Shown one piece after another: positions 1 to 33,888 of a stretch of DNA of 33,888 bases. This DNA is from Rhodoferax sp. (GTDB lineage Bacteria > Pseudomonadota > Gammaproteobacteria > Burkholderiales > Burkholderiaceae_C), in assembly GCA_013791765.1 (NCBI GenBank), contig VMTC01000108.1:1-33888 (forward strand), written 5' to 3'. A model generated the notes under the pieces. It did not search any database. It worked only from the letters and a program-made list of their open reading frames with translations, and had not been told where the DNA came from. Within the stretch, counting starts at the first letter, position 1. Each line of letters opens with the position of its first letter. The translations under genes and the position numbers were made by a program.

Positions 1-75
1 AACCGCATGCGCATGGCCCAGTCGCCGGGCCGGGTTTATACGCAAAGCCGGGTTTGAAGTGAGGCCTTGATCCCC

Positions 76-807
76 TCAATCGAGCGTGCGCCCCTCGCCC
101 GCTTCTTCTACCGTTTGCCCGTCGCGAATGTGGTAAATCCGCCTGAAGGTGGGAATGATCTTTTCATCATGGGTCACCACAATGATGGCGGCCTGGAACT
201 GCACCGCCATGCGGTTCAGGATGCGCATCACGCCCAACGCCCGCTCGCTGTCCAGCGGTGCCGTGGGCTCGTCGGCCAGAATCACCGGCGGGCGGTTCGC
301 CAGGGCGCGGGCAATCGACACCCGCTGTTGCTCGCCCCCGGAGAGTTGTGAGGGCTCGGCTTTGGCGCGGTGCTGCACATCCAGTGCAGTCAGCAGTTCC
401 AGTGCCCGCTCGCGTGCCTGGGCGTTGGCTACCCCGGCCAGCATGGGCAGTAACGCCACGTTGTCGGTCACGTCCAGAAACGGGATCAGGTAGGGCGCCT
501 GAAAGATAAAGCCAATGCGGTCGCGTCGCAACGCGCGCAGGTCGGACACTTTCCAGCCGTTGTCATAGATCACATCACTGCCCAGCGTCATGCGCCCGGA
601 GGTGGGCTCAATGATGGCGCCCAGGCATTTGAGCAGCGTGCTTTTGCCCGAGCCCGATGGGCCGACCAGGCCAACCACTTCGCCTGGTGCCACCACCAGG
701 TTGACGTTTTTTAGCGCTTCAACGGCACTGTCGCCTTTGCCGTAGACCTTGCGCAGGCCTTCAATGCGGATGCCACCGGCCTCAATGGGTGTGTTCATGC
801 TGTTCAT
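76..807 (-). CDS. ABC transporter ATP-binding protein (MacB/LolD-type)
   Basis: A 243-residue ATPase expected to power the FtsX-type permease encoded just upstream. Walker A GPSGSGKS lies at residues 49-56, the Q-loop Gln near 103, signature LSGGEQ at 155-160, Walker B VILADE at 175-180 and the H-loop His at 213, so all catalytic elements are intact. The start is the ATG at 807, which overlaps the permease stop as ATGA; the open frame continues to 951, but that part lies inside the permease gene and looks like shadow sequence. It is the last gene of a four-gene minus-strand operon. Family knowledge: such ATPases pair with MacB/DevC-like permeases and periplasmic adaptors to export small molecules or lipids from the inner membrane. 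The substrate cannot be read from the sequence. Confidence 0.9.
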   Translation of the reverse strand: MNSMNTPIEAGGIRIEGLRKVYGKGDSAVEALKNVNLVVAPGEVVGLVGPSGSGKSTLLKCLGAIIEPTSGRMTLGSDVIYDNGWKVSDLRALRRDRIGFIFQAPYLIPFLDVTDNVALLPMLAGVANAQARERALELLTALDVQHRAKAEPSQLSGGEQQRVSIARALANRPPVILADEPTAPLDSERALGVMRILNRMAVQFQAAIIVVTHDEKIIPTFRRIYHIRDGQTVEEAGEGRTLD

Positions 808-1997
808 CCAATCGCCTCGGCGGGGTCTACTTTTAGCGCCACGCGAATCGCCAGCAGGCTGGCCAGGGCGCAAATCAGCAGCGTGGCGAGCAGGCCGGTA
901 AACGCATCTTGCGTCAGCAGCAGCACGTACTTGGGGAACACCGGAGCCCAAAGGGTGGCGGCGATCTTGCCCACAATGAAACCGATCACGCCCAGCCCCA
1001 GGGCTTGTTGCAGGATCATGCCGGCAATGGTGCGGTTGCGCGTGCCGATCAGCTTGAGTACCGCAATTTCGCGGATTTTGCCCAGTGTCATGGTGTAGAT
1101 GATGAAGGCCACAATGGCGGCACTGACCACGGCCAGAATGGCCAGAAACATGGCGATTTGCTTGGCGGCCGTGGCAATCAGCTTGGCCACCAATATCTCT
1201 TCCATATCAGCGCGGGTGTACACCTGCACATGCTTCCAGCGTCTGAGCGAGTCGGCCACCTCGTTGGCCTGCCAGCCGGGCTGTAACTGCACCAGCACCG
1301 CATTGACGTTGTGGCTGCTGGTCTGCAGGCCTTGCACCGCATCGAGCAAGCCTGGCACGCCGGGGCGGTTGAAGATCGGGTTGGCCTCTAGGCGAGTGCG
1401 CTCGTTGATGATGGTGTCGTTGTCTTTGAGGAATTGCGCCTCCTGTGCATCTTTCAGGGGAATGAACACCATCGGGTCGCCACCGGAGGACACCATGCGC
1501 TGCGTCAGACCAACCACGGTGTAGTGGTGGCGGCGCACCTGCAATTGTTCGCCCAGCTTGAAGCCGGTTTTGATGTCAACCACCGCCTCGTAATGGCTTC
1601 GTGTCAATTGCCGCCCTGCAATCAGGTAACCCGGTTCACCCGCAAGACCTGGCTCAATGCCAACCACCATCACGCGGACCTCGTCGCCACTGCTCTTTTG
1701 CACTTGCTGGGTCAGGTAGGTGACGTTGGCCGCCTGGGCTACACCCGGCATGCCGCGCACGCTGCGCACCACGTCGTCTTTCAGGCTGGAGGCCTCGGCG
1801 TAGGGGCCCTGGGTGTCTTTTTGCACCACCCACAGGTCGGCGCCGCTGTTGGTCAAAAGCGCTTGGGCGTCATTGACCATGCCGCGATAGACCCCAGCCA
1901 TCGTCAGCGTGACGCCAATCAACAGCCCCAGCCCCAGGCCGGTCAGGGCGAACTTGCCCCAGCCGTGCAGAATGTCGCGGCCCGCCAGGCTGATCAT
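804..1997 (-). CDS. ABC transporter permease, FtsX/MacB-like
   Basis: A 397-residue inner-membrane permease. One membrane segment near residues 17-37 is followed by a long periplasmic domain and then three C-terminal membrane segments from about residue 280 onward, the FtsX-type topology. The cytoplasmic loop GKIREIAVLKLIG is the typical coupling segment that contacts the ATPase. It overlaps both neighbours by 4 nt (ATGA at 804-807 and 1994-1997), indicating translational coupling with the adaptor upstream and the ATPase downstream. The arrangement resembles DevBCA or MacAB-type exporters rather than lipoprotein-sorting LolCDE, because a membrane-fusion protein is present. The substrate is unknown. 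Confidence 0.88.
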   Translation of the reverse strand: MISLAGRDILHGWGKFALTGLGLGLLIGVTLTMAGVYRGMVNDAQALLTNSGADLWVVQKDTQGPYAEASSLKDDVVRSVRGMPGVAQAANVTYLTQQVQKSSGDEVRVMVVGIEPGLAGEPGYLIAGRQLTRSHYEAVVDIKTGFKLGEQLQVRRHHYTVVGLTQRMVSSGGDPMVFIPLKDAQEAQFLKDNDTIINERTRLEANPIFNRPGVPGLLDAVQGLQTSSHNVNAVLVQLQPGWQANEVADSLRRWKHVQVYTRADMEEILVAKLIATAAKQIAMFLAILAVVSAAIVAFIIYTMTLGKIREIAVLKLIGTRNRTIAGMILQQALGLGVIGFIVGKIAATLWAPVFPKYVLLLTQDAFTGLLATLLICALASLLAIRVALKVDPAEAIG

Positions 1998-3190
1998 TGC
2001 GGCGCCCCGGGCTTGACGAGTGCATCTACCACCGCAATGCGGGCGTCGTTGCTCAGGGCTTTTTGGCTGTAAACCACCACCTGGTCGCTTTGATCCAGGC
2101 CTTTAAGCACCTGCACCTGGCCGTCCAGGCTTTGCACGCCGAACTGCACCGCGGCAAATTCAGGCTTGCCGTCTTTGATGCGCCACACGCCGCTTTGGCC
2201 TTTTTGATGCCCGATGGCGGCGTTGGGCAGCAGCAGCGCTGGCGCCGTGGCGGGCAGTTGCAGGGTGACTTCAGCCATTTCGCCCACTGAGAGACCGGTG
2301 GGAGGCACATCAAACGCGACCTGGGCAATGCGTTCTTCGGTCACGCTGTCGGCCAGCAATTCAATCCGGGCGACCTGGCCGGGTAGTGCGGTTTGCGGTC
2401 GTGAGCGCAACACGATGCTGGCTTTGACACCGTTGGCCAGCCCGGCAGAGCGGCCCTGATCGACCCGCAGTTTGACCCACAGGCTGGCCGGGTCCATCAG
2501 GCGCAGCACCGGCTGGCCGGCCACCACGGTGCTGCCCGCCTCGGCATCACGCGTGGTGACGACGGCGTCAGCGGGCGCGAACAGGCGCACGTTGTCGCGC
2601 TGTTGCGCCAGGGCCGCGCGCTCGGCTCTCAAGCGCGCTGCATCCTGGCCAGCGCCCGCCAGATTGGCTTGCGCGGCCAGCGCCGCCGCGTCTGCCGAAG
2701 CCTGTTCTTGCAGTTTGGCGTCCAGCGCACCCGAGCTGATGAAGTTTTGCCGCGCCAGGTCTTGATTGCGCTGGGTGTTGATGGCGGCCAGTTTTCGCCG
2801 CGCGCTGGCGTCAAGCACCAGGGCCTGTGCGGCTGCTTGCGTGCTGCCCGCGCGCGCCAGTGACGCATCCAGGGCGGCCAGGCGCTGGTTCAAGTCCACC
2901 GGGTCCATCTCGGCCAGCAGTTGCCCTGCTTTGACAACGTCACCCACATCCACCTTCACACTCAACACCCGCCCGGCCACCGTAGGGCCGACCATCCAGC
3001 TGCGGCGGGCCTCGACCGTGCCGATGCCAAAGATGGCAGGGTTCAAAGTGCCCTCGGTGGGCTGCACCACGGTGACCTTGATGGGGGCCAGTGGCCCGGT
3101 GCGTAGCAACACATAAGCCATGCCACCGACCAAAGCTAGGGCGACGGCGCCCAGGGACAGGCGGCGTGTGAGTAAAGCGTGTGAGTTCAT
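1994..3190 (-). CDS. HlyD/MacA-type periplasmic adaptor (membrane-fusion protein)
   Basis: A 398-residue adaptor with an N-terminal membrane anchor (residues about 10-30), a lipoyl/barrel-sandwich half (VGPTVAGRVLSVKVDVGD), an alanine- and glutamine-rich alpha-helical hairpin (about 105-205), the returning lipoyl half (LFAPADAVVTTRDAEAGS) and beta-barrel regions. Such proteins bridge an inner-membrane pump to an outer-membrane channel. No outer-membrane factor gene lies in the window, so a TolC-like partner would have to come from elsewhere. Its ATG at 3190 overlaps the TetR stop (ATGA), and its own stop overlaps the permease start in the same way. The substrate is unknown. Confidence 0.88.
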   Translation of the reverse strand: MNSHALLTRRLSLGAVALALVGGMAYVLLRTGPLAPIKVTVVQPTEGTLNPAIFGIGTVEARRSWMVGPTVAGRVLSVKVDVGDVVKAGQLLAEMDPVDLNQRLAALDASLARAGSTQAAAQALVLDASARRKLAAINTQRNQDLARQNFISSGALDAKLQEQASADAAALAAQANLAGAGQDAARLRAERAALAQQRDNVRLFAPADAVVTTRDAEAGSTVVAGQPVLRLMDPASLWVKLRVDQGRSAGLANGVKASIVLRSRPQTALPGQVARIELLADSVTEERIAQVAFDVPPTGLSVGEMAEVTLQLPATAPALLLPNAAIGHQKGQSGVWRIKDGKPEFAAVQFGVQSLDGQVQVLKGLDQSDQVVVYSQKALSNDARIAVVDALVKPGAPQ

Positions 3191-3885
3191 GGGGTTCCTT
3201 GTGTGTCGCTCGCGTGGTTTTGAAGGCCGCGCTGGTAAATGGCAAATACGCCGGGTGCCTGGCTCGCCATGGCCGCGACGTCGCCTGAAATCAGTGACTG
3301 CATCACCAAGCCTTGCACCGAGCCGATGAAAAGCACAGCGGCGGCCTGCAGGTCGGTGCCCGGCGCGATGCTATGTTCTTGCTCCGCTTGCTGCAAGAGC
3401 TGCATCAGCAACTGGCGGTAGCGCGCAAGCAGGGCGCGCACACGCAATTTCAAGGCGGTGTCGCCCGGGCTTTGCAGCTCCTGAAAAACGACCCGCGGCA
3501 CGCCGGGCTGTTCCACCACAAAATTCACATGCGCCAGAAAGACCGCCCGCAGGGCCGCCAGTGCAGGCCGGGTTGCGTGCGGCGCTGGCAAAGTCGGTGC
3601 TGCACTCGCAGGCTGGCCTGCCGGGGAGGGCGCCGCATCTTGGGCGGCAGTTTGCAGGCGCGTCATCAGGGTGTCGGTGGCCCAGTCCAACACGGCCAGC
3701 CAGATCGCTTCTTTGCTGGCAAAGTGCTTGAACACCGCGCCCTGCGTGATGCCCACCGCACGCGCCAGGTCGCCGGTGCTGATGTCGGACGGGCTGCGCT
3801 GCGCTGCCAGTTGCAGCGCGGCTTCAACCAGGCCGGCCTGGCGGACTTCGGTGCGTTGCTTGGTGGGTCTGTTGCTGACGTGCAT
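3187..3885 (-). CDS. TetR/AcrR-family transcriptional regulator
   Basis: A 232-residue regulator with an N-terminal TetR helix-turn-helix (ISTGDLARAVGITQGAVFKHFASKEAIW, split here as the segment from about residue 35 to 63) and a divergent C-terminal ligand domain. The frame is open upstream to 3933, but I place the start at the ATG at 3885, because a near-perfect palindrome (3894-3913) lies immediately before it and would otherwise be inside the gene. It is the first gene of the efflux operon and is coupled to the adaptor by ATGA. The likely job is autorepression of the whole operon, relieved by a transported compound. The ligand is unknown. Confidence 0.87.
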   Translation of the reverse strand: MHVSNRPTKQRTEVRQAGLVEAALQLAAQRSPSDISTGDLARAVGITQGAVFKHFASKEAIWLAVLDWATDTLMTRLQTAAQDAAPSPAGQPASAAPTLPAPHATRPALAALRAVFLAHVNFVVEQPGVPRVVFQELQSPGDTALKLRVRALLARYRQLLMQLLQQAEQEHSIAPGTDLQAAAVLFIGSVQGLVMQSLISGDVAAMASQAPGVFAIYQRGLQNHASDTQGTP

Positions 3886-3893
3886 GGCAATTA

Positions 3894-3913
3894 AAGTAAT
3901 TGATCTATTACTT
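3894..3913. promoter_or_regulatory. Candidate TetR operator palindrome
   Basis: The arms AAGTAAT and ATTACTT flank TGATCT, whose inner GATC is itself palindromic, so only one central T/T pair breaks the 20-bp symmetry. It lies 8 bp upstream of the TetR ATG (3885). On the minus strand it overlaps a possible promoter: TTTACA, 17 nt, then TACTTT. The placement fits an autoregulatory operator. That the site binds this regulator is inference. Confidence 0.6.
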
Positions 3914-4028
3914 ATTGTAAAACCATACTGCAACGGTTGGCGTGAAGGCTGGGTAAAGCCGGCCGGTCAGGTGAACCGATCCAGCGGGGACCTCAAATCA
4001 AAGAAATCAGAATTGGCAGGAAATTTAT

Positions 4029-4088
4029 GCCAAAAGGGCTTCTAGCCCACATGGATAAATCATATGTAGCTATCTAAATAGGAGTTAA
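4029..4088 (-). repeat. Dispersed short repeat, copy 1 (intergenic)
   Basis: Read on the minus strand this matches the copy at 29368-29428 along its length: a pyrimidine/TA-rich left part, AGATAGCT, about 20 variable bases, then GGGCTAGAAGCC (GGGCTAGAGGCC in the other copy). It sits between the TetR promoter region and the 3' end of the molybdopterin oxidoreductase gene. The rest of 3914-4159 shows no gene. Confidence 0.65.
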
Positions 4089-4159
4089 CCCGGGGCCTGC
4101 AAGGGGCGCTGAGGGATGGACGCTGGTGGGGGCCGTCTGCTGTTGCCTTGCGCCGGCCG

Positions 4160-6244
4160 TCAAGCCGCTGTCACCTGCACCAGACAGTCGTAAAACGTGG
4201 GTCCGCCCCCCAGGTCGGTCAGCTTTTGGCTGGTGAGTTGGTTCACATTGGTGCCGCTTAAGCCCAGTTTGCGCCACCAGACACCCAGGGCGTTGACCAC
4301 GCCGGGGCGCGCGCGCGCGCTGATTTTTGCCTTGCAGCGGTACTCGCCACGGGCGTTGAAGATGCGCACGATGTCGCCACTCTGGATATGCCGCGCCGCG
4401 GCGTCGATCGCATGAATTTCCAGCAGCGGCTCGCCTTCCATGTCTTGCAGGCTCCTCACATTGACGAAGCTGGAGTTCAGGAAGTTGCGCGCCGGTGGCG
4501 AGATCATGGCCAGCGGGTAATGCGCTGAAGTGGCGAAGGCCTCGTGGTTAGGCACATGGTCGGGCAAGCCATCGAGGCCCTGCGCCGCCAGGCGTGCGCT
4601 GAAAAACTCGCATTTACCGGATGGTGTCGGGAAGTTGCCCTGCGCAAACGGTGCCTCGGGTGTTGGCAGGGTGGCAAAACCGTGGGCCAGCAAGGCCTCA
4701 AAATCAACCGCCTCGCCATAGGCCTGGCGGCACAGCGCCAGGTCATCGTCGGCAAAGCAGGAGTCGGCAAAATCCATGTGCGCGGCCAATTCCCTGAAGA
4801 TTTGCGTGTTGGGCCAGGCTTCGCCCAGGGGCGCAATCGCCGGGCGGTTCAGCAACGCGTCGGTGTGGCCGTAGCTCAAATGCACATCCCAGTGCTCCAG
4901 CTGGGTAGTCGCCGGCAGGATGTAGTCGGCATAGTCGGCGGTGTCGGTCTGAAAGTGCTCCAGCACCACGGTGAACAGGTCGTCGCGCGCAAAGCCTTGC
5001 ACCACTTTGCTTGAGTCCGGGGCGATCGCCACCGGGTTGCTGTTGTAAACGATCAGCGCCTCGATCGCCGGACCAAAGGCGGCGCTGGCCGGGCGCAGCA
5101 GGTCGTCGCCAATCGTGCTCATGTTGACCGTGCGCGGCGTCTTGCCGGCCAGCAGGTCGGGGCGCTGCAACGCCGTTTTTTGCACCGGGAAGCTGCTTGA
5201 ACTCGAAAGCAGAACGCCGCCAGCCCGGTGGCGCCAGGCACCCACGAGCGCGGGCAATGACGCGATCAGGCGCACCGCATTGCCACCGCCGTGGACGCGC
5301 TGCAGCCCATAGTTCATGCGGATGGCAACGGGTTCGCGGCTGGCTACGCTGGCACCATAGTCTTTGGCCAGTGCGCGAATTTGTTCAGCGCTGACACCGC
5401 ACACACCCGCGGCACGCTCAGGGCTCCACTGCAGCGCCCTGCTGCGCAGCAACTCCCAGCCCAGCGTGTAGCGCGCCAGGTAGTCATGGTCGAGCCAGTC
5501 ATGCGTGATGAGCTCGTGCATGAGCGCGAGTGCCAGCGCGCCGTCGGTGCCGGGCAGCAGTGCGATGTGCTCGTGGCACTTGTCGGCGGTCTCCGACTTG
5601 CGCGGGTCGATGCAGATCAGCCTGGCGCCGCTGCGCTTGGCGATCTGCGCGTAGCGCCAGAAGTGCAGGTTGCTGCTGATGGAGTTGCTGCCCCAGATCA
5701 ATATCAATTTGGCTTGCGCAAAAAATTCCACCCGCATGCCAACCTTGGCGCCCAGCGTTTGCACCAGTCCCTCGGCGCCCGCCGTGGCGCAAATGGTGCG
5801 ATCGAGCAAGGACGCGCCCAACTGGTGGAAGAAGCGCGCCGCCATGCTCTCTCCCTGCACCAGGCCCATTGTGCCGGCGTAGCTGTAGGGCAAGATGGCC
5901 TGAGCTGCATCTGGTCCGCGATCGGCAATGGTTTTGAGGCGCGCGGCAATGTCTTGCAGCGCAGCGTCCCAACTCACGCGCTCAAACTGGCCCGCCCCTT
6001 TGGGCCCCACGCGTTTGAGTGGGTGCAGCAGCCGCTCCGGGTGGTAGGTGCGCTCTGGGTAGCGTGACACCTTGGTGCACAAGGCGCCATCGGTGTGCGG
6101 GTGAGCCGGGTTGCCCTGCACCTTGATGGCGATGCCACCCTGCACCGTGGTCAAAAGGGAGCAGGTGTCGGGGCAGTCGTGCGGGCAGGCGCCCAGCACG
6201 TGGGTGGTGGCGGCGTCAGACTGGGCGCTGGAAGTTGAATTCAT
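4160..6244 (-). CDS. Molybdopterin-dependent oxidoreductase, cytoplasmic
   Basis: A 694-residue member of the DMSO-reductase/formate-dehydrogenase superfamily. The N-terminus carries a [4Fe-4S] motif, C20-x3-C24-x3-C28-x27-C56 (CPHDCPDTC, then LCTKV). It is followed by the molybdopterin domains (LILIWGSNSISSN, CIDPRKSETADKC, the conserved LLPGTDGALALALMHELI stretch) and a C-terminal dinucleotide-binding barrel (MISPPARNFLNSSF, VRIFNARGEYRCKAKI). There is no twin-arginine signal, so it should act in the cytoplasm. The start is the ATG at 6244; the frame continues upstream to 6466 only as shadow of the YbhN-type gene. It follows that gene by 28 nt and is probably the last cistron of its operon. 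Substrate and electron partner cannot be deduced; no reductase or FeS-subunit gene is adjacent. Confidence 0.85.
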   Translation of the reverse strand: MNSTSSAQSDAATTHVLGACPHDCPDTCSLLTTVQGGIAIKVQGNPAHPHTDGALCTKVSRYPERTYHPERLLHPLKRVGPKGAGQFERVSWDAALQDIAARLKTIADRGPDAAQAILPYSYAGTMGLVQGESMAARFFHQLGASLLDRTICATAGAEGLVQTLGAKVGMRVEFFAQAKLILIWGSNSISSNLHFWRYAQIAKRSGARLICIDPRKSETADKCHEHIALLPGTDGALALALMHELITHDWLDHDYLARYTLGWELLRSRALQWSPERAAGVCGVSAEQIRALAKDYGASVASREPVAIRMNYGLQRVHGGGNAVRLIASLPALVGAWRHRAGGVLLSSSSSFPVQKTALQRPDLLAGKTPRTVNMSTIGDDLLRPASAAFGPAIEALIVYNSNPVAIAPDSSKVVQGFARDDLFTVVLEHFQTDTADYADYILPATTQLEHWDVHLSYGHTDALLNRPAIAPLGEAWPNTQIFRELAAHMDFADSCFADDDLALCRQAYGEAVDFEALLAHGFATLPTPEAPFAQGNFPTPSGKCEFFSARLAAQGLDGLPDHVPNHEAFATSAHYPLAMISPPARNFLNSSFVNVRSLQDMEGEPLLEIHAIDAAARHIQSGDIVRIFNARGEYRCKAKISARARPGVVNALGVWWRKLGLSGTNVNQLTSQKLTDLGGGPTFYDCLVQVTAA

Positions 6245-6272
6245 GAGTTTCACCTGAATGCGGTCCAGCATC

Positions 6273-7262
6273 CTACTTGACGCGGTGCTGAAGCAGCGGC
6301 GGCACCGTCTTTTTGGTGCTGATTTCCGCGACCAGGTACAAGAGCGTCGCCAGCGCCAACGGGGCCAGGTAGTAAAACAATCGGTAAGCCAGTAAGGCCG
6401 CCAGCAACTCGTGCGTTGGCACCTGGTGCGACAGGAGCGCAATGAAGACCGCCTCCAGCACGCCAAGCCCGGCCGGAATACGGGCGATCACGCCAGCCAC
6501 TGCAGCCACCAGCAGCACGCTGGCCACGGTAAAAAAATCTACTTTTTGCTGTAGCAGCACGTAGATGATGCTGCCCATGAGCAGCCAGTTGGCCGCGCCC
6601 ATGCCCAGCTGCAGCAGCGCCAGCCGCAGGGAGGGCAGACTCAGCGCGTGGCCCCACACCGTGAAGTCGCGCCGGCGCGCCAGCGCACACAGCAACAGAT
6701 AAAGCAGCGCCAAGGCCAGCAACACAAAACCCAGAATCTGCAGGTCGCCGCTGTCAATGACCCAGTCGGGGGGCAGCTTTGGCGCGTGAAAACCAAAAAC
6801 AACGCCCGCCAGCAGCAGGTAGCCGATCCAGTTGGCCAGCATGCTCAAGCTCATGACCCGAGTGATCACGCCGGTGCCCAGTCCCAGCCGGCTATAGAGC
6901 CGGTAGCGCATCGCGACGCCGCCCACCATCGAGCCCAGGTTCAGGTTGAACACATAGCTGATGAAGGTGACCCGCATCACCGTCGCCGCCGCCAGCGTGT
7001 GGCCGGTGTAGCGGCGCCCGAGCAGGTCAAAGGCGCTGTAGTTCAGCAGGCCGAGCAGGGCCAGGGCGCCCGCTGCGAGCAACACGCGCGCCGGGTAGTT
7101 GGACAGGGCCGTGAACACCTCGTGCCACTCGATGGCACGCGCCTGTGTCACCAGCAGCCACGCCACCAGCAGAAAAAAAGCCGTGATGACTGTGCGCTTG
7201 ACCCAGGGCCACCACGGCCTGGACGTGATGCCCCAGGGGCGCCGCGTGGGCGCAAGCGTCAC
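6273..7262 (-). CDS. ybhN: YbhN-type integral membrane protein (LPG synthase TM / UPF0104 family)
   Basis: A 329-residue polytopic membrane protein with about eight hydrophobic segments. It carries the family features MRVTFISYVFNLNLGSMVGGVAMRYRLYSRLG and IARIPAGLGVLEAVFIALL (each longer run is part of one conserved loop) and corresponds to the membrane half of lysylphosphatidylglycerol synthases. I choose the GTG at 7262, which overlaps the cardiolipin synthase stop as GTGA and gives the usual length; the upstream frame to 7415 is shadow. In E. coli, ybhN sits with ybhO (clsB) and ybhP, the same trio seen here. Family knowledge links these proteins to membrane-lipid flipping or transport; the exact role here is inference. 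Confidence 0.82.
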   Translation of the reverse strand: MTLAPTRRPWGITSRPWWPWVKRTVITAFFLLVAWLLVTQARAIEWHEVFTALSNYPARVLLAAGALALLGLLNYSAFDLLGRRYTGHTLAAATVMRVTFISYVFNLNLGSMVGGVAMRYRLYSRLGLGTGVITRVMSLSMLANWIGYLLLAGVVFGFHAPKLPPDWVIDSGDLQILGFVLLALALLYLLLCALARRRDFTVWGHALSLPSLRLALLQLGMGAANWLLMGSIIYVLLQQKVDFFTVASVLLVAAVAGVIARIPAGLGVLEAVFIALLSHQVPTHELLAALLAYRLFYYLAPLALATLLYLVAEISTKKTVPPLLQHRVK

Positions 7263-8515
7263 GACACCTGACCTTCGTTGACGCGGTCGCTGCCCGCCTG
7301 CTCCTGCATCATTTCTGCCGACGTCAGGCGTGGCGTATGCACCGGCAACCAGCCAAACCAGGCCGGGTAGTGGCGCAGCAGATGGAACACAAGAAAGCGG
7401 CGCACGCGCACCCACAGACCCGTTTCAGCCACGTCGCCAATCAGAATCTGGCGGCAGCTGCTTTGCATCAACTGCTGCAGGTGCTCGCCCAGATGCTGGT
7501 TGAACGGGCGGTCGCGGATGATGACGTTGGCCTCCAGGTTGAGCGCCAGGCTCAGTGGGTCCAGGTTGCTCGATCCCACGGTCGACCAGGTGTTGTCGGT
7601 CAGGGCCACCTTGCCATGCAAGGGGCGCGTGTTGTACTCAAAAATTTTCACCCCGGCCACAAGCAGGTGGTGATACAGCAGCGTAGCTGCCGTCTTGACA
7701 ATCGGCATGTCGGGCTGGCCTTGCAGGATCAGGCGCACATCGACACCGCGCTTTGCGGCCCTGCGCAATTGATTGAGCAAGCGGTAGCCGGGGAAGAAAT
7801 AGGCGTTGGCGATATAGACGCGCTGGCGCGCCGCGCGGATGGCGATGCGGTAGTGGCGTTCGATGTCGCTCTTGTGCAGGCGGTTGTCACGCGTGGCCAG
7901 CAGTGCCTGGGCAGTACCCACCGCTGGCAGCGCCGGGTCCACGGGCAGCTCCGGCTCGCGCCCAAGCAGGCGATCGCGCAGCCGGGGCGCCGCATCCGCG
8001 CCCTGGCCCAGCAATAGCTGGCTGCGCACATAGTGCTGAATCCGGGGCACCAGCGGCCCCTCGATTTCAATCGCATAGTCCTGTTTGGCGGTCGGGCCAA
8101 AGTCTTCCAGGTGATCGGCCGAGTAGTTGATGCCCCCGACAAAGGCGCGTGCGCCATCGACCACGACGATCTTGCGGTGCATGCGCCGGAACACATTGGT
8201 GCGGTAGCCCCACAGGCGGGGGCTGGGGTCGAACACGTGCAGGCGAATGCCCGCCTGGGTCAGCGCCGAGATGAAGGGCGCAGACAGATCGGGTGAGCCG
8301 TAGCCGTCGATCGTGAGGTCAATCTGCACGCCACGGCGCGCCGCTGTGAGCAGCGCCGCGTGCAGCGCCAGGCCGACCTTGTCTTCAAACCAGATGAAGG
8401 TTTCCAGCAGCACCTCGTGCTGTGCCGCGGCAATGCACTCGAACACGCGTGGGAAGAACGCATCGCCATTGATCAGCAGGCTCACCCGGTTGCCGCTGAT
8501 CCACCGGCTGTTCAT
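7259..8515 (-). CDS. clsB: Cardiolipin synthase B (phospholipase D family)
   Basis: A 418-residue enzyme with two complete HKD motifs: H113-x-K115-x4-D120 followed by GGIN, and H300-x-K302-x4-D307 followed by GSSN. This is the two-site phospholipase D fold used by bacterial cardiolipin synthases, which transfer phosphatidyl groups to make cardiolipin. There are no N-terminal membrane helices, which matches ClsB (YbhO) rather than ClsA. The ATG at 8515 overlaps the ybhP stop (ATGA), and its stop overlaps ybhN (GTGA). Membership in the ybhP-clsB-ybhN trio supports the call. Longer open frame upstream to 8860 belongs to ybhP. Confidence 0.88.
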   Translation of the reverse strand: MNSRWISGNRVSLLINGDAFFPRVFECIAAAQHEVLLETFIWFEDKVGLALHAALLTAARRGVQIDLTIDGYGSPDLSAPFISALTQAGIRLHVFDPSPRLWGYRTNVFRRMHRKIVVVDGARAFVGGINYSADHLEDFGPTAKQDYAIEIEGPLVPRIQHYVRSQLLLGQGADAAPRLRDRLLGREPELPVDPALPAVGTAQALLATRDNRLHKSDIERHYRIAIRAARQRVYIANAYFFPGYRLLNQLRRAAKRGVDVRLILQGQPDMPIVKTAATLLYHHLLVAGVKIFEYNTRPLHGKVALTDNTWSTVGSSNLDPLSLALNLEANVIIRDRPFNQHLGEHLQQLMQSSCRQILIGDVAETGLWVRVRRFLVFHLLRHYPAWFGWLPVHTPRLTSAEMMQEQAGSDRVNEGQVS

Positions 8516-9375
8516 AACTTGATCGTAGCTGCCAGCGGGGCGTGGTCGGAAAGTTTCGACCAGGGCTTGAGCGGCAGCACCAACGGCGCATGCGCGACGG
8601 CGTTGCGCACATAAATGCGGTCCAGCATCAGCACCGGCAAACGCGCTGGAAAGGTGCGGGCCGCCCTGCCATAGGCCTGCACATACACCTCTTGCAAGTC
8701 TGCACCCGTGGCCAGCACCGTGTGGGCGCGGGCGCGCCAGTCGTTGAAGTCGCCCGCCACGATCACCGGGTCGCCGGGGTCGATGTCCCGGTGCACCAGG
8801 TCGCACAGCATGTGCATTTGCTTGAGCCGGTGCGACTCGGCCAGACCGAGGTGCACGCAAATGGCGTGAACTTGACTGTCCAGACCCGGCACCTGCAGCA
8901 CGCAGTGCAACAGCCCGCGCCGCTCCGGCCCCATGATGGACACGTCGTGGTTCTTGAAGCTGACAATGGGGAACTTTGACAGCACCGCGTTGCCATGGTG
9001 ACCGCCAGGGTAGACGGCATTGCGACCGTAGGCAAATTGCGGCCAGATGCTGTCGGCCATGAACTCGTAGTGCGGGTTGCTGGGGTAGTCGGTCACGCGG
9101 CGCTCATTGCGGGCATGCGAGCCTGTCACCTCCTGCAAAAACACCACATCAGCACCGACCAAGCGAACTGCGTCACGCAGCTCATGCAGGATGAATTTGC
9201 TGTTGAAGACGGTGAACCCTTTGTGGATGTTGACCGTGAGCACCTTGATGGAAAGCCCCGGCGGTGCAGCGGCAAGGACTTCCTGGGCCGCGGCCCGCGC
9301 CTTGGCCTCCAGGCGGGCGGATGCAGCGGCGAGTGCCGCCTTACTGGCTTTAACAGGGACTTTGGGCAAAGGCAT
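8512..9375 (-). CDS. ybhP: YbhP-type endonuclease/exonuclease/phosphatase family protein
   Basis: A 287-residue protein of the DNase I-like/EEP fold. Visible catalytic-site elements are VNIHKG (Asn), FLQEVTG (Glu), VIVAGDFNDWR (Asp/Asn) and LSDHAPL (Asp-His). Members act on phosphodiesters of nucleic acids, inositol phosphates or sphingolipids. Next to a phospholipase D-type cardiolipin synthase, a phospholipid-related role is plausible but unproven. I use the ATG at 9375 (MPLPKVPVK); no strong ribosome-binding site precedes it, and ATGs at 9414 and 9426 are alternatives. It overlaps the preceding small gene by 26 nt and clsB by 4 nt. Confidence 0.82.
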   Translation of the reverse strand: MPLPKVPVKASKAALAAASARLEAKARAAAQEVLAAAPPGLSIKVLTVNIHKGFTVFNSKFILHELRDAVRLVGADVVFLQEVTGSHARNERRVTDYPSNPHYEFMADSIWPQFAYGRNAVYPGGHHGNAVLSKFPIVSFKNHDVSIMGPERRGLLHCVLQVPGLDSQVHAICVHLGLAESHRLKQMHMLCDLVHRDIDPGDPVIVAGDFNDWRARAHTVLATGADLQEVYVQAYGRAARTFPARLPVLMLDRIYVRNAVAHAPLVLPLKPWSKLSDHAPLAATIKL

Positions 9376-9724
9376 AAGGAGCCAAAACAATGGAAAAGCC
9401 CAATCTTGCACCATCCGCGCCTGCATGACTGTAGGACAGTCCGCCAATTTCGGTATTTAGGTTGATTTCGGCGCGATGAGGCCGGCCGAAACTCGTGGGC
9501 AACGCCGGGGCTGACGTCGGCCCGAGGCCGCGATCAGGCATCGGGGCCGGGATTAGTTCATGGCGCTTGCCAACCACCGTCACGGTGGGCAATTGCACCA
9601 CACGCAGCTCAAGCGGGCTGCGCGGTGCAGAGCTTGCGCTGATGGCGCTGATCAGGGCCAGGTTGACGCTGCCGCTAAGCAGCAATGCCAGCAGGTGGGG
9701 GAAGCTCAGGGCAAGGTCTTTCAT
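9350..9724 (-). CDS. Small hypothetical protein with N-terminal membrane segment
   Basis: A 124-residue open frame with a hydrophobic N-terminus (residues about 4-30, LLALLLSGSVNLALISAI) that could be a membrane anchor or signal sequence. It is followed by a VVQLPTVTVVGKR segment and a Pro/Gly-rich tail. A GGAG motif lies 8 nt before the ATG at 9724. I recall small Burkholderiales proteins with a similar QLPTVTVVGKR core, but no function. It is the first gene of the ybhP-clsB-ybhN-oxidoreductase operon and overlaps ybhP by 26 nt. The frame runs further upstream antisense to the amidohydrolase; that part is not coding. It could be spurious, but the start signals and the leader-like N-terminus argue for a real gene. 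Confidence 0.5.
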   Translation of the reverse strand: MKDLALSFPHLLALLLSGSVNLALISAISASSAPRSPLELRVVQLPTVTVVGKRHELIPAPMPDRGLGPTSAPALPTSFGRPHRAEINLNTEIGGLSYSHAGADGARLGFSIVLAPYAFAQSPC

Positions 9725-9955
9725 GGTGTTCTCCGGTTTCATGAGGGGCAGACTTCGAAATGAAATTTGCTGCCATGGACCGGACTTTAGAAAACGCAGA
9801 GCCAGTGTGCACGCGGCATGCGACGAACTGCAGGAGGCTGCGAAATTCGGTCGTTTTGCCGCCATGAGCGCAATACCGCGTGCCCCATTCGGCCTATCCG
9901 AGGCGCGCCGGTGCGCAAGGTGGCGTGGCGATAAACTGGCGTGGCAGGAGTGACC

Positions 9956-11149
9956 ATGAAAATTATCGATTCCATCCGTACCAATGCCGCCGGTATGGCC
10001 GACATCCGGCGCGACATCCACGCCCACCCCGAGCTGTGCTTCCAGGAGCTGCGCACGGCCGACTTGGTGGCGCAAAAGCTCACCGAGTGGGGTATTCCCA
10101 TTCACCGGGGCTTGGGGCAGACCGGCGTGGTGGGCATCGTCAAAAGCGGGACATCGAGTCGCGCCATTGGCCTGCGCGCCGACATGGACGCGCTGCCGAT
10201 GCAGGAGCTCAACACCTTTGCCCACGCCAGCACGCAGCCCGGCAAGATGCACGCCTGCGGCCATGACGGCCATACCGCCATGCTGTTGGCGGCGGCGCAA
10301 TACCTCAGCGCGCACCGTGACTTTGACGGCACGGTGTATCTGATTTTTCAACCGGCCGAAGAAGGCGGCGGTGGCGCGCGAGAGATGATCAAGGACGGTT
10401 TGTTTGAGCGTTTCCCGATGGACGCGGTCTTTGGCATGCACAACTGGCCGGGCGCTGATGTGGGCCAGTTCTCGGTGAGTCCCGGTGCGGTGATGGCGTC
10501 GAGCAATGAGTTCAAGATCACCCTGCAGGGCAAGGGCGGCCACGGCGCCATGCCGCACAACGCGCTCGACCCGGTACCCGTGGCCTGCCAACTGGTGCAG
10601 GCCTTTCAGACCATCATCAGCCGCAACATCAAGCCGATTGACGCGGGTGTGATTTCCGTCACCATGATCCACGCCGGTGAGGCCACCAACGTGATCCCCA
10701 ACAACTGCGAGCTGCAGGGTACGGTGCGCACCTTCAGTCTGGAGGTGCTGGATTTGATCGAGCAGCGCATGCGCACCATTGCCGAGCACACCTGCGCGGC
10801 CTTCGACATGAGCTGCAGCTTTGAATTCAAACGCAACTACCCGCCCACCATCAACAGCGCTGCTGAGGCCGAGTTTGCGCGCCAAGTCATGGCCAGCATC
10901 GTCGGCGCCGACCAGGTGACGGCGCAGGAGCCGACCATGGGCGCGGAGGATTTCTCTTTCATGTTGCAGACCAAACCAGGCTGCTACGCCTTCATCGCCA
11001 ATGGCGACGGCGCCCACCGCGACATGGGCCACGGCGGGGGGCCCTGCATGCTGCACAACGCCAGTTACGACTTCAACGACGAATTAATCCCGCTGGGCGC
11101 CACCTACTGGGTGCGGCTGGCGCAGGCCTGGCTCAAGACCACGGTCTGA
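9956..11149 (+). CDS. M20-family amidohydrolase (hippurate hydrolase / amidase type)
   Basis: A 397-residue metallopeptidase-like hydrolase. Metal-binding motifs are MHACGHDGHTAMLL (C101, H103), QPAEEGGGGAREM (E135/E136) and AVFGMHNWPG, with GAEDFSFM near the C-terminus. These place it with HipO/AbgB/IAA-amino-acid hydrolases, which cleave N-acyl amino acids such as hippurate. The exact substrate is not determined. The ATG at 9956 has AGGAG about 7 nt upstream and is preferred over the in-frame ATG at 9941. It stands alone, divergent from the lipid operon and convergent with coaX. The 231 bp before it (9725-9955) hold no other gene I can support. Confidence 0.87.
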   Translation: MKIIDSIRTNAAGMADIRRDIHAHPELCFQELRTADLVAQKLTEWGIPIHRGLGQTGVVGIVKSGTSSRAIGLRADMDALPMQELNTFAHASTQPGKMHACGHDGHTAMLLAAAQYLSAHRDFDGTVYLIFQPAEEGGGGAREMIKDGLFERFPMDAVFGMHNWPGADVGQFSVSPGAVMASSNEFKITLQGKGGHGAMPHNALDPVPVACQLVQAFQTIISRNIKPIDAGVISVTMIHAGEATNVIPNNCELQGTVRTFSLEVLDLIEQRMRTIAEHTCAAFDMSCSFEFKRNYPPTINSAAEAEFARQVMASIVGADQVTAQEPTMGAEDFSFMLQTKPGCYAFIANGDGAHRDMGHGGGPCMLHNASYDFNDELIPLGATYWVRLAQAWLKTTV

Positions 11150-11162
11150 CGACCTTTCTGAA

Positions 11163-11218
11163 TGCTATATAAGTAATAGCTATATAAGATTATAGGACGT
11201 GGGCTACAGCCTGATTTA
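11163..11218 (+). repeat. Dispersed short repeat, copy 2 (overlaps coaX stop)
   Basis: The sequence contains AATAGCTATA, a variable middle and GGGCTACAGCC, aligning in order with the copies at 4029-4088 and 29368-29428. It fills the gap between the amidohydrolase and the convergent coaX gene, and its right end includes the coaX TAA stop (11216-11218). Confidence 0.6.
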
Positions 11219-11983
11219 GTCTATAAATCGGGTTGATGCCAGCGCCAGCAGACCATCAAAAATAAGATTGTCCACCAGCTCAAACTGCCCTGGCATGCTG
11301 GGCGCCATCTTCCAGCCAGCACCGCCCGCCATGATGCACCTGGGTTCGACGCCGCAATGCGCCCGCAGATGCTGCACCATGCAGTTCACGGCGCCGGCGA
11401 TGGCAAAGGTGCCACCACTGGTGAGTGCGTCGCTGGTGTTGGTGGGGAATTCACGTACCTCGCCAGTGGGCACATGCAAGCCGGCGGTGCCCGATTCAAG
11501 GGCGCGCAGCATGATGCCGTGGCCGGGCAAAATCAAACCCCCCAAGAATTTGCCGCTGGCGTCAATCGCATCCACCGTGACGGCGGTGCCGACCATCACC
11601 ACCACCATCGGGCGCGCCGGACCGGCGCTGAGCGCGCGGTGCCAGGCGCCAATCATCGCCACCCAGCGGTCAGCACCCAGTCGCGACGGGTGGTCGTAAC
11701 CGTTGCTCAGGCCCGCTTCCGCCGCGCTGGCCACGACCCATTGCGGTGCGATGTCCCAATTTTCCATTTGCGCCTCGACACGCCGGCGCACAACATCCCC
11801 GGCGACGATGCAACCCAGCATGTGCGTGGGCGGCGCCAATGTGGCCCAGGCGCCATCGGCGAGCTTGTCGATGTTGTCCAGGAATTCCGCGCCTTGCGCC
11901 AGCAGCGGCGCATCGCAGTGGGGGTGGGTGTACAGCGCCCACTTCAGGCGCGTGTTGCCAACGTCAATAGCCAGAAAAGTCAT
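11216..11983 (-). CDS. coaX: Type III pantothenate kinase
   Basis: A 255-residue kinase of the ASKHA fold that phosphorylates pantothenate in the first step of coenzyme A synthesis. The N-terminal phosphate loop reads [13 protein letters not shown], the central motif [15 protein letters not shown], the adenosine-side motif [11 protein letters not shown], and the C-terminal motif IMAGGAGW; all are characteristic of CoaX. Type III enzymes are typically insensitive to CoA feedback. The ATG at 11983 begins directly with the phosphate loop as usual; a TTG at 12004 is an alternative. It is followed on the same strand by a dispersed repeat that touches its stop codon. The usual birA partner is not visible here. 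Confidence 0.92.
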
Positions 11984-12040
11984 GGGTTGATTATCGTCAA
12001 ACAAGCAGGAAGAGTCGGGTTGAACGATTCAGCGGCGCAC

Positions 12041-12523
12041 TCAACCCTGGCGCCAGGGCAGGCCGTGAAAGCGCCAACCCCCGGTGCGCCCGCGCTGGCC
12101 CTGCTCATCGGGGTCGCCTTCAAAGCCTTCCAGGACGTTGTAGGCCTGCAGGCCAAGCTCGGTCGCGCGTTGCGCCGTTGCCACCGAGCGTATGCCACTG
12201 CGGCACAGCATCAGGACTTTTTTGCCCGCTGGCACCGCCGCCAGCAGTTGCGCGTCAAAGTCGGGGTTCAGGGTCATGCCGGGCCACTGTTTCCAGACCA
12301 GCGCCACGGCGCCCGGTACAAATCCAACCCAGGCCAGTTCGGCCTCGCTGCGCACATCGACCAGCACCGCGTCGCCGCCCTGCCACCACTGATAAGCGAG
12401 TTGCGGCGAGATATCACCGGCGTAGCCCTGGGCCGGGTGCGCCTGAGGCGCAGCGGCGTTGCTTGATTGCGCGCAAGGCGCGTCGGGGCTCGAGGCGGTT
12501 GTACCGCTTGGGGGGGGTGTCAT
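12041..12523 (-). CDS. Rhodanese-like domain protein
   Basis: A 160-residue protein with a Pro/Ala/Ser-rich N-terminal tail (1-35) and a single rhodanese domain. The active-site loop is MLCRSGIRS with the candidate catalytic cysteine at residue 107; the conserved DVRSEAELAWVGFVPGA segment precedes it. Such domains carry persulfide sulfur on the Cys. The substrate and acceptor are unknown. The start is the ATG at 12523, with a GGCGAG stretch upstream. It lies between coaX and the divergent icmF gene; no operon partner is obvious. Confidence 0.85.
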   Translation of the reverse strand: MTPPPSGTTASSPDAPCAQSSNAAAPQAHPAQGYAGDISPQLAYQWWQGGDAVLVDVRSEAELAWVGFVPGAVALVWKQWPGMTLNPDFDAQLLAAVPAGKKVLMLCRSGIRSVATAQRATELGLQAYNVLEGFEGDPDEQGQRGRTGGWRFHGLPWRQG

Positions 12524-12628
12524 GGTGTGCTCGCCATAGAAGTTGAACGGTGAAAAAACGCTGGGGTGCGGCAGAACGCGCACTCTAATGGATTTCGAGA
12601 AGCGCTGTTTTTGAAAAAGCCGCTAAGA

Positions 12629-12650
12629 TTGACGTTTACGTAAACGTCAA
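12629..12650. promoter_or_regulatory. Perfect 22-bp palindrome upstream of icmF
   Basis: The half-site TTGACGTTTAC is repeated exactly in inverted orientation with no spacer. It ends 70 bp before the icmF ATG, in the divergent gap with the rhodanese gene. From memory, ACGT-rich palindromes of this kind resemble sites of LiuR, a MerR-family regulator of branched-chain amino acid and fatty acid catabolism, which would fit isobutyryl-CoA metabolism. No regulator gene is adjacent, so the assignment is inference. Confidence 0.6.
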
Positions 12651-12720
12651 GTCAGCCAGTGCTGCTCTGATCGCTGGCGCATCACAGAATTGCCCCGCTC
12701 TTTTACTTGAGACAAACACC

Positions 12721-15700
12721 ATGACCGACCTGTCCGCTGATTTCAAGGCCCTGGCCCAATACCGCCCGACCCACAAGGTGCGCTTCGTGACCGCTGCCAG
12801 CCTGTTTGACGGCCATGACGCGGCCATCAACATCATGCGCCGCATCCTGCAGAGCATGGGCGCCGAGGTGATTCACCTGGGTCATAACCGCAGCGTGGAA
12901 GAGGTGGTGACGGCTGCTTTGCAGGAAGATGCGCAGGGCATTGCCATCAGCTCCTACCAGGGCGGCCACGTGGAGTATTTCAAGTACATGGTGGACCTGC
13001 TCAAAGCCCGTGGCGGCGCCCACATTCAGGTCTTTGGCGGCGGCGGCGGTGTCATCGTGCCGCCGGAAATCCGCGAGTTGCAGGCTTATGGCGTGGCGCG
13101 CATCTTCAGCCCCGAAGACGGCCAGCGCATGGGCCTGGCCGGCATGATCGGCGAGATGGTGCAGCGCTGCGACCAGGACCTGACTGGCCTGGCGCCCACC
13201 AGCATCGACGCGATTCAAGGCCACACCGAGATGAGCTGGCGTGCTTTAGCGCAGCTCATCACGGCGCTGGAAAACGAAAGCGCAGCGGGTCAGGCCAAGG
13301 GCGAGCTTTCCAAGCCATTAACGGCGCTAGCCCAGGAGATACGGGCGCAGGCAGCTACTAAAAAGATACCGGTTCTGGGCATCACCGGCACCGGCGGCGC
13401 GGGCAAGTCGTCACTCACCGATGAGCTGATCCGGCGTCTGCGGCTCGATCAGAACGACAGCTTGCGCATCGCCATGATCAGCATTGACCCGTCACGGCGC
13501 AAGAGCGGCGGCGCACTCTTAGGCGACCGCATCCGCATGAATGCGATCTCACCGTGGAACATGACCGTTCGGGCGCAAGACAGCACAAGCGCAGGGCGAA
13601 CAGTGACTGATTCTGGTCAGAGAGTGTTCATGCGCTCCCTGGCCACGCGCGACTTTGGCTCGGAAATCAGTGCAGCGCTGCCCGATGTGATTGCCGCTTG
13701 CAAGGTGGCCGGCTTTGACCTGATCGTGGTCGAGACCTCGGGCATCGGCCAGGGCGACGCGGCGATCGTGCCGCATGTGGATGTGCCTCTGTACGTGATG
13801 ACGCCCGAGTTTGGCGCCGCCAGTCAGCTGGAAAAAATCGACATGCTCGACTTCGCCGAGTTTGTCGCCATCAACAAATTCGACCGCAAGGGCGCGCTTG
13901 ATGCCTTGCGCGATGTCGCCAAGCAGGTGCAACGCAACAAGGAAGCCTTTGGCACGCCAATCGAGCAGATGCCGGTGTTTGGCACCATGGCCGCGCGCTT
14001 CAACGACGATGGCGTGACGGCGCTGTACCAGGCGCTCAGAGCCCGTCTGGGCGAGCTCGGCTTGCCACTGGGCGAGTCGCATCTGCCCACGGTGGCGGTG
14101 CGCCACAGCACCAATCAGACGCCGGTACTGCCGGCGGCGCGCACGCGCTACCTCGCCGAGATCAGCGAAACGGTGCGCGCCTACAAGAAGCGCGCGCGCA
14201 GCCAGGCCAAATTGGCGCGTGAAGTGCAGCAACTCAGCGCCACGGCTGGCATGCTGCTGGCGGACGACGCCACGCGCGATGGCGCCAAGAACACCGTGCT
14301 GCGCCTCGCTGAGGAGCGCCGCCAGACCCAGGACCCGGCCGCGCTGAAGCTGCTGGCGCAGTGGCCCACCATGCAAAGCGCTTATGCCGGGGAGGAATAC
14401 GTCGTCAAAATGCGCGACAAGGAAATCCGCACCGCGCTCACCAGCAAGTCGCTCAGCGGCACCACCATCCGCAAGGTCTGCCTGCCGCAATTTGAGGACC
14501 ATGGCGAAATCCTGAAGTGGCTGATGTTGGACAACGTGCCCGGCAGCTACCCCTACACCGCCGGCACCTTCGCCTTCAAACGCGAAGGCGAAGACCCGAC
14601 CCGCATGTTCGCCGGCGAGGGCGACGCCTTTCGCACCAACACGCGCTTCAAATTGCTCAGCTCCGGCATGGCGGCCAAGCGCCTCTCCACCGCGTTTGAC
14701 TCGGTCACGCTGTATGGCAACGACCCCGATCCGCGTCCCGATATTTACGGCAAGGTTGGCAACTCGGGCGTGAGCATCGCCACGCTCGACGACCTGAAAG
14801 TGCTCTACAGCGGCTTTGACCTGTGCAGCCCCTCGACCAGTGTCAGCATGACCATCAACGGCCCGGCGCCGAGCATTCTGGCGATGTTCATGAACACCGC
14901 GATCGACCAGAACATCGACAAATTCAAGCTTGACAACGGCCGCGAGCCGACCGATACCGAGACGGAGAAGATCAAGGAATGGGTGCAGGAAAACGTGCGC
15001 GGCACGGTGCAGGCCGACATCCTGAAAGAAGACCAGGGCCAGAACACCTGCATTTTCAGCACCGAATTCAGCCTGAAGGTCATGGGCGATATTGCCGAGT
15101 ATTTTGTGCACAACCGCGTGCGCAATTTCTACAGCGTGTCGATCAGCGGCTACCACATTGCCGAAGCCGGCGCGAATCCGATCTCCCAACTGGCATTCAC
15201 CTTGTCCAACGGCTTTACCTTTGTCGAGGCCTACCTGGCGCGCGGCATGCACATTGACGACTTTGCGCCGAACCTGAGCTTCTTCTTCAGCAATGGCATG
15301 GACCCCGAATACACCGTGATGGGTCGCGTCGCGCGCCGCATCTGGGCGGTCGCCATGAAAGAGCGATACGGCGCCAACGAACGCAGCCAGAAGCTCAAAT
15401 ACCACATCCAGACGAGTGGCCGCAGCCTGCACGCGCAGGAGATCCAGTTCAACGACATCCGCACCACCTTGCAGGCGCTGATTGCGATTTACGACAACTG
15501 CAACAGTCTGCACACCAACGCTTTTGACGAAGCCATCACCACGCCGACCGAAGACTCGGTGCGCCGAGCCATGGCGATCCAGCTCATCATCAACCGCGAA
15601 TGGGGTTTGGCCAAGAACGAAAACCCGTCGCAAGGCGCCTTCATCATCGAGGACTTGACCGAGCTGGTGGAAGAAGCGGTGCTGCTCGAATTCGAGCGCA

Positions 15701-16098
15701 TTTCCGAGCGCGGTGGCGTGCTCGGTGCCATGGAAACCGGCTACCAGCGCGGCAAGATTCAGGACGAATCGATGCACTACGAAATGCTCAAGCACACCGG
15801 CGAGCTGCCCATCATCGGCGTCAACACCTTCCGCAACCCGCATGGTGACGCGGTGCATGACACGCTGGAACTGGCGCGCTCGACCGACGAGGAAAAGCAG
15901 AGCCAGTTACAGCGCCTGGCCGACTTCCACGCGCTGCACGCCAAGGAGTCTCCGGCGATGCTCAAACGCCTGCAAAAGGCTGTGATTGACAACAAGAACG
16001 TGTTTGAGGTGCTGATGGACGCAGTGCGCTGCTGTTCCCTGGGCCAGATCACCAACGCCTTGTTTGAAGTGGGTGGGCAGTACCGGCGCAATATGTGA
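12721..16098 (+). CDS. icmF: Fused isobutyryl-CoA mutase (B12-dependent, with G-protein chaperone domain)
   Basis: A 1125-residue three-part enzyme that interconverts isobutyryl-CoA and n-butyryl-CoA using adenosylcobalamin. Residues 1-140 form the cobalamin-binding domain (DGHD at 30-33, His32 the likely cobalt ligand). About 218-430 is a MeaI-type GTPase (Walker [10 protein letters not shown] around 223-231, [15 protein letters not shown]). About 560-1125 is the mutase barrel ([26 protein letters not shown]). The Phe in GTFAF rather than the methylmalonyl-type tyrosine supports isobutyryl specificity. It is about 30 residues longer than the IcmF I recall (near 1090). Two oddities could account for this: a repeat-derived segment at residues about 197-217 and an extra loop at about 277-300. 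Transcribed alone; a palindrome lies upstream. Confidence 0.92.
13311..13371 (-). repeat. icmF: Dispersed short repeat, copy 3 (in frame inside icmF)
   Basis: The reverse strand matches the repeat family: on the plus strand CGCTAGCCC, a variable stretch, GCGCAGGCAGCTACTAAAAAG. This corresponds in order to CTAGCCC...GCAGCTATCTAA in the reversed copy at 29368-29428. It encodes roughly residues 197-217 of IcmF, between the cobalamin-binding domain and the GTPase Walker A, and contains no stop in the reading frame used. Confidence 0.55.
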
Positions 16099-16168
16099 GA
16101 CATTGGGGAAAGACCAAACTACAAGAGCGCGGCGAATGAGTTTTCTCTGTCTCCAACTGATTGTCGGA

Positions 16169-16184
16169 TGGCGGATGTCCGCCA
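16169..16184. repeat. Inverted repeat TGGCGGA-TG-TCCGCCA
   Basis: Perfect 7-bp arms around TG, 70 bp after the icmF stop and about 23 bp before the putative -35 of the toxin-antitoxin promoter. It lacks a following T-tract, so it is not a classical terminator. It may be a second operator or only a hairpin. Confidence 0.4.
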
Positions 16185-16206
16185 GAAATCCGCAGATGCA
16201 CTGCAC

Positions 16207-16246
16207 TTGATGCAGCAAAAAAGTAATGTAAAATAACATTACTTTT
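16207..16246 (+). promoter_or_regulatory. Toxin-antitoxin promoter with overlapping operator palindrome
   Basis: TTGATG (16207-16212), 16 nt, then TAAAAT (16229-16234) form a sigma70-like promoter. A perfect inverted repeat with 11-bp arms AAAAGTAATGT and ACATTACTTTT (16219-16229 and 16236-16246, 6-bp spacer) straddles the -10. This is the layout expected for autorepression by a VapBC complex. A GAGGA ribosome site follows at 16256-16260. Confidence 0.65.
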
Positions 16247-16267
16247 AGCTTCTTCGAGGACATTGTC

Positions 16268-16513
16268 GTGACCGCATTGACCATCACCACCAAAGGCCAG
16301 ATCACCCTGCGCCGCGAGCTGTTGCTGTACCTGGGCATCGCTCCAGGCCAGCAAGTCGAGGTTTATAAGCAGGCCAACGGGGTGCTGGCCTTGCAAGCCA
16401 AGGCCCCTCAAGGGCTGGAAGCGTTTGCAGGTTGTTTGCCACCCCCTCAAAAAGCATTGAGTGTGGAAGAAATGAACGCCATCATCACCAACGGCTGGAC
16501 CGGGCAGGCATGA
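16268..16513 (+). CDS. vapB: AbrB/SpoVT-type antitoxin (VapB/MazE-like)
   Basis: An 81-residue protein whose N-terminus (TITTKGQITLRRELLLYLGI) is a swapped-hairpin AbrB-type DNA-binding domain. The acidic C-terminal part (SVEEMNAIITNGW) is where such antitoxins usually wrap the toxin. It begins at GTG 16268 with GAGGA 7 nt upstream. It overlaps the PIN-domain gene by 4 nt (ATGA at 16510-16513), the standard arrangement for type II modules. It probably binds the palindrome across its own promoter. Symbol by family, not by recognition of a specific ortholog. Confidence 0.82.
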   Translation: MTALTITTKGQITLRRELLLYLGIAPGQQVEVYKQANGVLALQAKAPQGLEAFAGCLPPPQKALSVEEMNAIITNGWTGQA

Positions 16514-16911
16514 AGGTCACGCTCGACACCAACGTACTGGTGCGACTGGCCACGCAAGACGACCCGGTGCAAGCGGCACTGGCGTTGCGTGTCTTACAAA
16601 AAGCCAGCCTGATTGCCGTGCCAACCTCGGCGCTGTGCGAGCTGGTGTGGGTGTTGCTGCGCGGCTACCGCTACACCCCGGCGCAGGTATCCCATGCGCT
16701 GCGCACGCTATTGCAGGTTCGGCAAGTTGTTTGCCACACGCCCACCGTGCTGGCCGGATTAGCGCTGCTGGAAAGCGGCGGCGACTTTGCGGATGGGGTG
16801 ATTGCCTATGAAGGGGATTTGCTGGGCGGCACCGAATTCGTGTCATTTGACCAGCAAGCCATCAAGTTGCTCAAGGCGCAAAAACGCAAGGTGCGGTTGC
16901 TGGCGCCTTGA
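16510..16911 (+). CDS. vapC: PIN-domain ribonuclease toxin (VapC-like)
   Basis: A 133-residue PIN-domain protein. The acidic metal-binding residues are visible: D6 (LDTNVLVR), E44 (ALCELVW), D92/D95 (GGDFADGVIA) and D114 (FDQQA). PIN toxins cleave tRNA or rRNA when freed from their antitoxin. The start is the ATG at 16510, overlapping the antitoxin stop; the frame extends upstream to 16432 inside the antitoxin. All catalytic residues are present, so it should be active. The module sits between icmF and a decayed copy of the icmF 3' end, which suggests insertion or rearrangement at this spot. Confidence 0.87.
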   Translation: MKVTLDTNVLVRLATQDDPVQAALALRVLQKASLIAVPTSALCELVWVLLRGYRYTPAQVSHALRTLLQVRQVVCHTPTVLAGLALLESGGDFADGVIAYEGDLLGGTEFVSFDQQAIKLLKAQKRKVRLLAP

Positions 16912-16956
16912 AGCAAAAAGCCCCGAGCTGCCAAGCTGCCAAGCAGGCTGTGCCTG

Positions 16957-17250
16957 AATACGCCATTTGTACAGCCTGCACACCAACGCGCTTGACGAAG
17001 CCATCACCACGCCGAACGAAGATTCGGTGCGCCGTGTCATGGTGATTCAGCCCATCATCGGTGTCAACACCTTCAGCAACCCGCATGGCGATCCGGTCAA
17101 GCGCCCGCGATGCTCAAACGCCTGCAAAAAGCCGTGATCGACAACAAGAACGTGTTTGAGGTGCTGATGGACGCCGTGCGCTGCTGTTCCCTGGGCCAGA
17201 TCACCAACGCCTTGTTTGAAGTGGGTGGGCAGTACCGGCGCAATATGTAG
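16957..17250 (+). pseudogene. Decayed duplicate of the icmF 3' end
   Basis: Three blocks match icmF in order. About 16971-17055 matches icmF from 15503. About 17051-17098 matches icmF from about 15809, joined at a shared CATCATC. About 17104-17250 matches icmF to its last codon. The last block differs at only about four positions in some 140, and it ends in TAG where icmF ends in TGA. Weak similarity may begin near 16957. The copy lacks about 230 and 90 bp of the parent between blocks and cannot encode a mutase. It directly follows vapC. Confidence 0.85.
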
Positions 17251-17284
17251 CTGGCCATGCGGACATTAGTTAAGCAAAACAGCG

Positions 17285-18061
17285 CTAGCCCGCGTGAACC
17301 TGCGCCAGCATCTTCCAGGTCAGCCCAAGCGGCCTATCGGTCTTGAATGAGACCAGTTGTCTGGACAGCCTGGCTATCTCCATTCCCTTGCGCAGATTCA
17401 CGCCCACCTGGCCACCGACCTTGTCGGCATTGGCGATCAGTCGGTCAAGATTGCCATTGATTCGAAGCAGCCTGGCTGCGGTTTTGCGGCCGACCTTGTC
17501 CACCCCGGGGACGCCATCCACCGCGTCCCCCATGAGGGCCAGCAGATCGCCCATTTGCGATGGCATGACAGCAAATTTTGCCTGTACATAAGCGGCGTCA
17601 CGCCAAAGGTCTTTGAAGTGGTCGTAGATACAGACTTGGGCACTCAGCAGCTGCAAAAAGTCCTTGTCGGTCGACAAAATGATGGTTTGTTCCGATGTGG
17701 CCTTGCACCATTTTTCGACCAGCGTGGCAATGGCATCGTCCGCTTCAATGCCCTCAATGGAAATCCAGTGCAAGCCCATTTCATTCAATTCATGCTGGAG
17801 GGTCGGCAGGCCATCGCGCAAGGGTTGCGCCATGGCTTTGCGGTTGGCTTGATAGCCTTCATAGAGCTCATGTTTCCAGGTGCGACCCCCATGGTCAAAA
17901 ACTGCCACCGCGTGCGTCGGCCTGTGGGTCTTGAGGGCGCGTTTGAACGAGCTCAGGCCGGATTTGAGGGTGTCCGCCACCGTCGCCTCTCCGTCTGGAA
18001 CGGCAATAGCCTCGTGAATACGCCTGATGATGTTCAGCGCGTCAATAATTAGCAGGGACAT
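17285..18061 (-). CDS. xni: Flap endonuclease / 5'-3' exonuclease Xni (ExoIX-type)
   Basis: A 258-residue FEN-family nuclease, similar in length to E. coli Xni (about 250) and to the 5' nuclease domain of DNA polymerase I. Metal-binding segments are LLIIDALNIIRR, AVFDHGG, GIEADDAIATL and LSTDKDFLQLL. A helix-hairpin-helix follows (GDAVDGVPGVDKVGRKTAARLL, split around the GVPGVDKVG turn). It acts on flapped or branched DNA in replication and repair. It starts at ATG 18061 and is divergent from the DUF2835 gene. It ends 34 bp after the icmF remnant on the opposite strand. Confidence 0.88.
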   Translation of the reverse strand: MSLLIIDALNIIRRIHEAIAVPDGEATVADTLKSGLSSFKRALKTHRPTHAVAVFDHGGRTWKHELYEGYQANRKAMAQPLRDGLPTLQHELNEMGLHWISIEGIEADDAIATLVEKWCKATSEQTIILSTDKDFLQLLSAQVCIYDHFKDLWRDAAYVQAKFAVMPSQMGDLLALMGDAVDGVPGVDKVGRKTAARLLRINGNLDRLIANADKVGGQVGVNLRKGMEIARLSRQLVSFKTDRPLGLTWKMLAQVHAG

Positions 18062-18113
18062 TTTGTGATCACGTCGGTTTGAAAATTCCCATCAAGACAA
18101 AGATTATCCGGCC

Positions 18114-18335
18114 ATGAAGCAATTTAAATTTCGACTCGATATTACGGAACAGCAGTACCTGAACTACTACCGAGGCGCGGTCAGGCAAGTCATTGTCAGT
18201 AGCACCACGGGCGTGACGATTCAGTTCCCGGCTTCGTTGCTCACAAAATTTGTGACTTCTGGCGGGATCCATGGTGACTTTGTTCTGTCTTGCGACGATG
18301 CACTCAAGGGATCTGAAATCCGTCGGGTGCAATGA
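18114..18335 (+). CDS. DUF2835 family protein
   Basis: A 73-residue protein with features of the small DUF2835 family: FRLDITEQQYLNYYRG near the start, then VQ/TIQFPASLLTKFVT and a terminal FVLSCDD stretch. The function is unknown. It starts at ATG 18114 with only a weak upstream ribosome site. It is transcribed away from xni with 52 bp between them. The assignment is from recalled family pattern. Confidence 0.7.
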   Translation: MKQFKFRLDITEQQYLNYYRGAVRQVIVSSTTGVTIQFPASLLTKFVTSGGIHGDFVLSCDDALKGSEIRRVQ

Positions 18336-18535
18336 GGACAGAACCGGTATTCAGGCGGCGCGCTCGTCGCACCCGGTGACGCCGCGTGTAGACGACCAGG
18401 CCTGGCAGCAGCAACTCGCAGCCAGTCGGTCGCGGACTGCAGGCTGCAAATTTTGATGATCCTTACAGTGCGACAGTTGGACCGGCATTGGGACAACAAG
18501 TCCGCCCTGGCCTACAAACATGTGCAAGAAGCGGC

Positions 18536-18564
18536 GTAACGGCGGCTTTGCAGACCGCCGTTAC
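18536..18564. repeat. 10-bp perfect hairpin
   Basis: GTAACGGCGG and CCGCCGTTAC are separated by nine bases. The stem is GC-rich but has no T-tract on either side, so it is not a typical intrinsic terminator. It overlaps the start of the TCTGTCCCC repeat copy. Confidence 0.6.
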
Positions 18565-18588
18565 ACGCAGTGAACAAGCTCTGTCCCC
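18551..18588 (+). repeat. TCTGTCCCC-type repeat, copy A
   Basis: This 38-bp stretch starts CAGACCGC and ends ACAAGCTCTGTCCCC. It matches 29290-29327 with about seven mismatches spread evenly. GGGACAGA/TCTGTCCC ends are typical of REP-like elements mobilised by RAYT transposases (family knowledge, by resemblance). No transposase is present in the window. Confidence 0.6.
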
Positions 18589-18614
18589 AATCAATTTTCG
18601 AGTCGGTGCTCTTT

Positions 18615-18665
18615 TTTATGTAGCTTATTAGTCAATAAACACGTGGGCTGGAGCCCGAAAAACCT
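18615..18665 (+). repeat. Dispersed short repeat, copy 4 (upstream of gph)
   Basis: It contains TATGTAGCTTATTAG, a variable middle and GGGCTGGAGCCCGAAAA, aligning with TAGATAGCT...GGGCTAGAGGCCAAAA at 29368-29428. It is in the gap before gph, about 100 bp from the gph start. Confidence 0.5.
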
Positions 18666-18768
18666 TGTAACTTTGGCCGATTGTCATTCGCCATGGCGGC
18701 GAAAGCAGCGGCGGCGTCAGCGCGATCGATAGAATTTGATCCCTGTTTGTGCACTTGATTGGCCGGCT

Positions 18769-19521
18769 TTGAACTTGAACCTGATTGACTTGAACCGCTT
18801 TGACGCCGCCATTGTTGACCTTGACGGCACCATGGTCGACACGCTGGACGATTTTTGTGTCGCGCTGAACCGGATGCTGGGCGATCTGCCGGCACCTTTT
18901 GCAGCCAGCCGGGTCGACCGGGGTGCAATCGAGAAACTGGTTGGAAAAGGCTCCGAACATTTACTCAAAAGCGTGCTAGCCCTCGTTTACAGGGCGTCAG
19001 AAGCTACTAATTCAGAAGTAAACGACGGGCCGGCGGCAAGCGGTGAGGCCGATCTGCTGGAGCGGCTCTATCCCCCGGCTTGGGAGAGTTACCAGCGCCA
19101 TTACCACCAGGTTAATGGTCAATACGCCCGCGTTTTCCCCGGCGTTCAGGCCGGCTTGCAGTATCTGCAAGCGCGCGGCCTGAAGCTGGCTTGCCTGACC
19201 AACAAGCCGACGGCCTTTGCCCAGGCGCTGTTGCAGGCCAAAGGGCTGGACGGCTTCTTTGACCTTACGTTTGGCGGCGATGCTTTTGAGCGCAAAAAAC
19301 CCGACCCCTTGCCGCTTCTCGCCACCTGCGCCGCTCTGGGCACGGCGCCGCAGCGCACCTTGATGATTGGCGACTCCAGCAATGACGCGCAAGCGGCGCA
19401 TGCGGCGGGCTGCCCGGTGCTGCTGGTCACCTACGGCTACAACCACGGCGAGCCGATTCGCGAAGTCAAAGCCGATGCTTACCTCGACTCCCTTCAGCAA
19501 CTGATGGCGCCTGATTCTTAG
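18769..19521 (+). CDS. gph: Phosphoglycolate phosphatase (HAD family)
   Basis: A roughly 250-residue HAD hydrolase that dephosphorylates 2-phosphoglycolate. Motif I is [12 protein letters not shown], motif II LTNKPT, the Lys motif [10 protein letters not shown] and motif [17 protein letters not shown]. There is no ATG before motif I; I use the TTG at 18769, and TTG codons at 18736, 18775 and 18790 are alternatives. gph commonly precedes trpE in betaproteobacteria, and trpE lies downstream here beyond a block of opposite-strand genes. Residues about 67-85 ([14 protein letters not shown]) are encoded by a dispersed repeat and lie in the cap domain. The TAG stop overlaps the convergent chemoreceptor stop by 4 bp. 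Confidence 0.85.
18966..19023 (-). repeat. gph: Dispersed short repeat, copy 5 (in frame inside gph)
   Basis: On the plus strand: GTGCTAGCCC, a variable stretch with GGGCG, then GAAGCTACTAATTCAGAAG and TAAA. In reverse this aligns with TTTACT...TTAG-TAGCT...GGGCTAG of the intergenic copies. The frame used by gph runs through it without a stop. Confidence 0.6.
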
Positions 19522-21113
19522 GTAAGCCGGAGCAGGCCAGTGGGCCCGCCCGTTGATTCGGGCTCGGCGTTGCCCAGCTTGAACATCGCCACGGTGTGGA
19601 CCAGCGCCTGCGCGCGGGCTTTGAGGCTGCCGGCCGAGGCGGCCATTTCTTCCACCAGCGCCGCGTTTTGCTGCGTGACCTGATCCATCTGGGCGATGGC
19701 CTCGCCGACCTGCGAGACGCCATCGCTCTGGTCGGTACTGGCGATGCTGATTTCAGCCATGATGTCGGTCACCTGGCGAATGCTGCTCACCACCTCACTC
19801 ATGGTGGCGCCGGCCTGGTCGACCAGCGCAGTGCCTTTGGCCACGCGCTCAACACTTGCGTTGATCAGGGACTTGATCTCGCGGGCCGCCTCGGCCGAGC
19901 GCCCGGCGAGTGAGCGCACCTCGCTGGCAACCACGGCAAAACCTCGGCCCTGCTCACCGGCCCGCGCCGCTTCCACGGCGGCGTTGAGCGCGAGGATGTT
20001 GGTCTGGAAGGCAATGCCGTCAATCACACTGATGATGTCGGATATCTTGCGCGAGGCGTCGTTGATGCCTTTCATGGTGTCCACCACCTGGCTCACCACG
20101 TCGCCGCCGCGCGCGGCCACGCTGCTGGCGTTCAGCGCCAGTTCGTTGGCCTTGTGGGCGTTGTCGGCGTTTTGCCTGACGTTGGCGCTGAGCAGTTCCA
20201 TCGACGCTGAGGTTTCTTGCAGCGAACTGGCCTGACTCTCGGTACGGGCTGACAGATCGAGGTCGCCCTGGGCGATTTCGGCGCTGGCCGTGGCCACGCT
20301 GTCGGCGTCATCGCGCACCTCGGCCACCACCGTGCTCAGGTGCGCCTGCATGTCCTTGAGCGCCAGCAGCAAAAGCGCGGTCTCGCTCTTGCCGTTGGCC
20401 TCGAACTGCTGGCTCAAGTCGCCAGCGGCAACGGCGCGCGCCACCGCCACCGCCTGGTTGAGCGGGCCGGTGATAGAACGAATGATCCAGGCCGCCATCA
20501 GCACGGCCAGCAGCAGGGCAATGGCGAGCGTGGCCCAGATGACGAGCTTCATGCTGGTGGCGGCCTGCTGGGTGGCGTTGGTGGATTGATTCAGTTGGCT
20601 GTCCAGATGCGTGAGCAGGCCGTTCAGGGTCTCAAAGTAAGCTTCTTGCGCGGGCGCCACCTTGTCCATCAGCAGCGTCCTGGCCTCAAAAAATGATCCT
20701 GCATTGACCAGGGCCATGACTTCTGCCTGCATGGGATCGTACTGGCGGCGCACCTGGGCCACCCTGGCCAGCACGGCCTTGCCGGTGTCGGAGGTCGTCT
20801 GCGTGTCAAGCTTGCTCAGGTTGGAGTCAACGCGCACGCGCGCTGACTCAATGCGTTCAACCTCTGTCTTGATGCCGTCGGCGTCGCGCATCATCATGGT
20901 GTTGCGCAGCGCTATCGAGATCAGGTTCAGGTCGCCCTTGACTTCGTTGGTGGTGGCGATGCTCGGCACGCGCTCATCAATCACCTGGTTGAACAGCGTG
21001 TTCATGACGCCCACCTTGAGCAGCGACACGCCCCCCATGAGGGCAATCAGGAGGCCCAGTACGCCAAAGCCGAAGCTCAGGCGGCTGGAGATTTTTAGGT
21101 TATTGAGGTTCAC
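19518..21113 (-). CDS. Methyl-accepting chemotaxis protein (no C-terminal pentapeptide)
   Basis: A 531-residue chemoreceptor: membrane segment 1 at about 11-31, a four-helix-bundle periplasmic sensor (about 35-188), membrane segment 2 at about 190-210, a HAMP domain ([21 protein letters not shown]) and a long cytoplasmic coiled-coil. The signalling tip contains [20 protein letters not shown]. It ends in LLRLT, without a CheR-tethering pentapeptide. The C-terminal half is closely similar to the next chemoreceptor and includes a nearly identical DNA stretch. It starts at ATG 21113 and converges with gph, overlapping by 4 bp. The ligand is unknown. Confidence 0.93.
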
Positions 21114-21368
21114 GAAGCGCGTCCTTAAAAAAATGAACTTGGCCGGTGCAAGGCCGGCAATCGCCGGGGTGGTCGGCCCGGTCGTCGTCCGGTCATCATG
21201 TGCTGCTTAGTCGCCGAGAAAAAATAACTTGAACATTCCCCATCCTCCATGCGAGCGCCATGCTGCGTTGCAAATCGCTTGTTTGGCTTGCCAAACTGCG
21301 CGCTTTGCGCCTTGCCTGGCATCTCGCCTGAAAGCGGGTCATTGTCCAATTTATTTTTTCTCGACTCC
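21114..21368. other. 255-bp gap between chemoreceptor genes
   Basis: No gene is visible. It holds a perfect 16-bp inverted repeat GTTTGGC-TT-GCCAAAC (21281-21296). A T-rich stretch also precedes the downstream receptor on the minus strand; a sigma28-like pairing there is too weak to call. Confidence 0.4.
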
Positions 21369-23156
21369 TTAAAACGTCTCCCAGTCGCCCTCGCTGCCCC
21401 CGGCTGCAGGCGGCGCTTTGGGCGGGCTGGCGCGCGCCACCACGGATGACGCGGTGGCAGCGGGCTTGCCGGCTGGGCTGCTGGCACGCGAGCGCGCCGC
21501 TGCCCCCTTGGGAACGCCGGCGCCGCGCCGCTCAGTGCCCTTGAAGGGTACTGCACCCGGCTTGTGCGAACGCACAGCTGCCAGCGTGGCCACACCGAGT
21601 TGGCTGTCATGGGCGCCAAGCTTGAACAAGGCCACCACTTGCACCAGTTCCTGCGCTTGGGATTTAAGACTGCTGGCGGCAGCGGCCATTTCTTCAACCA
21701 GGGCCGCATTCTGCTGCGTCGCCTGGTCCATTTGGGTGACCGCTTCTCCGACTTGGGCCACGCCCAGGCTCTGCTCGGTGCTGGCAGCACTGATTTCGCC
21801 CATGATGTCCGTCACGCGCTTGATTGAGCTGACCACTTCGGTCATGGTACTGCCAGCCCGGTCCACCAGCGCCGTGCCTTGCTCGACCCGCTCCACGCTG
21901 GCATTGATGAGGCTCTTTATTTCCTTGGCCGCCTCGGCCGAACGGCCTGCCAGCGAGCGCACTTCAGAGGCCACCACGGCAAAGCCGCGGCCTTGCTCCC
22001 CGGCCCGCGCCGCCTCCACGGCGGCGTTGAGCGCGAGGATGTTGGTCTGGAAGGCAATGCCGTCAATCACACTGATGATGTCGGAGATCTTGCGCGAGGC
22101 GTCGTTGATGCCTTTCATGGTGTCCACCACCTGCGCCACCACCTCGCCGCCTTGCACCGCGACCGTGCTGGCGCTCATCGCCAGTTGGTTGGCTTGGCGC
22201 GCGTTGTCGGCGTTGGCTTTGACGGTGGAACTGAGCTGCTCCATGGAAGCAGCCGTTTGCTCTAACGCGCTGGCCTGACTCTCGGTGCGGCTTGAGAGAT
22301 CGTTGTTGCCTTGGGCGATCTCGGCGCTGGCGGAGGCCACGCCTTCGGAGCCCTGGCGCACGTTACTCACCACCTTGGCCAGGCTGGTCTGCATATGGGC
22401 AAAGCCGCGCATCAGGGCAGAGATCTCGTCGGTGCCGCTGCCCACGGGAATGCTTTGGCTTAAATCTCCTTGCGCCACCGCTTCAGAGATTTCGACCGCC
22501 CGCTGCAAGGGGTTGGCTATGCCCCGCGCCAACACCCAGCCAAACCAGGCGGCAAACAGGAGACCCATGGCGATGGAGGCAACGCTGACAGTGCGGATGG
22601 TGATGTAGCGGGAGCTGGCAGTCTCGAAGCTGTGTTTGGCTTCGTCCAGCTGGTATTGGTTCAAGGCGTCAGCGGCGTCGCGTGCGGCGTCAAAGGCCGG
22701 GCCAATTTTTTCCACGGCCAGCCGTTTTGTCGCTTCAATGTCGTTGGCGCGCAAGGCCGCAATGGCCGGCTTCAACCCGTCTTGCACGTATTGGGCGCGC
22801 TTTTCGGCATAGGCTTTGGCCAGCTGCGCCTCGGCAGGCGATTGGGGTCCGGCCATGTAGCCTTCCCACATCTGGGCGATTTTGGCGATTCCGGCTTCGA
22901 CCTCCTCACCGGTGCGCGTGATGCCTTCTGGCGTTGGCTCAATGATCGCGTTGGCGATCATCAGGCGGTTGCGCAGCATCAGGAACGTGATGTTGCTGAT
23001 GTTGGAAATCTGCAGCGTGGAGTCTTTATAGCTGGTCTCGAGTGCCTGGTCGCTCTTGCTCATGCCAAGCAGACCAATGGCGCCAATCAGCACCAGTAAA
23101 AACGACATTACGCCGATCAGGATGGCAAGTCGGGTGGAAATCTTCAGTCTGTTCAT
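21369..23156 (-). CDS. Methyl-accepting chemotaxis protein with C-terminal DWETF
   Basis: A 595-residue chemoreceptor: membrane segment 1 about 10-30, a four-helix sensor domain, membrane segment 2 about 190-208, HAMP ([21 protein letters not shown]) and the conserved signalling hairpin ([20 protein letters not shown]). A tail of about 60 residues rich in Ala, Pro, Lys and Ser ends in DWETF. This resembles the NWETF pentapeptide that recruits the CheR methyltransferase and CheB methylesterase in enterobacterial receptors, so it may act as a high-abundance-type receptor. The start ATG is at 23156. The ligand is unknown. Confidence 0.93.
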
Positions 23157-23206
23157 TCACTTGGCTCCTGGGGCCTGCGCACCGCAAAACCGCCATCATA
23201 AGGCCG

Positions 23207-23244
23207 CCCGCAGGCCAGACGCGCTGGCCTGCGGGTGGGTTTTT
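23207..23244 (+). terminator. Strong intrinsic-terminator-like hairpin, plus orientation
   Basis: A perfect 12-bp stem (CCCGCAGGCCAG / CTGGCCTGCGGG, 5-nt loop) is followed on the plus strand by TGGGTTTTT. The genes on both sides run on the minus strand, where there is no T-tract after the stem. It may still end the chalcone-isomerase-like transcript, which stops 5 bp away. Confidence 0.55.
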
Positions 23245-23248
23245 CCGC

Positions 23249-23833
23249 CTACTTATCGCCCAGCAGCGCTTCTTTGAGTTTTTCGTCGGCCGGTACCGGG
23301 CCCAGCCAGATCATCATCAGTGCCTTAAAAAATTCCGGCTCCTTGAAGGGCTCGCCTTGGACCACCCCCTTGACGGTGATGAGGGTGCCAGAGCCGGGCA
23401 CCCACTCGATCATGAACTGGTCACCTGGCGTCAAGTCCTTTTGCGCAGCAAAGATCTCCCCCATGCGAATCAGGCCTGGAATCAGCTTGGACATCGCCGC
23501 CTTGCCCATGTTGTCCTCCACGCCGCGCGTGAGCAGCTTGCCCAGTTCTCCGGAGTTAATTTTTCGCAGCATCGTGACGCTCAGGCGCTTGGGGCCACTC
23601 TGGTTGACGACCTCATCGGCTGTGGTGGCCTTTTTTGCCAGATACAAGCCCGCCACGTAGACCTTGAAAATGGCTTTGTAGCGGGTGCCCGCACCATTGA
23701 GCTGCAATTGCGTGCCATTCATATCTACAGGGTCAGCCAGCTTGACGCCGTGAATCTCCATGGGAGCGGCCAGGGTGTTGAGTGCGAACAGGGTGGCGCC
23801 GAGCGTCAGCACCAGGTATTTAAAGAGTTTCAT
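23249..23833 (-). CDS. Chalcone isomerase-like secreted protein, copy 1
   Basis: A 194-residue protein with a signal peptide (KLFKYLVLTLGATLFALNTL, cleavage after LAA) and a bacterial chalcone-isomerase-like domain: VKLADPVDMNGTQLQLNGAG, FKVYVAGLYL, LIPGLIRMGEIF and GEPFKEPEFFKALMMIWLGP. It is predicted to be periplasmic; bacterial members have no established flavonoid substrate. The start is ATG 23833 with GGAAGA upstream. It is paralogous to the next gene on the same strand, about 86 bp away, so the pair probably arose by tandem duplication. Function unknown. Confidence 0.8.
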   Translation of the reverse strand: MKLFKYLVLTLGATLFALNTLAAPMEIHGVKLADPVDMNGTQLQLNGAGTRYKAIFKVYVAGLYLAKKATTADEVVNQSGPKRLSVTMLRKINSGELGKLLTRGVEDNMGKAAMSKLIPGLIRMGEIFAAQKDLTPGDQFMIEWVPGSGTLITVKGVVQGEPFKEPEFFKALMMIWLGPVPADEKLKEALLGDK

Positions 23834-23919
23834 AGGTCTTCCAGTTAGAAACGAAGGGTACAAGTGCCCGCTGCAGCCAAGGGCTCGTTCAAAAATAAGG
23901 TGTGCATGTTGTTGCTTGG

Positions 23920-24507
23920 CTAATCCTTGGCACCCAGCAGCGCGTCCTTGAGGCGCCAGTCCGCTGGTGAGGGGCCCAGCCAGATCGACATCATGGCCTT
24001 GAAGAACTCCGGCTCCTTGAACGGCTCGCCTTGGACCTTGCCCCTGAAGGTGGTGATCATGCCGGTGCCGGGAATCCAGTCGATCAGGATGACGTCGCCT
24101 GCGGCCATCATCTTGTTGGATGAAAAAATATCGCCCATGCGAATCAGACCGGGGATCAATTTGGACATTTCAGCGCGGGGGGTGTTGTCTTCAATTCCCC
24201 GAGTCAGCAGCTTGCCCAGCGGGCCGGCCTCGACGTCACGCAACATCGTCATGGTCAGGCGCTTGGGGCCGGGTGCAGCCACGAGCTCGTCGAGTGATTT
24301 GATTTTCTTGCTGGCATAGATATCAGCCACATAGACTTTGAACGGGCCTTTGTATCGGGTGCCGGCCCCGTTGAGTTGCAGCTTGACGCCGTTGACGGTG
24401 GCGCTGTCTTCGACCTTGACGCCATGGATGTCCAGGCTGGCCGCCAGCGCAGGCAAGGTGAGCAGGCTGACGCTGACGGCCAGCGCCAGACGTTGAATGA
24501 GATTCAT
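23920..24507 (-). CDS. Chalcone isomerase-like secreted protein, copy 2
   Basis: A 195-residue paralog of the neighbouring gene with its own signal peptide (LIQRLALAVSVSLLTLPALA). It shares the same domain landmarks: VNGVKLQLNGAGTRYKGPFK, FKVYVADIYA, LIPGLIRMGDIF and GEPFKEPEFFKAMMSIWLGP. The ATG at 24507 has AAGGAAA 7 nt upstream; the frame continues to 24582 without good start signals. It is the first gene of the pair and diverges from the trp operon. The two may act together in the periplasm, but nothing here shows on what. Confidence 0.8.
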   Translation of the reverse strand: MNLIQRLALAVSVSLLTLPALAASLDIHGVKVEDSATVNGVKLQLNGAGTRYKGPFKVYVADIYASKKIKSLDELVAAPGPKRLTMTMLRDVEAGPLGKLLTRGIEDNTPRAEMSKLIPGLIRMGDIFSSNKMMAAGDVILIDWIPGTGMITTFRGKVQGEPFKEPEFFKAMMSIWLGPSPADWRLKDALLGAKD

Positions 24508-24653
24508 GGGTTTCCTTTGAATAGAACGACCATACTTTTCGGTCGGCGGCGCCATTTTGGGGTGAACGCCAGCGGTGCGCAAGAGGGTTTTCGCTTAGGG
24601 TTTTTTATCCCCTGTCCCGCAGGAGACGTCGCACCCGACCGTCGCCGGGGGTT

Positions 24654-24662
24654 TGCTACACT
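24654..24662 (+). promoter_or_regulatory. Extended -10 element of the trp operon
   Basis: TTTGCTACACT ends at 24662 and contains the extended -10 form TGnTACACT. No convincing -35 lies upstream. A start about 7 nt downstream of the -10 would fall near 24669, right at the leader ATG. Confidence 0.45.
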
Positions 24663-24669
24663 GACGCGC

Positions 24670-24759
24670 ATGTTCATTCACCGCGTCAATATTACAGGTT
24701 GCAGCGACCGGGGAGCCTGGCTCTGGCGGTCTTGGCGGGCAAGCCGCGCTTGCGACTGA
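24670..24759 (+). CDS. trpL: trp operon leader peptide
   Basis: A 29-codon open frame ending 143 bp before trpE. Trp codons at 17, 19 and 22 give WLWRSW. A short, Trp-rich frame directly before trpE is the signature of translation-sensing attenuation, in which ribosome stalling at Trp codons sets the RNA fold ahead of the structural genes. No Shine-Dalgarno precedes its ATG. With the extended -10 just upstream, the mRNA may start at or near this ATG. The terminator expected of classical attenuation is not clear in the following segment. Confidence 0.6.
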   Translation: MFIHRVNITGCSDRGAWLWRSWRASRACD

Positions 24760-24902
24760 GTCTACTTTTACGCTTTGCCTGAATGAACCGCAGCACCGGT
24801 GCTGCCTGATGCACCAGATCAGATTGCCCGCAGGGACGTGCAGCCCCGCCAGAGGGGAATGGTCTTGAAAAGGTTCGCTACTGTATTGAAAGAACCCACG
24901 CC
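24760..24902 (+). promoter_or_regulatory. Candidate attenuator region of the trp leader
   Basis: It contains a 16-bp palindrome GCAGCACCGGTGCTGC (24790-24805), a weaker CTGAT/ATCAG hairpin just after it, and CCCC/GGGG near 24859. Another small hairpin, GCAAG-CCGCG-CTTGC, sits at 24739-24753 inside the leader. T-runs are limited to CTTTT near 24765. Alternative pairings are plausible, but I could not establish a terminator/antiterminator switch. Confidence 0.35.
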
Positions 24903-26414
24903 GTGATCTCTGAACTCGAATTTAAAAGCCTGAGCGCCCAAGGCTACAACCGCATTCCCTTGCTGGCAGAAGCCTTTGCCGATCTGGAAACCCCCTTGTC
25001 GCTGTACCTCAAGCTGGCGTATTCCAAAGACAGCGGCAAGTACAGTTTTTTGCTGGAGTCGGTGGTCGGTGGCGAACGCTTTGGCCGTTACAGCTTCATC
25101 GGCCTGCCGGCGCGCACGCTCCTACGCTCCATGGGCTTTGGCATTGACGCCCGTACCGAAGTGGTGACCGATGGCGTGGTGGTGGAGACCTCACACGCCA
25201 ACCCGCTGGATTTCATCTCGGAGTACCAAAAACGCCTCAAGGTGGCGCTGCGCCCCGGTTTGCCGCGCTTTTGCGGTGGTCTGGCGGGCTACTTTGGCTA
25301 CGACGCGGTGCGCTATATTGAGAAAAAATTGGAGGCATCGTGCCCGCCCGATACCCTGGGTTGCCCCGATATTTTGCTGTTGCAGTGCGAGGAGCTGGCC
25401 GTCATCGACAACTTGTCTGGCAAGCTGTATTTGATCGTCTATGCCGACCCGGCCCACCCTGAAGCCTACGCCAATGCCAAGAAGCGATTGCGCGAGCTCA
25501 AGGAGCAGCTCAAATACTCGGTCAGCGCACCCATGGTCAAACCGACGCAAAGCTACCCCATAGAGCGCGACTTTGCCAAGGCCGATTACCTGGCCGCGGT
25601 GGAACGCGCCAAGGCACTGATTGCCGGGGGCGACTTCATGCAGGTGCAGGTCGGTCAGCGCATCAAGAAACGCTATACCGAGTCGCCCTTAAGCCTGTAC
25701 CGGGCGCTGCGCGCGCTCAACCCCAGCCCCTACATGTATTACTACCACTTTGGCGACTTTCATGTGGTCGGGGCGTCGCCCGAGATTTTGGTGCGCCAGG
25801 AGCAGATCAGCAACGACGGGCAGACCGAACAAAAGATCACCATCCGCCCGCTGGCGGGTACTCGGCCTCGTGGCGCCACGCCCGAAAAGGACAAGGAGGC
25901 CGAGGTTGAATTGCTGGGCGACCCCAAAGAACGCGCCGAGCACGTGATGCTGATCGATCTGGCGCGCAATGACATTGGCCGCATTGCCAAAATCGGCAGC
26001 GTGAAGGTCACGGAAGCCTTCAGCGTGGAACGCTACAGCCATGTCATGCACATTGTGAGCAATGTGGAGGGCACGCTGCTCGAGGGCATGAGCAGCATGG
26101 ACGTGCTCAAAGCCACCTTCCCGGCAGGCACCTTGACCGGTGCACCCAAGGTGCACGCCATGGAGCTGATCGACCAACTCGAGCCGACCAAGCGCGGGCT
26201 CTATGGTGGTGCTTGCGGTTACCTGAGTTATGCCGGCGACATGGATGTGGCGATTGCCATTCGCACCGGCATCATCAAGGACCAGGTGCTTTATGTGCAG
26301 GCTGCGGCCGGCATCGTGGCCGATTCGGTGCCCGAGCTGGAGTGGAAAGAGACCGAGGCCAAGGCGCGCGCGCTTCTAAGGGCGGCGGAGTTGGTGGAGG
26401 AGGGCCTGGAGTGA
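24903..26414 (+). CDS. trpE: Anthranilate synthase component I
   Basis: A 503-residue enzyme that converts chorismate to anthranilate with ammonia supplied by TrpG, the first step of tryptophan synthesis. The N-terminal LLES (FLLESVVGG) and the NPSPYM motif form the tryptophan feedback site, so the enzyme should be inhibited by tryptophan. Catalytic-domain motifs include ASPEILVR, LIDLARNDIGR and FPAGTLTGAPKVHAMELID. The start is GTG 24903, preceded by only weak ribosome-binding sequence. Its TGA overlaps the GTG of a diguanylate cyclase gene, and trpG comes only after that gene. Confidence 0.95.
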   Translation: MISELEFKSLSAQGYNRIPLLAEAFADLETPLSLYLKLAYSKDSGKYSFLLESVVGGERFGRYSFIGLPARTLLRSMGFGIDARTEVVTDGVVVETSHANPLDFISEYQKRLKVALRPGLPRFCGGLAGYFGYDAVRYIEKKLEASCPPDTLGCPDILLLQCEELAVIDNLSGKLYLIVYADPAHPEAYANAKKRLRELKEQLKYSVSAPMVKPTQSYPIERDFAKADYLAAVERAKALIAGGDFMQVQVGQRIKKRYTESPLSLYRALRALNPSPYMYYYHFGDFHVVGASPEILVRQEQISNDGQTEQKITIRPLAGTRPRGATPEKDKEAEVELLGDPKERAEHVMLIDLARNDIGRIAKIGSVKVTEAFSVERYSHVMHIVSNVEGTLLEGMSSMDVLKATFPAGTLTGAPKVHAMELIDQLEPTKRGLYGGACGYLSYAGDMDVAIAIRTGIIKDQVLYVQAAAGIVADSVPELEWKETEAKARALLRAAELVEEGLE

Positions 26415-28687
26415 GGCACTTGGCACCCCAATGGCGGCCGTGGCTGCTGTTGGCCTTGTGTTTGGGCGGCTTGGGTACCTACCTGGCCGTGAATCTGGCG
26501 CGCGACCGCACGCAGATTGCCGTGGCGGAGCAGGAGCGGCTGAGCGCACAGTCGAGAGTGATTGAAGTCAACTTGACGCGTCAGCTCCGCGCCATCAACC
26601 TTGCGCTGGAATCGATCATCACTGATCTGCCCTATTGGGCGGGTCAGCCCGACGGCAAGGCACGCGCCATCCACCAGATCAAGAGCATGGAGGCGTCCAT
26701 GCCGTCGGTGCGCACTCTGTTGGTGCTGGATGCCAACGGGACAGTCATCCAGTCTAGCCGTGCACAGCTGATGGGGCTCAATTTTTCCCAACGTGACTAT
26801 TTCCAGGCACCCTTGCGCTCATTGAATGCCCAAGCCCTTCATGTCAGTGCGCCGTTCAAGTCGGTAATGAATGTCTTCAGCGTTGCCTTGAGTCGCACCG
26901 TGCTCAATGCCAATGGCGGTTTTGGCGGCGCGGTGGTGGCGAACGTGGAGCCGGCCGATATCGAAATATTGCTCAATTCGGTGCGCTACGTCGACGACAT
27001 GCGCTCGATGCTGGTGCATGGGGATGGAACGATATTTGTCAGCCAACCTGCGTTGGACAATGTGATCGGCAAGAATGTGTCTTTGCCGGGTTCCTTTGTC
27101 AGGCAGCATCTGCAGAGCCAACGCCCGGTCAACCATTTCGAGGGCATCACCCAATCCACCGGGGACAAGCGCTTCGTGGTTCTGCGAACCATTCAACCCA
27201 CTGACCTGGCTATGAATAAACCGCTGGTCGTGTCGCTCAGCCGTGAGTCGCGCGCCTTGTTTACCTATTGGCAGCGCGATGCCAGAAACCAGCTGCTCGC
27301 GTTTGGGTTGCTGGCCCTGCTCAGCAGCTGGGGCCTGTGGTTTTATCGCCGTCAACGCCTGCAGCGGCGCCTGAGTCAGCAAAGGCTCAAATTGGCAACC
27401 GAAGCGGCCGGGGTCGGCATCTGGGAGTTCGACCTGAAGTCCCGGCGCTACCACTGGGACAGCGCCATGTTTGAGCTGTTCGGGCTCAAACCCCGTCTGA
27501 CCAATGAGCGCAACGACGACTGGCATCAGCTCCTGCTGCCGGGTGAACTCGCGCGGGTCAAGGCGGCCACTCGCGCGGTGCTCAAGCGCCGCGAAGCCTT
27601 CAATTTGACGTTCCAGATCCGGCGCCAGGACGGCGAGCTGCGCTTCATGCGCAACCGCGCGACGCTGCATCGCGATGAGCGGGGCGCGCCCAGTCGGCTG
27701 ATTGGCACGGCCGAGGACGTGACCGAGCGCAAGCTGCGCGAAGCTGATTTGCGCATTGCAGCGGCCGCCTTTGAATGCCAGGAATCCATCATGGTCACCG
27801 ACGCGAACCAGACAACTTTGCGCGTCAACCAGGCTTTTACGGCGCTGTTTGGCTACTCGGCCGAGGAAGCCGTGGGTCGCACGCCACGGATCTTGCAGTC
27901 GGGCCGGCAGGACCCGGCCTATTACGCCGCTATGTGGGGCGGCATCAAGCGCAGCGGGGCCTGGCAGGGGGAAATCTGGGACCGACACAAGAACGGGCGG
28001 CACTTTCCAGTTTGGCTCAGCATCACAGCGGTCAGTGGCGATGACGGTCTTGTCAGCCATTACGTGGCCACCCACACCGACATCACGCTGCGTAAGGCGG
28101 CTGAAGAAGAGATCAAGCAGCTGGCTTTTTACGACCCCTTGACGGGCCTACCGAATCGGCGTTTGCTGCAAGACCGGTTGCATCAGGCGATGAGCCAGGC
28201 CAAGCGCGAGCGCAGCCGCCTGGGGCTTTTGTTCCTGGATCTGGATAAGTTCAAGCCGGTCAACGATACCTTTGGTCACGGCGTCGGTGACGAACTGCTG
28301 CGGGCCGTGGCGCAGCGCCTGCAGGCCTGCGTGCGCGAGTCAGACACGGTGGCGCGTGTTGGCGGCGACGAGTTCGTGCTGCTGTTGCCGGTTATTGAAG
28401 CCGCCATCGATGCCAGCGCGGTTGCCCGCAAGATTCACGACGCTTTGATGGCGCCCTTCACTTTGTCACAAGGGCAAAGCGTGCACATGTCGGCCAGTAC
28501 CGGCATCGCTATTTACCCGGAACACGGCAGTGATGAGGCTGAGTTGACGCAACACGCGGATGCTGCCATGTACGAGGCCAAGGCGGGCGGGCGCGACCGC
28601 TTTGCGGTGTACGCGCCAAAGTTTGAGCCTGCCAATGCGCCATCAGGCGCCGATGCTGGCCCCGCTGACACGCCGGGAACGCCATGA
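26411..28687 (+). CDS. Membrane-bound PAS-PAS-GGDEF diguanylate cyclase
   Basis: A 758-residue sensor enzyme that should make cyclic di-GMP. Layout: membrane segment near 12-30, periplasmic sensor domain (about 31-290), second membrane segment about 294-312, PAS domain about 330-445 (AAGVGIWEFDLKSRRYHWDS), second PAS about 450-570 (ECQESIMVTDANQTTLRVNQ), then GGDEF. The active motif GGDEF at 651-655 is intact, and the inhibitory site RESD (642-645) lies at the standard distance upstream. No EAL domain. I choose GTG 26411, which overlaps the trpE stop as GTGA; the frame open back to 26213 lies inside trpE. Being inside a trp operon is unusual. Confidence 0.9.
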   Translation: MRHLAPQWRPWLLLALCLGGLGTYLAVNLARDRTQIAVAEQERLSAQSRVIEVNLTRQLRAINLALESIITDLPYWAGQPDGKARAIHQIKSMEASMPSVRTLLVLDANGTVIQSSRAQLMGLNFSQRDYFQAPLRSLNAQALHVSAPFKSVMNVFSVALSRTVLNANGGFGGAVVANVEPADIEILLNSVRYVDDMRSMLVHGDGTIFVSQPALDNVIGKNVSLPGSFVRQHLQSQRPVNHFEGITQSTGDKRFVVLRTIQPTDLAMNKPLVVSLSRESRALFTYWQRDARNQLLAFGLLALLSSWGLWFYRRQRLQRRLSQQRLKLATEAAGVGIWEFDLKSRRYHWDSAMFELFGLKPRLTNERNDDWHQLLLPGELARVKAATRAVLKRREAFNLTFQIRRQDGELRFMRNRATLHRDERGAPSRLIGTAEDVTERKLREADLRIAAAAFECQESIMVTDANQTTLRVNQAFTALFGYSAEEAVGRTPRILQSGRQDPAYYAAMWGGIKRSGAWQGEIWDRHKNGRHFPVWLSITAVSGDDGLVSHYVATHTDITLRKAAEEEIKQLAFYDPLTGLPNRRLLQDRLHQAMSQAKRERSRLGLLFLDLDKFKPVNDTFGHGVGDELLRAVAQRLQACVRESDTVARVGGDEFVLLLPVIEAAIDASAVARKIHDALMAPFTLSQGQSVHMSASTGIAIYPEHGSDEAELTQHADAAMYEAKAGGRDRFAVYAPKFEPANAPSGADAGPADTPGTP

Positions 28688-28706
28688 CTATTGAACGGAC
28701 AGCCCC

Positions 28707-29366
28707 ATGAAACTCTTGATGATCGACAACTACGACAGCTTCACCTACAACATCGTGCAGTACCTGGGCGAGCTGGGGGCAGAGGTGACGGTGGCGCGCA
28801 ACGATGAAATCACGCTGGCTGAGATAGACGCGCGCCTCACGGCGGGGCAACTGGACCGGCTGGTCATTTCACCCGGCCCGTGCTCGCCGGCTGAAGCGGG
28901 TATTTCGGTGGCGGCGATACAGCACTTTGCCGGCAAGCTGCCTATTTTGGGCGTTTGCCTGGGGCATCAAGCGATTGGCGCGGCCTTTGGCGGCAAGATC
29001 ATCCGGGCGCAGCAGCTGATGCACGGCAAGACTTCAGTGATTACCACCACGCAGGAGGGCGTTTTTGCGGGCTTGCCCCAGCAATTCACGGTCAACCGCT
29101 ACCACTCGCTCTCAATCGAGCGCGTCACTTGTCCGCCCTGCTTGAAAATCACCGCCTGGACCGATGACGGCGAAATCATGGGCATCAAGCACAGCAGCCT
29201 GGACATTGAAGGTGTGCAGTTTCATCCCGAGAGCATCCTGACCGAGCATGGGCATGCGATGCTGAAGAACTTCCTGAGACCTCGCGGGACAGACCGCAGT
29301 GACGCGAAGCGCACAAGCTCTGTCCCCGACACCTTGTCGGATGTCGGAAGTTCACCTCGCGACTAG
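28707..29366 (+). CDS. trpG: Anthranilate synthase component II (glutamine amidotransferase)
   Basis: A 219-residue class I glutamine amidotransferase that releases ammonia from glutamine for TrpE. The triad is visible: Cys84 in GVCLGHQ, and His173 and Glu175 in HPES. The oxyanion segment [11 protein letters not shown] is also intact. TrpG proteins usually end soon after LKNFL (here 186-190). Residues 191-219 are extra and are encoded by the GGGACAGA/TCTGTCCC repeat plus a further hairpin. The TAG stop lies just before another dispersed repeat. It follows the diguanylate cyclase by 19 bp. Confidence 0.93.
29286..29326. repeat. trpG: GGGACAGA/TCTGTCCC repeat, copy B (extends trpG)
   Basis: An inverted repeat with 8-bp ends GGGACAGA (29286-29293) and TCTGTCCC (29319-29326) around a partly shared core; 29290-29327 matches copy A at 18551-18588. 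A second hairpin, CCGACA/TGTCGG, follows at 29326-29340. Both are translated as the TrpG tail. Confidence 0.7.
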
Positions 29367-29367
29367 T

Positions 29368-29428
29368 ATTTACTCTCTATTAGATAGCTGCTCACGCTTA
29401 TTCCATAAGGGCTAGAGGCCAAAATGAC
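29368..29428 (+). repeat. Dispersed short repeat, copy 6 (reference copy)
   Basis: This copy gives the clearest layout: TTTACTCTCTATTAG, ATAGCTGC, a CACGCTTATTCCATAAG middle, then GGGCTAGAGGCCAAAATGAC. It spans from just after the trpG stop into the first codons of ltaE. AGAGG sits 6 nt before the ltaE ATG and could serve as its ribosome-binding site. Confidence 0.65.
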
Positions 29429-30491
29429 TCAAAAACACAATGAAATTAATGTCGACCTTCGCAGCGACACCGTGACGCAGCCAACACCCGCCATGCGCGC
29501 AGCCATGCTGGCAGCGCCCGTGGGTGACGACGTGTTTGGCGACGACCCCAGCGTCAACACCTTGCAGGACAAGCTGGCGGCGCTGCTGGGCTTTGAGGCG
29601 GCGCTGTTTGTGCCGACCGGCACGCAGAGCAATTTGTGCGCGATCCTGGCGCATTGCCAGCGCGGTGACGAATATATCGTGGGGCAATACGCGCATTGCT
29701 ACCGCTGGGAGGGCGGTGGCGCGGCGGTGTTTGGCAGCGTGCAGCCGCAGCCTCTGAACCACCAGCCTGATGGCACTTTGCTGCTGGCCGATATTGAAGA
29801 AGCCATCAAGCCCGACGACGAGCACTTTGCCCGTACCCGGCTGCTGGCGCTGGAAAACACGCTGGGGGGTAAGTTGTTGCCTTTTGACTATGTGCAGCAA
29901 GCCACCGACATGGCGGCCCGCCGCGGTCTGGCCCGGCATCTGGATGGCGCGCGCCTGTTCAATGCCGCGGTGGCGCAAGCGGCCGCTCAAGGCACGGACG
30001 CACTTCTGGAGGCGCGCCGTATTGCCCAGTGTTTTGACAGTGTGTCGGTTTGCCTGAGCAAGGGTCTGGGCGCGCCGGTCGGCTCGGTCTTGTGCGGCAG
30101 CCGGGACTTCATCGCACGCGCGCACCGCATCCGCAAAATGGCGGGCGGCGGCATGCGCCAGTCGGGTCTGCTGGCGGCGGCGGGCAGCTACGCGCTGGCG
30201 CATCACGTGGCCCGGCTGGCCGATGACCACGCGCTCATTCAACGGCTGGCTGAGGGCCTGGGCAAGCTGGCCGGCCTGGTCGTGGAGCCGCCACAGACCA
30301 ACATCTTGTTTGTCGATCTGGTAGGCGATGCCAAAGCGCGCGCAGCGGAGTTGATCCCGTACCTGGCGGCACGCGGCATTGGGGTTACCGGCTTGTACCG
30401 CCTGCGCTTTGTGACGCATCTGGATGTCGATGCGCCGGGGATTGAGCGCACCGTGGCGGCGATGCGAGATTTCTTGGCGGGCGAGCCCTGA
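29424..30491 (+). CDS. ltaE: Low-specificity L-threonine aldolase
   Basis: A 355-residue PLP enzyme that cleaves L-threonine or allo-threonine to glycine and acetaldehyde. Motifs: LRSDTVTQPT at the start, GDDVFGDDPSVN, HLDGARLFNAAVA and SVCLSKGLGAPVGS with the PLP lysine at 213. The ATG at 29424 lies at the right edge of a dispersed repeat, which also provides AGAGG upstream. It sits between trpG and trpD, where I know no conserved aldolase, so co-expression with tryptophan genes is inferred from position only. The TGA stop overlaps the remnant that follows. Confidence 0.9.
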   Translation: MTQKHNEINVDLRSDTVTQPTPAMRAAMLAAPVGDDVFGDDPSVNTLQDKLAALLGFEAALFVPTGTQSNLCAILAHCQRGDEYIVGQYAHCYRWEGGGAAVFGSVQPQPLNHQPDGTLLLADIEEAIKPDDEHFARTRLLALENTLGGKLLPFDYVQQATDMAARRGLARHLDGARLFNAAVAQAAAQGTDALLEARRIAQCFDSVSVCLSKGLGAPVGSVLCGSRDFIARAHRIRKMAGGGMRQSGLLAAAGSYALAHHVARLADDHALIQRLAEGLGKLAGLVVEPPQTNILFVDLVGDAKARAAELIPYLAARGIGVTGLYRLRFVTHLDVDAPGIERTVAAMRDFLAGEP

Positions 30492-30603
30492 GTCGCTGGA
30501 TCTGCTCACGTTCTTGCTGCTCGGGCTGGTCTTCAAATTCAACAGTCTGTGGGTCAACCTGGGCTACGCCGCACTGGGCCTGACCGACAATCCACTACCG
30601 TAA
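30490..30603 (+). pseudogene. C-terminal membrane-protein remnant (possibly LysE/RhtB-like)
   Basis: A 37-codon frame with a hydrophobic stretch (LTFLLLGLVFKFNSLW) and a clean TAA, but no start and no upstream domain. It resembles the LGLVFNLNG-type segment of LysE/RhtB exporters that I recall, which is weak evidence. A deletion fusing the end of ltaE to the tail of a former gene is the simplest reading. Confidence 0.35.
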
Positions 30604-30664
30604 CACCTGGCGCGAACGAGCCCAACGGGGCTGCGTGAATCAACTTTCATTCCAACTCAAAATC

Positions 30665-31717
30665 ATGTCCAACACCCTCAAAATCACCCCGCAAGAGGCT
30701 CTCTTACGCACCATCGAGCACCGCGAGATTTTTCATGATGAGATGCTGCACATCATGCGCGGCATCATGAACGGTGAGTGGTCGCCGGTCATGATGGCCG
30801 CCTTGATCACAGGCCTGCGCGTCAAGAAGGAAACCATTGGCGAAATCACGGCCGCTGCGCAGGTGATGCGCGAGTTCTCCACCAAGGTCAACGTCGCCGA
30901 CATCCGCCATCTGGTGGACATTGTGGGCACCGGTGGTGACGGCGCGCACACCTTCAACATTTCAACCTGCGCCATGTTTGTGGCTGCTGCTGCCGGGGCC
31001 CGCGTCAGCAAGCACGGGGGCCGCAGCGTCAGCAGCAAGAGCGGCAGCGCCGACGTGATGGAGTCGCTGGGCATCAACATCAACTTGTCGCCCGAGGCGA
31101 TTGCCCGGTGCATTGACGAGGTGGGCGTCGGCTTCATGTTTGCGCCCAACCACCATCCGGCCATGAAAAACGTGGCACCGGTGCGCAAGGAGTTGGGCAT
31201 CAAGACCATCTTCAATCTGCTCGGGCCGTTGACCAACCCGGCCAGTGCACCCAATATCCTGATGGGCGTGTTTCACCCGGACTTGGTGGGCATTCAGGTG
31301 CGTGCGCTGCAGCGTTTGGGCGCCGAGCATGCGCTTGTGGTGTATGGCCAAGACGGCATGGACGAGGTGTCGCTGGGCGCAACCACGCTGGTGGGAGAAC
31401 TCAAAAACGGTGAAATCACCGAATATCAGATTCACCCGGAAGATTTCGGCATGGTCATGGCCAGCAACCGCGCCCTGAAGGTCGAGACGCCGGAGCAGTC
31501 CAAAGCCATGCTGCTGGGGGTGCTGGACAACGCGGCGGGCGCCGCCAAAGACATCGTGATTCTCAATGCCGGTGTGGCGCTGTATGCGGCCAATGTGGCG
31601 CCGACCATGCGCGCGGGCATTGACAAGGCCCGGGCTGCGATTGAATCGGGCGCCGCCAAATCAAAATTGGCGCAACTTGTTTCTATCTCCCAACAACTCA
31701 AAGGTGCAGCAAAGTGA
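30665..31717 (+). CDS. trpD: Anthranilate phosphoribosyltransferase
   Basis: A 350-residue enzyme that adds the phosphoribosyl group of PRPP to anthranilate. Motifs: [14 protein letters not shown] in the helical domain, the PRPP-binding [17 protein letters not shown], and [22 protein letters not shown] 30665 ([19 protein letters not shown]) matches the usual N-terminus; a GTG at 30635 with a GGGG stretch upstream would add ten residues. Its stop overlaps the trpC start (GTGA). Confidence 0.93.
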
Positions 31718-32508
31718 GCGATATTCTGGAAAAAATCGTGGCGGTCAAGCGCCTGGAAGTGGCTGCAAATCTACGTCGCAAGCCCCTGGCCGTGATGCGC
31801 GCCGATGCCGAGTCGCGCGTGTTGACGCGCGATTTTTTGGCCGCGCTGCGTGCCAAGATCAGCGCGGGCCAACCTGCCGTGATTGCCGAGATCAAAAAAG
31901 CCAGCCCTTCCAAAGGGGTTCTGCGCGCGGATTTTATTCCTGCCGATATCGCGCAAGCCTATGCCGAGTGCGGCGCTGCGTGTTTGTCGGTGCTTACTGA
32001 CTCGCAGTTCTTTCAGGGCAGCATCGACGACCTCAAGCAGGCCCGGGCCTCCTGCCCCTTGCCGGTGCTGCGCAAAGACTTCATGGTGGACGCCTATCAA
32101 ATTTATGAATCCCGCGCCTGTGGGGCTGATGCGGTTCTGCTCATCGCCGCCATTCTGGATGACGCGCAAATGAAGGACTTTGAGGCCATTGCGCGCAGCC
32201 TGGACATGGCGGTGCTGGTGGAGGTGCATGACGCGGTTGAGTTGGCGCGCGCGCTCAAGCTCAAGACGCCTTTGATCGGCATCAACAACCGCAACCTTAA
32301 AACTTTTGAGGTCTCGCTCGACACCACCTTGGCACTCATGCGCGAACTGCCGGCGGACCGATTGCTGGTGTGCGAGAGTGGCATCCAGACCCGTGACGAC
32401 GTGCTGCGCATGGGGGCGGCCGGCGTCAATGCGTTTCTGGTGGGTGAGGCCTTCATGCGCGCGCCGGATCCCGGTGCGGCTTTGGCGGAGTTGTTTGCGC
32501 CAGCCTGA
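31714..32508 (+). CDS. trpC: Indole-3-glycerol phosphate synthase
   Basis: A 264-residue TIM-barrel enzyme that closes the indole ring of carboxyphenylaminodeoxyribulose phosphate. Motifs: [38 protein letters not shown] and [10 protein letters not shown]. The start is GTG 31714 inside the trpD stop overlap, with AAAGGTG upstream. trpF, trpB and trpA are not in the window and must lie elsewhere. ung starts one base after its stop. Confidence 0.95.
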
Positions 32509-32509
32509 C

Positions 32510-33262
32510 ATGTTCACCAGCGACGCGCCCCATTTGACCGAGTGGGCGCCGAGGCACTGGCCGGTCGCCCCCGACTGGCAGCCCTTGGTGGAGCGTTTTC
32601 TGGCCAGCGAGGCGGGCCAGGACTTGACGCAATTCGTGCAAGCCCGACTCGCTGCTGGCGCCATCATTTACCCGCCGCAGCCCTTGCGGGCGCTGGCTTT
32701 GAGTGCGCTGGCGCAAGTCAAGGTCGTTATTTTGGGGCAGGACCCCTATCACGGCCCAGGTCAGGCCGAGGGTCTGGCGTTCTCGGTGGCGCCTGGCGTA
32801 AAACCACCGCCTTCACTGCGCAACATCTTTTTAGAGATCGCTCAAGAGCCCTTGCTGGGGTCAGGCACCGTGGCTCCGCGCCGTCACGGATCCCTGCTTG
32901 CCTGGGCGCAGCAGGGCGTTTTGCTGCTCAACACCTGCTTGAGCGTCGAGGCCGGTCAGCCCGCCAGCCATGCCCGGCGCGGCTGGGAGGCGCTGACTGA
33001 CGACGTCGTCAGGGCAGTTGCCGCAAAAGACACGCCGGTGGTGTTCCTGCTGTGGGGTGCGCATGCGCAGGCCAAACAGCCTCTGATCGCTGCGACAGCC
33101 AAGGCGGGCTCAGGCGCCAGGGCGGAGCATCTGGTTCTGACCGCCAACCATCCGTCGCCTCTGTCCGCCCGCCGCCCGCCGCAGCCTTTTATCGGCTGTG
33201 GCCACTTTGGTCTGACAAACGCCTATCTGCAGCAGCAGGGTGGCGACCCAATTGCCTGGTAA
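32510..33262 (+). CDS. ung: Uracil-DNA glycosylase
   Basis: A 250-residue family 1 glycosylase that removes uracil from DNA in base-excision repair. Motifs: ILGQDPYHGPGQAEGLAFSV (catalytic Asp78 in GQDPYH), LLNTCLSVEAGQPASH and NHPSPLSARR. ATG 32510 follows the trpC stop by one base, so the gene is probably read as the last cistron of the trp operon. Earlier in-frame codons lie inside trpC and are not used. Confidence 0.95.
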   Translation: MFTSDAPHLTEWAPRHWPVAPDWQPLVERFLASEAGQDLTQFVQARLAAGAIIYPPQPLRALALSALAQVKVVILGQDPYHGPGQAEGLAFSVAPGVKPPPSLRNIFLEIAQEPLLGSGTVAPRRHGSLLAWAQQGVLLLNTCLSVEAGQPASHARRGWEALTDDVVRAVAAKDTPVVFLLWGAHAQAKQPLIAATAKAGSGARAEHLVLTANHPSPLSARRPPQPFIGCGHFGLTNAYLQQQGGDPIAW

Positions 33263-33304
33263 AAAAAGTTATTCGCTTAAGTTTGCGTTCAAGTCTTTTC
33301 TTCG

Positions 33305-33313
33305 TGGCATAAT
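33305..33313 (+). promoter_or_regulatory. Promoter -10 for the tRNA-tuf unit
   Basis: TGGCATAAT is an extended -10 fifteen bases before tRNA-Tyr. TTGCGT at 33283-33288 is a possible -35 but with a long 19-bp spacer. It lies just after ung, in a gap with no T-tract terminator beyond the A-run at 33261. Confidence 0.5.
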
Positions 33314-33327
33314 TCGTGGTTCACCAA

Positions 33328-33413
33328 GGAGAGGTGGCCGAGTGGTTAATGGCAGCAGACTGTAAATCTGCCCTCTTACGAGTACGATGGTTCGAATCCA
33401 TCCCTCTCCACCA
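33328..33413 (+). tRNA. tRNA-Tyr (GTA)
   Basis: An 86-nt class II tRNA with a long variable arm. Acceptor GGAGAGG pairs with CCTCTCC, anticodon loop CTGTAAA gives GTA (33362-33364), T-arm contains GGTTCGAATCC, and CCA is encoded. First of three tRNAs before tuf, the usual betaproteobacterial order. Confidence 0.97.
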
Positions 33414-33499
33414 GTGATAATTGAACATTGGTTCGCCGTCGCAGTGCGTGGTCATGTGTTAGCGGGGACGCTGCAGCGGCTGCTTGTTTGCAGGCTTAT

Positions 33500-33573
33500 G
33501 CGGGGTTCGTATAGTGGTAATACCTTAGCCTTCCAAGCTAAAGCGAGGAGTTCGATTCTCCTACCCCGCTCCA
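33500..33573 (+). tRNA. tRNA-Gly (TCC)
   Basis: 74 nt. Acceptor GCGGGGT pairs with ACCCCGC, anticodon loop CTTCCAA gives TCC (33532-33534), T-arm has AGTTCGATTCT, and CCA is encoded. Confidence 0.97.
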
Positions 33574-33635
33574 AATTTGACGTGCTGAGATGGTTATTTA
33601 GTTTCAGGTTGATCTGCAGTTGGCAGGTCACTCAA

Positions 33636-33710
33636 GCCCATTTGGCTCAGTGGCAGAGCACCCCCTTGGTAAGGGGGAGGTCCCGGGTCCGATTCCCGGA
33701 ATGGGCACCA
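33636..33710 (+). tRNA. tRNA-Thr (GGT)
   Basis: 75 nt. Acceptor GCCCATT pairs with AATGGGC, anticodon loop TTGGTAA on a CCCCC/GGGGG stem gives GGT (33668-33670), T-arm has GGGTCCGATTCCC, and CCA is encoded. tuf starts 42 bp downstream. Confidence 0.97.
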
Positions 33711-33752
33711 TGATTTTTGATTTGACAGTCCTTTATTTTTCGGAGTCTGAAA

Positions 33753-33888
33753 ATGGGAAAAGAAAAATTTTCGCGCACCAAGCCACACGTTAACGTTGGC
33801 ACCATTGGGCACGTCGACCACGGCAAGACCACGCTGACCGCAGCCATCACCAGCGTACTGGCAGCCAAATTTGGCGGCACCGCCAAGG
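33753..33888 (+). CDS. tuf: Elongation factor Tu (partial, 5' end)
   Basis: The first 45 codons of EF-Tu, which delivers aminoacyl-tRNA to the ribosome as a GTPase. It begins [20 protein letters not shown] and includes the P-loop [15 protein letters not shown] lies about 8 nt before the ATG. The gene runs off the window. It follows the tRNA-Tyr, -Gly, -Thr cluster and is probably co-transcribed with it. Confidence 0.97.

Follow-up and report, generated by a model that had tools for sequence, protein, structure and literature searches.

A diguanylate cyclase gene at the trpE/trpG junction of the Rhodoferax tryptophan operon

The 33,888-nucleotide stretch of Rhodoferax sp. DNA analysed here (the window) contains a trp operon in which the gene of a membrane-bound diguanylate cyclase separates trpE from trpG, and the same arrangement recurs in many other genomes of the genus. 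The cyclase appears to have entered the trpE/trpG junction, probably once, in or before the Rhodoferax ancestor, and would later have persisted in some lineages while others lost or exchanged it. It seems to have captured the translation-coupling site with which trpE ends, so that ribosomes finishing TrpE could start the cyclase. It is presumably read from the trp transcript, in which case its amount should track the expression of the operon, and this expression is probably raised at tryptophan shortage by a conserved leader peptide that contains Trp codons. The activity would have controls of its own, namely a dCache sensor responding to a ligand in the periplasm, possibly a small carboxylate, and inhibition by the product at the I-site. 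We lean modestly towards this reading as a whole, that is, a working cyclase, probably a single insertion, an amount governed by trp expression and an activity governed by a ligand.

Structure of the operon

All trp genes of the window are on the forward strand. TrpE, anthranilate synthase component I, is encoded at 24903-26414 (NCBIfam trpE_most above cut-off; Pfam Chorismate_bind), and its gene ends with TGA at 26412-26414. The cyclase gene (26411-28687, forward strand, 758 aa; 28 further loci in the genus) starts with GTG at 26411-26413 and shares GTGA with the trpE stop, a 4-nt overlap. Its own TGA, at 28685-28687, is followed by a 19-nt spacer and the ATG of trpG at 28707. A Shine-Dalgarno-like stretch, GGAGGAGGG (26396-26404, forward strand), lies in the 3' end of trpE, 6 nt 5' of the GTG, and is likely to serve the cyclase start; relatives are likewise purine-rich at the equivalent position. 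An earlier, sequence-only reading had placed the two ends of the cyclase gene at the same positions and proposed translational coupling; the coordinates hold and the coupling arrangement is supported.

The gene of anthranilate synthase component II, trpG (28707-29366; NCBIfam trpG_papA above cut-off), is followed by a low-specificity L-threonine aldolase-like gene (29424-30491; NCBIfam PRK10534, 430 bits against a cut-off of 312), which separates trpG from trpD in 55 of the 61 fetched loci showing both genes. The forward-strand series ends with trpD (30635-31717) and trpC (31714-32508), the GTG of which overlaps the trpD stop; both score above their NCBIfam cut-offs (trpD and TrpC). The GC3 of the cyclase is 0.64 versus 0.74-0.78 in the trp genes and the aldolase, which counts against the reading preferred here. 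Two chemoreceptors, to which the sequence-only reading had also drawn attention, are real genes (21369-23156 and 19518-21113; Pfam). They lie on the strand opposite to the trp operon, the nearer one about 1.7 kb from trpE with two Chalcone_3 genes intervening, and their orientation excludes them as operon partners.

The cyclase and its sensor

The catalytic GGDEF domain (Pfam PF00990; 28124-28600, forward strand, residues 572-730) is recognised with an E-value of 8.6e-53 and 178.8 bits, far above the curated cut-off of 23.8. The I-site is an RxxD motif five residues upstream of GGDEF. Both motifs are intact, RESD at 28334-28345 and GGDEF at 28361-28375, and the segment RESDTVARVGGDEF contains them at exactly this spacing (RESD-TVARV-GGDEF), in agreement with the earlier description of a complete cyclase. 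The enzyme is probably functional and, by its sequence, would make c-di-GMP; catalytic activity is thus predicted, and an effect on biofilm or motility may be envisaged.

Pfam also finds PAS_3 and PAS_9, and a dCache_1 match barely over its cut-off (46.8 versus 45 bits). By sequence and model the periplasmic sensor (residues ~35-289; 26513-27277, forward strand) has the two-lobed Cache fold of a dCache domain, and it is flanked by two long helices with transmembrane parts. In a profile search its solved relatives were 3lif, KinD and, weakly, DctB. A phmmer search with the whole protein gave 117 PDB matches, and none of the 60 listed covered the sensor. The 3lif chain, named putative diguanylate cyclase (GGDEF) with PAS/PAC domain, represents the membrane dCache-PAS-GGDEF cyclases and is 19% identical to the sensor; we know of no trp linkage for that group. 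KinD of Bacillus subtilis (4jgp, pyruvate complex) is, unlike the protein described here, a sporulation kinase. A near-invariant arginine, Arg128 (codon 26792-26794, forward strand), aligns with the KinD position at which the R131A chain departs from the wild-type one. Since the cyclase has a sensor of its own, transcription would set its amount and not its activity.

Distribution and conservation in Rhodoferax

Among 89 Rhodoferax genomes searched, a trpE locus was obtained from 79. The cyclase is present at 29 of these loci, and the order seen in the window is conserved in relatives, the check that the sequence-only reading had proposed; in 44 trpG follows trpE without a cyclase, and the remaining 6 were assigned to neither class. 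The order trpE-cyclase-trpG is found in 24 of the 29, with a distance of -4 to 82 nt between cyclase and trpG. In two others, G047 and G052, several kb of additional genes precede trpG. The last three comprise a cyclase followed by 792 nt without an assigned gene (G016), a locus that reaches the contig end (G023) and a cyclase relocated to behind trpG (G081). The GTG or ATG start, defined in relatives as the in-frame start codon closest to the trpE stop, overlaps trpE in 27 of 29 loci, with an overlap of 4 nt in 25 of them and 1 nt in the other 2. In all 28 readable cyclase loci (27 fetched and the window) trpE ends with TGA, versus 19 of the 47 readable loci without the cyclase.

All 28 linked copies that can be read as far as the stop codon retain intact GGDEF and I-site motifs. 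The dN/dS ratio of the cyclase is 0.16-0.27 in nine pairs, with dS similar to that of trpE in most of them, and these values point to purifying selection across deep divergence. An artefact of one strain, or a decayed gene, is excluded by the recurrence in many genomes, the intact motifs and the dN/dS values. One origin for the 28 trpE-linked sensors was not rejected in an AU test (p 0.82). Two observations count against the preferred reading: the presence of the cyclase is patchy, requiring 12 changes on the TrpE tree, and one copy (G019) has no N-terminus.

The genome has 57 GGDEF domains, so that one of them beside some trp gene is not surprising alone; a rough estimate, with an assumed gene number, is 57 x ~6 sites / ~4000 genes, or ~0.09 per genome. 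The trpE-cyclase arrangement exceeds this chance because many Rhodoferax species share both the order and the overlap.

A second cyclase clade in the trp operon, and unlinked relatives

In a family sample of 399 genomes from 141 genera, a separate clade of cyclases of the same broad kind follows trpC in at least 14 genomes. This number is a lower bound, since these cyclases were sought among good sensor matches and only 20 + 12 regions were opened. A single trp-linked ancestor of the post-trpE and post-trpC cyclases was rejected in AU tests on quick trees, with groups named by gene position (p 2.6e-5 with 43 rows, 1.3e-4 with 45 rows). Related bacteria thus appear, from these trees, to have put a cousin cyclase into the trp operon separately. 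The leader peptide described below is also found upstream in 14 of 14 post-trpC loci, a total in which three loci are repeat copies from a single record.

Relatives are also found outside trp operons. In the sister genus g62 close homologues face a uvrA-like gene, named by eye, on the three contigs read (L167, L194, L195). Among 32 unlinked loci taken as a control (five of the g62 type), a same-strand ORF lies within 150 nt upstream in 15; ten of these ORFs were scanned, and the four without a Pfam match may be spurious. The preceding gene is saccharopine dehydrogenase-like in two loci, which carry the names Geobacteraceae and Desulfuromonadaceae.

It is possible, if somewhat doubtful, that the trpE/trpG junction is simply permissive and the cyclase is a moron, or cargo, steadily expressed at a low level through the trp transcript and the coupling site, with tryptophan irrelevant to it. 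Absence of the cyclase from 44 of the 73 assigned loci fits such a view, as does its occurrence behind other metabolic genes such as the saccharopine dehydrogenase-like one. The junction also holds other genes: a YhcG/DUF1016 nuclease-like gene in G004, which has no cyclase, and in G047; a phosphonate-binding-protein-like gene and a sCache-HAMP-PAS-GGDEF-EAL gene in G047, with a similar pair, judged by eye only, in G052; and a small ORF without a Pfam match in G081. Non-trp genes within trp operons are known, and have been discussed as possible morons (PMC2395257); there the foreign gene likewise sits between trp genes, in the trpB-trpA or the trpF-trpB interval, and the words GGDEF and Rhodoferax are absent from the main text of that paper. 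However, purifying selection and intact motifs across deep divergence argue against mere cargo, the same kind of cyclase arrived in the operon a second, separate time, and the additional genes of G047 and G052 include another c-di-GMP enzyme.

Leader peptide and expression

The trp leader peptide ORF, MFIHRVNITGCSDRGAWLWRSWRASRACD (24670-24759, forward strand), has three Trp codons in the window, and 63 of 72 Rhodoferax loci, the window included, have a recognisable copy of it; the suggestion of such a leader upstream of the operon is thereby confirmed. GAW was part of the search pattern, and to that extent the conservation of the leader is by construction, whereas a second Trp two residues further, which the pattern did not require, is present in 63 of 63 leaders. 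An extended -10-like element, TTTGCTACACT (24652-24662, forward strand), lies 7 nt ahead of the leader ATG and has no second exact copy in the window. With one base free, this box precedes ATGTT by 6-7 nt in 61 of the 72 regions upstream of trpE in Rhodoferax, the window included. It may act as a promoter element, and the leader ORF is probably on a leaderless transcript.

Leader peptides of the trpL type are likewise short ORFs with Trp codons upstream of trpE, kept here across the genus. Unlike these, the Rhodoferax leader is conserved over much of its first 20 residues, beyond Trp, and seems leaderless. At the window's leader the terminator scan found no terminator-like site, and the only Rfam hits above gathering thresholds were three tRNAs, with no family at the leader. 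Across the genus, 19 of 63 leaders have a terminator-like site, versus 3.6 in shuffles. An antiterminator, sought with a single simple pairing model in the 63 leaders, scored 15.48 versus 15.45 when shuffled, and RNAalifold on the same leaders gave just a 6-bp hairpin across the Gly-Ala-Trp-Pro-Trp codons. The leader is absent from 6 of 28 cyclase loci with readable upstream sequence versus 3 of 44 loci without the cyclase (Fisher p 0.14). The earlier proposal that tryptophan status could set c-di-GMP is hypothetical, given that no terminator was found at the window's leader, that some cyclase loci have no leader and that the junction holds other cargo too.

An improbable alternative is that the cyclase has its own promoter in the end of trpE, its position in the operon being incidental, and that trpG and trpDC are driven from there or from another internal promoter. 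The g62 homologues outside trp clusters show that the gene can be expressed independently, and the several kb of other genes before trpG in two linked loci agree with this alternative. Against it, the 4-nt overlap in 25 of 29 loci leaves room for a promoter only inside trpE, and pattern scans found none: no sigma70-like pattern within 24500-30700, and, on the plus strand within the cyclase, nothing close to the leader box. Scans of this type overlook many promoters, and the conserved leader box itself escaped the sigma70 scan. Weak terminator-like sites lie within the cyclase at 26428-26455 and 27066-27089; the number in the whole scanned region is that of chance (7 versus 5.7 in shuffles).

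Biological significance

Among the papers listed in literature searches on the trp operon, leader attenuation, c-di-GMP and Rhodoferax, no title or abstract opening reports a cyclase gene within trp. Tentatively, Burkholderiales may have wired a ligand-gated cyclase to trp twice, in different genera and operon positions. Tryptophan shortage, sensed through the shared leader, would then increase the supply of cyclase and, where the periplasmic ligand concurs, c-di-GMP, as a two-input switch that leads from amino-acid starvation to attachment. As read from the sequences, the arrangement hints at a link between amino-acid supply and the decision to move or settle. Translational coupling into a biosynthetic operon would be a simple way to make one of the many GGDEF enzymes of a genome specific, with supply reporting the metabolic state and activity the ligand, and the separate recruitment into the trp operon makes this idea testable by gene deletion in cultured strains.

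The cyclase gene in the trp operon

The window is contig C82 of a 4.17-Mb genome that is 100% complete. Its trp operon lies entirely on the plus strand, in the order leader peptide (24670-24759), trpE, cyclase, trpG, a threonine aldolase-like gene, trpD and trpC. The predicted diguanylate cyclase (26411..28687), in which Pfam finds dCache, PAS and GGDEF domains, begins at a GTG that shares 4 nt with the trpE TGA and has GGAGGAGGG 6 bases on its 5' side; 19 nt separate its stop from trpG. Both the overlap and the gap had been claimed in the sequence-only reading and are borne out by the gene coordinates.

The threonine aldolase-like gene (29424-30491) is found between trpG and trpD in 55 of the 61 fetched genus loci showing both, and in the three loci read (L064, L096 and L099) a LysE-type exporter-like gene, named by eye, lies 3' of it. 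A phosphoglycolate phosphatase-like gene, also named by eye, directly adjoins trpE on its 5' side in 14 of the 78 loci fetched; in the window (18736-24582) two chemoreceptor and two Chalcone_3 genes of the opposite strand lie between them.

Occurrence and predicted translational coupling

The genus set, Rhodoferax, comprises 89 genomes, including a few members under other names, e.g. Polaromonas. TrpE has a match in 85; in six of these there are no more than weak paralogues, so that 79 genomes have a trpE locus. The sensor of the cyclase, its periplasmic dCache part, has a match in 47 of the 89 (E 1e-15 or better), a good part of them at other genome sites. The trp region was fetched from 78 genomes and mapped together with the window. 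The cyclase is present at 29 of these 79 trpE loci; in 44, trpG follows trpE without a cyclase, and in six trpG was not seen. The trpE-GGDEF-trpG order is thus conserved in relatives, more broadly than is visible from the window alone. In 24 of the 29 loci trpG lies -4 to 82 nt 3' of the cyclase. Elsewhere, 792 nt with no assigned gene intervene (G016), further genes occupy 3.9 kb (G052) or 4.8 kb (G047), the locus runs off its contig (G023), or the cyclase stands behind trpG (G081).

With the in-frame start closest to the trpE stop taken as the cyclase start, a choice that biases the counts towards overlap, the cyclase and trpE share 4 nt in 25 of the 29 loci and 1 nt in two. The exceptions are G081, where the cyclase has moved, and G019, whose possibly broken copy has no N-terminal transmembrane part. 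The trpE stop gives a count independent of start choice, with G019 and three cut genes left out: it is TGA at all 28 readable cyclase loci (27 fetched and the window) versus 19 of 47 readable loci without a cyclase, the others having TAA or TAG. In several cyclase-free loci it is trpG that shares 4 nt with trpE at this position; the cyclase thus appears to have captured a coupling site able to serve trpG.

The gene is not a decayed cyclase of one strain, since it occurs at 29 genus loci and RxxD-x5-GGDEF is intact in all 28 copies readable to the stop. In nine chosen pairs dN/dS is 0.16-0.27 for the cyclase versus 0.04-0.10 for trpE, and dS of the two genes is similar in most pairs. In the pair G025/G046 the cyclase dS is below that of trpE and the two copies are joined on the sensor tree, which suggests cyclase exchange between species.

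History of the junction

Presence and absence of the cyclase require 12 changes on the TrpE tree, versus 21 in shuffles, and well-supported branches force three; the trait is therefore clustered yet patchy. In the sensor tree, five copies from the sister genus g62 or g62-like genomes fall into one well-supported group with the 28 copies linked to trpE (G081 included, G023 left out; SH-aLRT 100 and 99 in two trees), and a single origin of these 28 is not rejected (AU p 0.82). At three g62-type loci (L167, L194 and L195) the cyclase homologue adjoins and faces a uvrA-like gene, named by eye.

The junction might instead be a permissive insertion spot, and other genes found there are the chief support for this alternative. 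Pfam identifies a YhcG/DUF1016-type gene at the junction in G004 and G047. In G004, which has no cyclase at this place, the nuclease-like gene (L123, 3057-4190) shares 4 nt with the 3' end of trpE, so that unrelated cargo uses the trpE coupling site. Between cyclase and trpG, G047 (L100) carries a phosphonate-binding-protein-like gene and a sCache-HAMP-PAS-GGDEF-EAL gene (Pfam), and G052 (L117) a similar pair, judged by eye; the pair is a predicted second c-di-GMP module in the same junction.

A second position behind trpC

Of the 399 family genomes sampled, at least 14 carry a gene of the same kind behind trpC; they belong to five genera: g5 (G092, G229, G312, G439), g11 (G098), g73 (G160, G342, G406, G463), g96 (G283) and g121 (G208, G300, G369, G430). 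RxxD and GGEEF are present in 16 of the 18 loci read, which include some second copies of one record; the remaining two are cut. In four proteins scanned with Pfam, GGDEF and PAS are clear and dCache_1 is present below the cut-off. The longest frame begins at most 2 nt from the trpC stop in four records; the remaining loci have a gap of 9-104 nt or a frame that begins inside trpC, and in G283 about 500 nt separate trpC from the matched stretch. Of the 59 named loci, the cyclase is at trpE in 20 (one behind trpG and one running off its contig included) and behind trpC in seven (Paenacidovorax caeni, Melaminivora alkalimesophila, an Alicycliphilus MAG, Comamonadaceae CD01 and three MAGs); 32 show no trpE, trpG, trpD or trpC match within the stretch examined. 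At L220 (126-1139) and L233 (8503-9852), named Geobacteraceae and Desulfuromonadaceae, a cyclase relative lies 88 nt 3' of a saccharopine dehydrogenase-like gene, another possible metabolic-gene association.

The post-trpC copies form one fully supported group in the first sensor tree. In a larger tree with added rows, full support goes to a group that takes in, besides these, the G283 copy and four g96 copies not located near trp; a clade of post-trpC copies alone is not rejected (p 0.47, larger tree). One group of trpE-linked and post-trpC copies is rejected (p 2.6e-5 in the first tree, 1.3e-4 in the larger), so cyclases entered the trp operon at least twice. Since each genome holds dozens of cyclases and the genera are many, both arrivals might be chance, and the recurrence is suggestive.

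The leader peptide

A leader ORF near M-F-I-H-R-I-x-I-T-G-C-S-D-R-G-A-W-P-W-R precedes trpE in 63 of the 72 loci whose upstream stretch is long enough, the window included. GAW was part of the search pattern. The second Trp, which the pattern did not require, is present in 63 of 63, and conservation of the peptide extends beyond the Trp positions to most of the first 20 residues. The extended -10-like box TTTGCTACACT, with one base free, lies 6-7 nt 5' of the leader ATG in 61 of 72 loci, a spacing so short that the transcript is probably leaderless. All 14 post-trpC loci examined, three second copies of one record among them, have the same leader, so one leader type stands above both cyclase kinds. 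No Rfam family reached its gathering score at window 24652-24759, and the leader may represent a new leader-peptide family of Comamonadaceae-type bacteria.

Tryptophan shortage, read by this peptide, could raise cyclase supply. T content peaks directly 3' of the leader ORF, and in 42 of 63 loci the region has a better fold than shuffled sequence. Evidence against simple attenuation is that no terminator-like site was found at the window's leader, that 19 of 63 leaders have one versus 3.6 in shuffles, and that the one antiterminator model tried gave no pairing signal across the 63. The leader is missing at 6 of 28 cyclase loci versus 3 of 44 loci without a cyclase (p 0.14), if anything opposite to the direction expected from control by tryptophan shortage.

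Possible meaning for c-di-GMP signalling

The explanation that we favour, with somewhat better than even confidence, is that a working cyclase was inserted at the trpE/trpG junction, its amount following trp expression and its activity being set by the sensor; some of the counts behind it depend on the start pick and on GAW in the leader pattern. The weight of the finding is tempered by its patchiness, by the other genes at the junction and because no attenuator is evident. A cyclase within the trp operon, and its separate recurrence there, would surprise a specialist in c-di-GMP.
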